From an uncultured Pelagibacteraceae bacterium (GTDB lineage Bacteria; Pseudomonadota; Alphaproteobacteria; Pelagibacterales; Pelagibacteraceae), in contig CACBBR010000003.1 in assembly GCA_902537555.1 (NCBI GenBank), positions 1 to 64,000 of the forward strand: a DNA stretch of 64,000 bases, in the 5' to 3' direction. Positions 1 through 64,000 of the stretch are shown here, piece after piece; position 1 is the first letter of the stretch, and every line of letters begins with the position of its first letter. A model generated the notes under the pieces. That model was not told the DNA's origin, did not search any database, and saw only the letters and a list, made by a program, of their open reading frames with translations. Both the position numbers and the translations under genes were made by a program.

Positions 1-1593
1 GTTCCAGTTTTCTTTGCTAATTTCGTTTTAATGGATTATGGATTTGGTGCTGTGTTCGGATGTCCAGCTCATGACCAAAGAGATTTTGATTTCGCCACAA
101 AATATAAACTAGAAATTAAAACAGTTGTCAAACCTAGTCAAGAAGATGATGAATACAAAGTTCATAAAGAAGCATATACTGGCTCAGGTATCATTATAAA
201 TTCTAAATATCTTAATGGTTTGAAAGTTCCAGACGAGTCAATTAGCAAGACAATCGAAATATTAGAAAAGAAAGCAATAGGAAAAAAGCAAATTAATTTT
301 AGATTAAAAGATTGGGGTGTATCAAGACAAAGATATTGGGGATGTCCAATACCAATGGCTTATGATAAAAATGGAAATGTTCTTCCAATTCCTAAAAAAA
401 ACCTGCCAGTAAAACTACCCGAAAATGTAAATTTATATTCTAAAGGAAATCCCTTAGACTCAATTAATGAGTGGAAAAATATCCAAATTAATGGAAAAGA
501 TTACACTAGAGAAACTGATACTTTAGACACATTTGTATGTTCCTCATGGTACTATCTTAGATTTTGCTCACCAAAGGAAACTGTTTATGGTTTCAATAAA
601 GATGAAATAGATTACTGGATGCCTGTTGATCAATACATTGGAGGTGTAGAACATGCAATTTTACATTTACTTTATTCACGTTTTTTTATGAAGGCATTAG
701 GACACAAAAATAAAGATTTTAAGTTCAAAGAACCATTTCAAGGTTTATTTACGCAAGGTATGGTTTGTCACGAAACTTATAAAGATAAAAATAACAACTG
801 GTTAAGTCCAGAAGAAATCGAAATTATTGATGGTAAATATCAAAAAAAAAATGATCCTGGGAACACTATTAAAGTTGGTCCTTCTGAGTCAATGTCCAAA
901 TCGAAAAAAAATGTTATAGATCCAGAAAATATAATAAATAATTTTGGTGCTGATGCTGTAAGATTATTTATTTTATCTGATAGCCCACCTGAAAAAGATG
1001 TACAATGGTCTGAACAAGGAATGGTTGCTTCATATAAGTTTTTACAAAAATTATGGACTTTACATCAAAAAATTAAAATAAAAATAGAGTCAAATGTTAT
1101 AAATATAAATGAAAGTAGTGATTTAGAAAAGTTTACTAATCAAATAATTAAGAAAATTACTAATAATCTTGAAAATTTTAGTTACAATGTAATCGTAGCA
1201 AATATTTATGAGACATATAATTATTTGAACAAGGAAATCGAAAAAAATTACAGTAGCAAAACTCTTAAAACCAATTATTTGAAAATATTAACATTGTTTA
1301 AACCAGTCATTCCTCATTATGCTTCTGAATGCTGTGAAGATTTAGGAATAAAAGACAATATTCAATGGCCAGAGACAAATATTGATATACTAGAGGAGGA
1401 TAAAATAGACTACGTAATTCAAATTAATGGAAAAAAAAGAGCAATTTTAAATGAAAATAAAGATATGGATGAGGAAACTCTTTTAGTTAAGATAAAAACT
1501 AATAAAATATCTCAAAAATATTTAAAAGATAAATCTATTAATAAAATAATTTTTGTTAAAAACAGATTAATAAACCTTTTGATAAATGAATAA
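1..1593 (+). CDS. leuS: Leucyl-tRNA synthetase, C-terminal part (truncated by window start)
   Basis: Open frame from base 1 ([32 protein letters not shown]); KMSKS-like motif '[12 protein letters not shown]'; '[13 protein letters not shown]'. Confidence 0.96.
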
Positions 1594-2068
1594 ATTTATA
1601 ATTAAAGTAATATTTATTTTACATATATGTTCATTACTTTCATGTTCGTATACTCCAATATTTTCAGAAAAAAATTATAACTTTGGGATTGAAAAAATAT
1701 CTTTTGATAAGAATGGAGAAAAAGACATTAATAGAATAATAAAAAATAGATTTAATCTAATACAACAAGTAAATGATAAACAAGAAACAAAATATAGTAT
1801 ATCAGTAAAAACAACGAAAGAGAGAGAGATAATTTCAAAAGACTCAAAAGGTGATCCTGTAAAGTTTGAATTAATCGTTTCTGCTATTTATACAGTTTTA
1901 AAAAATAATGAAATAATTCTAGATAGAAATATTGAGAGAAAGCATATTTATGACAATAATTCTGACAAATTTAAGTTAGAACAGAATGAAAAAATTATTA
2001 TAGAAAATCTTTCAAGAAATATAAGTGATGTAATATTGGCATCAATAGTAACTTTGGATGATAATTAA
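1586..2068 (+). CDS. lptE: LPS-assembly lipoprotein LptE-like
   Basis: Lipobox-like '[10 protein letters not shown]' near N-terminus; position between leuS and holA is typical for LptE. Confidence 0.7.
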
Positions 2069-3035
2069 AAGCTTTGAACTAGAAAAGATCAAATCCTCAC
2101 AGGAAAACTTACATTTAATGTATGGAAACAATGAAGGTATAAAGAATGAGATAATAAATGAAGTCTACATTAAAAATTTTGAGGGAGAAGTTTTAAAATA
2201 TGATGAACAAGAAATATTGAATAATAAAGATGAATTTATATCAAACTTGTTAAATAGATCTCTTTTTTTAGAAAGTAAAATTATTATAATCTCAAGATCA
2301 TCGGATAAATTAATTGATATTATAAATGAAATTTTAGATAGAGAAATAATAGATACTAAAATAATTATTAAATGTTCAAACTTAGAAAAAAAATCTAAAC
2401 TTCGAAATTTATTTGAGAAGGGAAATCAACTAATTTGTACTCCAGTTTATGAAGATGATTACAGGGCTCTCAATTCAATCATACAAAAATTTTTAAGAGA
2501 AAATAAATTTAGCCTTTCTCAAGAAATAAAGAACTTGCTTATAGAAAGATCAAAGGGAGACAGAATATTTTTAAAAAGTGAGTTATCTAAATTGAAAAGT
2601 CTTTCACTCAGTAAAAATAAATTGAGCACTGGTGATGTAGTAAAATTAACAAATCTTGCAGAAAATTTCAGTGTTTTTGAATTATCTGATAATTATTTAG
2701 CTAAAAATTCAAAGAAAGTTTCTAACATTCTTAATGAAAATAATTATTCATCTGAGGACTGTATATTAATTCTAAGAACAATATTAAATAAATCTAAAAG
2801 ACTTTTAAAAATAAGGAATGAAATTGATAATAATTCAAACATTGATCAAGTCATTTCAAATTTCAAACCTCCTATATTTTGGAAAGAAAAAGATATTGTA
2901 AAAAAACAAATTCAATCATGGTCGACTAATGAGGTAAAAGGTATAATATATAAAATTAACGAATTAGAAGTCTTAGTAAAAAAAAGTACAGTAAATTCAA
3001 TGCTTTTTGTCTCAAATTTTGTAAGTAATTATTAG
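2058..3035 (+). CDS. holA: DNA polymerase III subunit delta
   Basis: HolA-like N-terminus ('LHLMYGNNEGIKNEIINEV') and context leuS-lptE-holA. Confidence 0.8.
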   Translation: MIIKSFELEKIKSSQENLHLMYGNNEGIKNEIINEVYIKNFEGEVLKYDEQEILNNKDEFISNLLNRSLFLESKIIIISRSSDKLIDIINEILDREIIDTKIIIKCSNLEKKSKLRNLFEKGNQLICTPVYEDDYRALNSIIQKFLRENKFSLSQEIKNLLIERSKGDRIFLKSELSKLKSLSLSKNKLSTGDVVKLTNLAENFSVFELSDNYLAKNSKKVSNILNENNYSSEDCILILRTILNKSKRLLKIRNEIDNNSNIDQVISNFKPPIFWKEKDIVKKQIQSWSTNEVKGIIYKINELEVLVKKSTVNSMLFVSNFVSNY

Positions 3036-3883
3036 TAATTTTGTTTAATAATTTCAACCAATCTATCCAGCTGATCAGCTGCCTTATACTCTAAACTTAT
3101 TATTCCAGAGTTATTCCTTTTATTTTTTACATAAACTCTCATTCCAATTTTATCTGTTAACTCTTTTTCAAGACTTGCAATATTTGGATCTTTTTTCTTT
3201 GAATAATGATTAGAATTAGATTTCAAGATACGCACTAAATTTTCAGCTTGTCTAACTGATAATTTTTTTGAAATAATTTTCTTTGCTAGAGAGATTGCAT
3301 TATCCAACCCAACTAAAATTTTTGCATGTCCTTGGGATAACTTTTCTTCAATTATTAATTCAATAATTTCCTTTGGAAGAGATAAAAGACGCAAACAATT
3401 AGATATATGTGCTCTGCTTTTTCCAATAAATTTTGAAACCTTATCTTGATCATAACTAAATTCATCTATTAATTTTTTATAACCTTCTGCTTCCTCTATT
3501 GGATTTAAATCTTTTCTTTGAACATTTTCAACTATGGCTAATTCTAAAGATTTAAGATTGTCTACATTAATTACAATTACTGGCACCTGGTGAAGACCCG
3601 CATATTGAGCTGCCTGCCATCTTCTTTCGCCAGCTATTATTTCAAATTTATCTTCTTTATCAGAAGATTCTCTAACTATAATTGGTTGAATAATGCCTCT
3701 CTCTCTTATGGAGTTAGTTAATTCTTCTAAACTCACTTCATCAAATTTTTTTCTTGGCTGATATTTATTTCTAACTAACGAACTTATTGGGAGATTTTTC
3801 TTACCATCAATTTTATCACTGTCTCCTATCAAGGACGATAATCCTCTTCCAAGCCCCTTTTTTGATTTAAACGGATTTATCAT
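3032..3883 (-). CDS. parB: Chromosome partitioning protein ParB
   Basis: 'KKGLGRGLSSLIGD', 'NKYQPRKKFD', 'IIAGERRWQAAQYAGL', 'NPIEEAEGYKKL'. Confidence 0.97.
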   Translation of the reverse strand: MINPFKSKKGLGRGLSSLIGDSDKIDGKKNLPISSLVRNKYQPRKKFDEVSLEELTNSIRERGIIQPIIVRESSDKEDKFEIIAGERRWQAAQYAGLHQVPVIVINVDNLKSLELAIVENVQRKDLNPIEEAEGYKKLIDEFSYDQDKVSKFIGKSRAHISNCLRLLSLPKEIIELIIEEKLSQGHAKILVGLDNAISLAKKIISKKLSVRQAENLVRILKSNSNHYSKKKDPNIASLEKELTDKIGMRVYVKNKRNNSGIISLEYKAADQLDRLVEIIKQNY

Positions 3884-4680
3884 GCTGCACTCTCCACTGG
3901 TTTATCTTGATTTAAAAATTCTTCTGTGAAACTAAAATATGCCTTGCTTCCTGGACAAGCCTTATCATAAACAAGAACGGGAACACCATGTGAAGGTGCT
4001 TCTGATAATCTGACATTTCTAGGTATCGCTGAAATATAAACTTTATCCTTAAAATAGTTTCTTGCCTCTATTTCTACCTCACCTGATAATTTGTTTCTCT
4101 TGTCATACATGGTTAGAAGTATTCCTCTTATGTCTAAAGACGGATTTAGGTTTGATTTAATCCTCTCTATAGTTTTCATAAGCTGAGTGAGACCCTCTAA
4201 AGCAAAAAATTCTGTCTGCAGTGGAACCACAAGAGCATCTGAAGCTACCAAAGCCATAATTGTAAGCAGACTCAAGGAAGGAGGACAATCAATTATGATA
4301 TAGTCATAGGAAGGCCCAGAATTGTTTAAAATAGCGGATAATTCATCTTTTAATTTAAAGGCCCTCCTGCTATCTCCAGCTGTCTCCACTTCTAGTCCTG
4401 ACAAATCAACATTAGATGATATCAAATTTAAATTTTCAAAGCTTGTTGATTGTATAACCTCTGAAATTTTTTTACTTCCATTCAATACATTGTAAATTGT
4501 TTCATCTGAACTTGGTGTATTGGACAATCCAAGTCCTGTTGTAGCATTTCCTTGTGGATCAAGATCTATAACAAGAATTTTTTTTCCTTTCATTGTTAAA
4601 CCAGCTGCTAGATTAATGACTGTAGTAGTCTTACCCACTCCACCTTTTTGATTTATTACAGATATAATTTTTTTATTCAT
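3880..4680 (-). CDS. parA: Chromosome partitioning ATPase ParA
   Basis: Deviant Walker A 'NQKGGVGKTTTVINLAAGL', 'LVIDLDPQGNATTGLG', adjacent to parB. Confidence 0.97.
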   Translation of the reverse strand: MNKKIISVINQKGGVGKTTTVINLAAGLTMKGKKILVIDLDPQGNATTGLGLSNTPSSDETIYNVLNGSKKISEVIQSTSFENLNLISSNVDLSGLEVETAGDSRRAFKLKDELSAILNNSGPSYDYIIIDCPPSLSLLTIMALVASDALVVPLQTEFFALEGLTQLMKTIERIKSNLNPSLDIRGILLTMYDKRNKLSGEVEIEARNYFKDKVYISAIPRNVRLSEAPSHGVPVLVYDKACPGSKAYFSFTEEFLNQDKPVESAA

Positions 4681-5317
4681 ATTTTTTTTTCAATTTTGAA
4701 ATTTTTACCACTGATGAATCATTGCTTGTTAGACTTTTCATTTCCTCTATATCAAATTTCCATTTTGTAGAAACTTCTTTTAGAATTTTTTTTCCACTCT
4801 TGCCTAAATACATGACAATGTATTTAAAACTTTTAAAATTTTTTGTTGCAATTTCAAAAATCACAGGCAATGGTTTGAATGCTCTACAAATTATTACATC
4901 TGTTACTAAATTTTTTTCTAGGAAAATATTTTTTTGATAAATTTTTGCATCTAATTTAAACTTTTCTGCCATTTGTTTCACAAAATTACTTTTGTGATAA
5001 CTCTTTTCATAAAAAATCAGCTTAAAACCTTGCTTTTTTGATTTCATCAAAATACCCAAAACTATACTAGGAAGTCCTGCTCCAGAGCCTAAATCAGTAC
5101 ATATGTTAATATCATTTTTATTAATAAAATCAATGGTTTGTGCACTATCGTAAATATGCCTTATATTTATTGATTTTTCTGTAGTTGAACTTATCAAATT
5201 TATTCTCTTATTTGTGCTCAAAATTGAATGTGTATAGTCCTGTAACTCTCTTAATGTTTCACGTGAAACATCATGTAGATAGATCTTATCTTTTTTTATT
5301 ATTTTCGAATCAATCAA
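4673..5317 (-). CDS. rsmG: 16S rRNA (guanine-N7) methyltransferase RsmG (GidB)
   Basis: '[18 protein letters not shown]'; '[11 protein letters not shown]' encoded by parS; adjacent to mnmG. Confidence 0.95.
5255..5270. promoter_or_regulatory. parS: parS centromere-like site (perfect 16-bp palindrome)
   Basis: TGTTTCACGTGAAACA, exact match to bacterial parS consensus, inside rsmG. Confidence 0.96.
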
Positions 5318-7185
5318 GCTATATGCTTAATAGACTTTCTTTTAACATGAGACAACAAAATATATACTGCAGCTGGAGTAATTCCGTCTATTCTCAGCGC
5401 TTGGCCAAGCGTTTTTGGCTTTATTTTTTTAAATTTTGACTTTACTTCATTCGATAATCCAGAGAACTGATCATAATCTATATTTTCCGGAATTTTAAGA
5501 TTTTCATCTCTTTTAAAAGCAAGAATATCTGCATTTTGTTTCTTCAAATAACCTTTATAGTGTGCTTTTATTTCAATTTGCTCGTCAATTTCACGTGAAA
5601 CATATTTAATTTTTGGCCAAATTTCCCTTATCTTACTCATTTTTACAGATTTTTGACTTAGTATTTCTATTGCATTCCTTTTAACACCATCTTTTGCGAT
5701 ATTTATTCCAAATTTTGATGCTTTTGACGGAGAAATAAAGGAATTTTCCATACTTTTGAGACTTTTTTCAAGTTCATATGCTTTTTCTTTATATACAATT
5801 TTTCTCTCATCTAATATTAAGCCAATGTCAATTCCTTTTTGGGTCAGTCGAAGGTCAGCATTATCAGACCTTAAGGATAACCTATATTCTGCTCTTGAAG
5901 TAAACATTCTATAAGGTTCGGCAACTCCTTTTGTAACTAAGTCATCAATCATTACTCCTATATATGCCTCAGACCTATCAAGGATGAATGCCTCTTTGCC
6001 TTTGAAGGAGAGAGCTGCATTAATTCCGGCTATCAAGCCTTGAGCTGCAGCTTCCTCATAACCTGTTGTTCCATTAATTTGACCTGCAAGATAAAAATTT
6101 TTAATTTTTTTTGTTTCTAGTGTTAAATAAAGCTCTCTTGGATCTACAAAATCGTATTCAATGGCATATCCAGGCCTTAATATCTTTACATTTTCTAAAC
6201 CATTGATATTATTACATATTTCTTGCTGCACTTCAGCTGGGAGTGATGTTGAAATTCCATTGGGGTATATAGTTTTATCATTAAGACCTTCTGGCTCTAA
6301 AAAGATCTGATGTTTTTGTTTATCAGCAAACTTTACAATTTTATCCTCGATAGAGGGGCAGTATCTAGGACCAATTCCTTGGATACTTCCTGAGTACATG
6401 GCACTACTTTTTATATTTTTAGAAATAATTTCATGCACTACTTTATTAGTGTAAGTCATCCTGCATGAGATTTGTTTATTAATATTTTTTTTTGTAAGAA
6501 AAGAAAAAAAATATGGATTTGCATCTGCATGCTGTTCTTCAAGTTTTTCAAAATTTATTGTCGTAGCATCAAGCCTTGGAGGGGTTCCTGTTTTTAATCT
6601 TCCAATTTTAAAGTTATATTTTTCTAATTGTTCGCTTAATCCTGTTGAAGGTTTTTCATTAAATCTTCCTGCAGGTGTTTTTTCTTTACCAATGTGAATC
6701 AAACCATTTAAGAAAGTTCCAGTAGTTAAAATTACTTTTGAAGACAGTATTTTTTTCCCTTCTTGTGTTATAAAACCGATTATATTGTTTTTCTCAAATA
6801 TGAATTCAATTACAGGATCTGAAAAAATGCTTAAATTACAGTAGTTTGCAAGTTTTTCTTGCATATATTTTTTATATAGTGATCTATCACTTTGTGTTCT
6901 TGGTCCACGCACTGCTGGACCTCTACTTCTATTCAATAATCTAAATTGTATACCTGATTTATCAGCTACCTCTCCCATTACTCCATCAAGAGCGTCTATC
7001 TCTCGAACTAAATGGCCTTTTCCTAAGCCTCCTATAGCAGGGTTACATGACATTTCACCTATAGTGTCAAATTTGTGAGTAAATAGTGCAGTATTTACTC
7101 CCAATCTAGAGGATGCAGCAGCTGCCTCACACCCAGCATGACCTCCACCAATTACAACTACATCAAATGACATCTCGTTTTTCAT
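5314..7185 (-). CDS. mnmG: tRNA uridine-5-carboxymethylaminomethyl modification enzyme MnmG (GidA)
   Basis: '[22 protein letters not shown]', '[22 protein letters not shown]', '[16 protein letters not shown]'. Confidence 0.98.
5587..5602. promoter_or_regulatory. Second parS-like site (14/16)
   Basis: AATTTCACGTGAAACA inside mnmG; differs from consensus only in first two bases. Confidence 0.75.
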
Positions 7186-7261
7186 AGTGGTAATTTATTA
7201 TCGATCTTAAAATTTACAAGAAAACACTTAAAAATAGCCAAAAAGTAAGTAATTTAAACAC

Positions 7262-8593
7262 TTATTTGCCTATGCAAAAATCACTAAAAATTGACCCTAA
7301 TATTTCTTCTACATCTACTTTACCCACAATCATTCCAAGATGTCTAGTTGCTAATCTTAAATCTTCAGCAGCTTTATCAAAATCTTCTTTAGAATTTTTT
7401 TCTTCAAAATTTTTTAAGTTTTGAACACAAGCTTCTAAACTATGTCTATGTCTTTCTCTGGTAATCAAAGTTTCATTTGAACTAACAAATTTATTTTTTA
7501 ATTTATCTTTAATTCGATTAATTAATTCTTCTAAGTTGGTTTCGTTTTTTATTGATATAAGAATTGGATTGAATTTTTGTATTTGTTGATTAATATTTTT
7601 ATAATTCAGATCTATTTTATTGATTACAATTATCGATTTATCACTTACTAAATCGTTCAAAAAACCAGTAAAATCAACACTTTTTGGTTCTATTACAATT
7701 ATATTTAAATCAGCATCTTCAGCTCTTTTTAGAGCAAGTTTAATTCCTTTTTTTTCTATTTCATCTTTAGACTCTCTTATCCCAGCTGTGTCAGAAATTA
7801 CAACGGGATAGCCGTCTAAATTTAAGTGTGCCTCAATAACATCTCTAGTTGTACCTGCAATTTCAGAAACAATAGCAACATCACGATTGGAAAGATAATT
7901 TAATAAGGAAGACTTACCTGCATTTGCGGGCCCAATTATTGCAATTTTAAAACCCTCTCTTATTCTTTCACCAACTTTTTCATCATTCAAAATTTTTTCA
8001 ATTTCTAATCTTATTTTTTCAGAATCATTTTTAATATTTTTAATTACATCCTCTGGAAGATCCTCTTCTGGAAAATCAATTTTAGCCTCTACGTTTGACA
8101 AAATTTTTAAAAGTTTTACTCGTAGAGAATTAAATTTTTCTGAACTTTTTCCACTCATAATTTTAATTGCTTGTTGTCTTTGAATTTCTGTTTCAGCAGA
8201 AATTAAATCGGAAATACTCTCAGCCTTGAGAAGATTTATTTTTCCATTTTGAAAAGCCATTTTTGTGAATTCACCAGGTCCAGCTAAACGACAATTTTCA
8301 ATTTTTGATAATTCATCTAATATTGCTCTAACAACAGCAATGCTACCATGAACATGGAATTCGGCCATATCTTCACCAGTGTAGCTATTAGGACCAGGAA
8401 ACCATATTAATAGACCTTCATCTATTAGATCAAAATTGTTGATTTTGTTGAATTTTTTGTGTGTTGCTATTCTTGGGTTTGGAGGTTCGCTACCTGTTAA
8501 TAATTTAATTACTTTTTTAACATTGTCGCCAGCAACTCTAATAACTGCAATACCGGAAATTCCAGGTCCAGAAGAAAGTGCATAAATACTCAT
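7262..8593 (-). CDS. mnmE: tRNA modification GTPase MnmE (TrmE)
   Basis: 'GPGISGIAVIRVAG', G1 'GPANAGKSSLLNYL', 'DTAGIRES', C-terminal 'FCIGK'. Confidence 0.98.
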   Translation of the reverse strand: MSIYALSSGPGISGIAVIRVAGDNVKKVIKLLTGSEPPNPRIATHKKFNKINNFDLIDEGLLIWFPGPNSYTGEDMAEFHVHGSIAVVRAILDELSKIENCRLAGPGEFTKMAFQNGKINLLKAESISDLISAETEIQRQQAIKIMSGKSSEKFNSLRVKLLKILSNVEAKIDFPEEDLPEDVIKNIKNDSEKIRLEIEKILNDEKVGERIREGFKIAIIGPANAGKSSLLNYLSNRDVAIVSEIAGTTRDVIEAHLNLDGYPVVISDTAGIRESKDEIEKKGIKLALKRAEDADLNIIVIEPKSVDFTGFLNDLVSDKSIIVINKIDLNYKNINQQIQKFNPILISIKNETNLEELINRIKDKLKNKFVSSNETLITRERHRHSLEACVQNLKNFEEKNSKEDFDKAAEDLRLATRHLGMIVGKVDVEEILGSIFSDFCIGK

Positions 8594-8639
8594 TTAATTA
8601 TTATAGTTTTATATTAATCATAATTATATAATTTTCTTA

Positions 8640-9494
8640 ATGATAATATGGCTTACTTCTTATCCAAAGAGTGGGAATACTTGGGTGCGTTCATTTTTAG
8701 TTTCACTTTTATACAATAAAAAAAATGAAACAAACTTAGAAGGATTAAATAATATACCGCAGTATCCTCTAAGATCTCATTTTAATAATCTTTTAGATAA
8801 CATTGATGATATTAATGAAGTATCCTCAAAATGGATTATATCTCAAAAAAGAATTAACTCTGATAAAAAAAATAAATTTTTTAAAACACATCATGCTTTA
8901 TGTAAAATTGGTAAATTTAGTTTTACAAATTATGAAACATCTTTAGGTGCTATCCATATTGTAAGAGATCCAAGGAATATAATTAACTCAATTTTGTACC
9001 ATTATTCTAAAAAAAGTTTTTTAGAGGCTAAAGAATTCATGTTAGATGAAACTCGAGCATTAGGCAAAAAGTTTGATCCAAACAGTCCATCCGTAAATCA
9101 AGATATGTTTACTGTATTAACATCATGGAAAACTCATTATCTTTCATGGAAAAATTTTAAAAAAAATTATCTTTTAATTAAATATGAAAATTTAGTCTCT
9201 GAACCAGATAAGGAATTTCGTAAAATTACTAAATATTTAAATGATGTTATGCATATTAAGATCGAAGAAGATAAAATTGATCACGCAATAGAGTCAAATT
9301 CCTTTGAAAATTTAAAGAAAATAGAAAATAGAGATGGTTTTAAAGAAGCAATTAAAGATAAAAGCTCTGGAGAAGTAAAGAGTTTTTTTAATTTAGGTCC
9401 AAATAATAAATGGGAAAAAATATTGGACAGTGAAATAAAAGATGAAATAGAAAAAAAATTTAATGTTGAAATGAAAGAGTTAGGTTATTTATAA
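8640..9494 (+). CDS. Sulfotransferase family protein, tandem copy 1
   Basis: PAPS-binding-loop-like '[13 protein letters not shown]' and 'IVRDPRNIINS'; ends 'EMKELGYL'. Confidence 0.88.
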   Translation: MIIWLTSYPKSGNTWVRSFLVSLLYNKKNETNLEGLNNIPQYPLRSHFNNLLDNIDDINEVSSKWIISQKRINSDKKNKFFKTHHALCKIGKFSFTNYETSLGAIHIVRDPRNIINSILYHYSKKSFLEAKEFMLDETRALGKKFDPNSPSVNQDMFTVLTSWKTHYLSWKNFKKNYLLIKYENLVSEPDKEFRKITKYLNDVMHIKIEEDKIDHAIESNSFENLKKIENRDGFKEAIKDKSSGEVKSFFNLGPNNKWEKILDSEIKDEIEKKFNVEMKELGYL

Positions 9495-10355
9495 ATGATA
9501 ATTTGGTTAGCATCTTATCCCAAGAGTGGTAACACCTGGTTAAGATTTTACATTATTTCATTGTTGATGGGTAAAAAAGTTGATCTAAATTTAAATCACC
9601 TAAAAGCAATTATCTCTTATCCAGACAAAACACATTTTAAAGGTTTATTAAAAGACGTTCTTAATATTGATGAAATTGCTCAAAATTGGATTATTTCTCA
9701 AAATAGAATTAACTCAGATAAAACTTTTAAATTTTTTAAAACTCACAATATGTTTATAAAATATAAAAATTATCCTTTCACAGATGTGAAAAATACTCTA
9801 GCAACAATTCACATTGTAAGAGACCCAAGAAACGTAATAACTTCTTTAAAAAATCATTATAGTTTGCCAGATTACGAGACAGCAAAAAAATTTTTATTTT
9901 ACGATAATCAAATCCTTACACCATCAGAGAAAGAGAAAGAAAAATATTTAAATAAAGAAAAACATCCTTTGCCTCAAATTGTTGGTTCCTGGAGAGCCCA
10001 TTATACCTCGTGGAAAAATATGAAAAAAAATTATTTACTTGTAAAATATGAAGATTTAATAAAGAACCCATTAGATGGATTTACTGAAATAACAAATTTT
10101 ATTTCCAAAGTCCTCAAAATAAAGTTCAGTAAAGACCAAATTGAAAATGCTGTAGAACTTAGCTCATTTAGTAATCTAAAAAAAATGGAAGAAAAATATG
10201 GTTTTACAGAAAGCTCAACTAATAATGAAGGAAAAAGAAATAAGTTTTTTTACTTAGGACCAAAAAATGATTGGAGAGAAATTCTGGAGAGTAAATACTC
10301 TGAAGAAATTTGTAAAAAATATGAATTTGAAATGAAAGAGTTGGGTTATTTATAA
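9495..10355 (+). CDS. Sulfotransferase family protein, tandem copy 2
   Basis: '[18 protein letters not shown]', '[11 protein letters not shown]'; start codon directly abuts previous stop codon. Confidence 0.88.
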   Translation: MIIWLASYPKSGNTWLRFYIISLLMGKKVDLNLNHLKAIISYPDKTHFKGLLKDVLNIDEIAQNWIISQNRINSDKTFKFFKTHNMFIKYKNYPFTDVKNTLATIHIVRDPRNVITSLKNHYSLPDYETAKKFLFYDNQILTPSEKEKEKYLNKEKHPLPQIVGSWRAHYTSWKNMKKNYLLVKYEDLIKNPLDGFTEITNFISKVLKIKFSKDQIENAVELSSFSNLKKMEEKYGFTESSTNNEGKRNKFFYLGPKNDWREILESKYSEEICKKYEFEMKELGYL

Positions 10356-11201
10356 ATGATAATTTGGTTAGCATCCTATCCTAAGAGTGGTAATACATGG
10401 TTAAGAGCTTTAATAACATCATACTTATATTCAGACACAGGAGACTTTAACTTTAATCTTTTAGAAAAAGTTGACTCTTTTCCAAATATAAAACATTTTC
10501 AAAATTATTTAGATAAATTTGAAAAAGTTGAAGATACCGCAAAATACTGGATAAATGTTCAGGAAAAGTTAAATAAAGATAAAAGATTAAAAATTTTAAA
10601 AACTCACAATGCTTTGTTTAAAATTAATAATTCTTCATTTACTAATAATCAAAATACTCTTGGGGTAATTTATATTGTAAGAGACCCTCGTAATGTAATT
10701 ACTTCGATTTGCAATCATTACCAATTTACACACGATCAAGCTCTTGATTTTATGATAACAAAAAAAAAGGCATTATTTTCTCGTAAAAGTGGAAGGTTTC
10801 TAGCTTTCCAACCTATTCTTTCATGGTCGTTAAACTACAAATCTTGGGTAGATAATGTTAAATACCCAACTGTTTTAATAAAGTATGAAGAATTAGAGAA
10901 TGAAACTTTTTTTACTTTTAAAAAAACATTAAAATTCATAAAAAAAATTTCTAATTCTGATTTTAAAATTGAAGATCAAAAAATAAAGAATTGTATTAAT
11001 TCATGTAAGTTTGAAAAACTTAAAAAATTGGAAAACAAAATTGGCTTCAATGAAGCTCCAATTAAAAAAGGGAGTAATGAAAGATTAAAATTTTTTAATT
11101 TAGGTAAAGAAAATAATTGGAGGAATATTCTAAGTAAAAATATTATTGATGAAATAGAAAAAGAATTTAAAATTGAAATGAAGGAGCTTGGTTATCTTTA
11201 A
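10356..11201 (+). CDS. Sulfotransferase family protein, tandem copy 3
   Basis: '[18 protein letters not shown]', '[11 protein letters not shown]'; start codon directly abuts previous stop codon. Confidence 0.88.
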   Translation: MIIWLASYPKSGNTWLRALITSYLYSDTGDFNFNLLEKVDSFPNIKHFQNYLDKFEKVEDTAKYWINVQEKLNKDKRLKILKTHNALFKINNSSFTNNQNTLGVIYIVRDPRNVITSICNHYQFTHDQALDFMITKKKALFSRKSGRFLAFQPILSWSLNYKSWVDNVKYPTVLIKYEELENETFFTFKKTLKFIKKISNSDFKIEDQKIKNCINSCKFEKLKKLENKIGFNEAPIKKGSNERLKFFNLGKENNWRNILSKNIIDEIEKEFKIEMKELGYL

Positions 11202-12053
11202 ATGATTATATGGCTAGCATCATACCCTAAGAGTGGCAACACATGGGTTAGATCTTTTATATCCTCAATTTTATTTACGAAGGATGGTGATGTTGATTTA
11301 TCTAAGCTTGAAAATATATGTCAATTTCCTCTCCGATCGCAATTTAATAATTATATTGATGATCTACAGGATGTTAAAAAAGTTTACCAAAATTGGTCAA
11401 ATGTCCAAAATTATATGAACCTTGATAACAAAATTAAATTTTTAAAAACTCATCATGTTAATTGTAAAATTGAAAATTTTGAGTTTACAGATGATAATAA
11501 TTCATTAGGGGTAATTTATATAGTAAGAGATCCAAGAAATGTTGCATGCTCAGTCAAAAATCACTTTTCTTTAGAAAATTATGATGATGTAAAAGATTTT
11601 TTATTTAGAGAACACAATTGGCTAGGAATTATTACAGATAAGAAAATGAAACCTTTAGATAATAAAATACCAACACTAATAAGTTCTTGGAAAACAAATT
11701 ACTTATCTTGGAAAAATAAAACAAAAAATTATCTTCTTATAAAATATGAAAATTTACTAGAAAATCCATATCTAGAATTTGGAAAAATTTCTAGATATTT
11801 AGAAAATCATTTAAATGTTAAATTTGATGAAAAAAAAATAAAAAAAGCTATTGAAACATGTTCTTTTAGAAACTTACAAAAGCTAGAAACAGATGGAAAA
11901 TTTAAAGAACAAACAGTTGATAAACAAAATAAAAGTGTGAAATTTTTTCATTTAGGTCCTGAGAACAACTGGAAAAAAATTTTAGACAAAAATATTTCAA
12001 GGGAAATCGAAAATAAATTTAAAGCAGAAATGGAAGAATTAGGTTATTTATGA
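11202..12053 (+). CDS. Sulfotransferase family protein, tandem copy 4
   Basis: '[18 protein letters not shown]', '[11 protein letters not shown]'; start codon directly abuts previous stop codon; 3' end overlaps convergent rho. Confidence 0.88.
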
Positions 12054-13319
12054 GGGCTTATTCATTGAATTAAAGAATTCAGCATTATTCTTTGTTGTCT
12101 TTAATTTTGAATTAATAAAATCAATAGCATCCATAGACCCCATAGGAGCAATAATTCTTCTTAATACATTCATTTTTTGTAAATCATTTTTATCAAAAAT
12201 TAGTTCTTCTCTCCTTGTTCCTGATTTAGTTATATCTATTGCAGGAAATATTCTTTTTTCTGAAATTTTTCTATCTAAGATAGTTTCACTATTTCCAGTA
12301 CCTTTGAATTCTTCAAAAATTACTTCATCCATTCTACTTCCTGTATCAATTAGTGCTGTTGCAATAATTGTTAATGAGCCACCTTCTTCAATATTTCTAG
12401 CTGCTCCAAAAAATCTTTTTGGTCTTTGAAGAGCGTTAGCATCTACTCCTCCTGTTAATACTTTACCAGAACTTGGAACAACAGCATTGTAAGCTCTTCC
12501 TAATCTCGTGATAGAGTCTAATAAAATTACTACATCTTTTTTATGCTCAGTTAGTCTTTTAGCTTTTTCAATTACCATTTCAGCAACTGCTACATGACGT
12601 TGTGCCGGTTCATCAAAAGTTGAGCTTATCACTTCACCTTTTACCGTTCGCTGCATATCTGTTACTTCCTCGGGTCTTTCATCTATTAATAGAACCATTA
12701 AATAACATTCTGGATGATTTGCTGTTATAGAGTTTGCAATACTTTGTAATATCATTGTTTTTCCAGCCTTTGGAGGAGAAATAATTAAAGATCTTTGACC
12801 CTTCCCAATAGGACTCACTAAATCAATTAATCTTGGAGTTAAGTCAGTTTTTTTTTCAATTTTATTTGACTCTATTTCCATTCCTAATTGTTTATTTGGA
12901 TAAAGAGGAGTTAGGTTATCAAATGCTATTTTATGTTTAAATTTATCTGGCTCTTCAAAATTTATTTTGCTTACTTGAAGAAGTGCAAAATATCTTTCGC
13001 CATCTTTTGGAGATCTAATAGGGCCTTCTACAGTATCACCAGTTCTTAGACCAAATCTTCTAATTTGACTCGGACTTACATAAATATCGTCAGCTCCGGG
13101 TAAATAATTTGACTCCATTGCTCTTAGGAAACCAAAACCATCTTGGAGTAATTGTAAAACTCCTCCACCAGTTATTTCTTCTCCTTTTTCTGCAAGCTTT
13201 TTTAAAATTGCAAAATAAATTTCTTGTCTTCTTAATGTGCTAGCGTTTTCTATGCCAAGTTTTTCAGCTTCAGTGATCAACTTTTCAGAGCTTTTTTCTT
13301 TTAGTTCTTGGATGTTCAT
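12048..13319 (-). CDS. rho: Transcription termination factor Rho
   Basis: '[25 protein letters not shown]', '[16 protein letters not shown]', '[12 protein letters not shown]'. Confidence 0.98.
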
Positions 13320-13378
13320 TTATGGAAGTTTTTATTAAAGATGTGATAAATATATATACTGATATAAAAATTTCAACC

Positions 13379-13813
13379 CTAGATAGGCTTAAAAACTACA
13401 ATGAAAACAATAAAAATAAGCAAAACTGTAGGTATCTCATTGATAATTCTATAAAATTTCGATGATTTTTTGTTTTCTTTCAATTTAAGTAAACGCATGC
13501 ATTTGCCAAGATATTCATGATAGATAGTCAAAATTACAACAAAAATGATTTTAAGTTGAACCCACAAATAAGCAAAACTTTCGATACCATTAATCCAAAT
13601 TAAAATTATTCCAAAAAGCCATGATAAAATCATAGCTGGTCTCATTATATAATTGTAAAGCTTTCTTTCCATTGTCTCAAAGATTTCTGTAGCTTGTTCT
13701 TTTTCAAAGTTTTCTACATGATAAACAAATATTCTTGGTAAATATAATAGTCCAGCCATCCAAGAAATAACCGCAATTAAGTGAAGAGATTTAAATAATA
13801 GATATCCACTCAT
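13379..13813 (-). CDS. hemJ: Protoporphyrinogen oxidase HemJ-like membrane protein
   Basis: 'KSLHLIAVISWMAGLLYLPRIFVYHVE', directly downstream of hemH. Confidence 0.88.
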   Translation of the reverse strand: MSGYLLFKSLHLIAVISWMAGLLYLPRIFVYHVENFEKEQATEIFETMERKLYNYIMRPAMILSWLFGIILIWINGIESFAYLWVQLKIIFVVILTIYHEYLGKCMRLLKLKENKKSSKFYRIINEIPTVLLIFIVFIVVFKPI

Positions 13814-13816
13814 AAG

Positions 13817-14809
13817 TTATAAGTTTTTTGTAACTAGATGTTTTAACAATAAAATATGATCCTCACTATCATTCAAACATGGTACCATTTCAAAATTATC
13901 ACCTCCTGATTTGATAAAACTTTCTTTTCCTTGTATCGATATTTCTTCTAAGGTTTCTACACAATCAGATGAAAATCCTGGGCAAATAACCAAAATATTT
14001 TTTTTACCTTCTTTAGGTAGAGTCTCGAAAGTTTTATCTGTGTAAGGTTGCAACCACTCTTGTGGACCAAATCTAGATTGAAAAGTAGTCTTGATTTCAA
14101 TATCTGAATACTGTTCTGAAATCAATCTGGTAGTTTTATGGCAATAACAATGATAAGGATCACCTTTATCAAAATATTTTTTTGGAATTCCATGATAAGA
14201 CGCAATTATTAAATCAGGCTTCCAATTAATTTCACTTATCTTTTTCAAAATACTATTTTTAATCGCCTCAATGTATAATGGTTCAGACTCATAATGAGGT
14301 ATTATTTTAAGATTTGGTTGCCACCTCATTTTCATTAAAGTTCTATAAACTTCATCACAAACTGTTGCTGTTGTTGCGGCAGCATATTGAGGATAAAGTG
14401 GGAGTATAATTAAATTTTCACAACCCTTTTTTTGAAGACCATGAATTTTAGCTTTAATACTTGGATTTCCATATCTCATAGCAAAATCTACAATTAAATC
14501 TTCATTGCTAATTTTATCAGATAGTTTTTCTGCTTGCCTTTCTGTAAAATATCTTAAAGGAGACATATTTTTATCTTCCATCCATATTTCTTTATAAGCT
14601 TTAGCTGTTTTGGAAGGTCTAAAGGTAAGTATAAATAAGTTAAGTATTACTTGCCAAATTAAGGGATTAACTTCAATTACTCGTCTGTCTGACAAGAATT
14701 CTTTTAAATACTTCCTGATATCCAACCAGCTCGTTGAATCAGGTGTACCAAGATTAACAATTAAAATACCTGTTTTGCCATAATTAATTTTTGGATGGTC
14801 TGGTGTCAT
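13817..14809 (-). CDS. hemH: Ferrochelatase
   Basis: 'GILIVNLGTPDS', 'SYHGIPKKYFDKGDPYHCYCHKTTRLI', 'FQSRFGPQEWLQPYTD'. Confidence 0.97.
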   Translation of the reverse strand: MTPDHPKINYGKTGILIVNLGTPDSTSWLDIRKYLKEFLSDRRVIEVNPLIWQVILNLFILTFRPSKTAKAYKEIWMEDKNMSPLRYFTERQAEKLSDKISNEDLIVDFAMRYGNPSIKAKIHGLQKKGCENLIILPLYPQYAAATTATVCDEVYRTLMKMRWQPNLKIIPHYESEPLYIEAIKNSILKKISEINWKPDLIIASYHGIPKKYFDKGDPYHCYCHKTTRLISEQYSDIEIKTTFQSRFGPQEWLQPYTDKTFETLPKEGKKNILVICPGFSSDCVETLEEISIQGKESFIKSGGDNFEMVPCLNDSEDHILLLKHLVTKNL

Positions 14810-15807
14810 TTAAAATTTCTTACAATCTTGATTAGTTCCTCAACCATTTCAATTTTAGTCTCAGGAAGTATTCCGTGACCTAAATTAAAAATGTATGGGT
14901 GGTCTTTAAAAACACCAAGATATTTTTCAACTTCTACTTTAAGGGTTTTTTGATCAGTTAGTAATATTTTTGGATCAAGACCGCCTTGTATTGGTATTTT
15001 GATTTCATTTACTATTTTCTTTGGGTCAACATCGTAATCTATGTTAACAGCGTCTGGTTTTACAATTTCACAAAAATTTTTATAATCTTTAATACCTCTT
15101 GGAAAACAAATAACAGGAACTCCCAGTTTTTTTATATAATCTACAATATTAAGGGTAGGTACATAAATATATTCTGGGATTTTATCTTGTAATAATCCAG
15201 CCCAACTATCAAAAATTTGAATAACTTGAGCTCCGGCCTCAATTTGATTTTTTATATGAAGTTTTAAGAATTTCTCTATTATTCCTAGTAATCTATTAAT
15301 TAAAAAATCATCTTTAAAGAATTCACCCGATAAACCTTTTTTAGGAGAAGATTTATTAATCATGTAAACTAGTATTGTCCAAGGAGCTCCAACAAATCCA
15401 ATCATATCCCTATTGCTCATTAAAGGGTCTTTAGACGTTTTTTCGATTGCTTTATAAACTTTATAAATTTTTTCAGTAAAACTTACTTCATCGACATTTT
15501 TTATTCTTTCTAGATCTATATCTCCTAATTTGGGTCCAAAATTTTTTTCAAATTCTACTTTTTGACCAAGACCATAGGGTAACATTAAAATATCTGAAAA
15601 TATTACAGCTCCGTCAAATCCAAATCTTTTAATAGGTTGAAGAGTAATTTCTGATGCCAAATCGCTATTTAGACAAAGTCTGATAAAGTCTTGGTTTTCT
15701 TTTCTAATTTCTCTAAATTCTGGAAGATATCTTCCTGCTTGTCTCATTAACCATATAGGATTTGACTTAGTATCTTTATTTTTAATACAGTTAGTTAAGG
15801 GACTCAT
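14806..15807 (-). CDS. hemE: Uroporphyrinogen decarboxylase
   Basis: 'PIWLMRQAGRYLPEFREIR', 'FSDILMLPYGLGQ', 'FNLGHGILPET'. Confidence 0.97.
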   Translation of the reverse strand: MSPLTNCIKNKDTKSNPIWLMRQAGRYLPEFREIRKENQDFIRLCLNSDLASEITLQPIKRFGFDGAVIFSDILMLPYGLGQKVEFEKNFGPKLGDIDLERIKNVDEVSFTEKIYKVYKAIEKTSKDPLMSNRDMIGFVGAPWTILVYMINKSSPKKGLSGEFFKDDFLINRLLGIIEKFLKLHIKNQIEAGAQVIQIFDSWAGLLQDKIPEYIYVPTLNIVDYIKKLGVPVICFPRGIKDYKNFCEIVKPDAVNIDYDVDPKKIVNEIKIPIQGGLDPKILLTDQKTLKVEVEKYLGVFKDHPYIFNLGHGILPETKIEMVEELIKIVRNFK

Positions 15808-16091
15808 ATAAATAGATATATATTATTTACTTTATTAGTATTATGTATTGTGAATAACGTAAATTAGTCAATTTCCACACTTAATTAACTAATTATCAAC
15901 AATTTTTATCTTAAATAAATAAGATAATTAAGGGATAATTTAATAATCTTTATATTTTATATACAATTTGAATAACTATGATCTAAATTTATAATTCAGT
16001 TAATTTTATATGAAAAATACTAACTTCTATTAGTTCAAAGAATAAATCTGCATTTTTCTTATTTTACTAATAGTTTATAAACATCTTATAC
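15808..16091. other. Putative chromosomal replication origin (oriC), hemE-ppsR intergenic region
   Basis: 284 bp AT-rich non-coding divergent gap; DnaA-box match TTATTCACA (reverse strand, 15849-15857), near-box TTATCAACA (15893-15901), weaker TTATTCAAA (reverse, 15967-15975); same flanking genes as Caulobacter Cori (hemE and the DUF299 gene). Confidence 0.68.
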
Positions 16092-16919
16092 ATGAGAAAC
16101 TTATACCAAATTTACTTAATATCTGATTCTACTGGAGAGACACTGGATAGGATTTTTTTGGCGTTAAAGGCTCAATTTCCTAATTTTGAGTATGAAACTA
16201 ATCACTTTTCTTTTACTCGTACTGAAAGTCAAACTTTGAGTATATTAAAACAAGCTAAGAAAGATGAAAATTCTATAATTCTATATACAATAGTTAATAG
16301 TAAGCTTGCAAAGTATCTTGTAGAAAAAGCTTATGAGAGAGAAATACCATGTTTTGGTGTTCTAGGAGATTTAATATTAAATTTTTCAAAAGTTCTTAAC
16401 CAAAAAGCTTCGCATCAACCGAGCGGTCAACACATTTTAAATGAAGAATACTACGATAGAATTGAAGCTATTCAATTTACTATGAATCATGATGATGGTA
16501 ATCAAACTGATGATATAGAAAAATCCGATATCATTCTGCTAGGAGTAAGCAGGACAAGTAAAACTCCAACAGCCATTTATTTAGCTAATAGAGGTTTTAA
16601 AACTTCAAATATCCCATTAGTAAATAAAAATTCAATTCCGTCAAAGGTTACAGAAAAAAATTTTTCTCCCTGTGTTGTCGGTTTAGTGACTGAAGCTGAG
16701 AGATTATATGATTTAAGAAAAAATAGATTAAACTCTCTTAAAGAAGATCAAAATAGTGAGTACGTAAATATAGATAAAATTAGGGATGAATTAAATAGTT
16801 CTAAAAAAATATTTAAAGAAAATAATTGGCCTACAATAGATGTAACTAGAAAATCAGTTGAAGAAACAGCAGCATCTGTAATTAAAATTTATGAAATTAA
16901 AAATAAAAAAAATGCCTAA
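16092..16919 (+). CDS. ppsR: Pyruvate, phosphate dikinase regulatory protein (DUF299 family kinase/pyrophosphorylase)
   Basis: 'IYLISDSTGETLDRI', 'LLGVSRTSKTPTAIYLANRGFKTSNIPLV'. Confidence 0.95.
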   Translation: MRNLYQIYLISDSTGETLDRIFLALKAQFPNFEYETNHFSFTRTESQTLSILKQAKKDENSIILYTIVNSKLAKYLVEKAYEREIPCFGVLGDLILNFSKVLNQKASHQPSGQHILNEEYYDRIEAIQFTMNHDDGNQTDDIEKSDIILLGVSRTSKTPTAIYLANRGFKTSNIPLVNKNSIPSKVTEKNFSPCVVGLVTEAERLYDLRKNRLNSLKEDQNSEYVNIDKIRDELNSSKKIFKENNWPTIDVTRKSVEETAASVIKIYEIKNKKNA

Positions 16920-17496
16920 CATTATTTTAGCCTCAAAAAGCAAGGTAAGAAAAGAAATATTAGACAATCACAACATCAATTGTAATGTTGAAGTATCAAA
17001 TGTTGACGAGGATCCAATAAAAAAAAGTCTATTAAAAGAGGGAGCTTCGCCTGAAATTATTTCTAAAAATCTTGCAGAATTAAAAGCAAATAAGATTAGT
17101 CAAAAAATTAATAATACTCTAGTTTTAGGAGCAGATAGCGTAATCGATCTGACTGGGGAATTAATATCAAAACCAGAAAGCAGGGAAGAGGCTTTAAACA
17201 TTTTAAAAAAACTTAATGGAAAAAAACACTCTTTGATTAGTTCGGTATGTATATCTAAAAATGGATCCATGGTTTGGAACTATACTGATAAAGCATACTT
17301 GACCATGAAGGATTTTTCTGAAAATGAATTAATCACTTATCTAAATAAGATAAGTGATGAAGCTTTGTATGCTTATAATGTTTATCAAATTGAGGGAGAA
17401 GGAAGAACTCTGTTTTCAAAAATTGATGGCGATGAAGACACTATAATGGGCTTACCTATTAAAAAAATTAAGGAATATCTAGAACTTCAAAAATGA
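16912..17496 (+). CDS. maf: Maf-like nucleotide pyrophosphatase
   Basis: 'NIILASKSKVRKEILDN', 'LVLGADSVIDLTGELISKP', 'EGEGRTLFSKIDGDEDTIMGLP'; start placed at second Met. Confidence 0.93.
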   Translation: MPNIILASKSKVRKEILDNHNINCNVEVSNVDEDPIKKSLLKEGASPEIISKNLAELKANKISQKINNTLVLGADSVIDLTGELISKPESREEALNILKKLNGKKHSLISSVCISKNGSMVWNYTDKAYLTMKDFSENELITYLNKISDEALYAYNVYQIEGEGRTLFSKIDGDEDTIMGLPIKKIKEYLELQK

Positions 17497-18491
17497 AAAA
17501 AATTCTACTGATTTTAGTCTTAGGATTTTTATCCGTAAGTTTTTCGTATGCAAAATCTATATCGCATAAAAAAGAAGAGAGATTTTGTCTACCAAAAGAT
17601 ATATCAAATGGATTTGGATGTGTTTGGAAAGTTGGTCACAGAACTATAGGAAATAAACATCAAATTCAAATAGTTTCAAAAAAAGATGGTCACCCTGTTA
17701 GGGATGGAAAACAAAGTATAAGATTTGAGGTTAGGCCCGGTGAGTGTGGAGGAACTTTTGATGGATCTAAAGTAAAAGGCGAAGGTGGATCCCAACCTAG
17801 CAATGATTGTGAAAGAGATCATAAGTCGGAAAGAGCAGAATTATATTCCAAGTATTTTAAATTAGGTGAAAAATGGTATTCGTGGTCAATCTATGTACCA
17901 GAAGGTCAAGAAAAATTTAGACCCGCGAGTTTAAAAATGGGACAGTTTCACTCAAAATTGCATAAGAAATATATTCAACAAGCTCACTTTGAGCATAATG
18001 ATGGAAAGTATACATTCAACAATGTGGTGTGTGGATCTGAATGTAAGAGCAGAAGCATTGATCCGGTTGGTAAATGGACTGACATACTTATTAATGTAAA
18101 TTGGTCAGATAAAGAAGATGGATTTTATAGAGTTTGGGCAAATGGAAAATTTATTTATGATGTAAAAGGACCAACTGTTTATGAAAATAAAAATAATGCC
18201 TATTTAAAGATTGGAATATATAGAAATGCTGTAAATAGACTGTGGAGCATGGGTAGAGACGGTGGTATCACAGTTGTTTACTATGATAACATTAATACAG
18301 GAGAAACAATGGAAAGTGTTTTAGGCAAATTAAACTATCCTATTGAATTAGAGTATAAAAAAAGTGAAAAAGAATTGTTACAAGAGGAATTAGCAATACT
18401 TAAAATAAAGATTAAAGAAAATAATGATCCAGAAATTTCTAGAAAAATACATAAGTTAAAAAGAAAATTAAAAAGACTGGAATTAAATTAA
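17493..18491 (+). CDS. Secreted polysaccharide lyase-like protein (heparin-lyase-I-like fold, PF14099-type)
   Basis: Signal peptide 'MKKILLILVLGFLSVSFSYA'; 'RFEVRPGECGG', 'KSERAELYSKYFKLGEKWYSWSIYVPEG', 'KWTDILINVNWS', 'YLKIGIYRN'. Confidence 0.72.
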   Translation: MKKILLILVLGFLSVSFSYAKSISHKKEERFCLPKDISNGFGCVWKVGHRTIGNKHQIQIVSKKDGHPVRDGKQSIRFEVRPGECGGTFDGSKVKGEGGSQPSNDCERDHKSERAELYSKYFKLGEKWYSWSIYVPEGQEKFRPASLKMGQFHSKLHKKYIQQAHFEHNDGKYTFNNVVCGSECKSRSIDPVGKWTDILINVNWSDKEDGFYRVWANGKFIYDVKGPTVYENKNNAYLKIGIYRNAVNRLWSMGRDGGITVVYYDNINTGETMESVLGKLNYPIELEYKKSEKELLQEELAILKIKIKENNDPEISRKIHKLKRKLKRLELN

Positions 18492-18495
18492 AAAA

Positions 18496-19287
18496 ATGAA
18501 AAAATTTCTTGTTATAGGAAACCCAATTGAACATTCTTTATCTCCAAAGTTGCATAATTATTGGATTAAATCTAATAATTTAAAAGCAGTTTACGATAAA
18601 AAAAAATTAGATATATCAGAATTAGAAAATTTAATTAAAGAAGTTAAAGAAAAAAAAATTGATGGAATTAACGTTACAGTTCCTTTTAAAAATTCTGTAA
18701 TTCCTTTTTTAGATAAACTATCCAATGAGGCTCAAAAAACACAATCAGTAAATACTATATACTTTAAGGATGGAATAGTAATAGGTCACAATACAGATAT
18801 AGAGGGATTTGAGCTGGCCATTAGACATACAAATTACGATATCGTTGGCAAAAATGTACTAATATTGGGCGCGGGAGGAGTTTCTCCATCAATAATTTTG
18901 GCTTTAAACAATCTGAATGTAAAAAAAATATTAATAAGCAACAGAACACATAGCAAAGCTGAAAATTTAAAAAAAATATTTAATGAAATTGAAATTATTA
19001 AGTGGGGAACATTTACAGATTTTGACATGATTGTTAATGCAACTAGTTTAGGTTTAAAAGAAGACGAAAATATTGATTTGGATTATTCAAAAATTGGTTC
19101 CGAAAAATTTTTTTATGATGTTATATACAATCCCTCTGAAACTAATTTCTTAAGATCTGCAAAAAAAAATGGAAATAAAATAGAAAATGGAAAAAGAATG
19201 TTTATTTATCAGGCCCAAGCATCTTTTAAAATTTGGAATAATCTAGAACCAAAAGTAGATAATAAAGTTATGGAGCTTTTAAATTGA
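18496..19287 (+). CDS. aroE: Shikimate dehydrogenase
   Basis: 'VIGNPIEHSLSPKLHNYW', 'GINVTVPFKNSVIPFLD', 'LILGAGGVSPSIILAL'. Confidence 0.96.
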   Translation: MKKFLVIGNPIEHSLSPKLHNYWIKSNNLKAVYDKKKLDISELENLIKEVKEKKIDGINVTVPFKNSVIPFLDKLSNEAQKTQSVNTIYFKDGIVIGHNTDIEGFELAIRHTNYDIVGKNVLILGAGGVSPSIILALNNLNVKKILISNRTHSKAENLKKIFNEIEIIKWGTFTDFDMIVNATSLGLKEDENIDLDYSKIGSEKFFYDVIYNPSETNFLRSAKKNGNKIENGKRMFIYQAQASFKIWNNLEPKVDNKVMELLN

Positions 19288-19871
19288 TTAAAGTTGGTAT
19301 TTTAGGTGACATAGGTTCAGGAAAAAGCTTTGTTGCAAAACAATTTGGTTATCCAGTCTTTAACGCAGATAAAGAAGTAAGTGATATCTACAAAAACGAT
19401 AAATCTTGTTACAAAAAAATTAAAAAAAAATTTCCAAAATTTATAAAGTCAAAAATTTTAAAAAAAAATGAGCTTGGAAATATAATTAAAGAAAATAAAC
19501 AAAATCTAAAAAAAATATCAGACATAGTGCATCCCATCGTTAGAAATAGAATGCATTTGTTCTTTAAAAAAAATAAAAGAAAAAAAATGGTTGTTTTAGA
19601 CATACCATTATTAGTTGAAAATAAATTATATGATAAAAACTTTTACTTAATTTTTGTACAATCAAAGAGAAATGAGATTAATAAAAGACTTAAAAAAAGG
19701 CCTTTTTATAATAAAAGTATTATTACTAGTCTAAGAAAATCCCAAAGATCTTTGGGTTATAAAAAGAAAATATCCAATTTTGTTATTAAAAACAATTTTA
19801 AACTTCTAAGCTTAAAAAAAAATATTAAAATGATTAAAAGAAAAATTTTAGATGAAAGAAATAGTTCTTGA
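19284..19871 (+). CDS. coaE: Dephospho-CoA kinase
   Basis: 'VGILGDIGSGKSFVAKQFGYPVFNADKEV', 'VVLDIPLLVENKL'. Confidence 0.94.
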   Translation: MIKVGILGDIGSGKSFVAKQFGYPVFNADKEVSDIYKNDKSCYKKIKKKFPKFIKSKILKKNELGNIIKENKQNLKKISDIVHPIVRNRMHLFFKKNKRKKMVVLDIPLLVENKLYDKNFYLIFVQSKRNEINKRLKKRPFYNKSIITSLRKSQRSLGYKKKISNFVIKNNFKLLSLKKNIKMIKRKILDERNSS

Positions 19872-20520
19872 TACTGAAACTACAGGGTTATCTGTAAGAG
19901 ATGGGCACCGAATTGTTGAAATTGGATGTATAGAGTTAGATAATTTAGTCCCAACAAAAAATATATTTCATGTTTATTTAAATCCTGAGAGAAAGGTATC
20001 GGAGAAAGCTTTGGAAGTTCATGGATATACCGATGAATTTTTATCAAATAAGAAAAAATTTATAGAAATTGCCGAAGATTTTCTATCTTTTATTAAGGAT
20101 AAAAAAATTATTATTCATAACGCAGAGTTTGATATTGGACATTTAAATAATGAATTATCTTTAATTGGTAAGAATAAAATTAACAACTCAAACGTAATCG
20201 ATACATTAGAGTTAGCTAGGAATAAATTTCCAGGATCTGGCATAAGTTTAGATGCGCTATGTAAAAGATTTAGAATCGATAATTCTAAAAGGGAAAAGCA
20301 TACTGCCTTAATAGATTGTGAGTTACTTTCAAAAGTTTACATTAATTTAATTGACCAAAAAGAACCTACATTGAATTTGGTTGAAAATATTGAAACTAAA
20401 TTTTCTTCTAATCAAAGCAAGATAGATTATTATAAAAAAATTATTCACCCATCAGAAGAGGAACTATCCAATCATAATGAATTTCTAAAAATTAATTTAA
20501 AAAAAAACTATTTTAATTAA
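19852..20520 (+). CDS. dnaQ: DNA polymerase III subunit epsilon (proofreading exonuclease)
   Basis: 'EIVLDTETTGLSVRDGHRIVEIGCIEL', 'IIHNAEFDIGHLNNEL', 'HTALIDCELLSKVYINL'. Confidence 0.95.
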   Translation: MKEIVLDTETTGLSVRDGHRIVEIGCIELDNLVPTKNIFHVYLNPERKVSEKALEVHGYTDEFLSNKKKFIEIAEDFLSFIKDKKIIIHNAEFDIGHLNNELSLIGKNKINNSNVIDTLELARNKFPGSGISLDALCKRFRIDNSKREKHTALIDCELLSKVYINLIDQKEPTLNLVENIETKFSSNQSKIDYYKKIIHPSEEELSNHNEFLKINLKKNYFN

Positions 20521-20935
20521 GTCTATTTTTATATAATTCCTCAAAATTAATTCTTTTTCCAAATTTCAAATCTGGCAGACCTGAATTTTTAAGAATTGTT
20601 AAGAACTTCTGCTCTAATTCTGGATAAATCTTTGTTTGTAAATCGCACAATACTATTTTTTCTAATTCATCTTTTTTAATTTTTAGATCTAATATATCAA
20701 TTACAGTAGCGTATTTAATTTGAAAAAATCCTGTTACTTTTTTTTTATTTGGATTTTCATAACTTAAGGTAGTGGCCACCTCTATCATTTTTTTTTTTAA
20801 AGGCTTTGAGTTTATATCTACTTTCATTTGAAAATCTGGTATTGTATTTCTAATTGTTAGTAGACTTTCAGGGCTAGGTATCTCTATTGATAGATCTTGT
20901 ATATAACTTACAATTATTTTATATTTATTTTCCAT
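20513..20935 (-). CDS. secB: Protein-export chaperone SecB
   Basis: 'SYIQDLSIEIPSPESL', 'VDINSKPL', context dnaQ/fxsA. Confidence 0.88.
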   Translation of the reverse strand: MENKYKIIVSYIQDLSIEIPSPESLLTIRNTIPDFQMKVDINSKPLKKKMIEVATTLSYENPNKKKVTGFFQIKYATVIDILDLKIKKDELEKIVLCDLQTKIYPELEQKFLTILKNSGLPDLKFGKRINFEELYKNRLN

Positions 20936-21353
20936 CTTTATCTTCTATATCTTCATATTCGCCTTCGATATAATTTTTCTTTTCAGGGTCACTTTTATTT
21001 TTAGTTGAATATTTTTTTGAGTATTTACTTAGAATAATTTTTCGAGTGAATGGAAAAACTAACATAATTCCTAACACATCTGTTGCAAAACCAGGCAATA
21101 TTAAAAGTATTGCAGCGAAAGCAATTGCTGCTCCAGAAACAATCTCGTAAAGAGGTAATTCATTTTTAATTAATTGAGACATTCCAGAACGCAATGTGTT
21201 AAAACCTTCATATCTTGCATACCAAACACCAGCAACTGCAGTTACTAGTATTAATAATATGGTGTTTAAAGCTCCTATTTGTGACCCAACTTTTATGAAT
21301 AAGTAGATTTCAATAAGAGGAATACCTAAAATTAGAAATATAGCTGTGTTCAT
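20925..21353 (-). CDS. fxsA: FxsA family membrane protein
   Basis: 'IPLIEIYLFIKVGSQIGALNTILLILVTAVAGVWYARYEG', 'LLILPGFATDVLGIMLVFPFTR'. Confidence 0.9.
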   Translation of the reverse strand: MNTAIFLILGIPLIEIYLFIKVGSQIGALNTILLILVTAVAGVWYARYEGFNTLRSGMSQLIKNELPLYEIVSGAAIAFAAILLILPGFATDVLGIMLVFPFTRKIILSKYSKKYSTKNKSDPEKKNYIEGEYEDIEDKDGK

Positions 21354-21411
21354 TTGTCTATAATGTAAATTGCAGGTTGAAATTAATCAATATAGTAAAT
21401 ATTATTAGTAT

Positions 21412-22002
21412 ATGAGTTACAGCTTCGAGTACATCGATATAATACTATTAGCAATGATAGCGGGTTTTATTTTCCTTAGATTGAGAGGTATTTTGGGAAA
21501 AAAAACGGGTTTTGAAGAAAATATTAATTCAAGCTTTCCTCACGAAGAGATTACAGAAACAAAAAGTTCTCCTATTTTAAATGCTGATACTTTTGATGAT
21601 GCAGCAAAGAAAGATTTTTTAAATGGCGCAAAAATAGCTTATGAAAGCATTATTACCAGTTTCTCTAAAGGAGATCTTAAATCAATAAAAAATCTTTTAG
21701 CTAAAGATGTATACGATCAATTTGACGAAGCAATCAAAGATAAAAAAGCAAGAAATGTAACATCTGAAACCACTTTTATAGGTATTAACTCTGCCGAAAT
21801 TAAAGAACATAATCAAAATAAAAATATGCTTGAAGTGAGCGTTGAATTTGTAAGTGAAATAATATCTTGCATTAAAGATAAAGATAATAATGTTGTATCA
21901 GGTGATGCTCAAAAAGTTAAGAAAGTGTTAGATACTTGGAAATTTACAAAAGATAGTAATTCAAAAAATCCTAACTGGCTAATAGTAGACACACAGGCTT
22001 AG
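21412..22002 (+). CDS. Tim44/TimA family domain protein
   Basis: N-terminal anchor, 'FLNGAKIAYESIITSFSKGDLKSIKNLLAKDVYDQF'; typical fxsA-Tim44-Smr context. Confidence 0.85.
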   Translation: MSYSFEYIDIILLAMIAGFIFLRLRGILGKKTGFEENINSSFPHEEITETKSSPILNADTFDDAAKKDFLNGAKIAYESIITSFSKGDLKSIKNLLAKDVYDQFDEAIKDKKARNVTSETTFIGINSAEIKEHNQNKNMLEVSVEFVSEIISCIKDKDNNVVSGDAQKVKKVLDTWKFTKDSNSKNPNWLIVDTQA

Positions 22003-22419
22003 TTGAATAAAAAAATATCAGATAAAGATAAACAAGACTGGCAAGAGTTTTTAAATAGTACTGATAAATTAGAAAATAAAGATCAAAAAATTTCACCAAC
22101 GCAAAAAAGATATATTGAAAAATCGATTGATTTGCATGGCTATACCTTAGAGGAGGCAAACCAAAAAATGAGCACTTACATCGAATATTGTTTTGCTAAG
22201 GGTGTAAAAAAAATTAATGTTATTACTGGCAAGGGATTAAGATCAAAAAACTTAAATGACCCATATCAATCTAATAATCTAAGCATTCTAAAATATTCAG
22301 TGCCAAATTTTATTAAAAATAATAATAAATTAATGAGTAAAATAATTAGTATTGATTTTGAAGCTGTTGAAAATCCATCTGCTGGAAATTTTGATATTTT
22401 TTTAAGAAAAAACAAGTAA
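22003..22419 (+). CDS. Smr-domain protein
   Basis: 'SIDLHGYTLEEANQKMSTYIEYCFAKGVKKINVITGKG'; TTG start directly after previous stop codon. Confidence 0.88.
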   Translation: MNKKISDKDKQDWQEFLNSTDKLENKDQKISPTQKRYIEKSIDLHGYTLEEANQKMSTYIEYCFAKGVKKINVITGKGLRSKNLNDPYQSNNLSILKYSVPNFIKNNNKLMSKIISIDFEAVENPSAGNFDIFLRKNK

Positions 22420-22422
22420 GAG

Positions 22423-23793
22423 TTATAAAATAAATTTTGAAAGATCTGCGTCTTTAACGAGTTCTCCTATATTTTTCTTAATGTAATTTGAGTCTATACT
22501 GATTTTTTCACCAGCTCTATCTGTTGCTGTAAAACTAATTTCATCTAAAACTCTTTCGATAATTGTATGAAGTCTTCTAGCACCTATATTTTCAACAGTT
22601 GTATTTACTTCACTTGCAATTGTCGCGATGGTATCAATTCCATCTTCAGTAAATTCTAAATCAACATTTTCTGTTTTTAATAGAGCTTTGTACTGTTTAA
22701 TCAAACTATTGTCTGGCTCTTTTAAAATTCGCTTAAAATCCTCACTATTCAATGCATCTAGCTCGACTCTAATTGGCAGTCTTCCTTGAAGCTCAGGTAA
22801 AAGATCTGATGGCTTAGCTAGTTGAAAAGCTCCTGATGCTATGAATAATATGTGATCTGTTTTAATTGGACCGTATTTAGTACTTACAGTTGTTCCTTCT
22901 ATTAATGGAAGTAAGTCTCTTTGGACACCTTCTCTTGAAACATCTCCACCAACCCTATCAGTTCTTGCTGAAATTTTATCTATTTCATCTAAAAATACGA
23001 TACCATTATTCTCGGTTGTATTTTTTGCAGATTTAATAATTTTGTCTTGTTCGATTAGCTTATCAGCTTCTTCATTAAGTAAAATTTCATGAGACTCTTT
23101 AACTGACATTTTCTTCTTCTTAGCTTTTTGGCCCATAGATTTACCAAGCATATCTGAGATATTTATCATACCAACATTTGCACCAGGCATCCCAGGAATT
23201 TCGAATGAAGGCATTCCACTACCACTTTCAGTTACAGCTATTTCAATTTCATTATCATCTAAATCACCATTTCTTAATCTTTTCCTAAAACTTTCTCGTG
23301 TTGCAACACTTGCTTTATTACCCACAATTGCATCAAGAACTCTATCTTCTGCTAATTTTTGTGCTTTAGCATGAACTTCTTTTCTTTTTTTTACTTTTTC
23401 CATTGCAATAGCAATCTCTAAAAGATCTCTTATTATCTGTTCAACATCTCTTCCAACGTAACCTACTTCAGTAAATCTTGTAGCTTCAACTTTTACAAAG
23501 GGTGCTTCAGCTAATTTTGATAATCTTCTAGATATTTCTGTTTTACCAACACCTGTTGGTCCCATCATTAAAATATTTTTTGGAAGAACTTCATCTTTCA
23601 TGTCACCTTCTAAAGCTTGTCTTCTCCATCTATTTCTCAAAGCAATCGCGACAGCTCTTTTTGCATTGTTTTGACCAACAACAAATCTATCCAATTCTGA
23701 AACAATTTCTCTTGGAGAAAGTGAATTTTGAATGTTACTAGTTTCTTTTTTTACTTTAGTGTTTGGTAAGGTTGTAACGTTTGATTTTTCCAT
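22423..23793 (-). CDS. hslU: HslU ATPase subunit of HslUV protease
   Basis: '[34 protein letters not shown]', '[19 protein letters not shown]'. Confidence 0.98.
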
Positions 23794-24309
23794 TTAAATT
23801 TTCTCTATATTTAAATTATCATTTGTAAAAACACATATTTCAGATGCAACTTTAATTGCTTTTTTTGCAACTTCCTCAGCTGATAAATCTGTATCCATCA
23901 GTACTTTAGCTGATGCTAATGCATAATTTCCACCTGATCCTATTCCAATAACATCACCTTCCGGCTCTAAAACATCCCCAGTTCCAGAAATAATAAAACT
24001 ATTTTCTTTATCACCAACAGCCATTAAGGCTTCTAATCTTCTTAAATATTTATCGGTACGCCAATCTTTAGCCAATTCAACAGCTGCTCTTGCTAAATTT
24101 CCAGCATGTTTTTCTAGCTTGGACTCTAATCTCTCAAATAATGTTAATGCATCTGCTGTAGATCCAGCAAATCCAGCGATCACATTTCTTTTCTCAATCT
24201 TACGAACTTTGTTAGCAGTTTTCTTAATAACTGTATTTCCCATACTAACTTGGCCATCACCAGCAACTACTACCTCATTGTTTTTTCTTACTAATACTAT
24301 TGTTGTCAT
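23794..24309 (-). CDS. hslV: HslV peptidase subunit of HslUV protease
   Basis: '[28 protein letters not shown]', '[17 protein letters not shown]'. Confidence 0.98.
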
Positions 24310-24400
24310 GAGATATAAATGGATACTAAATCTAATAGTTCAAGACCAAGGCTAGAATTATTGCCATAATTGAATAATAGATATATACCTTTTTCAGATT

Positions 24401-24991
24401 ATGAAACGTAAAGCCAAAATAAGTAGAAAAACAAAAGAGACCAATATCAGTGTTGATTTAAATATTGATGGTAAGGGTAAGTACAAAGTTGACACAGGTA
24501 TAGGATTTTTAGATCACATGCTTGAGCAATTATCAAAACACTCTTCGATGGATATGAATATTAAAGCTAAAGGTGATACGCACATTGATCTTCACCACAC
24601 AACTGAAGATACAGGAATTGCAATTGGAGAATGTTTGAAAAAAGCATCTAAAAAATTTGTTGGCATTAAGAGATATGCACATGCGATGATACCGATGGAT
24701 GAAACATTAACTAGAGTTGCAATCGATGTTTCAAATAGACCTTATTTAATTTGGAAAGTAAAATTGAAAGTAGAAAAATTAGGTGAGATGGACACGGAAC
24801 TATTTAAAGAATGGTTCCAAGCTTTTTCACAAGCTGCAGGAATTACTTTGCACATTGAAAATATCTATGGTGATAACAGTCACCACATAATCGAATCTTG
24901 CTTTAAAGGATTAGCAAGATCATTACGAGCTGCTTTAGAAATGGATCCAAGAAACAAAACTACAATACCTTCTACAAAAGGTTCTTTATAA
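24401..24991 (+). CDS. hisB: Imidazoleglycerol-phosphate dehydratase
   Basis: '[15 protein letters not shown]', '[21 protein letters not shown]', '[16 protein letters not shown]'. Confidence 0.97.
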
Positions 24992-24996
24992 ATTTA

Positions 24997-25623
24997 ATGA
25001 ATGTCACAATTGTTGACTACAATTCAGGGAACATAAGTTCTGTAATTAATTCGTTTAAGGAAGTTGCAAAAGACAAAGTAAACATTGAAGTAACAGCAGA
25101 TCTTGCAACTATAAAAACTAGCGACAAAGTTGTATTACCCGGACAAGGATCCTTTAAAAGCTGTATTGATGGTCTCAATAGTATTAACGGCTTGATAGAT
25201 ACTCTTAATGAATTTGCATTAGAAAGTAAAAAACCACTTCTTGGAATTTGTGTTGGTCTGCAAATGTTTGCAGATATTGGATATGAAGAAGTTGAGACTA
25301 AAGGATTAGGTTGGATTTCTGGTAAAGTTTCTAAAATTGATAACCAAGGCGATAAATTTAAGCTTCCACACATCGGTTGGAATGAAATTAATATAATGAA
25401 AGAAAGTAAGATTTTTAAAGGAATAGAAAATAACTCTCACATGTATTTTGTTCATAGTTATGAGTTTGTACCTGAGGATAAATCTGTTATTTCAGCAACA
25501 ACTAATTACTCATCAAATATTGTTTGTGCTGCAGAAAAACAAAACATATTCGGAACCCAATTTCACCCTGAAAAGAGTGATAAAATTGGACTTAAAATAA
25601 TTGATAATTTTATAAATTTATAA
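24997..25623 (+). CDS. hisH: Imidazole glycerol phosphate synthase subunit HisH
   Basis: 'VDYNSGNISSVINSF', 'LPGQGSFKSC', 'LGICVGLQMF', 'GTQFHPEKS'. Confidence 0.97.
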   Translation: MNVTIVDYNSGNISSVINSFKEVAKDKVNIEVTADLATIKTSDKVVLPGQGSFKSCIDGLNSINGLIDTLNEFALESKKPLLGICVGLQMFADIGYEEVETKGLGWISGKVSKIDNQGDKFKLPHIGWNEINIMKESKIFKGIENNSHMYFVHSYEFVPEDKSVISATTNYSSNIVCAAEKQNIFGTQFHPEKSDKIGLKIIDNFINL

Positions 25624-25626
25624 AAA

Positions 25627-25839
25627 ATGAAAACAGAATATTTTACATTTTTTTTATTAATATTTTTTTCTGGATTAGTTACGGTTGGTATTCTACTTCT
25701 TGTAGCTTACATATTGGGATATTCTGTCGATTATTATATGAGGGAAATAAATACTTTACAAAGATGTATTGTGATTTTTATAGCTGGATTTCCTGGATTT
25801 TTCTTTTTTATAAAAATAATTAAAAGAAAAAATAAATGA
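25627..25839 (+). CDS. Small hydrophobic protein (two predicted TM helices) within his operon
   Basis: 70 aa ORF, two hydrophobic stretches, co-directional and overlapping hisA start. Confidence 0.65.
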   Translation: MKTEYFTFFLLIFFSGLVTVGILLLVAYILGYSVDYYMREINTLQRCIVIFIAGFPGFFFFIKIIKRKNK

Positions 25840-26561
25840 AAATATTTCCAGCAATAGACATTAAGGACAGAAAATGCGTGAGGTTAGTCAAAGGAGACTT
25901 TGATAATAAAACCGAATACGACATGTACCCAGTTGAACAAGCTGGTAAATATAAAGACCATGGTTTTAAAAACTTGCACATTGTTGATTTAGATGGAGCA
26001 CTAACGGGAGAGACTGTAAACATTGATATTATTGAGGAAATTGTTAGTAAATTTGATCTTAAAATTGAAATAGGTGGCGGTATTAGAAATTTTGAAAGCA
26101 TTCAAAAATATATAGATGCCGGAGTTGAGAAAGTAATTTTAGGAAGTGCTGCAATAAAAGATAAAAATTTTTTAAAAGAAGCTTGTCAAAAATTTCCTGA
26201 TAAAATTGCATTGGGGATGGATGCTAAAGATGGTTATTTATCCGTATCTGGATGGAAAGAAAATTCTAATTTAAAAACTTTAGATTTTTTAAATGATGTA
26301 AATGATTATGGTGCTAGCAGATTAATTTATACTGATATTAATAGAGATGGTATGAAGCAAACTCCAAATTTTAACGAAACAGAAAATGTAGCTAATAATT
26401 CAAACTGTCCAGTGATTATTTCTGGAGGTGTGTCATCAATAGATGATATTAAAAAGGCAAAAGAATTAGGAAATAAAAATATTGAAGGCATTATAGTTGG
26501 TAAAGCTATATACGACGGTGATATTAAACTGGATGAACTTGCAAAAGAGATAGATGCTTAA
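25836..26561 (+). CDS. hisA: HisA: ProFAR isomerase
   Basis: '[26 protein letters not shown]', '[29 protein letters not shown]'. Confidence 0.97.
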
Positions 26562-27309
26562 GAATAGAATTATACCCTGCTTAGATGTTAAAAATGGAAG
26601 AGTCGTAAAAGGAATAAATTTTGTAGATTTACAAGACGCAGGTGACCCAGTGGAGCAAGCAAAAATTTATAGTGATGGTGGAGCTGATGAAATTTGTTTT
26701 TTAGACATAACTGCTTCAAATGAAAATAGAAATACTATTTACGAAGTAGTTAAAGATACTTCGAAAAAATGTTTTGTACCTTTAACAGTTGGAGGTGGAG
26801 TAAGAAGTGTAGAAGATATTAGTAAACTTTTAAACTGCGGAGCTGACAAAGTTTCAATTAATACCGCTGCTGTTCAAAACGCAGATGTAGTAGTTCAAAG
26901 CTCAAAAAAATTTGGTTCTCAATGTATTGTTGTTGCGATTGATGCTAAGAAAAAAGGAGAAAAATGGGAAGTTTTTACTCATGGGGGTCGAAACAATACT
27001 GGAATTGATGCATTAGAATTTGCAAAAAAGATGGAAGATAGTGGAGCAGGTGAGTTATTGGTTACTTCAATGGATAGAGATGGAACTCAGGTTGGCTATG
27101 ACATTGATCTGATGTCAAAAATATCATCTATGGTAAATATACCTACAATAGCATCAGGCGGGGTTGGGGATCTTGATCATTTAGTCGATGGCATCAAATT
27201 AGGCAATGCTAGCGCGGTTTTAGCAGCATCCATATTTCACTATGGTAAATATTCTGTGAAAGAAGCTAAAGAATATCTGGACTCAAAAGGTATACCTGTT
27301 AGGATTTGA
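26554..27309 (+). CDS. hisF: Imidazole glycerol phosphate synthase subunit HisF
   Basis: '[42 protein letters not shown]', '[11 protein letters not shown]'. Confidence 0.98.
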
Positions 27310-27310
27310 G

Positions 27311-27583
27311 ATGCTAAATACCCTAGAAAGTCTATTTAAACTTGCAAGAGAAAGAAAATCTTCTCCAGTTGACGGTTCTTATACCAATAAACTTTTGAGT
27401 GATAAATCTTTGAGCAAAGCAAAAGTGCTTGAAGAGATAAATGAACTTATTGAGGCAGTTGAAGAAGATTCTAATAAAATACATGAAGCAGCTGATGTAT
27501 TTTATCATTTAATAATGTACCTTGAGGCAAATAATATAAAAATTGAAGATGTAATGAGCGAATTAGATAAAAGAAAAAAATGA
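27311..27583 (+). CDS. hisE: Phosphoribosyl-ATP pyrophosphatase
   Basis: 'SYTNKLLSDKSLSKAKVLEEINELIEAVEEDSNKIHEAADVFYHLIMYL'; last of hisBHAFE. Confidence 0.92.
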   Translation: MLNTLESLFKLARERKSSPVDGSYTNKLLSDKSLSKAKVLEEINELIEAVEEDSNKIHEAADVFYHLIMYLEANNIKIEDVMSELDKRKK

Positions 27584-28518
27584 GTCATAAATTTTATAAA
27601 CCTGCTAGATCAAGATTACAAAGAAGTGAATTAGCTGTTCCAGGCTCCTCACCAAAAATGTTTGAGAAAGCTTTAAGTTCACCAGCTGATTACGTTTTTT
27701 TAGATTTAGAGGATGCTGTTTCTCCAAATGATAAAATTACTGCGAGAGCAAATGTTATTAAAGCGTTAAATGAAATGAATTGGAGAGGTAGTGGCAAAAC
27801 TATTTCTGTGAGAATAAATAGTTTAGATACACATTATATGTACTCTGATTTAATTGAAATAGTTGAACAAGCTGGAGAAAATGTAGATACAATTTTAGTT
27901 CCGAAGGCAGGAACTGCAAGTGATGTTTATATGGTCGATTGTTTGTTAACTCAAATTGAAACAAACAAAAAATTGAAAAATAAAATTGGAATTGAATGTT
28001 TAATCGAGACAGCTTTAGGAATGTCGAATATTAAAGAAATTGCAACCTCAAGTGAAAGATTAGAGGCATTACACTTTGGTGTTGCAGATTATGCAGCAAG
28101 TTTAAGGGCAAGAACAACTGTTATAGGTGGACTTAATGAAAACTACCCTGGAGATCAATGGCACCATGGATTATCAGAATTAGTAATGACTTGTAGAGCT
28201 TATGGCTTAAGAGCAATTGATGGGCCATTTGGAGATTTTAATGATCCTGATGCCTATACAGCAGCGGCAAAAAGGGGTGCTGCAATTGGTATTGAAGGCA
28301 AATGGGCCATTCATCCTTCTCAAATTGAGCTTGCAAATAAAGTATTCTCACCGCCTGAAGCAGAGGTAACAAAGGCTAAAAGGATTCTAGAAGAGTTAGA
28401 AAAGGCTGCAAAAGAAGGAAAAGGGGCTGCTCAGCTTGATGGTAGGATGATTGATGCTGCATCAGCTAGAATGGCTGAAAATATTGTAAACATCGACAAG
28501 TTAATCCATAATAAATAA
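27580..28518 (+). CDS. HpcH/HpaI aldolase family, probable malyl-CoA lyase
   Basis: 'RSRLQRSELAVPGSSPKMFEKALSSPADYVFLDLEDAVSP', 'KWAIHPSQIELAN'; followed by ADP-forming CoA-ligase subunits. Confidence 0.85.
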   Translation: MSHKFYKPARSRLQRSELAVPGSSPKMFEKALSSPADYVFLDLEDAVSPNDKITARANVIKALNEMNWRGSGKTISVRINSLDTHYMYSDLIEIVEQAGENVDTILVPKAGTASDVYMVDCLLTQIETNKKLKNKIGIECLIETALGMSNIKEIATSSERLEALHFGVADYAASLRARTTVIGGLNENYPGDQWHHGLSELVMTCRAYGLRAIDGPFGDFNDPDAYTAAAKRGAAIGIEGKWAIHPSQIELANKVFSPPEAEVTKAKRILEELEKAAKEGKGAAQLDGRMIDAASARMAENIVNIDKLIHNK

Positions 28519-28526
28519 ATAAAATT

Positions 28527-29690
28527 ATGGATATCCACGAATACCAAGCGAAAAAAATACTTTCAGATTTTGGAGTAACAATTCCAAGAGGTGGAATTGT
28601 ATATAGCCCTGAGAATGCTGAGAATAAAGCAAGAGAGATAGGCGGATCCAGATGGGTAGTTAAAGCTCAAATTCACTCAGGTGCTAGAGGAAAAGCTGGT
28701 GGAATAATAGTATGTGATAGTCCATTAGAAGTTGCTCAAGCGACAGACAAATTATTAGGAAAAAAATTAGTTACAAATCAAACAGGTCCCGAAGGTAAAA
28801 TAGTAAATAGAATTTATATTGAAGAAGCAACAGATATAGAGCGGGAGCTATACCTTGGTTTGGTTTTTGATAGAAGTTCAGAAAGCATTATGGTTGTTGC
28901 ATCGACAGAAGGTGGTATGAGTGTTGAAGAAATTTCAAAAGAAAAACCAGAGAGTATAATTAGATCAAAAATAGAAGTCGCTGTTGGAATGCAAAGTTTC
29001 CAAGCTAGAGAATTAGCCTTTGGTTTGGGAATTGAATCTGATTTAATAAGAAGAGCATCTGAAACAATTATTGGATGTTACAAGGCATTTAGTGAATTAG
29101 ATGCCACGATGGTTGAAGTAAATCCATTAGTTATTTCAAAACAAAAACAAATTTTAGCTTTGGATTGTAAAATGAGTTTTGACAACAATGCAATGTTCAG
29201 AAGAAATCAAGTTTCTGAACTAAGAGACAAAACACAAGAGGACTCAAAAGAAGTTTTTGCATCTGATAGAGGATTGAATTATGTAAGTTTAGATGGAAAC
29301 ATTGGTAATATTATAAATGGTGCTGGCTTAGCAATGGCGTCAATGGACATGATAAAACTAGCTGGTGGAAGTCCTGCTAATTTTTTGGATGTGGGTGGTG
29401 GAGCTACTCCAGAAAAAATAGTTAAAGCGTTTAAGCTAGTTACAATGGATGAAAAAGTAAAAGTAATTTTAGTAAATATTTTTGCTGGTATAAACAGATG
29501 TGATTGGGTAGCAGAAGGAATAGTAGAGGCACTAAAAAAAATTGAAGTTAATGTTCCATTGGTTATCAGATTAGCAGGTACAAATGTTGAAAAAGGAAAT
29601 CAAATATTAAAAGAGAGTAAAATAAATTATATTGAGGCAAACACTTTAGAGGATGCAGCTAATAAAGCGGTTGCAGCGCTGAAAAAATAG
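28527..29690 (+). CDS. mtkA: Malate--CoA ligase (malate thiokinase) beta subunit / succinyl-CoA synthetase beta-like
   Basis: ATP-grasp 'MDIHEYQAKKILSDFGVTIPRGG', 'VKAQIHSGARGKAGGI', 'NIFAGINRCDWVAEGI'; MtkA preferred over SucC because of the adjacent malyl-CoA-lyase-like gene. Confidence 0.72.
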   Translation: MDIHEYQAKKILSDFGVTIPRGGIVYSPENAENKAREIGGSRWVVKAQIHSGARGKAGGIIVCDSPLEVAQATDKLLGKKLVTNQTGPEGKIVNRIYIEEATDIERELYLGLVFDRSSESIMVVASTEGGMSVEEISKEKPESIIRSKIEVAVGMQSFQARELAFGLGIESDLIRRASETIIGCYKAFSELDATMVEVNPLVISKQKQILALDCKMSFDNNAMFRRNQVSELRDKTQEDSKEVFASDRGLNYVSLDGNIGNIINGAGLAMASMDMIKLAGGSPANFLDVGGGATPEKIVKAFKLVTMDEKVKVILVNIFAGINRCDWVAEGIVEALKKIEVNVPLVIRLAGTNVEKGNQILKESKINYIEANTLEDAANKAVAALKK

Positions 29691-29693
29691 ATA

Positions 29694-30581
29694 ATGACAG
29701 TATTAATTGACAAAAACAGTAAGATTATTATCCAAGGTTTTACAGGAAAAATGGGCTCTTTTCATGCAGACGAGATGATTAAGTATGGTTCTAATGTCGT
29801 TGGTGGAGTTACTCCAGGAAAGGGTGGCTCTATGCACCTAAATTTGCCAGTGTTTAATACAGTTAAAGATGCAGTAAGTGAAACAGGAGCAGACGCATCA
29901 ATTTTATTTGTACCACCAGCTTTTGCAGCAGATTCAGCGATGGAAGCAGCTGATGCTGGAATCAAGACATGTGTAGCAATTGTAGATGGTATACCTTCAC
30001 ACGATATGATTAGAATAAAAAGATATATGAGAAGATATACCAAAAGTTCTAAAATGACTTTGGTAGGACCTAATTGTGCAGGAATTATTAGTCCAGGTAA
30101 GTCAATGTTAGGTATAATGCCTGGACATATCTACAAAGAAGGAAGAATTGGAATCATAAGTAGATCAGGAACATTAGGATATGAAGCGGCTCAACAACTT
30201 AAAAATTTAAACATTGGAGTTTCAACAAGTGTGGGTATTGGAGGTGATCCAATAAATGGAAGTTCATTTAGAGATATAATCGAAAAGTTTGAGACTGACG
30301 ATGAGACAGATGCAATATTAATGATTGGTGAAATTGGCGGTCCCCAGGAAGTAGCTGCAGGAGAATTTGCAAAAGAAAATATGAAGAAACCAGTTATAGC
30401 ATACATAGCTGGATTAACTGCACCAAAAGGTAGGGTAATGGGTCATGCGGGAGCAATAGTTTCAGCATATGGAGAAAGTGCAATTGAAAAAGTTGAAATT
30501 TTAAAAGAGTGTGGAATTACAATTTCTAAAAATCCATCTGTTATGGGAGATACAGTAAAATCAGTTTTAGAAAAAATGTAG
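29694..30581 (+). CDS. mtkB: Malate--CoA ligase alpha subunit / succinyl-CoA synthetase alpha-like
   Basis: 'IIIQGFTGKMGSFHADEMIKYGSNVVGGVTPGKGG', 'GPNCAGIISPG', 'MGHAGAIVS'. Confidence 0.72.
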   Translation: MTVLIDKNSKIIIQGFTGKMGSFHADEMIKYGSNVVGGVTPGKGGSMHLNLPVFNTVKDAVSETGADASILFVPPAFAADSAMEAADAGIKTCVAIVDGIPSHDMIRIKRYMRRYTKSSKMTLVGPNCAGIISPGKSMLGIMPGHIYKEGRIGIISRSGTLGYEAAQQLKNLNIGVSTSVGIGGDPINGSSFRDIIEKFETDDETDAILMIGEIGGPQEVAAGEFAKENMKKPVIAYIAGLTAPKGRVMGHAGAIVSAYGESAIEKVEILKECGITISKNPSVMGDTVKSVLEKM

Positions 30582-30583
30582 TT

Positions 30584-30949
30584 ATGGGTTACGACGATAA
30601 TAATATATTTGCCAAAATACTAAGAAATGAAATACCTTGTAATAAAATTTATGAGGATGAATTTGTTTTATCTTTCCATGATATAAACCCACAAAAAAAA
30701 ATTCATGCTTTGGTAATTCCAAAAGGCAAATATGTTGACCTTGATGATTTTAGTCAAAATGCGTCAAAAGATGAAATGGCTGGACTCCTTAAAGGTATCA
30801 ACACTGTTGCAAAAATATTAAATATATCTGTTGATACTGGAAATGGATATAGAGCATTAGCAAATATTAGTGAGGACGGAGGACAAGAAGTTCCTCACTT
30901 ACATTTCCATTTGTTTGGTGGTGAGAAAGTTGGTAAAATGGTCTCGTGA
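30584..30949 (+). CDS. HIT family hydrolase (HinT-like)
   Basis: 'NIFAKILRNEIPCNKIYEDEFVLSFHDINPQKKIHALVIPK', 'VPHLHFHLFGG'. Confidence 0.95.
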   Translation: MGYDDNNIFAKILRNEIPCNKIYEDEFVLSFHDINPQKKIHALVIPKGKYVDLDDFSQNASKDEMAGLLKGINTVAKILNISVDTGNGYRALANISEDGGQEVPHLHFHLFGGEKVGKMVS

Positions 30950-31458
30950 TTATAGACGTAGACAGAAGTTTCTTGGAAATAAATTCAATAAAAAATCTAA
31001 AGCGATCAAATAATCCGGGTCCAAATTTTAAAATAAGCGAGGTAAACCCACCTGATTTTCAATTAAATAAGTTTTTTTATAAACAAATCGGAAAAAAACA
31101 TAGATGGGTAGACAGATTGGTCTGGGAAGATAAGAAATGGATTGAATTTGTTGAAAACCCAAGAGTAAAAACCTTTATTTTAAAGGATAATAACAATTTA
31201 GCTGGATATTACGAAACTATTCGTGACGTGGACAAAGATCAATCTGAAATAGCATATTTTGGTATTTTAGAGGAATATTTTGGAAAAAAATGTGGAGGTT
31301 ATCTGCTTTCTGAAGCTATTAATCAATTATTTCAGGAAGGAATGTCAAGAGTTTGGCTACACACTTGTTCTTTGGATCACAAAAATGCAATTAAAAACTA
31401 TTTAGCCAGAGGTATGAAAATATTTAAATCTGAGAAAATTAATCTTGAGATTAATTGA
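30946..31458 (+). CDS. GNAT family N-acetyltransferase
   Basis: 'EIAYFGILEEYFGKKCGGYLLSEAINQLFQEGMSRVWLHTCSLDHKNAIKNYLARGMKIF'; GTG start. Confidence 0.85.
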   Translation: MIIDVDRSFLEINSIKNLKRSNNPGPNFKISEVNPPDFQLNKFFYKQIGKKHRWVDRLVWEDKKWIEFVENPRVKTFILKDNNNLAGYYETIRDVDKDQSEIAYFGILEEYFGKKCGGYLLSEAINQLFQEGMSRVWLHTCSLDHKNAIKNYLARGMKIFKSEKINLEIN

Positions 31459-32008
31459 GATAATTTTGTATTGAAAAAATATTCTCTTCTAAAATAATAT
31501 TAATTTTAACATCGCTTATAAAAGTTTGAACTATATTTTGATAAATATCTTTTGTTTCCCAACCAATTAAATTTAAGTTTTCTTTATCAAAAAAAACTTT
31601 TATAAAATTATTTTCATGCTCAAAATTAAATGCGTAATAAAAAGGATAATTTTGATCTTCTTTTAATTTACTCATTTTTGAAATTAAGAATTCTTTATCG
31701 AGAATAAAATTCAAAGGAGTTTTATCTAGTGGATATCTGTAATAATTAGGTATTTTATCTGAATTGATAATAAGTGACTTACCGTTTGAAACAAGTATTT
31801 TATTATAAATATCATAATATTTACAAAAAATCTTTTTTGGATATGAAATTATACACTCACCCTTTTCAATGTTATTGTTATCAATTTTTTGACTAAACTT
31901 AAATTCCAATGAATTTATGTCTTTAAAATGATTTATAATTTCCTCGCTTGGAGAACTATGTGCATTTAAATTAACAAATAGAACAAAAAAAATTAAACAT
32001 TTTTTCAT
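31451..32008 (-). CDS. lolA: Outer-membrane lipoprotein carrier protein LolA-like
   Basis: Signal peptide, 'HFKDINSLEFKFSQKI', downstream of ftsK. Confidence 0.78.
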   Translation of the reverse strand: MKKCLIFFVLFVNLNAHSSPSEEIINHFKDINSLEFKFSQKIDNNNIEKGECIISYPKKIFCKYYDIYNKILVSNGKSLIINSDKIPNYYRYPLDKTPLNFILDKEFLISKMSKLKEDQNYPFYYAFNFEHENNFIKVFFDKENLNLIGWETKDIYQNIVQTFISDVKINIILEENIFSIQNYLN

Positions 32009-34092
32009 TTAAGAACTTCTCTTTTTCCAACATGGTTAGCTTGGCTTACTTCTCCATTTGCTTCCATCTGGTCAATAATTCTAGCAGCTCTATTATAACC
32101 TATTTGTAATTTTCTTTGTAAAAATGAAGTAGATGCTTTTCTTTCAGATTTAACAATTTCTAATGCAGTATTATACAATTCGTCAAGATTTTCGTTATCC
32201 TTGGAGTCATTTGGATTTTCTTTTTCATCTGCAAAATTCAGAATTTCATCTACATAATCAGGCTCAGCTTGATTTCTTAAAAAATTATTTATTTTTTCAA
32301 TTTCTCCTTCTGATACAAATGGAGCATGAATTCTTGTCATTCTATTTGCTGAAGTCATATAAAGCATATCTCCTTTTCCAAGTAGCTGTTCAGCACCTTG
32401 TTCACCAAGAATAGTTCTACTATCTATCTTCGAGGTAACTTGGAAAGAAATTCTTGTAGGAAAATTTGCTTTTATTGTTCCTGTTATCACATCGACACTC
32501 GGCCTTTGAGTTGCCATTATAATATGTATTCCTGCTGCTCTAGCCATTTGCGATAGTTTTTGGATATAATTTTCTATATCTTTTCCAGCAACAAGCATTA
32601 AATCAGACATTTCATCAACGATTACAACAATATATGGCATAGAAATCTTATGTTTTTCATTGTATCCGTCTATATTTCTTACTCCTACTTTAGTCATAAG
32701 TTTGTAACGATTTTCCATTTCTTTTACTACCCAACCTAAAACTGAGGCAGCTTTTTTCGCTTCAGTAATCACGGGACATAACAAATGTGGAATTCCTTCA
32801 TAAGTTGATAGTTCTAACATCTTTGGATCAATTAATATAAATTTACATTTTTCTGGAGAGTGTTTGTATAACAAGGATAAAATAATAGTATTTATACAAA
32901 CAGATTTTCCAGAACCTGTAGTACCAGCAATAAGCAAATGAGGCATTGTACTCAAATCACCAGTTACTGGTAAACCTGAAATACTTTTTCCAAGTGCTAT
33001 TGGAAGTTTTATATCTTTCTTTTTAAAATTCGATTCTGAAATTATTTCACTTAAGAAAACATTCTCTCTTTGTGGTTTGGGTAATTCAATTCCTATTGTA
33101 TTGCTTCCAGGAATAGTTGCAATTCTAGCGGACTCTGAACTAGTATTTCTAGCTATATCTTCTGAAAGATTAATTATTTTAGAAACTTTTACTCCAGGCG
33201 CTGGTTCAAACTCATATAAAGTAACTACAGGACCTTGACTCACTTTTTTAACTTCTCCCTCCACTCCGAAATCAAGTAAAATTTTTTCTAAATTTTTTTC
33301 ATCAATTTTGTTTTCAGAGACATTATTATTTTTTTTTGAAGGAGTTTTTAAAAAATCTATAGAAGGAAATTTGTATTTTAACGTTCGTTTTCCAGATGTT
33401 GAAATATTATTTTCAAATGCGAAGTTTTCTTGAACTCTTGTTTCATTATTAGTGTCGTTTATTTCACTAATGACATTCTCATCATAATTTTCAATTACAC
33501 TTCCAGAAGATTTTTTTTTTGATTTAGTAAAAAATTTAAAAAAAGAGCTAATAAATTTAAATTTAAAATTGATACTAAAAAGAAAAAAAATTGAAATTAA
33601 AACAATTAAAATTACATAACTTATTTGATGATTAAGTAATATTACATTAATAAAAAAAGTATCTTCAAATAAATTTCCAATGAATCCATTATTTCCGTTG
33701 ACTGTTAACCAATATGTTTCTGTGTGAAATGTTGTAAAGAACAATGTTCCTGTAATTGAATATAAAATTATAAAAAATAAACTTTCAATGATATGTAAAA
33801 TTTTTTTATCTATAATTACTGATAATGATATAAAAAAAAACGAGATTGGTATTAATATTGAAATTAATCCAATTGATTGATACAATATATCAGCAGTAAA
33901 GCTGCCTTTAGTGCCTAATAAATTTTTTATTTCAGCATTCTCAGGAAAAATAAAGTTTGGATCTTCTGGGGAGTAGCTAATTAAAGATATCAAAAGCAAT
34001 ATTGATAAACCTAGTAAAATTAAACCAACTAATTCAGATAGTCTTTTAAGCACAAATTTAGTTGTATTATCTATGAAATTTTTAATATTCAT
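32005..34092 (-). CDS. ftsK: DNA translocase FtsK
   Basis: N-terminal TM segments; 'LLIAGTTGSGKSVCINTIILSLLYKH', 'MARAAGIHIIMATQRPSVDVITGTIKANFPTRISF', gamma domain. Confidence 0.97.
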   Translation of the reverse strand: MNIKNFIDNTTKFVLKRLSELVGLILLGLSILLLISLISYSPEDPNFIFPENAEIKNLLGTKGSFTADILYQSIGLISILIPISFFFISLSVIIDKKILHIIESLFFIILYSITGTLFFTTFHTETYWLTVNGNNGFIGNLFEDTFFINVILLNHQISYVILIVLISIFFLFSINFKFKFISSFFKFFTKSKKKSSGSVIENYDENVISEINDTNNETRVQENFAFENNISTSGKRTLKYKFPSIDFLKTPSKKNNNVSENKIDEKNLEKILLDFGVEGEVKKVSQGPVVTLYEFEPAPGVKVSKIINLSEDIARNTSSESARIATIPGSNTIGIELPKPQRENVFLSEIISESNFKKKDIKLPIALGKSISGLPVTGDLSTMPHLLIAGTTGSGKSVCINTIILSLLYKHSPEKCKFILIDPKMLELSTYEGIPHLLCPVITEAKKAASVLGWVVKEMENRYKLMTKVGVRNIDGYNEKHKISMPYIVVIVDEMSDLMLVAGKDIENYIQKLSQMARAAGIHIIMATQRPSVDVITGTIKANFPTRISFQVTSKIDSRTILGEQGAEQLLGKGDMLYMTSANRMTRIHAPFVSEGEIEKINNFLRNQAEPDYVDEILNFADEKENPNDSKDNENLDELYNTALEIVKSERKASTSFLQRKLQIGYNRAARIIDQMEANGEVSQANHVGKREVLK

Positions 34093-34155
34093 TTTGTTAT
34101 TAATGATTTGTCACTTTGTATCATTTAATTTTTGTTGATAAAATTAAATAATATT

Positions 34156-35217
34156 ATGAATATTTGCCTTTTAGGAAACAATTTAACTAATCTTCTACTC
34201 GGAAGTATCTTAACTAAGAAAAAGATTAATGTTGATATTATTTATCAACCTACAAAATTTGAATTAAAAAACACTATTAGAACAATTGCAATTTCAAATA
34301 AAAATTACAGTTTTTTAAGAGAAAATTTAAAAGGATTTAAAAATTTTGGATGGCCAACCGAAAAGATTAAAATTTTCTCTGAGAAAAATAAATCCACAGA
34401 GTTATTTGAGTTTAAAAATAGAAATCAAAATAATTTTTACTTATTAAAATATATACAAATTTATAATCTATTAAAAAAAAATAAACTTATAAAATTTATT
34501 AGATTAAAAAACTATAATTTTGATATAATTAAAAGAAAAAATTATAATTTAGTTGTAAATTCAGATTACAATAATCCAATTACTAAAAAATATTTTCAAA
34601 AAAAAATAGAAAAAAATTATAAATCTCTAGCTCATACCGCCATAATAAGTCATACAAAAATAGAAAATAAAGTAGCCATACAAGTTTTTACAAATAATGG
34701 ACCTTTGGCATTTCTTCCTTTATCTAAGAATCAAACATCAATTGTCTTCTCAAATAATTCGTCAAAATTGATTGAAAAAAACAATTTTTTGCAAATTATT
34801 AAAAAATATAATTTCAAATATAAAATAAATAATATTAGTGAGGTTGAGTCTTTTAATATAAAATTCTCATATTTAAGAAACTATACTTATAAAAATATTT
34901 TGTCATTTGGAGATTTGATACACAAAGTTCATCCACTAGCTGGGCAAGGCTTCAACATGACTATTAGAGATATAAAATCATTGTCACAAATTATCGACAG
35001 AAACATTAAACTTGGTATTGATGATGGAGAAATTATTGCTGAAAGTTTTCAGGAAAATAATAAACATTTAAATTTTATTTATGGGGTAGCAATTGACTCT
35101 ATTAATTCTTTTTTTAAAATAGATAGTAAATTAAAAAATAATTTATCTGATCCTATATTTAAAATTTTAAAAGGTAATAAATTTTTGAATAATTACGCGA
35201 CTTTCTTGTCTAATTAA
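34156..35217 (+). CDS. UbiH/UbiF-like FAD-dependent monooxygenase (divergent)
   Basis: 'SFGDLIHKVHPLAGQGFNMTIRDIKSL' second FAD motif; start placed at ATG 34156. Confidence 0.75.
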   Translation: MNICLLGNNLTNLLLGSILTKKKINVDIIYQPTKFELKNTIRTIAISNKNYSFLRENLKGFKNFGWPTEKIKIFSEKNKSTELFEFKNRNQNNFYLLKYIQIYNLLKKNKLIKFIRLKNYNFDIIKRKNYNLVVNSDYNNPITKKYFQKKIEKNYKSLAHTAIISHTKIENKVAIQVFTNNGPLAFLPLSKNQTSIVFSNNSSKLIEKNNFLQIIKKYNFKYKINNISEVESFNIKFSYLRNYTYKNILSFGDLIHKVHPLAGQGFNMTIRDIKSLSQIIDRNIKLGIDDGEIIAESFQENNKHLNFIYGVAIDSINSFFKIDSKLKNNLSDPIFKILKGNKFLNNYATFLSN

Positions 35218-35233
35218 ATTATTCTTTAATTGA

Positions 35234-35875
35234 TTATTGTAACGTCTTATTGTTAAAATTATCAACGATATAAGTATTTAAAATTTCTTCTAACTTTTCT
35301 TTTCTCATATTTAAATCTTTGCTTTCAAGTAAAACTTGTTTTTCTTCTAATGAAAAAGGTGATGCCATGGACAGAGTATTTATAGTTTGGTCCAAACTTT
35401 GTTTTTCAATTTCTTTCCAATTTATTTCATAACCTTGCTTTTTAAAAAGGCTTTTTAAATTATGAAATATTAATTTTAAGTCTGAAAATTTTATTTGATC
35501 AGATTTTTCAACTAAATCACCAGTAAAATCCTCATATTTTACCTCACATTCTCTATATAAATTATCATTGTTAACTTCGTCTTTAATTTTGAATCTACAT
35601 ATCCCATTTAAAATTATTAAATATCTACCATCATCTGTTTCATTAAAACTTGTTATCTTTCCTGCGCAGCCTACATCATATAGATCTGGTTTTTTTAATT
35701 CTCCAGTTTTTTTTGGCTGTATCATTCCAATAATTCTATTACTTTTCATACTTTCATCTATCATTTTTATGTATCTTGGCTCAAATATATTTAATGGAAC
35801 AGTTGTTCGCGGAAATATAATAAAATTAGATAAGGGAAAAACTGGTATTATGTCAGGAAGATCTTCTTTTTTCAT
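35234..35875 (-). CDS. LON N-terminal (substrate-binding) domain protein
   Basis: 'IPVFPLSNFIIFPRTTVPLNIFEPRYIKMIDE', 'GRYLIILNGICRFKI'. Confidence 0.9.
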   Translation of the reverse strand: MKKEDLPDIIPVFPLSNFIIFPRTTVPLNIFEPRYIKMIDESMKSNRIIGMIQPKKTGELKKPDLYDVGCAGKITSFNETDDGRYLIILNGICRFKIKDEVNNDNLYRECEVKYEDFTGDLVEKSDQIKFSDLKLIFHNLKSLFKKQGYEINWKEIEKQSLDQTINTLSMASPFSLEEKQVLLESKDLNMRKEKLEEILNTYIVDNFNNKTLQ

Positions 35876-35901
35876 TACAATTAAAATATAACATTAAAGT
35901 T

Positions 35902-37545
35902 ATGAATTCAAATTATTTCGAGAAAAAAAAAGCAAAGCTTCTTAGTTCGTTTAAAGAAAAAAAATATGATGATGTAATTAAAAATGGTGAAAAATTACTT
36001 AAAAAAAAAAATAATGATGCTCAATTAATATTCTTATTAGTGTTATCTTTAATTAATCTTCAAAAATTTGAGGATGCTGAAAAACACTTAAAAAACTTAA
36101 TATCTTTTAAAAAAACACCAGAACTTTATTATACATATGGAAATGTCCAAAAAAAGTTAAAGAAATATCAAAATGCAATTTTTTCATTTAATAAAGCTAT
36201 TGAATTAAATCCTAATTTTTCAGAAGCATATAATAATTTAGGAACTACAAAAAAATTAATAAATGAGAGAGAGGAGGCAATAATATGTTTTAAAAAATCA
36301 ATAAGTTTAAAAAAAAATAATATTGAAGCCTTAATAAATTTAGCAACTATATTTAGAGAAAATAATAACTATGAAGATTTAATAAATATTTATAATCAAA
36401 TATTAGAACTGGATACTAAAAATATCAAAACTCTTTATAATCTCGGTACAGCATATGTATTTTTAGGTGATAATTCAAAAGCTAAACATTATTTTGAGAG
36501 AGTTTTTGAAATTGATAAATCTCATATAGCAAGTTTAAGAAACTATATAAATATAACTAAAATAGATAAAAATAACAAAATTTTCCAATATTTAAGTAAA
36601 ATTAATTTTGAAAACCTTGACTATGAAAATAAAGTTTTTGCATTCGATGCTTTAAGTAAATGTTATTTCGATCAGGGCGATTCTAAGCTTGGTTTCGAAT
36701 ATCTTACAAAATTAAACATTTTAAAAAAGGAAAATTCAAATTATTCATTAACAACTGAAAAAGAGAAATTTAAAAATATAAAAAGTTTATTTAATAATAA
36801 TGATTATTTTAATATAAATTTTGAAATTAATACAAAAAGTAAACCAATTTTTATAATTGGAATGCCTAGATCTGGTACCACTCTATTAGAACAAATTCTA
36901 TCAACTCATTCTCAAATTCATGGTGCAGGAGAACTTAGATATTTACCAAAAATAATTGATAAGGTTGGTCTTAATACTCCAAAAGATGCTAAAGAATATT
37001 TTACTGAGATAAGGTCATATTATTATAATAACTTATCTAAAATTTCAGAAAAACACTATATTATTGATAAATTACCATCAAATTTCAGGTGGTTAGGGTT
37101 AATTTTGAATTCCTTTCCTGAAGCTAAAATTATTCATATTTATAGAAACCCAATGGCAGTTTGTTGGTCAAATTATAAAACAAATTTTGTTTATAGTGGT
37201 ATGGATTATACTTTAACTCAAGAAGATACAGCTGATTATTATTCCTTATATTATGATTTAATGAAATTTTGGAAAGATAAATTTGATAAAAAATTTTTCA
37301 ATATAAATTATGATGACTTTGTTCAAAATTTTGAGTTTCATACCAAAAAAATTCTCTCTTATTTAAATTTAGAATGGGAAGATAATTTAAAAAATTATGA
37401 AAAAACTAATAGGGTTGTAATTACAGCATCCTATCAGCAAGTAAGAGGTAAAATTAGAAAAGATACATCATTAGAATGGAAAAAATACGCTGAGTATTTA
37501 AATGTTATGCAAAAAGTTTTAGAAAAAAATAAAATTAAATTTTAA
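35902..37545 (+). CDS. TPR-repeat protein with C-terminal sulfotransferase domain
   Basis: TPRs ('AIELNPNFSEAYNNLGTTKK'); 'IFIIGMPRSGTTLLEQILSTHSQIHGAGEL', 'IIHIYRNPMAVCWSNYK'. Confidence 0.9.
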   Translation: MNSNYFEKKKAKLLSSFKEKKYDDVIKNGEKLLKKKNNDAQLIFLLVLSLINLQKFEDAEKHLKNLISFKKTPELYYTYGNVQKKLKKYQNAIFSFNKAIELNPNFSEAYNNLGTTKKLINEREEAIICFKKSISLKKNNIEALINLATIFRENNNYEDLINIYNQILELDTKNIKTLYNLGTAYVFLGDNSKAKHYFERVFEIDKSHIASLRNYINITKIDKNNKIFQYLSKINFENLDYENKVFAFDALSKCYFDQGDSKLGFEYLTKLNILKKENSNYSLTTEKEKFKNIKSLFNNNDYFNINFEINTKSKPIFIIGMPRSGTTLLEQILSTHSQIHGAGELRYLPKIIDKVGLNTPKDAKEYFTEIRSYYYNNLSKISEKHYIIDKLPSNFRWLGLILNSFPEAKIIHIYRNPMAVCWSNYKTNFVYSGMDYTLTQEDTADYYSLYYDLMKFWKDKFDKKFFNINYDDFVQNFEFHTKKILSYLNLEWEDNLKNYEKTNRVVITASYQQVRGKIRKDTSLEWKKYAEYLNVMQKVLEKNKIKF

Positions 37546-37653
37546 AATAATTTTAATTTTAACTGCTAAAAACATTATTTTAATTCAAATTAAGTAGTTT
37601 TTGCCTATTGCTTAATTATAAAAAAGCAACTAATTTCAATAATTATAGAACAG

Positions 37654-37728
37654 GCGGGCATAGCTCAGTGGTAGAGCGTCTCGTTGCCAACGAGAAGGTC
37701 GTGGGTTCGAGTCCCATTGCCCGCTCCA
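37654..37728 (+). tRNA. tRNA-Gly (GCC)
   Basis: 7-bp acceptor stem gcgggca/tgcccgc, anticodon stem tctcg/cgaga with loop ttGCCaa, T-arm ggttcgagtcc, encoded CCA. Confidence 0.97.
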
Positions 37729-37763
37729 TATATTGGTTATGAATATAAAATCAGTTATTTATT

Positions 37764-38891
37764 ATGGATCTTTCACTTTATAAAAATGAATTAACTGAAA
37801 TAAATAAAATCGTAAAAAGTTATAATGACAATTCGTTAAAAAAAACTTTACTATTAGCAAATTATAGTAAATCTAAATTGCCAAATTTAAATAATATCCC
37901 CCAATATCATAATATTCTTGGATTAATAAACTTAAGGCTTAATGACGTTAAACAATCCATTTTAGATTTTGAGACTGCAATTAAGATAAATCCAAAATTT
38001 CATCCAGCCTACTATAATTTAGGTTTAGCATATTTTAATAGTAACAATTTAGATTTATCTTATAGCTCTTTAATCAAAGCAATTAATCTTAAAAAAGATT
38101 ATAAATTGGCCACAGATAAATTAATCGAACTTTTATCATTTTATGAACCAGTTAAAAGTTCAGCAAACTTAATTTATGATTTAAACAAAAAAATAAAAAA
38201 AGTTAAATTTAATATAGATTTATCTAATAAAATATCAGATCAAAAAATAATTGATTATTTTAGTAGATGCAAAAAAATTGTTTTAGAAAATTTAGAGGAT
38301 TTATCATATAACAAACTTCAAATATTTCGAAAAAAAACTATTTTTCTCAACTGTGAAAGACACAAATCCATTTTTAAAAAATACAATACTATTCCTAATT
38401 ATTGTTTTAATTGTTTTAAAGTAGTTATTGAGTCTAAAAGCTTTTATGATTTATTAAAAGTTTCTCTTCTTTTTGATCATGTAACTTTTTTTTCTAATTT
38501 TAATAGAAAAAATATGATTGATAAAAAGTCAAAAAAAGATGTATTTAAAAGTATTATATATTGTTCAAACTTAGAACAAGTTTTTGAAACAGAAAAAAAA
38601 ACAAAAGAAATTCTTAATAGATATTTTGATAATAATTTATTTATAACAAGTAAAAGAGGTTGTTATGAATATGAACTAAAATTTCCTGAGTATAAAAAAA
38701 TTAACAAAAATCATTCTAAATTGATGAGTTTTCCTGAAAAATGGACAGATAATGAAAAAGAATATGATTTAGAAAATACAAAAGATGGCTTTGAAAAAAA
38801 AATATCAGTGCACGATACAATAAAAGGAAATTCTCTACACAACTTTCTGATCATAAATAATTGGTTTAATGATCAAAAGCTACCATTGTAA
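37764..38891 (+). CDS. TPR-repeat protein with Cys-containing C-terminal domain of unknown function
   Basis: TPR 'AIKINPKFHPAYYNLGLAYF'; C-terminal 'FLNCERH...YCFNCFKVVIES...SKRGCYEYELKFPEY'. Confidence 0.75.
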   Translation: MDLSLYKNELTEINKIVKSYNDNSLKKTLLLANYSKSKLPNLNNIPQYHNILGLINLRLNDVKQSILDFETAIKINPKFHPAYYNLGLAYFNSNNLDLSYSSLIKAINLKKDYKLATDKLIELLSFYEPVKSSANLIYDLNKKIKKVKFNIDLSNKISDQKIIDYFSRCKKIVLENLEDLSYNKLQIFRKKTIFLNCERHKSIFKKYNTIPNYCFNCFKVVIESKSFYDLLKVSLLFDHVTFFSNFNRKNMIDKKSKKDVFKSIIYCSNLEQVFETEKKTKEILNRYFDNNLFITSKRGCYEYELKFPEYKKINKNHSKLMSFPEKWTDNEKEYDLENTKDGFEKKISVHDTIKGNSLHNFLIINNWFNDQKLPL

Positions 38892-38950
38892 AATAAACTT
38901 TCTAACTACAGCTTGCTTTTTTAAAATTCAATATTTATAATAATATTATA

Positions 38951-39286
38951 ATGAATGATTTAGCTGATAAAAAATGCATACCATGTGAAGGTGGCATTCC
39001 AAGTTTTGATCTTGATGAAATCCATAAATATTTAAAAAAAGTTGATGGGTGGGATGTTAAATCTGAGGACCAAAAAGATTACTACATTGTTAAAAATTTC
39101 AAATTTAATAATTTTTTAGAAAGTCAATCATTTATTAATAAAGTCGGAGAAATTGCAGAGCAAGAAGGTCATCATCCAGACATATGGTTTGGCTGGGGAT
39201 ATGCAAAAATTAAAATACAGACGCATGCCATTAATGGATTACATGAAAGCGATTTTGTGCTTGCTGCAAAAATTGATAGAATTTAA
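38951..39286 (+). CDS. phhB: 4a-hydroxytetrahydrobiopterin dehydratase (pterin carbinolamine dehydratase)
   Basis: 'KKCIPCEGGIPSFD', 'NKVGEIAEQEGHHPDIWFGWGYAKIKIQTHAINGLHESDFVLAAKID'. Confidence 0.95.
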   Translation: MNDLADKKCIPCEGGIPSFDLDEIHKYLKKVDGWDVKSEDQKDYYIVKNFKFNNFLESQSFINKVGEIAEQEGHHPDIWFGWGYAKIKIQTHAINGLHESDFVLAAKIDRI

Positions 39287-39290
39287 AATT

Positions 39291-40835
39291 TTAATGTTTA
39301 AAATGTCTTGTCTTTGAAAAAACAAGAATAATACCTAACTTATCTGCAAATTTTATAATTTCCTTATCACGCATAGAACCTGAAGGTTGAATAATTGCGC
39401 TCACTCCATTTTGAACTAAAGTTTCAATTCCATCAACAAATGGAAAAAAAGCATCTGATGCTCCTAAAATCATATCATTTTGATTAATTTTTTGAAATTT
39501 TTTCATTTTATCAACTGCTATTTTGCAACTATCTAATCTACTTGGTTGACCCGATCCAATTCCGACAGTTGTACTATTTTTTGTTAATACAATTGCATTA
39601 GACTGTACATTTCTACAAACATTAAAAGCAAATAATAAATCATTAAAAACTTTCTTTGTTGGTTTTACCTTAGATACAACTTTAAAATTTTTACTATCAA
39701 AAATTTTGTTATCGATGCTTTGGAATAACATAGAGTCCAAGTTACTTTTAATATTGTTAAAGCTTTGTTGTTTTAGCTTAGAAGCATCGATTAATCTTAA
39801 ATTCTTTTTCTTTTTAAGAATTTTTAAAGAATTTGTATCAAATCCATTTCCAATTATTACTTCCAAAAATAATTTATTTAATTCTTGTGCAATTTTTTTA
39901 GTTACTCTAAAATTACATGAAACAATTCCTCCAAATGCACTTACAGGATCGCATCCTAGGGCTTCCTTATAGCTTTCAATATTGCTTTTATTGACTGAGA
40001 CTCCGCATGGGTTAGCATGTTTAACAATTACAGTTCCAGTATTTTTTGGAAGAGTTTGTGAAATATTTAGAGCTGCGTAAATATCATTATAATTATTATA
40101 ACTTAATTTTTTACCACTCAATTGAAATATACCTAAACTATTACTTCTACTATAAATTGCTGATTTTTGATGAGGATTTTCTCCATAACGTAATATTTCA
40201 ATCAAGTTTCCATATATAGTCTTTTTCTGAGTAAAATAATTTTTATTTTGAACACTTAAATATTCTGAAATAACAGAGTCATAATAAGCAGTTAAGTTAA
40301 AAGCTTCTTGAGATAGCTTTTTTCTAAATTCTAAACTAGTACTACCTTTATTTTTTTCTAAATCTATTACAAACTCTTTGTAATGATTTGGAGATGTTAA
40401 AACAGTTATATCATTGTAATTTTTAGCTGATGCTCTCACAAGAGCTGGACCTCCAATGTCTATGTTTTCGATAATTTCACCATGATTTTTTGTAACGTTT
40501 AATGTTTCTTCAAATGGATAAAAATTAACTATTACTAAGTCAATTTCTTCATAATTGTTTTTATTAAGCTCATTTTTATGTTTTTGATTTTCTCTTTTGC
40601 TAAGAATTCCGGCATATAACTTTGGATGGAGCGTTTTGACTCTGCCATCTAAAATTTCATCAGATTTTGTATATTCTGATACTTCTCTGCACTTGTAACC
40701 TAACTTTTTGATCTCTTTTGATGTTCCACCTGAACTAATGATATTTATATTATATTTTTTGAGTATTTGTAAAATTAATTTAATTTCGGATTTATCCGAT
40801 AAAGATATAATTGCATTTTTAATTTTTTTATTCAT
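39291..40835 (-). CDS. purH: Bifunctional AICAR transformylase/IMP cyclohydrolase
   Basis: 'NIISSGGTSKEIKKLGY', 'EILDGRVKTLHPKLYAGIL', 'LRYGENPHQKSAIY', 'VKHANPCGVS'. Confidence 0.98.
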   Translation of the reverse strand: MNKKIKNAIISLSDKSEIKLILQILKKYNINIISSGGTSKEIKKLGYKCREVSEYTKSDEILDGRVKTLHPKLYAGILSKRENQKHKNELNKNNYEEIDLVIVNFYPFEETLNVTKNHGEIIENIDIGGPALVRASAKNYNDITVLTSPNHYKEFVIDLEKNKGSTSLEFRKKLSQEAFNLTAYYDSVISEYLSVQNKNYFTQKKTIYGNLIEILRYGENPHQKSAIYSRSNSLGIFQLSGKKLSYNNYNDIYAALNISQTLPKNTGTVIVKHANPCGVSVNKSNIESYKEALGCDPVSAFGGIVSCNFRVTKKIAQELNKLFLEVIIGNGFDTNSLKILKKKKNLRLIDASKLKQQSFNNIKSNLDSMLFQSIDNKIFDSKNFKVVSKVKPTKKVFNDLLFAFNVCRNVQSNAIVLTKNSTTVGIGSGQPSRLDSCKIAVDKMKKFQKINQNDMILGASDAFFPFVDGIETLVQNGVSAIIQPSGSMRDKEIIKFADKLGIILVFSKTRHFKH

Positions 40836-42460
40836 ATCTTACTTATTTTCCATTCAATTAATTGTTCATCTTTTTGAGTTATACCTGAAATAACAATATT
40901 TTGATTTTCAATATACTTGTTTTTACTACCGAAATATAGACCGGTTTCAACTCCTATCATTCCATCATTTGAAAAAAAACGCCAACCTGAATTTTCTAAT
41001 TCTATTAAAATAGATTTATTATCTTGTAATTTGGTTACCTTTATATTTGGAAGAAGATGAAATCTAATTTCAAAATTTGTGACTTTAAAATTTTTTTTTT
41101 TAATTAGTTTTTCTTTGCCAAAAATAATATTTTTATCAGAATAAAATTCTAAACTTCGCTGATGTATCACACCATATCTTGATAAATATCCATCATGAGA
41201 GCACTTTATATTCCAATAATTATTATCATAAGTAACTTGATTATCGAATGTTTTAAATCCTCTACTAACAACAAATGGTCCTTTACCTTGTTTTTTAAAA
41301 CTACAAACAGATGAATTATCTAAAATTAATGTTGAGTGAGTAGCAGTAGATCTTGAAATTCTATTTAGTTGATGATTGTGGTCTTGAAAATAACCAGAAT
41401 TAGTTATTAATTTTTCATTTTTAAAATAAAATTCAAATGATAAAGGTCCGCTTTGATAATTTTCAGAGTAATTTTTTCCTGGGTTACTACCCGTATCCAT
41501 AGCAAGTATAGCATTTTTATTTTTTAAAATCGTGTAACCAGATGTTTCAAAATTGTCATTTTTAAAATTATATCTAAAAAGACTTAAATATTTGTCAAAA
41601 TCACTATTGTCAGAATTGTTGTTACCATTAAATAATAAGCTTTGTTTTAGTGATCCCCAAAAGAAAACATACGATTTTCCAAGATAAAAAATTATTTCAT
41701 CTAAATATTCTGGAATATCATTTAATGAGTCTTTAAGAAGTTCTCTAATTAATATAAAATATTTCAAGTAAAAAACCATTTGTCTTATATTTCTTGATTT
41801 TGGAAAGTAATTAATATCGAAAGAAGAATTAATAATTTTTTTAAGTAGATCTAACCCATAATCTAAATATCTTATATTTTTATAGGATATTCCAGACATA
41901 ACAATAGCTGTGCATCCGATCATTTTATCATTTAAGTTTGGAGATCTGTCAATTTCATTTACTAGGTGATTTACTTGCTTACTAATTATTTCGTTAAATT
42001 TATTTTTATAACTATTATGTGACTCATTATAAGTTATTTTAGAATTTGAAATCCAAGCAATTACTCTTTTTGAAAGGATATCTATTTCCCAACTTCTTTT
42101 TTCATAGTGTTGATTTTTTTTAATCCAGTTTTCTATGATTGATTGTGTAATTTTGTTAGAAGATTTAAGATCAATTGAAAATAACCAATAAAAACTATGA
42201 AGTTTTTTAAAATCTTTATAATTTAAATTATTATTTTCCCATATTGATTGAACATTAAAATCCTCAATTTTTTTTTTCTGTTTTTCATATTTTATTAATG
42301 AGCTGAGAATATTTAAACTTGGTTGATAAACTAAAACATTTTCACTAACCTTTGAGATTTTTTTATCATATAAGGATGAACTTAAATAGATTTTCCTTAT
42401 TTGGTTTTTAAAAATAAAATAAAATTCGTTGATAAAATTAAAAGAACTTTTTAAAAACAT
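40832..42460 (-). CDS. Heparinase II/III family protein
   Basis: 'ETSGYTILKNKNAILAMDTGSNPGKNYSENYQSGPLSFEFYFKNEKLITNSGYF', 'HSTLILDNSSVC'; between rpe and purH. Confidence 0.85.
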   Translation of the reverse strand: MFLKSSFNFINEFYFIFKNQIRKIYLSSSLYDKKISKVSENVLVYQPSLNILSSLIKYEKQKKKIEDFNVQSIWENNNLNYKDFKKLHSFYWLFSIDLKSSNKITQSIIENWIKKNQHYEKRSWEIDILSKRVIAWISNSKITYNESHNSYKNKFNEIISKQVNHLVNEIDRSPNLNDKMIGCTAIVMSGISYKNIRYLDYGLDLLKKIINSSFDINYFPKSRNIRQMVFYLKYFILIRELLKDSLNDIPEYLDEIIFYLGKSYVFFWGSLKQSLLFNGNNNSDNSDFDKYLSLFRYNFKNDNFETSGYTILKNKNAILAMDTGSNPGKNYSENYQSGPLSFEFYFKNEKLITNSGYFQDHNHQLNRISRSTATHSTLILDNSSVCSFKKQGKGPFVVSRGFKTFDNQVTYDNNYWNIKCSHDGYLSRYGVIHQRSLEFYSDKNIIFGKEKLIKKKNFKVTNFEIRFHLLPNIKVTKLQDNKSILIELENSGWRFFSNDGMIGVETGLYFGSKNKYIENQNIVISGITQKDEQLIEWKISKI

Positions 42461-42461
42461 T

Positions 42462-43121
42462 TTACATTGATTTTAGTTTTTCAATATTATTTTTAATATT
42501 ACCATTATTTTCTTTAAAGATTGTAGTTCCTGACACTAAAATATCTGCTCCTGCTTCTAAAACCATTTTTGCATTACTAAAATTAATTCCTCCATCAACT
42601 TCAATGTTGAAATGATATTGGTTTTTATCTTTAATATTTTTTAACTCTTTTATTTTATCTAATACTTCAGGCATAAATTTTTGACCACCAAAACCTGGGT
42701 TAACACTCATAACTAGTACTAAATCAATATTTTTAATTTCATCAATTATTGTTTTTATTTCAGTTTTAGGATTTAAAGAAACGCCGACTTTTTTGCCAAA
42801 TTGTTTAATTAAGTTTATTGATTCTTTTAAATTCTCAGTAGCTTCAGGGTGGATAGTGATTATGTCTGCTCCGGCTTCTGCATAATTTTCAATATATTTG
42901 TGTACAGGAGAAATCATTAGATGAACATCAAACGGAAGTTTAGTATATTTTCTTAAATTTTTTATCACAGGAGGTCCTATTGTTAGATTTGGAACAAAGT
43001 GGCCATCCATTACGTCAACATGAATTAAATCAGCACCACCCTCCTCAAGTTTTTTTATCTCACTACCAAGCTGACTAAAATCTGCAGACAATATAGATGG
43101 AGAAATTTGAATTTTTTTCAT
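42462..43121 (-). CDS. rpe: Ribulose-phosphate 3-epimerase
   Basis: 'ISPSILSADFSQLGSEIKKLEEGGADLIHVDVMDGHFVPNLTIGPPVI'. Confidence 0.98.
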   Translation of the reverse strand: MKKIQISPSILSADFSQLGSEIKKLEEGGADLIHVDVMDGHFVPNLTIGPPVIKNLRKYTKLPFDVHLMISPVHKYIENYAEAGADIITIHPEATENLKESINLIKQFGKKVGVSLNPKTEIKTIIDEIKNIDLVLVMSVNPGFGGQKFMPEVLDKIKELKNIKDKNQYHFNIEVDGGINFSNAKMVLEAGADILVSGTTIFKENNGNIKNNIEKLKSM

Positions 43122-43164
43122 TTGATACTAGAAATATTAGTATCAATTTTTTTTTTAATTTGAA

Positions 43165-43503
43165 TTAATTTTTACCAAAAAGTCTATAAATTTCTCCTGC
43201 AATTTCACTTTCAAGAGGAAATGAGAGCATACCCATAACAGAATATCCCATTAAATATGGCATTAAATAGAATCTAATCATATAAAAGAACCAGGCTACA
43301 TACAAAGGAACGATCGGTGCAACAATAAAACTTGGTGTTATAAATCTGAAAATTTTAATAATAGGATTTGTATATTTTACAAATACTTTCATGAAAAAAA
43401 ACTGTGAGTCTTCTCTTTGAAAAATATTCATTGCAGACCTTCCAATTAAAGTCCACATAACTATTCCTAAGACATAATCAATTACTAAAATGTAAATTGG
43501 CAT
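43165..43503 (-). CDS. Conserved small membrane protein (YggT-like)
   Basis: 112 aa, several hydrophobic segments; 'VKYTNPIIKIFRFITPSF' resembles YggT motif. Confidence 0.6.
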   Translation of the reverse strand: MPIYILVIDYVLGIVMWTLIGRSAMNIFQREDSQFFFMKVFVKYTNPIIKIFRFITPSFIVAPIVPLYVAWFFYMIRFYLMPYLMGYSVMGMLSFPLESEIAGEIYRLFGKN

Positions 43504-43517
43504 ATAATTGAACTAGC

Positions 43518-43552
43518 AAAATATTGGGGGCTTAAAAAGCCCCCAATATTTT
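43518..43552 (-). terminator. Strong hairpin terminator downstream of the actP-like gene
   Basis: Perfect 16-bp inverted repeat aaaatattgggggctt-aaa-aagcccccaatatttt, immediately after the stop of 43559..45415(-); symmetrical, so could work on either strand. Confidence 0.85.
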
Positions 43553-43558
43553 TATTTA

Positions 43559-45415
43559 TTAGTGTTGTTTACCCAGAACAGTTTTGCCGCTCGGTACTCT
43601 GACTTCGTCAATCATGTCTTGAGTAGCTTTATCTGGTTCAGGTGTCATTAAACTGACAACTACCATTACCACAAAACAGACACTAGCTCCTATGATTCCA
43701 AATCTAAGATGATCAATACCCAATATAATGTTTTCATTTGCGTTCTCTGCAAATTTTACCATATATAAGTATATTGTTCCTGATCCTAGACCAGCAATCA
43801 TTCCAGCTATAGCACCCTGTCTTGTCGCTCTTTTCCACCATACCCCAAGTACTAATGGGAAGAATAGCCCAGACATTGCAAAGTCAAATGCCCATGCGAC
43901 AGCACCAAGGATAGAAGTAAGTTTCATTGATGCAACAAATGCACCAGCTGCACCAATAACCACCAATAATGCTCTGGCTACTAGTAGTCTTTTTCTTACA
44001 TCTGCTTTAGGATCTATGATTTTGAAATATATATCATGAGACAAAGCATTAGCTATTGCAAGAATTAAACCATCAGCAGTTGACATTGCTGCAGCCATAC
44101 CACCAGCCGCAACTAATCCAGAAATTACATAAGGTAATCCAGCAATTTCAGGAGTCGCTAGCACAACAATATCTCCTCTCATGAAAAACTCATTTAATGC
44201 TAATTTACCATCATTATCAAAATCTTGGATGTGCATCCATTTCTGGGCATTCCAAGCTTGATACCAATCTATGCTTTGAACCTCGGCTATTGATTTTCCA
44301 ATGATTCCCGTTGCTAAACTTGGGTCCATTAATGACAATTTAGACACTGTAGCTAACATAGGTGCAGAAGTATATAAAAGTGCAATAAAAAATAATGACC
44401 AAGCAACAGATTTTCTTGCAGCTTTTACACTTGGAGTCGTAAAGTATCTCATTAAAATATGAGGTAAAGATGCAGTACCTACCATCATACATATTACTAA
44501 TGAAATAAATTTCCAAGCTGCCATTGCACCATCAGGAACTCCAGCATGTGAATTGACTATGTATTTTAAACCTTTAACAGGTGAACCGTCCGCAAATGTC
44601 ATTGCTGCCATTGCTTCTTTGCTGTTTTCTTTTAAACCAAATGTTGCTTCAAGTTCTCCTAACTTAGCAACTTCATCACCTAACATTAAATGTGGGAATA
44701 TTCCATAGTTACCACTGCTACTAATCCAAAATACTGGAATTAAGTATGCTATTATTAGTACAATATATTGAGCAACTTGAGTCCAAGTTACAGCCCTCAT
44801 ACCACCTAGCATAGAACATAGTAAAATACTTACTAACCCAACCCAAACTCCTAATTCAAAAGGTATTTGAAGCGCTCTGGATGCAATAGTTCCCGTTGCA
44901 TTAATTTGAGCAGTCACATATGTGAATGAAGCTAAAGCTAATACCACAACCGCACAAAATCTTGCTAGGTTTCCTCCATACCTTGTTCCAATAAAATCAG
45001 GAACAGTATAGCATCCGAACTTTCTTAAGTAAGGTGCTAATAAAGATGATACTAATACATAACCACCAGTCCATCCAATCAAGAATGCCATGTAGGTGTA
45101 TCCACCAAAATAAATACCTCCTGCCATAGCAACAAATGATGCTCCGGACATCCAGTCAGCAGCAGTCGCCATTCCATTAAATACAGTTGGAACTTGTCTT
45201 CCAGCTACATAATATGCATCTACTTGAACAGTTCTAGATAAATATCCAATTATTGCATAAATACATACTGTAAAAGCTACAAATAAAATACCAATAGTCT
45301 CCTTTGATACACCTGCATTTTCTGCAATAGCCATCAAAATGATGAATGCTAAAAAACCACCAGTGTATGTTCCGTAGATTTTAGGTAAATTTTGTATAAA
45401 GTTTCCTTTAAACAT
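43559..45415 (-). CDS. actP: Sodium:solute symporter, cation/acetate symporter-like
   Basis: Many TM segments; 'YYVAGRQVPTVFNGMATAADWMSGASFVAMAG', 'GGMAAAMSTADGLILAIANALSHDIYFK'; paired with DUF4212 protein. Confidence 0.85.
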   Translation of the reverse strand: MFKGNFIQNLPKIYGTYTGGFLAFIILMAIAENAGVSKETIGILFVAFTVCIYAIIGYLSRTVQVDAYYVAGRQVPTVFNGMATAADWMSGASFVAMAGGIYFGGYTYMAFLIGWTGGYVLVSSLLAPYLRKFGCYTVPDFIGTRYGGNLARFCAVVVLALASFTYVTAQINATGTIASRALQIPFELGVWVGLVSILLCSMLGGMRAVTWTQVAQYIVLIIAYLIPVFWISSSGNYGIFPHLMLGDEVAKLGELEATFGLKENSKEAMAAMTFADGSPVKGLKYIVNSHAGVPDGAMAAWKFISLVICMMVGTASLPHILMRYFTTPSVKAARKSVAWSLFFIALLYTSAPMLATVSKLSLMDPSLATGIIGKSIAEVQSIDWYQAWNAQKWMHIQDFDNDGKLALNEFFMRGDIVVLATPEIAGLPYVISGLVAAGGMAAAMSTADGLILAIANALSHDIYFKIIDPKADVRKRLLVARALLVVIGAAGAFVASMKLTSILGAVAWAFDFAMSGLFFPLVLGVWWKRATRQGAIAGMIAGLGSGTIYLYMVKFAENANENIILGIDHLRFGIIGASVCFVVMVVVSLMTPEPDKATQDMIDEVRVPSGKTVLGKQH

Positions 45416-45672
45416 TAATCGCCCTCCTTTTCAGTAAAGCCAAACTCAGCATCAATCTTTTCTTGCCTATTAGCAAACCAAAAAATTAACACAACGAAAG
45501 CAATAATTGACCCTTGAGCACACATATAATATGCAAGAGGATATCCTAGAAAGCTTCCTTCGTTTAAACTAGTACCAAACATGAAGACCACATAACCAAA
45601 GATAAACCAAATAGCCAATGTGATCATCATTAGCCCTCTGGTTTTATCCCAGTGCTTTTCTTTGTTTGACAT
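45415..45672 (-). CDS. DUF4212 (symporter small subunit) membrane protein
   Basis: 'KHWDKTRGLMMITLAIWFIFGYVVFMFGTSLNEGSFLGYPLAYYMCAQGSIIAFVVLIFWFA', next to symporter. Confidence 0.9.
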   Translation of the reverse strand: MSNKEKHWDKTRGLMMITLAIWFIFGYVVFMFGTSLNEGSFLGYPLAYYMCAQGSIIAFVVLIFWFANRQEKIDAEFGFTEKEGD

Positions 45673-45799
45673 TTTTTTCCCTCCCTATAGGTTAAAAATA
45701 AAACCATACTCATTTGATCAAATAATGAAAGGGTAAAAAAATGTATATTTATGAGTCATATTTGCTCATTTTAGGCCCCAAAAAACAAAATAAACGAAT

Positions 45800-46426
45800 A
45801 TGGGCATAAAATACAAACTGAAGTTGAGAGATTTGAAACTGCAATATTTTAAAGAGTATTTCAGTCCAATTTTAAAATATTTCAAAGGAAAAAAAAAAAT
45901 AAATAATTATCTAGACTTAAGAGAGTTCATTCAAAAAAAATCTGCATGGGTATCCCAAGTAACTCTTTATGGTTATTTAAAAACAAGAATGGGAGCCAAA
46001 TATGTCTTGATGTTTGATGATGAAGTATTTTTAAGTTCGATTAATAAAGCAAAATGGAATATTTATATGGTGGCATTGCAAGATTTAACTTTTTACACAA
46101 TTTCATATCTTAAAATTGAAAGAAACCTTCACGATACCGAAAAAGCAAAAGAAATTTTTAATAAGATTTTAACAGATGAATTAAATAATCAAATTCCAAA
46201 AGATATATACGAAAAGGCAAATAATGATTTTGAGGAAAGGTACCAAAAAATTAATTGGGATAAATATTATAAATCACTTCCATTTAATCTTAGCGCTTTA
46301 GCATTATATGAGTGGTCACCAATTGCAGAAGAATTAAAAATACTAGATAGAAAAATTGTTCTTAATTCCATGATTTTAAAATGGGAAAATATAAAAAAAG
46401 AGTTTGAAAGTATTTTAGATTTTTAA
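45800..46426 (+). CDS. Conserved hypothetical protein
   Basis: 208 aa ORF between DUF4212/actP and acs; no family recognised. Confidence 0.7.
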
Positions 46427-48420
46427 ATATTTTTTCTATTGTCTACTAAGCTATCGACTACAGAAGGATCTGCCAAGGTCGTTGTATCTCCCAGTTGACC
46501 ATGTTCATTAGCAGCTATTTTCCTTAAAATTCTTCTCATGATTTTACCAGATCTTGTTTTTGGAAGTCCAGGAGCAAATTGAATTAAATCAGGTGTTGCT
46601 ATTGGACCAATTTGTTTTCTTACCCATAACTTTAAATCTCTCTCTAAATCAAGAGTACTTTTTTCTCCAGCATTTAAGGTAACATAACAATAAAGACCAT
46701 TACCCTTTATATCATGTGGATATCCAACTACTGCTGCCTCTGCAACTTTAGGATGAGCTACAAATGCACTCTCAATTTCAGCAGTTCCTAAATTATGTCC
46801 TGAAACAATTATAACATCATCAACTCGTCCAGTAATCCAATAATATCCATCTTTATCTCTTCTACATCCATCTCCTGTAAAATATTTTCCATCAAATTGT
46901 GAAAAGTATGTATCAATGAATCTTTGGTGGTCTCCATATACAGTTCTCATTTGTCCAGGCCAAGATTGTGCTATACATAATCTTCCTTGAGCTTCTCCTT
47001 TTAAAACCTTACCATCCTTATCAAGTATTTCTGGCTTAATTCCATAAAATGGTTTTGTCGCAGAGCCTGGTTTTAAATCTATCGCACCAGTCTGAGGGCT
47101 AATTAATATTCCACCTGTCTCAGTTTGCCACCATGTATCTACAATTGGACATTTACTATCTCCAACTGTTTTAAAATACCATTCCCATGCTTCAGGATTT
47201 ATTGGTTCACCAACGGTACCTAAGAGTTTCAAAGTTTTTCTTGAGGTTTTCTTGACAGGTTTGTCACCTTCTCTCATTAAAGCTCTGATTGCAGTCGGTG
47301 CAGTATAGAAAATATTAACTTTGTATTTATCAACTATTTGCCACCATCTAGATGTATCAGGATAAGTTGGTATTCCTTCAAACATAATTGTTGTTGCACC
47401 ATTAGCAAGTGGACCATAAATAATATAACTGTGTCCTGTAACCCATCCAATATCAGCAGTACACCAATAAATATCTTTTGGTTTGTAGTTAAAAATATAT
47501 TGATGTGTCATTGACGCATAAACCATATATCCACCAGTTGTATGAAGAACTCCCTTTGGTTTTCCAGTCGAACCAGATGTGTAAAGAATAAATAGAGGAT
47601 CTTCAGCACTCATTTCCTCAGGTTCACATTTTGTAGAGACTTTCTTGGTCATATGATGATACCAGACATCTCTATCACTGAACCAATCAATTTTTTTAGT
47701 TCCAGTTCTTTTTACCACGATACATTTTTTAACATTTGGACAACTCTGCAGGGCTTCATCTGTAATTGATTTTAATGGAATTGTTTTGCCACCTCTTACA
47801 CCCTCGTCTGCAGTAATTACATAATCTGACTCACAATCATTTATTCTGCCTGAAATACTATCTGGAGAAAAACCACCAAATATTATTGAGTGAACTGCAC
47901 CTATTCTTGCACATGCTAGCATTGTATATGCAAGCTCGGGTATCATAGTCAGATAAATTGTAACTCTGTCTCCTTTTTGAACTCCTAAATTTTTTAATCC
48001 ATTTGCAGCTTTGGAAACTTCTTTATGTAATTCCTTGTAGCTAATTTTTTTCTGAACTTTTGGATCATCACCAACCCAGATAATTGCAGTTTTATCAGCA
48101 TTCTTTTTTAAATGTCTATCTATACAATTTGCTGATGCGTTTAATGTACCATCATAAAACCATTTAATATGAACATCATCTTTACTGTACTTTACATCTT
48201 TAATTTTTTTATAAGGTTTAATCCAATTTATTCTTTTTCCTTCTTTTTTCCAAAAGCCATCATTATCTTTTATTGAATCATTATATTTCTTTAAATATTG
48301 AGATTTATTAACAATTGCTTTGCTTATCCAATCTTTTTGCGTTTTATAAATAGTCTCTTTAGCTTTTTTGGAAGCTATCTTTTTTTTAACTTTTTTTTTT
48401 GTTTTTTTTTTCTTAGGCAT
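46423..48420 (-). CDS. acs: Acetyl-CoA synthetase
   Basis: '[24 protein letters not shown]', '[15 protein letters not shown]', '[18 protein letters not shown]'. Confidence 0.96.
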
Positions 48421-48430
48421 GAAATTTTTA

Positions 48431-48847
48431 TTATTTAATTCTACCCATGTTCAAAATTATTTTCCAGCTTTTAGTATCAATTGGCATAACTGAGAGTCTA
48501 CTTTGTTTAATAAGTGATAAGTTCTCTAAAGCCTTTATTTTTTTGATATTTTCAAGTGTTATAGGATTTTTAAGTTTTTTTTTAAATTTAACCTTAACTG
48601 CAACAAACCTTCTTTTTTTATCTGTTGGATCGATGAAAGCAGTTTTTATAACTTCAACAATTCCAACGATCTCTTTTCCTATATTAGAATGATAAAAAAA
48701 ACAAAGATCTCCCTTTTGCATTTTTTTTAAATTATTTGCTGCTTGATAATTTCTAACACCATCCCAATCAGCACCTTTTTCTCCAGCTTTAATTTGTTGG
48801 TCTATCGACCAAACATCTGGTTCAGATTTCATTAACCAATATTGCAT
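48431..48847 (-). CDS. EVE domain-containing protein
   Basis: '[16 protein letters not shown]', '[28 protein letters not shown]'. Confidence 0.95.
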
Positions 48848-48964
48848 CTAATTTTTTTTATTCTTTTTTTCTTTTTTAAGTTTCCTTTTTTCTTTCAAAG
48901 ATAACTTAGCTTTTTTCATTACACTTGCATCCTTAAACGATTTACCACTATATCTTTTTGACAT
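48848..48964 (-). CDS. Small Lys-rich ORF (38 aa), not in supplied ORF track
   Basis: Manual translation: MSKRYSGKSFKDASVMKKAKLSLKEKRKLKKEKKNKKN*; fills the tsaD-EVE gap exactly. Confidence 0.5.
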   Translation of the reverse strand: MSKRYSGKSFKDASVMKKAKLSLKEKRKLKKEKKNKKN

Positions 48965-50038
48965 TTATAATCTAACTCCTGCTCCTTTTAAAAATTTTGC
49001 TTTTTCATCAAGCGGTAGTCTTGGACTTGCTGCTAAATTTAAATTATCAAATTTTTTTACTTTATATTTTTCAAGACCAACAAGTGCAATCATAGCTGCA
49101 TTATCACCACATAATTCTGGTTCAGGGAAAATTGGTCTAAAATTATTATTCTTACATAATTTTATCAATTTTTTTCTTATTCCTATATTAGCTGCAACAC
49201 CTCCTGCGATTATAAAAGCTCTATCTTTCTTTCTGCTGTTTTTTTTGAACTCATCAAATGCTACTTGTGTTTTAACTTCTAAAATTTCTTCAATTGTTTT
49301 TTGAAAAGATGCTGCAAGATCATATTTCTCTTGCTTTGATCTTATAGAGCTTGATATCCTTAAAATTGCTGTTTTAAGACCTGCAAAAGATAGGTTGCAT
49401 CCTCCTTTATTAATAATTGGTTTTGGAAGTTTAAATTTATTTGCATCTCCCTGCTTAGCAAAACCTTCTAACTTTGGTCCTCCTGGAAAATCAATTCCTA
49501 AAAGTTTTGCGGCTTTGTCGAATGCTTCTCCTAATGCGTCATCAATTGTTGTTCCTAATCTTTTGTATTTTCCAAGCCCATTCACACTAAGATATTGAGT
49601 ATGCCCACCCGAAATTAATAATAATAAATATGGAAAATCTAACTTTGTGTTAAGTCTTGGACTTAAAGCATGTCCTTCAAGATGGTTTACACCAATAAAA
49701 GGTATATTTAAGCTTGCAGATAAAGCTTTACCAAAATTTAAACCAATAGTTAGACAAACAATTAAACCTGGGCCAAATGTTGCAGCAATTGCAGAAACAT
49801 CTTTTAAATTTACACCACTTTCAGTAATTGCCTTTTTTGCAATTAAATCGATTTTTTCAACATGAGACCGTGCTGCAAGCTCAGGAACTACACCTCCGAA
49901 TTCTTTATGAATATCAAATTGACTTGAAACCACGTTAGATAATATTTTTATCTTACCATTTTTATCTTCTTCTATGATTGACACAGCGGTTTCATCGCAA
50001 CTTGTCTCAATTCCTAGGATTATTTTTTTTTCATTCAT
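48965..50038 (-). CDS. tsaD: tRNA N6-adenosine threonylcarbamoyltransferase TsaD
   Basis: 'ILGIETSCDETAVSII', 'GVNHLEGHALSPRL', 'LLISGGHTQYL'. Confidence 0.98.
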   Translation of the reverse strand: MNEKKIILGIETSCDETAVSIIEEDKNGKIKILSNVVSSQFDIHKEFGGVVPELAARSHVEKIDLIAKKAITESGVNLKDVSAIAATFGPGLIVCLTIGLNFGKALSASLNIPFIGVNHLEGHALSPRLNTKLDFPYLLLLISGGHTQYLSVNGLGKYKRLGTTIDDALGEAFDKAAKLLGIDFPGGPKLEGFAKQGDANKFKLPKPIINKGGCNLSFAGLKTAILRISSSIRSKQEKYDLAASFQKTIEEILEVKTQVAFDEFKKNSRKKDRAFIIAGGVAANIGIRKKLIKLCKNNNFRPIFPEPELCGDNAAMIALVGLEKYKVKKFDNLNLAASPRLPLDEKAKFLKGAGVRL

Positions 50039-50092
50039 AAATATTTATAATTAATACAATTAATCTATAAGAATGTAATAAAAATAAGAATT

Positions 50093-51004
50093 ATGAAAAG
50101 AGATAAATTTATTATTGGAACTCGCGGAAGTAAGTTAGCTCTAATTTATACTGAAAAAGTGACTAAGTTTCTTAAAAAAGTTTCATCAACTCACATTGAA
50201 ATAAAACAAATACTAACAAGTGGAGATGAAAATCAAAATGATAGGTTGTCAAATATTGGGGGGAAAGGTTTATTTTCAAAAAAAATTGAAAAAGAGCTAA
50301 TTAATCATAAAATAGATATAGCAGTTCATGCTTTAAAAGATATGCCAACAATTGAAACAGAGGGTTTGATAACAAATTTTTATTTAAAAAGAAATTCACC
50401 TAATGAAATATTTATTAGCAATAATAATATCAAGTTCCAGGATCTCAAACCAAATTCAATTATTGGGACTTCTTCATATAGAAGAGAATATCAACTCCAA
50501 AGTATTAGATCAGATCTTAATTATAAATTAATAAGAGGTAACGTGGATACTAGGATCAAAAAGTTAGAGAATGGAGATTACGATGCAATTTTACTCTCTA
50601 AAGCTGGTATTGAGGCTTTGGGACTAGATAATAAGATTACTCAGGAATTTAATACAGAGGAACTTATACCATGTGCCGGGCAAGGAATTATCGCAATACA
50701 ATGTAGAGAAAATGATCAAGAAATAATAAATATTTTGGAAAAAATTAACGATAATCAGTCGAGAATAATTGCTAATGCAGAAAGGAATGTTTTGAAAATT
50801 CTTGAGGGCGATTGTGATACAGCAGTTGGTGTCTATGCAAAAATTATCAAAGATATTGTAAATATTAAGGCAGAACTTTTTTCAGTTGATGGCAAACAGA
50901 GATTTTATGTTGATGAAAGTGAAAATGAAAAAATGATTAATGATTTAAGTATTAAGATTGGAGAAAAATTAAAATCAGATTCAAAAGGATCATACAAAAG
51001 GTAG
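50093..51004 (+). CDS. hemC: Porphobilinogen deaminase
   Basis: 'IIGTRGSKLALIYTEKV', 'HALKDMPT', 'EGDCDTAVGVYA'. Confidence 0.97.
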   Translation: MKRDKFIIGTRGSKLALIYTEKVTKFLKKVSSTHIEIKQILTSGDENQNDRLSNIGGKGLFSKKIEKELINHKIDIAVHALKDMPTIETEGLITNFYLKRNSPNEIFISNNNIKFQDLKPNSIIGTSSYRREYQLQSIRSDLNYKLIRGNVDTRIKKLENGDYDAILLSKAGIEALGLDNKITQEFNTEELIPCAGQGIIAIQCRENDQEIINILEKINDNQSRIIANAERNVLKILEGDCDTAVGVYAKIIKDIVNIKAELFSVDGKQRFYVDESENEKMINDLSIKIGEKLKSDSKGSYKR

Positions 51005-51005
51005 A

Positions 51006-51704
51006 ATGCATATTTTATTAACAAGACCACTAGAAGATAGTAAAGAATTAATATTAAGATTTAGTTCTCTGGGGCATAATGTTTCTCATTTACCTGTAAT
51101 AAAAATTGAACCAATTAAATACGATGAACCTGATTATAGCCAATTTAAGGGAGTAATATTTACCAGTTCCAATGCAATAAAGAATTTAGATTTAACTAAA
51201 GTTGATAAAAAAATTGAATGTTATTGTGTTGGTTCTGCAACAGAAAAAGTTGCAAAGTTAAATGGTTTTCAAAATATTATCTCTGCAGAAGGAAACGTAA
51301 ATAATTTGAAAGAACTAATATTACAAAACTTTGATCCAAAAAATGGATCACTTCTTTACGTAAGTGGAGAAGTAGTTTCCAGTAGGTTAGATAAAGATCT
51401 TATTGCAGAGGGTTATTCTTTAAAAAGATTGATAAACTATACAGTTTCTTCAACTCTAGAAATAAAAGAGGAATTCAGAGCAGAATTAAAAAAGTCAATT
51501 CCTGATATAATTTATGTTTACTCAGAAAATAGTGCTAAGAGTTTATTAAATTTACTTAAAAAATATGACCTTTTAGATAGTTGGATGGATACTAATTTGA
51601 TGTGTATGGGTGAAAAATCATCATCAATTTTAAATGAGATCAAGTGGAAAAAAATTTTTCTATTTAATCCTGGTGAAGAAGAGTTTTTGCTATATAAAAT
51701 TTAG
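51006..51704 (+). CDS. hemD: Uroporphyrinogen-III synthase
   Basis: 'ILLTRPLEDSKEL', 'GVIFTSSNAIKNL', 'CVGSATEKVAKLNGF', follows hemC. Confidence 0.92.
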   Translation: MHILLTRPLEDSKELILRFSSLGHNVSHLPVIKIEPIKYDEPDYSQFKGVIFTSSNAIKNLDLTKVDKKIECYCVGSATEKVAKLNGFQNIISAEGNVNNLKELILQNFDPKNGSLLYVSGEVVSSRLDKDLIAEGYSLKRLINYTVSSTLEIKEEFRAELKKSIPDIIYVYSENSAKSLLNLLKKYDLLDSWMDTNLMCMGEKSSSILNEIKWKKIFLFNPGEEEFLLYKI

Positions 51705-51706
51705 CC

Positions 51707-52792
51707 ATGGATGTTTTTGATAATTTTACAGGACTTTTTCTATCAGTTTGGGAAAAAGGAATATTGGGTGTTAACTTTGTAGAGATCTTAATAGGTCTTG
51801 GGATATTCTTTATATTCCTAGTTTTTAGAGGCTTGATCAGTAAGTTAGTAATAAGAAAATTAGAATTAATTTCAAAAAGAACCACCAATAAACTTGATGA
51901 TACTTTTGTTAAGGCAATGGAGGGACCAGCAAGATTCCTTCCAATTGTTTTAGGGGTATTTTTTGCGAGTTATTATATGTCTTTTTCAGAAGACACCAGA
52001 TTATTTTTAGATAATGTAAATAGAACTTTAATTACAATTCTACTATTTTGGATTATCCATCAGATAATTGAGCCAATCTCTTACATTCTTAGCGGTTTTG
52101 ATAAAATTTTAACTAGAGAACTAATCGGTTGGATAATTAAATCACTTAAAATTTTAATTTTAATTTTAGGTGCTGCAGCAGTTTTAGAATTATGGGGAAT
52201 AAAAATTGGTCCGATAATAGCTGGGCTAGGTTTATTTGGTGTTGCAGTTGCATTAGGAGCGCAAGATTTATTTAAAAATTTAATTTCAGGAATTTTAGTC
52301 CTTGTAGAGAAAAGATTTAAGATGGGTGATTGGATTGAAGTTGAGGGAATAATTGAAGGTGTAGTAGAAAAAATAGGTTTTAGATCAACCGTAATAAGAA
52401 AATTTGATAAATCTTTAGCTATTATTCCCAATTTTCAGTTTGCAGAAAATGCTGTTATAAATAAAAGTCAAATAACTAATTGGAGAATTAGTTGGACGAT
52501 AACTCTCCAATACGACTCAACGGTAGAACAATTAAAAACTATTAGAAATGACATAGAGAATTTTATTAATCATTCAGAAGATTATGATACTGCTGTTGGA
52601 GTATCAGTAAGAGTTGATAAATTTTCTGATAGTTCAATAGATATGTATGTGAGATGTTACACAAAAACAAATAGTTGGAGCGAAATGTTATTAGTAAAGG
52701 AAAGACTTGCAATTAAGATTAAAGAAATTGTAGAGGGTAACAAAGCCTCTTTTGCTTTCCCAAGTACGTCTATTTATGTAGAAAAGAAATGA
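51707..52792 (+). CDS. Mechanosensitive ion channel (MscS family)
   Basis: 'GLFGVAVALGAQDLFKNLISGILVLVEKRFKMGDWIEVEGIIEGVVEKIGFRSTVIRKFD'. Confidence 0.95.
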   Translation: MDVFDNFTGLFLSVWEKGILGVNFVEILIGLGIFFIFLVFRGLISKLVIRKLELISKRTTNKLDDTFVKAMEGPARFLPIVLGVFFASYYMSFSEDTRLFLDNVNRTLITILLFWIIHQIIEPISYILSGFDKILTRELIGWIIKSLKILILILGAAAVLELWGIKIGPIIAGLGLFGVAVALGAQDLFKNLISGILVLVEKRFKMGDWIEVEGIIEGVVEKIGFRSTVIRKFDKSLAIIPNFQFAENAVINKSQITNWRISWTITLQYDSTVEQLKTIRNDIENFINHSEDYDTAVGVSVRVDKFSDSSIDMYVRCYTKTNSWSEMLLVKERLAIKIKEIVEGNKASFAFPSTSIYVEKK

Positions 52793-53079
52793 TAGCTATA
52801 TTTTATTTAGTTCTCCAACTTTTGAAATTATATTCATATGTTGTGATAGCCAACGTTGTTATTAGCTGGTTAATAGCTTTTAATGTCTTAAATACATCGA
52901 ATAGATTTGTTTATTCAATTTTAGAATTTACCTATAAGCTCACCGATCCAATTCTCAACAAAATCAGGGGTTTTTTACCTAGCCTTGGTGCTTTTGATAT
53001 ATCGCCAATAATTCTTCTTTTGTTGATATGGTTTATAGAAATGTGTATGAAACTCTACATAGCACCACTAATTTTTTAG
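52789..53079 (+). CDS. YggT family membrane protein
   Basis: 'LLKLYSYVVIANVVISWLIAFNVL', 'YKLTDPILNKIRGFLPSLGAFDISPIILLLLIW'. Confidence 0.95.
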   Translation: MIAIFYLVLQLLKLYSYVVIANVVISWLIAFNVLNTSNRFVYSILEFTYKLTDPILNKIRGFLPSLGAFDISPIILLLLIWFIEMCMKLYIAPLIF

Positions 53080-53083
53080 TATC

Positions 53084-53932
53084 ATGATTTTAATTGACGG
53101 AAAAAAACAATCAGCTGAACTAAGAGAAGAACTAAAACAAGAAGTTGAGGTTTTAAAACAGAAATACAATAAAGTTCCAGGTCTTACAGTAATTTTAATT
53201 GGAGACTTAGCCCCAAGCCAAATTTATGTGAGAAATAAAGAAAAATCAGCAAAACAAGTTGGTTTGAAATCAGAAGTTATAAAATATCCAGATACAGTAG
53301 ATGAAAAAACTGTTTTAAATAAAATAGAGGAACTTAATAAGGATGAAACAGTCTCAGGAATTTTAGTTCAATTACCATTGCCCAAACATATCAACAAGCA
53401 ACATGTTATTGAAACTATCTCACCACACAAGGATGTAGATGGTTTACATCCAATGAATGTGGGCAATCTATCATCTGGATATCAAGGATCAATTCCTTGT
53501 ACACCACTTGGATGTTATTACTTATTAAAAAAAATTGAACCCAACCTAACAGGAAAAAAAGCCGTCATGATTGGTAGATCAAATCTAAATGGAAAAGCTA
53601 TGGCGCAGCTTTTACTTCAAGAAGATTGTACTGTAACGATTACTCATTCAAAAACTAAAGATCTTCAGCATGAGTGCTTAGAGGCAGATGTGATTGTTGC
53701 AGCAGTTGGAATTCCTGAACTTATAAAGGGAGATTGGGTAAAAAAAGATGCAATAGTTATAGATGTTGGAATAAATAAAACAGAAAATGGTATAGTGGGT
53801 GATGTAAATTTTGAAGAAGTTTCAAAAGTTGCAAAAGCTTTAACGCCAGTTCCAGGTGGCGTTGGACCTATGACAATTGCATGTCTTTTAAAAAATACAA
53901 TTGAGTGTTTCAAAAGGTCGTTAATTAATTAA
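53084..53932 (+). CDS. folD: Methylenetetrahydrofolate dehydrogenase/cyclohydrolase
   Basis: 'VSGILVQLPLPKHI', 'DVDGLHPMNVG', 'PCTPLGCYYLL', 'GRSNLNGKAMAQLLL', 'TPVPGGVGPMTIACLL'. Confidence 0.98.
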   Translation: MILIDGKKQSAELREELKQEVEVLKQKYNKVPGLTVILIGDLAPSQIYVRNKEKSAKQVGLKSEVIKYPDTVDEKTVLNKIEELNKDETVSGILVQLPLPKHINKQHVIETISPHKDVDGLHPMNVGNLSSGYQGSIPCTPLGCYYLLKKIEPNLTGKKAVMIGRSNLNGKAMAQLLLQEDCTVTITHSKTKDLQHECLEADVIVAAVGIPELIKGDWVKKDAIVIDVGINKTENGIVGDVNFEEVSKVAKALTPVPGGVGPMTIACLLKNTIECFKRSLIN

Positions 53933-53938
53933 AGATAA

Positions 53939-54997
53939 TTGCCAAAGTTATCAATTTTAATTCTTATTTTTTTTATCTATAATTCTTTATCATTAGCTAT
54001 GGAAAAAATACCTTATCATCACTTACCAGACGGTAGCTTCAGAAATCCAGAAGGCTCTCCGGAGAGAAATTCTAATTTCAAATGGTCCTTTAAAGTATTC
54101 AACAAAGAAAAGAAAAAACTTAATATGTCTGTTCCCGAAGATCATGTGGTTGATAAACAAAGAGTTCTTTCAAATTTAGAAAATTTAAAAAATGATGATT
54201 ATGTTGGTTGGATTGGACATGCAACTTTCTTAATAAAGCTTGGAAATACAACAATTATAACTGATCCTGTCTTTTCAAAAAATGCAGGCCCACTAATGTT
54301 TGGTCCAAAAAGATATGTTAAAACGGCCCTAGATTTAAATGAAATTCCAAAGATAGACTTATTTTTTCTAACTCATAATCATTACGATCATCAAGATATG
54401 ACTACAATTAGAAGATTTCCTTTTAAGGATGCAAAAGTTTTACTTCCTCTAAAGCTTGGAAAGTATTTCACGCGAAATAGCTACAAAGATGTGAAGGAAA
54501 TGGATTGGTATGATGAAATTAAAGTTAATGAAGACCTTAAAGTAACATTGCTACCAGCAGTTCACTGGTCAAAAAGAAGCTTAACAGATACAAATAAAAC
54601 TTTATGGGGAAACTTTTTAATTGAGTACAAGGATAAAAAGATACTCTTTGCTTGTGACACTGGAGTTGGAAATATTTATAAAGAGTTAGGTGAAAAATAT
54701 GGACCTATTGATTTAACACTTATAAACATTGGGGCTTATAATTTTTATCCATTATCACCTAATAAAGATAAATCCTCTTACCATACCAACCCTGAAGAGG
54801 CTTTAAGTGTTGCAAGAGACCTTAAAAGTAAAAAAGTTTTAGGGATGCACTGGGGTACTTTTGTTTTATCTTTGGAGCCAATAATGGAGCCACCAGTTAG
54901 ATTTAAAGATAATGCAGAAAAATATGGTTTTAAAAAAGAAGAAGCAATTATTTTTAAAATTGGTGAATTTCAGTCTTTAAAAAGTTTAGGAATTTAA
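53939..54997 (+). CDS. Metallo-beta-lactamase-fold hydrolase (UlaG/NAPE-PLD-like), secreted or membrane-anchored
   Basis: Hydrophobic N-terminus; 'GWIGHATFLIKLGNTTIITDPVF', 'FLTHNHYDHQD', 'CDTGVGNIY'; TTG start. Confidence 0.88.
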   Translation: MPKLSILILIFFIYNSLSLAMEKIPYHHLPDGSFRNPEGSPERNSNFKWSFKVFNKEKKKLNMSVPEDHVVDKQRVLSNLENLKNDDYVGWIGHATFLIKLGNTTIITDPVFSKNAGPLMFGPKRYVKTALDLNEIPKIDLFFLTHNHYDHQDMTTIRRFPFKDAKVLLPLKLGKYFTRNSYKDVKEMDWYDEIKVNEDLKVTLLPAVHWSKRSLTDTNKTLWGNFLIEYKDKKILFACDTGVGNIYKELGEKYGPIDLTLINIGAYNFYPLSPNKDKSSYHTNPEEALSVARDLKSKKVLGMHWGTFVLSLEPIMEPPVRFKDNAEKYGFKKEEAIIFKIGEFQSLKSLGI

Positions 54998-55230
54998 CAA
55001 CAGCCGCAAGTTTTTTTTGGCTTACTTTTTTCTTCTTTTAATAATTTTTCCTCAGCTTTTGCTATTTCTAGCTCTCTTGCACTTTCTTCTAAAGCAGTTT
55101 TTTCTTGCAATAGTTTGTTTTCAAAATATGCATAAAGAGAGTTAAAGCCTAGCTTAGAAGCTTTTTTTTCTTCGTAGTTTCTTCTTCCCTTTAAATTTTC
55201 AATTAATTCTAATATTTGTGGGTTCTGCAT
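54994..55230 (-). CDS. Small hypothetical protein with C-terminal CGCC
   Basis: 78 aa charged, helical, ends 'KPKKTCGCC'. Confidence 0.65.
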   Translation of the reverse strand: MQNPQILELIENLKGRRNYEEKKASKLGFNSLYAYFENKLLQEKTALEESARELEIAKAEEKLLKEEKSKPKKTCGCC

Positions 55231-55271
55231 ATTATTTTTATCTCATAAATTAAAAAAATTTCAATTATAAT

Positions 55272-56414
55272 TTATTCAAGGTTTTCAACTATTTTAGGAA
55301 TATATTTTTTAAAGTTAAAAAAACCTTTGTTACAAAACTTCCACGAATTTTGATCTAATTTCCTATAGAGAAACTCGATATTTTTTAGCGAATTTTGATT
55401 TATGTAATCTAAATTTTCTCCAACAGTTGGATAAAGGCAGTAACAACTTTCTAAGTTTTTAATTTCGTATATATCAATAATCTCACAATTAATTGATTTT
55501 TCCTCTAACCTTTTCTTTTGTTCCTCAATCAAACTTTCTTTAAAATTCACTACATTTTCACTGAGTTTAATATTTCTATTTTCATTTTTATTATTAATAA
55601 GAAGAATTTTTTTGAATTTTTGAATTGTATAGTCAGTGATTTCAAATGCTAAGTTGTTTTCAAAAACTAGTAAGTTTTTCTCTTCAATGTTTATCGGATT
55701 TTCAAAAGTTTTATGAAGGATAGTATAATTTTTATCACTTATTATTGGGGGTGCATTTTCGTTAAGTTTTATATTCTTAAATCTATTATTTGTAAATTTT
55801 TTAATGTTCCATTCACTTGCAAGATAATGTTTCCCTTGAGTTTGAATACCTGCAACCCAACGCCAGCCTAATGTATTAGATGCAGTATCACCATCGTACA
55901 AGTGTTGCATAAAAAATTCAGCACCAAGTTGCCAAGGTAAGTCTAGTGTAAATATCCAAATGCTTGCAAACCACATTCTTGTATGATTATGCAAATAATT
56001 ATAAGTCTTAAGTTCATTTACCCATTCATTGAAGCATTCAATTTCAGTGTTACCTTCAATGGCATTTAAATAACTTTTATTATCTTTAAACTCTTCTTTT
56101 ATTCTTTTTAAATCCAATAAATAATCATCCCAAACTCCTGATCTAAGTTCCAACCAACCTTTCCAGTATGTTCGCCATAAAACTTCTTGAATAAATTTTT
56201 CGTTTTTTGAGAAGGAAAATTTTTCCAGCGACTTACTAATCACTTCTTTTTCATTAATCACCCCATGTGTAATATATGGTGATAGGCAAGATGTATTTGA
56301 TCTTTTGTCAGGACCAAAATCAAAATTTCTTAATTTTGAATATTCTCCAAGACTATTTTTAATAAAATTATCTAAGTTCTCAATAGCCGAAGCTCTTGTA
56401 GTTTTAAATTCCAT
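55272..56414 (-). CDS. Photolyase/cryptochrome FAD-binding-domain protein with atypical domain order
   Basis: 'RSNTSCLSPYITHGVI', 'FIQEVLWRTYWKGWLELR', 'LHNHTRMWFASIWIFTLDLPWQLGAEFFMQHLYDGDTASNTLGWRWVAGIQTQGKHYLAS' in the first ~210 aa; no N-terminal antenna domain. Confidence 0.85.
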   Translation of the reverse strand: MEFKTTRASAIENLDNFIKNSLGEYSKLRNFDFGPDKRSNTSCLSPYITHGVINEKEVISKSLEKFSFSKNEKFIQEVLWRTYWKGWLELRSGVWDDYLLDLKRIKEEFKDNKSYLNAIEGNTEIECFNEWVNELKTYNYLHNHTRMWFASIWIFTLDLPWQLGAEFFMQHLYDGDTASNTLGWRWVAGIQTQGKHYLASEWNIKKFTNNRFKNIKLNENAPPIISDKNYTILHKTFENPINIEEKNLLVFENNLAFEITDYTIQKFKKILLINNKNENRNIKLSENVVNFKESLIEEQKKRLEEKSINCEIIDIYEIKNLESCYCLYPTVGENLDYINQNSLKNIEFLYRKLDQNSWKFCNKGFFNFKKYIPKIVENLE

Positions 56415-56419
56415 TTTTT

Positions 56420-57604
56420 TTATCTTAATTTTCTTTTATGAAAGTTAATAAATCTCTCTACATTTGATTTATTAAAAGTTTTATTTTCTTCGAAAGAAAC
56501 TTTTTTCATTGAGTAAGCATTACTAGAAGTTTGTCTCGATTGAATTGTAACATTTCCCTTATAAAGTTTAAGTTTTACTAATCCATTTACTTTATTTCTA
56601 TTTAAATCGACTATTTTTTGTAGTTTAAATCTTTCCTTTGAATACCAATAGCCATTGTAAACAAGCTCTGCATACCTTGGCATAACCTCATCTTTTTTAT
56701 GCATTGTCTCTTTATCTAAAGTTACAGACTCGATTGCCCTGTGAGCCACAAGCAATAATGTTCCTCCAGGAGTTTCATAAACTCCTCTAGACTTTATTCC
56801 AATAAATCTATTCTCGACTAAATCCACTCTTCCTATTCCATTTCTTCCAGCTAATTGATTTAATTTATCCAAAACTTTTGCTGGAGATAATTTTTTTCCA
56901 TTTAAACCAACAGGGTCACCATTTTTGTAATTAATAGTAATAAAGCTTGGTTTATTTGGAGCCTTTTCAGGAGATGTTGTTCTTTGAAAAATAAATTCAG
57001 GTGCAGAATTTTTAGGATTTTCTAAAACTTTTCCCTCTGTTGAAGTATGAAATAAATTATCATCAACAGAGAAAGGTGGTGCACCTTTTTTATCTTTTGG
57101 AATGGGTATTCCATGTTTTTTTGCATAATTGATTAGATCTGTTCTTGATTTTAATTTCCAAATTCTCCATGGCGCGATTATTTTAATTTTAGGACCAAAG
57201 TAATGATATCCCAATTCAAATCTAACTTGATCATTTCCTTTTCCTGTCGAACCATGTGAGACAGCATAAGCATTAAATTTTTTAGCAACCCTGATTTGAT
57301 CTTTTGCAATCAGTGGTCTTGCAATAGATGTACCTAATAAATAAACACCCTCATAAAGAGCATGACCTCTTATCATAGGATATACATAATCTTTAACAAA
57401 AATATTTTTTAGATCTTGAATTATGATTTTTTTAACTCCCAATTTTTTTGCATTAATAATTATTTTTTTTCTATCCATTTCCTGCCCAACATCAGCAGTA
57501 TATGCTATAACTTCAGCATCATAATTTTCTTGAAGCCATTTAAGAATGATAGACGTATCCAAACCACCTGAATAGGCGAGTACAATCTTCTTTTGTTTTT
57601 TCAT
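56420..57604 (-). CDS. argG: Argininosuccinate synthase
   Basis: '[22 protein letters not shown]', '[19 protein letters not shown]'. Confidence 0.98.
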
Positions 57605-58117
57605 TTAAGTGCAGCTTTTTTTTGCAGCGTTATAAGCTTTGGTAAAACCCATCAATGAATAGTCATCTGTAGTTCTTGTGCCACTTTGTTTATAGGCTGT
57701 TATCATCAGCCTTGAGGCCTTTTTCATTCTTTTAATAATTTTTTGCTCTGTTTTTCCACTTGAAATCCATGCAAATTTATTTTGTGGCAAGTCAAACTCA
57801 AATTTTGATTTTCCAGATGTAGCTAATATTGCATTTTGAACATTAAAGTCATAACCAGAAGTTATGCTCACTTCATCTGAAATCTTATCCTCAGGTCTAA
57901 AGGAAACAAATAATCTTGCTTCTCTGTTGCTTGCCTTAGGAGACTGGCTTACTGGTATTGAATAAGCAAAACAGATTTTTCCAGTTTCATTAAAAACTGC
58001 AACAGCATTCCAATCTTTAAAAGTACCTAACTTTGTTAAGTCTTCTGATTGGACAGATGAGATTATAAATACTGTTAATATAAGTGTTTTAAAAAATAAT
58101 TTTTTAATTATGGACAT
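57605..58117 (-). CDS. Invasion-associated locus B (IalB) family periplasmic protein
   Basis: Signal peptide; 'FKDWNAVAVFNETGKICFAYSIPVSQSPKASNREARLFVSFRP', 'GTRTTDDYSLMGFTKAYNAAKKSC'. Confidence 0.85.
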   Translation of the reverse strand: MSIIKKLFFKTLILTVFIISSVQSEDLTKLGTFKDWNAVAVFNETGKICFAYSIPVSQSPKASNREARLFVSFRPEDKISDEVSITSGYDFNVQNAILATSGKSKFEFDLPQNKFAWISSGKTEQKIIKRMKKASRLMITAYKQSGTRTTDDYSLMGFTKAYNAAKKSCT

Positions 58118-59142
58118 GGATTAGGATATTTTTTTTGTACATCATTTATTTCTTTAATTACTTCACTATCAAGGTTCACTTTTACACTTTCTACGTTAGT
58201 TTTCAACTGCTCCATAGTTGTTGCTCCAATTATCACGCTCGTCATAAAGTCTTGGACTTCACAGAATTTTATGGACATTTGACTCATATCTAGATCATAT
58301 TTCTGACTAATTTTGTAATAATCTTCAACTGCATTTTCCATATTTGGCTTTCTATATCTTGTCCAAAAATCAAAATCTCTCTCCATTCTTGAACCTTTAG
58401 GAAACTGTTTATTTCTATATTTCCCACTTAGATAACCACTTGCAAGTGGTGAATAAGCTAAACATCCGATGTTCTCTCTTATTGATACTTCAGCTAGCCC
58501 TACTTCATATGATCTATTTAAAAGACTGTATGGGTTTTGAATTGCCATCATTCTTGGAAGGCCTTTATCTTTTGCAAGTTGAAGATAATTCATCACCCCC
58601 CATGGAGTTTCATTTGATAGACCAACATATCTAATTTTGCCTTGTTCTATAAATTTTTTTAAGTTCTCTAAAACATCTTCAAATTTATTCCAGTCATTTT
58701 CTTTGTGCTTGTAACCCAATTTTCCAAAATTATTTACGTTTCTTTCAGGCCAATGTAATTGATAAAGATCAATATAATCGGTTTTTAATCTTTTTAGACT
58801 TCCGTGAAGAGCATCCTCTAAGTTTTTTCCAGTAAAACTATTTTCTCCATTTCTCATATATTTTCTGCTAGGGCCACCTACTTTGGATGCTAGTATTATA
58901 TCTTTTCTTTTTTTTGTTTTCTCAAACCAATTTCCAATAATAGTTTCTGTATGACCATATGTTTCAGCTTTTGGCGGAACTGCATAGAGTTCAGCAGTAT
59001 CCCAAAAATTAACCCCATTTTCTGAAGAGAAATTCATTTGCTCAAAAGCCTCACTTTGGGTATTTTGTTCACCCCAAGTCATTGTCCCAAGACAGATTGT
59101 GCTCACATTTATGTCAGTATTTCCTAGTTTTTTATAATTCAT
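58108..59142 (-). CDS. Aldo/keto reductase (Tas-like)
   Basis: 'LGNTDINVSTICLGTMTWGEQNTQSEAFEQM', 'DYIDLYQLHWPERN', 'VGLSNETPWGVM'. Confidence 0.95.
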   Translation of the reverse strand: MNYKKLGNTDINVSTICLGTMTWGEQNTQSEAFEQMNFSSENGVNFWDTAELYAVPPKAETYGHTETIIGNWFEKTKKRKDIILASKVGGPSRKYMRNGENSFTGKNLEDALHGSLKRLKTDYIDLYQLHWPERNVNNFGKLGYKHKENDWNKFEDVLENLKKFIEQGKIRYVGLSNETPWGVMNYLQLAKDKGLPRMMAIQNPYSLLNRSYEVGLAEVSIRENIGCLAYSPLASGYLSGKYRNKQFPKGSRMERDFDFWTRYRKPNMENAVEDYYKISQKYDLDMSQMSIKFCEVQDFMTSVIIGATTMEQLKTNVESVKVNLDSEVIKEINDVQKKYPNPCP

Positions 59143-59218
59143 GCTCAGTTATATGTAATGTTTGTTACATTTATTTTGACGACTTGAAAATCTCAAAAAA
59201 AAAACTTATATAAATATA

Positions 59219-59977
59219 ATGGAATTCAATAAAGAAAATATTCTAAGAAAAGCAACTACCGCCAAACAAACAGTTGTTATGGATGAAGGCCTAAGAGCCT
59301 ACATGTTAAAAGTCTATAATTATATGGCTTCTGGTGTTTTACTTACTGGAGTTTTATCACTAATTTGTTTTAAATTATCTGCTGTTACAGACCCAAATGG
59401 TACTTTAATTGGTGTTACGCAATTTGGTAACGCTATTTACAATTCAGGGTTAAAATGGATAGTGATGCTAGCACCTTTAGGGATAGTTTTTTATATGAGT
59501 TTTGGTATTAACAAAATGAGTGCAGCTAAAGCCCAGGGAACTTTTTGGGTTTTTGCAGCATTAATGGGTCTGTCTCTATCCTCAATTTTTTTAGTTTATA
59601 CAGAAAAAAGTATTGCAAGAGTATTTTTCATTACCGCAGGTACATTTGGAGCAATGAGTATATACGGTTACACAACAAAAAGAGATTTAACGAAACTTGG
59701 CTCGTTTCTAATAATGGGATTAATTGGAATTATTATCGCTTCTTTAGTGAATTTATTTTTGAAATCTCCAATGATGTATTTTGTTATTTCAATACTTGGA
59801 GTTTTGATTTTTGTTGGTTTAACTGCATACGATACGCAAAAAATCAAAAATATGTATGCAGCATCTGATAGCGGAGAGGTTATGGGTAAAAAAGCAGTAA
59901 TGGGTGCCCTAACTTTATATCTAGATTTTATAAATCTTTTTATAATGCTTTTAAGATTATTTGGTCAAAGAAGATAA
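59219..59977 (+). CDS. Bax inhibitor-1/YccA family membrane protein
   Basis: 'AYMLKVYNYMASGVLLTGVLS', 'GLTAYDTQKIKNMY', 'ALTLYLDFINLFIMLLRLFGQRR'. Confidence 0.95.
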   Translation: MEFNKENILRKATTAKQTVVMDEGLRAYMLKVYNYMASGVLLTGVLSLICFKLSAVTDPNGTLIGVTQFGNAIYNSGLKWIVMLAPLGIVFYMSFGINKMSAAKAQGTFWVFAALMGLSLSSIFLVYTEKSIARVFFITAGTFGAMSIYGYTTKRDLTKLGSFLIMGLIGIIIASLVNLFLKSPMMYFVISILGVLIFVGLTAYDTQKIKNMYAASDSGEVMGKKAVMGALTLYLDFINLFIMLLRLFGQRR

Positions 59978-59980
59978 GGT

Positions 59981-60319
59981 CTAAATTTTTTTCCAATCAA
60001 CTTTATTTAAGAGTATTTTTAAATCGTAAGAATTTTTTAAAATTTTACCATTAGTATCTGTAATTAAATATTTTAGATTTTTGTTTGATGGTTTAAAATT
60101 TTTACAAATTTTATAAATTGCTTTTTCAGCTGCATTTTTAAAAACGCTGAAACTTACCTGTTTTCCTGAAATAGAAAGACCATAGTCTTTCCAATTTCCT
60201 GAGGAAACCATTTTTGCATAAAGATCTAATATAATTTTTAACTCAGTTCTTTCAAAAAAAAGTTTTTTGTTTTCATCTTTATTAACATTATTTACTACTA
60301 GTTTTAAGTTTCTATTCAT
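59981..60319 (-). CDS. DUF2794 family protein
   Basis: 'FFERTELKIILDLYAKMVSSGNWKDYGLSISGKQVSFSVFKNAAEKAIYKI'. Confidence 0.82.
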   Translation of the reverse strand: MNRNLKLVVNNVNKDENKKLFFERTELKIILDLYAKMVSSGNWKDYGLSISGKQVSFSVFKNAAEKAIYKICKNFKPSNKNLKYLITDTNGKILKNSYDLKILLNKVDWKKI

Positions 60320-60896
60320 TTAATTTGTATTTATTTATAAGACCAATTTGAAAAGCTGTAAAAATAAAGGTTATAGGCAACATTCCCCAAACTTTAAAGT
60401 TGACCCAAAATTCTTCTGATTGAGTTCTCCATATTATTTCATTCAATATGGCTAGTCCAAAAAAGAAGTATGTCCATCTTTTATTTAAAATCTCCCATCC
60501 TTCATCACTTAACGGCATGGATTTCCCAAGTAATTTTTTTAAAACTGGTTCGTTGGTGAAGTATTTTCCGAACATTAATGAAAGACCAAACAAAATATTT
60601 ATTATTGTTGGTTTCATGTAGATAAATATAGGATCATCAAAATAAATTGTTAAACCACCAAATAGTGTAATTAATATTCCACTAATTAGCGGTACTTTTG
60701 GAATTGTTTTTTCAACAATCCACATAATTAAAACTGCTATGATAGTTGCAACTATAAGTGGAGGTATTGCAACAATTAAGTTTTTGTCATTATTATAATA
60801 AAAATAAAAAAATATTACCAAAGGCCCTAAATCAGTAACAAATTTTAAAACAGATTTATTCACTGCTACATAATAGCAGAATAATAAAACAATCAT
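60312..60896 (-). CDS. Septation protein A / inner membrane protein YciB
   Basis: 'LKFVTDLGPLVIFFYFYYNND', 'TLFGGLTIYFDDPIFIYMKPTIINILFGLSLMFG', 'NEIIWR'. Confidence 0.93.
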   Translation of the reverse strand: MIVLLFCYYVAVNKSVLKFVTDLGPLVIFFYFYYNNDKNLIVAIPPLIVATIIAVLIMWIVEKTIPKVPLISGILITLFGGLTIYFDDPIFIYMKPTIINILFGLSLMFGKYFTNEPVLKKLLGKSMPLSDEGWEILNKRWTYFFFGLAILNEIIWRTQSEEFWVNFKVWGMLPITFIFTAFQIGLINKYKLNE

Positions 60897-60940
60897 ATTT
60901 TTTTTATTGATTTTTATTTTTAAATATCCATATTTATTAG

Positions 60941-61261
60941 GTGACTATTCAAAAAGGAAAATTTTCAATTGGAGACGTTGTAAAACATAAGCACTTCGAC
61001 TTCAGAGGTGTAATTTATGATGTAGATTTTGAGTTTAATAACTCTGAGGAGTGGTATCAATCTATACCAAAAAACGTTAGACCTAGAAAAGACCAACCTT
61101 TCTATCATTTGTTAGCTGAGAATGATGAAATAACATACGAAGCATATGTTTCTGAGCAAAATCTATTAGTAGATGACTCTGATGAGCCCATTAAACACCC
61201 ATTAATAAATGAAATATTTTCAGGAAAAAGAGGCTCTAGTTATTTCAAGCCCTCTAACTAG
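60941..61261 (+). CDS. hspQ: Heat shock protein HspQ (YccV-like)
   Basis: 'FSIGDVVKHKHFDFRGVIYDVDFEF', 'RPRKDQPFYHLLAEN'; GTG start. Confidence 0.92.
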   Translation: MTIQKGKFSIGDVVKHKHFDFRGVIYDVDFEFNNSEEWYQSIPKNVRPRKDQPFYHLLAENDEITYEAYVSEQNLLVDDSDEPIKHPLINEIFSGKRGSSYFKPSN

Positions 61262-61329
61262 ACACAATTACATCTTTTAAACACATTTCGTGCAAATCTT
61301 CGACATACATGAAGCTTAAAATATTTAGA

Positions 61330-61394
61330 TATTTTGACCAAGGATGCTTAATTTATCCATTTATTTATCTCCCTCTGTGTTCTTGGTCAGAATA
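61330..61394 (+). ncRNA. Candidate structured RNA/leader hairpin upstream of ccmC
   Basis: 18-bp uninterrupted helix 61330-61347 / 61377-61394 with four G-U wobbles valid on the + strand; 29-nt CU-rich loop containing ctccctct. Confidence 0.45.
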
Positions 61395-61447
61395 ACCCAG
61401 CATAAAAATTTTAAAAATTTTTTAATTTGATATAGATAACTAAAAAA

Positions 61448-62155
61448 ATGTTAAATTATATTAAACCAAAAAACCTAATTCAGATTATCAATAGATCTCA
61501 AAAATTTGTTTTCATTGTATTTACTTTAATCTTAATTCTTGGACTTGTTGAAGCTTTAATCCTTTCACCAGAAGATTATAAACAAAGTGACTCTGTTAGA
61601 ATTATGTACGTACATGTTCCTGCTGCTTGGATCTCTCTAGGAATTTTTTCATTAATATCAGTTTTATCTTTCGGTATTATTATTTTTAAAAATAAGGATT
61701 TTTCACTAATTACTAAAAGTTTAGCTCCATCAGGATTTGTATTTAATATAATCGCTCTAGTTACCGGATCAATATGGGGAAAACCTACCTGGGGAACGTG
61801 GTGGGCATGGGATGCAAGAATTACATCCATGTTATTATTAGCAATATTCTATTTAATGTTTATTTTGTCTTGGAGAATTGCGGGAACTGAGGATAAAGCT
61901 GTAAAATTAAGTTCCTATATTGCTATATTTGGAGTTATTAATGTTCCAATTATTAAATTTTCTGTCGATTGGTGGTCTACTCTTCATCAACCAGCTTCAA
62001 TAAATCTACTTAAAGAAACAACAATTCATTCATCAATGCTGCTTCCTTTGGGAATAATGACTGCGGCATTTGCACTTTTTTCACTTTTGATATTTTTGAT
62101 GAAATATAATACAGAACTGATAAAAATTAAGAATAAAGGTTTAGATAGATTATGA
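61448..62155 (+). CDS. ccmC: Heme exporter protein CcmC
   Basis: 'YVHVPAAWISLG', 'WGKPTWGTWWAWDARITSMLLL', 'DWWSTLHQPASI'. Confidence 0.97.
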   Translation: MLNYIKPKNLIQIINRSQKFVFIVFTLILILGLVEALILSPEDYKQSDSVRIMYVHVPAAWISLGIFSLISVLSFGIIIFKNKDFSLITKSLAPSGFVFNIIALVTGSIWGKPTWGTWWAWDARITSMLLLAIFYLMFILSWRIAGTEDKAVKLSSYIAIFGVINVPIIKFSVDWWSTLHQPASINLLKETTIHSSMLLPLGIMTAAFALFSLLIFLMKYNTELIKIKNKGLDRL

Positions 62156-62385
62156 TTCAAAACGTTTTATACATGAATGGGTACGGCTTATACGTATGGT
62201 CTTCTTTTGTGTTTACTTTATCTTGTTTTTGGATTTTACATTCAGTTATTAAGCTTCAGTTAATTAAAGAGCAGAAAAAATTTGAAGCAAAATTTGAAAG
62301 TTTAGATATAGAGAAAGTAGAAAAAGCAAAAAAACAAGAAACTTTCAAAGAAATTTTAGCTACTTCATCAGTTTCTAAGATTTAA
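62152..62385 (+). CDS. ccmD: Heme exporter protein CcmD
   Basis: Small protein 'MNGYGLYVWSSFVFTLSCFWIL' between ccmC and ccmE. Confidence 0.88.
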   Translation: MIQNVLYMNGYGLYVWSSFVFTLSCFWILHSVIKLQLIKEQKKFEAKFESLDIEKVEKAKKQETFKEILATSSVSKI

Positions 62386-62397
62386 TTACATATTTTC

Positions 62398-62817
62398 ATG
62401 TATGGTAAAAAAGTAAAATTAAGAGCTGTTTTTATATTATCAATATTTATTTCTTTAATTCTCGTTTCTTTTTTAATTATAAAATCACTGGAAGAAAATG
62501 TAGTTTATTTTAAATCACCAACAGAAATCAAAGTACTTTCTGAAATCACAAAAAAAAAAATTAGAGTTGGTGGAATGGTAAAAAAAAATTCAATTAATAT
62601 AAATCAATCTGAAGTAAATTTTGTGATAACTGATTTTAAAAACGAGCTTATAGTAAATTATAAAGGCTCAATACCAAATTTGTTTGAGGAAGAAAAAGGA
62701 GTTGTCGCTGAGGGATTTCTTCAAGATAGAAATTATTTTAAGGCGGTGAAAATTTTGGCAAAGCATGATGAAAACTATATGCCCCCAGAGGTAGCAGAAT
62801 CTTTGAAAGAAAATTAG
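62398..62817 (+). CDS. ccmE: Cytochrome c maturation protein CcmE
   Basis: '[12 protein letters not shown]', '[23 protein letters not shown]', heme-binding-like '[12 protein letters not shown]'. Confidence 0.96.
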
Positions 62818-62818
62818 A

Positions 62819-64000
62819 ATGGTCAATCAACTAGGCAATTACTCTTTATATATAGCTTTATTAATTTCGATTTTTATAATTATAAAAACCTCATTATCGT
62901 TCAGAAATTCCTCTAATGTTTTGAGTGGCAATATTTTTTCGTTAATATCCGTACAATCTTTAATGGTTATAATTAGTTTCCTAACTTTAATTTACGCTTT
63001 TGTAACATCAGACTTTAGTAACGAGACAGTTTACAACAACTCTCACACTACAAAACCCCTATTCTATAAAATTTCAGGAACGTGGGGTAATCATGAGGGA
63101 AGTTTGCTTTTATGGTTATTAGTATTAACAATTTTTTTATTTTTGTTTACAATAGACTCAAAAAGTCTTTCTCAAAGATATAGAACTCTCACATTATTTT
63201 TTCAAGAAATAATAATTTTTGGTTTTCTTCTATTTATACTTTTCACATCCAATCCTTTTGCAAATATATTTCCAATTCCATCTGAAGGAACAGGATTAAA
63301 TCCAATATTACAAGATCCTGCTTTAGCAATTCATCCACCCATCTTATATTTAGGTTATGTTGGAACCTCTATTATATTTTCATCCGCTTTGGGGGCTATT
63401 ATATCAGGCTCAATAAATAAATCTTGGGCAAGTCATATTAAAAGATGGGTTTTAATTTCGTGGGTATTTTTATCTATTGGTATTCTCTTAGGATCTATAT
63501 GGGCATATTACGAATTAGGATGGGGAGGTTTTTGGTTTTGGGACCCTGTTGAAAACGTATCATTAATGCCTTGGCTTTGCCTGACAGCATTATTACACAC
63601 AGTTTTTACTTTAGAGAAACGAGGAACATTTCAATCATGGGCAATAATTTTATCAATTACAACTTTTTCATTAAGTATGAGTGGAACTTTTTTAGTTAGA
63701 TCTGGAATTTTAAATTCAATTCATACTTTTGCAAACGATCCATCACGTGGAGTGTTTATTTTGTGTTTTTTATTTGTGTTAATTTTTATCTCTATATTTA
63801 TTTATTTTTTTTATCAAAAAACTATTACAGTCGGCTCAACCAAAACTTTTTTAATAAGCAAAGAAACTGCTGTATTAATTAATAATTTATTCATGATGTT
63901 TTTTTTATCAGTAGTTTTGATTGGTACAGTTTATCCAATTTTTTTAGAGGTAATTAACAACGAAAAAATTTCGATCGGACCACCTTTTTACCATAAATTA
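62819..64000 (+). CDS. ccmF: Heme lyase CcmF (truncated by window end)
   Basis: Manual translation: 'GTWGNHEGSLLLWLLVLT', 'LNPILQDPALAIHPPILYLGYVG', 'WGGFWFWDPVENVSLMPWL'; no stop before window end. Confidence 0.96.
   Translation, partial: MVNQLGNYSLYIALLISIFIIIKTSLSFRNSSNVLSGNIFSLISVQSLMVIISFLTLIYAFVTSDFSNETVYNNSHTTKPLFYKISGTWGNHEGSLLLWLLVLTIFLFLFTIDSKSLSQRYRTLTLFFQEIIIFGFLLFILFTSNPFANIFPIPSEGTGLNPILQDPALAIHPPILYLGYVGTSIIFSSALGAIISGSINKSWASHIKRWVLISWVFLSIGILLGSIWAYYELGWGGFWFWDPVENVSLMPWLCLTALLHTVFTLEKRGTFQSWAIILSITTFSLSMSGTFLVRSGILNSIHTFANDPSRGVFILCFLFVLIFISIFIYFFYQKTITVGSTKTFLISKETAVLINNLFMMFFLSVVLIGTVYPIFLEVINNEKISIGPPFYHKL

Follow-up and report, generated by a model that had tools for sequence, protein, structure and literature searches.

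The hemE–ppsR intergenic gap as the very probable chromosomal replication origin of a SAR11 bacterium

Gene arrangement at the hemE–ppsR gap

The window analyzed here, a stretch of 64,000 nucleotides (bases 1–64000 of contig C3), belongs to a draft genome of 1.11 Mb in 32 contigs that is 85% complete. The nearest named genomes are those of uncultured Pelagibacteraceae (single cells and MAGs), which places the window in SAR11. The intergenic gap between hemE and ppsR, 284 bp long, is the longest internal ORF-free stretch of the window; the runner-up measures 218 bp, and a 1183-bp ORF-free stretch at the edge probably represents a reading frame truncated where the window ends. A preliminary description, made from the sequence of the window, had presented this gap as the largest non-coding one, placed at the divergence point of a minus-strand and a plus-strand gene block. 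Both statements agree with our annotation: rho, hemJ (UPF0093), hemH and hemE are encoded on the minus strand, and ppsR, maf, aroE, coaE and a dnaQ-like gene on the plus strand. The gap contains 16% G+C (0.162) vs 0.22–0.36 in 2-kb windows, and its A+T content is thus above average. The pair of flanking genes typical of hemE-type origins, hemE and COG1806/DUF299, is present in the window, as it is in 18 of the 20 other genomes that were checked.

A perfect parS sequence and a second copy with two mismatches lie on the hemE side of the gap, together with parA and parB (Table 1). In the related genome G031 the gap and the equivalent parS sites are 6.9 and 7.3 kb apart, and in the related genome G140 9.4 kb.

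Table 1 Features of the candidate origin and its surroundings in the window; all DnaA boxes and trios are predictions.
Feature	Position	Strand	Remarks
parB and parA	3032–4680	-	PF02195/PF17762 and PF13614
Perfect parS	5255–5270	.	TGTTTCACGTGAAACA; inside rsmG, 10.6 kb from gap
Second parS copy	5587–5602		2 mismatches
hemE (uroporphyrinogen decarboxylase), left flank	14806–15807	-	PF01208, E 3.4e-82
Candidate origin	15808–16091	.	Whole hemE–ppsR gap; length kept in relatives
Candidate DnaA-trios	15833–15844	+	5'-TAT TAG TAT TAT-3'; 3-nt periodicity, columns nearly invariant in 79 genomes
DnaA box 1, R1-like	15849–15857	-	TTATTCACA; adjoins trio run
Invariant ACGTAAATTA	15857–15866	.	10/10 columns invariant, 78 relatives; adjoins box 1
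DnaA box, lattice +22	15871–15879	+	ATTTCCACA; mean match 6.14/8
Degenerate DnaA box, lattice +33	15882–15890	+	TAATTAACT; mean match 6.14/8
DnaA box, lattice +44	15893–15901	+	TTATCAACA; mean match 6.00/8
Reverse DnaA-box position	15967–15975	-	TTATTCAAA in window
DnaA box just upstream of ppsR start	16075–16083	+	TTATAAACA; recognisable in most genera
ppsR / DUF299 (kinase-pyrophosphorylase), right flank	16092–16919	+	PF03618, E 1.1e-86

Two further features of the neighborhood were recorded. A polysaccharide-lyase-like gene (PF14099; 17493–18491, plus strand), omitted from the preliminary description, separates maf from aroE; a homologue is found in just 9 of 81 loci, and maf directly adjoins aroE in G031 and G140. 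Between mnmE and rho, near the candidate origin, four tandem paralogous sulfotransferase-like genes (PF00685; 8640–12053, plus strand) are encoded on the strand opposite to the minus-strand genes around them.

The flanking genes were also sought in further genomes. PF03618 (ppsR) was detected in none of the 12 genomes of a sister family (f2, G001–G012), 11 of which include hemE; in both genomes of this family that were checked, hemE is located ~10 kb from parB. The right-hand neighbor of an origin in this family would differ from ppsR. Neither hemE nor ppsR was found in four drafts of the same genus (G049, G080, G095 and G119), from whose assemblies the origin region may be absent.

DnaA boxes, trinucleotide run and conserved core

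Three DnaA-like words had been noted in the gap, and all were found at the places given for them (15849–15857, 15893–15901 and 15967–15975). The accompanying remark on a small number of boxes proved to be an undercount, as six box positions are recognisable and those at 15871, 15882 and 16075 had been missed. In relatives, box 1 reads TTATTCACA, TTATCCACA, TTATTAACA or TAATTCACA. The reverse box at 15967–15975 reads TTATTAACA, TTATTCACA or TTATCCACA in several of them, and its spacing to the ppsR-side box differs in some.

We aligned 28 diverse gaps on box 1 and searched for forward boxes at offsets of +9 to +89. Forward box-like words were found at +22, +33 and +44 only (mean match 6.0–6.1 of 8), the best offset outside these positions reaching 3.96. 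Counted from the reverse box 1, they form a lattice with a period of 11 bp, in which the +44 position has 7 or 8 of 8 matched in 15 of the 28 genomes. In some other genera the lattice becomes indistinct.

Counts of boxes were compared with chance expectation. In 64 kb, 4.2 exact TTATNCACA words are expected and TTATTCACA is the only one present, so that the bare count of TTATNCACA proves nothing; nor was TTWTNCACA, at one mismatch, in excess over the whole window (260 found, 275 expected). TTATN[AC]ACA, the form that boxes take in this family, was picked after seeing the alignment; it occurs exactly three times in the window's gap (0.17 expected), a count reached by none of 200 shuffles. Over 27 family gaps it occurs 75 times vs 4.7 expected; these gaps are kin, so that the 75 boxes are not independent events. 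The gap is the densest 300-bp cluster of boxes in the window and in the covered parts of G140 (76%) and G017 (34%), but not in G031. DnaA boxes beyond chance, as looked for in a hemE-type origin, are thus present in the gap.

An 11-bp period is also that of CtrA-type sites (TTAA-N7-TTAA), and the gap could be the origin with a lattice that consists of such sites and not of DnaA boxes. The motif is indeed frequent in related gaps (77 in 99 gaps vs 21 in shuffles), but the window's gap includes none, and in many genomes the lattice positions carry DnaA-box letters without TTAA (e.g. TTATCAACA, TTATAAACA and TTTTTCACA). Moreover, two TTATTAACA boxes spaced 11 bp apart yield TTAA-N7-TTAA automatically, and ctrA is reported absent in Pelagibacter (PMC2877005). 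We consider it very improbable that the lattice consists of CtrA sites and read its positions as predicted DnaA boxes.

Between box 1 and hemE, beginning 4 nt from the box, lies a candidate trio run that reads 3'-TAT-TAT-GAT-TAT-5' away from it. The published DnaA-trio consensus is 3'-GAT-5' beside a DnaA box, and we understand the structural work to place its 3' end nearest the box (PMC6669920, PMC10721633); polarity was compared against PMC10721633 and PMC8235120. Trio centers were scored as T on the strand continuing box 1 at offsets 6, 9, 12, 15 and 18, and across 24 distinct sequences T was found at 86 of 120 such centers (permutation maximum 56). The run of one relative, G013, is 3'-GAT-TAT-GAT-GAT-TAT-GAA-5'. 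A DnaA box next to which trinucleotide repeats run in the correct polarity, one element of a basal unwinding system, is therefore present with degenerate repeats, several of the trios being 3'-TAT-5' and not 3'-GAT-5'. The spacer between box 1 and the trios is not GC-rich, and the sole possible second co-oriented box is the degenerate GTAAATTA/GGTAATTA stretch.

The gap is 282–288 bp long in 78 relatives, with hemE identity down to ~63%, and 258–291 bp long in 18 further Pelagibacteraceae. Within it, 22 of the 34 columns of a core (15834–15867) are invariant in the 78 relatives, while the flanking genes have no invariant site among 78 fourfold synonymous ones (mean major-base frequency ~0.6). 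Judged from this comparison of columns, the core is under purifying selection. The middle of the gap (15904–16060) is more variable (mean 0.74), and conservation climbs to 0.93 at the ppsR start, where 11 of 22 columns (16070–16091) are invariant. Alignment of the gap across relatives had been suggested as a check on the origin; it revealed that box 1, the forward boxes and the ppsR-side box hold their positions within the genus, and several of them are recognisable in other genera.

The most strictly conserved element, ACGTAAATTA, is single-copy in the window and includes no match to the DnaA-box consensus; its counterparts in other subclades are GGTAATTA and GGTGATTA. It is possibly a second degenerate box or the site of another protein. 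Of 155 genomes of the order, 11 contain a single copy of an 18-bp core, TGTGNATNACGTAAATTA, always just upstream of ppsR; diverged cores, e.g. TGTGAATAATGGTAATTA, were found in other genomes.

Replichore boundary and distance to dnaA

Skew inside the window mostly tracks gene direction and was left out of the boundary test. The test was carried out in three relatives: the single-contig G140 (1,308,759 bp; 76% covered), G031, which was covered completely, and G017, which belongs to another genus (34% covered). Skew at fourfold sites was fitted with two boundaries, sign-free, at 5-kb resolution. The sign-free fit was adopted because the fourfold GC skew of G031 has the reverse sign; a fit that forced a G-rich leading strand placed the G031 origin opposite the gap and was dropped for this reason. 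On the G031 chromosome (L117–L185) the leading-strand fourfold GC skew is opposite in sign to that of G140, and the T-A skew has the same sign in both.

Of the 262 grid positions in G140 the gap fits best, and it is also the best gene-orientation boundary there; a boundary at dnaA, 64 kb off, is worse by dLR 58.6. In G031, the gap (604.8 kb) falls within the support interval of 590–640 kb (dLR 1.2) and the gene-orientation boundary lies at 605 kb; the raw cumulative GC minimum is found at 636.6 kb, 31.8 kb from the gap, and TA4 alone is slightly against the gap (dLR 5.1). The skew of G017 is too weak for boundary placement, and its combined fit disfavors the gap (dLR 6.1). The replichore boundary looked for at a hemE-type origin was thus located in relatives, with the gap as its best position in G140 and within support in G031. 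Whole-genome skew, which the preliminary description had named as a check, accordingly places the switch at the gap in G140 and accommodates the gap in G031 despite the displaced raw minimum.

In all nine relatives checked, dnaA is found ~60–71 kb from the gap. Seven of them have dnaA to the hemE side; G017 and G021 have it to the ppsR side, a switch that looks like an inversion centered on the origin.

In many bacteria the origin adjoins dnaA, and the origin of SAR11 could likewise lie there, 60–71 kb off, with the gap as an ancestral remnant. The nearly constant distance between dnaA and the gap in the nine relatives implies that dnaA too is near the origin, the G031 GC minimum falls between the two sites, and an Arctic SAR11 study begins its whole-genome alignments at DnaA (PMC12421898). 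However, the dnaA site is rejected by the G140 skew, and the gap is favored over dnaA in G031 and G017 as well, if weakly (2.9 and 2.1); no notable DnaA-box cluster is present at dnaA, and an invariant core is not expected of a remnant. We regard an origin at dnaA as very unlikely.

Scans of the gap with Rfam detected no RNA family match, and promoter and terminator scans of the gap returned nothing. DnaA can regulate genes, hemE and ppsR diverge from the gap and the core lies 27–60 bp upstream of the hemE start, yet a purely regulatory role of the conserved block as the promoter region of hemE and/or ppsR, with DnaA as a transcription factor and no origin function, is hardly credible, as promoter-like matches are at the shuffle mean (5 vs 5.1) and this reading leaves the replichore switch, the trio run and the 11-bp lattice unexplained. 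The gap may additionally be a promoter.

Proposed initiation mechanism and comparison with known origins

We conclude that chromosome replication in this SAR11 bacterium very probably starts in the hemE–ppsR gap, which would be an origin of the hemE/DUF299 type as in Caulobacter and Rickettsia. The preliminary description had proposed an origin here, and the skew switch of G140 at the gap and the conserved box positions support it. Location, conservation, box lattice, 3-nt periodicity with its polarity, and replichore boundary were all obtained by computation.

For DnaA binding, the place of melting and the order of events, work on Bacillus and Helicobacter suggests the following model. DnaA would bind box 1 together with the forward boxes at 15871, 15882 and 15893, phased at 11 bp. 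A DnaA-ATP filament would then grow leftwards from box 1 onto the trinucleotide run, a step that, taken alone, we consider likely. The filament would open the A+T-rich DNA towards hemE and create the entry site for the helicase. A looping or regulatory part would fall to the boxes at 15967 and 16075, and ParB, bound at parS ~10 kb away, would segregate the new origins.

A more specific design can be proposed only tentatively. The SAR11 origin would be a streamlined one without CtrA control, in which the R1-like box stands between degenerate trios and a three-step 11-bp lattice, and the invariant ACGTAAATTA between them is bound in an unusual manner by DnaA or by an undescribed SAR11 initiation factor. 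If true, this streamlined CtrA-free layout with ACGTAAATTA would be a compact origin design new to the Alphaproteobacteria.

CtrA is the usual alphaproteobacterial brake on initiation; for a lineage that reportedly does without it, the gap provides an origin that can be tested. An origin defined at base level also means that estimates relying on its position can be anchored and not fitted. Since dnaA is often used as the start point of chromosomes, starting SAR11 chromosomes there puts the start 60–70 kb off. Our literature search for a published SAR11 origin retrieved indirect statements only and no base-level description. The map of HTCC1062 carries an oriC marked as manually identified (PMC4033161), and the location of the SAR11 origin may therefore not be new.

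The site between hemE and DUF299 is the experimentally established origin in Caulobacter (PMC1914354). Cori of Caulobacter crescentus and the origin of Rickettsia prowazekii have the same pair of flanking genes and an A+T-rich gap with several DnaA boxes (PMC1914354). These origins include CtrA sites, whereas the window's gap is without a CtrA motif, in line with the report that Pelagibacter has no ctrA (PMC2877005). Its predicted forward boxes are also spaced regularly at 11 bp and face a single reverse box. Some Wolbachia origins are also reported to be without CtrA sites (PMC1914354); CtrA control is a lineage feature that is not needed for a hemE-type origin. The IHF consensus was found 0 times in the window's gap and 7 times in 99 gaps vs 9 expected, degenerate sites being possible, and HU/IHF-family genes number three per genome.

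The basal unwinding system (BUS) of Bacillus subtilis and oriC2 of Helicobacter pylori share with the SAR11 gap a DnaA box, a spacer of 3–4 nt and trinucleotide repeats of 3'-GAT-5' polarity that lead away from the box into A+T-rich DNA. The SAR11 gap departs from both in its degenerate candidate trios, which include TAT as well as GAT, in a spacer that is not rich in G+C, in the orientation of the next clear boxes, which face box 1 and are not co-oriented with it, and in the distance of dnaA (60–70 kb).

In oriC of Escherichia coli, the R1 box is oriented towards the unwinding element and the arrayed boxes are 2 bp apart, which gives an 11-bp period. The SAR11 gap resembles it in having an R1-like box oriented to the presumed unwinding side and an 11-bp box array, but differs in that the lattice has only three positions, that 13 bp and not an IHF-sized gap separate the R1-like box from the array, and that the gap includes a single GATC.
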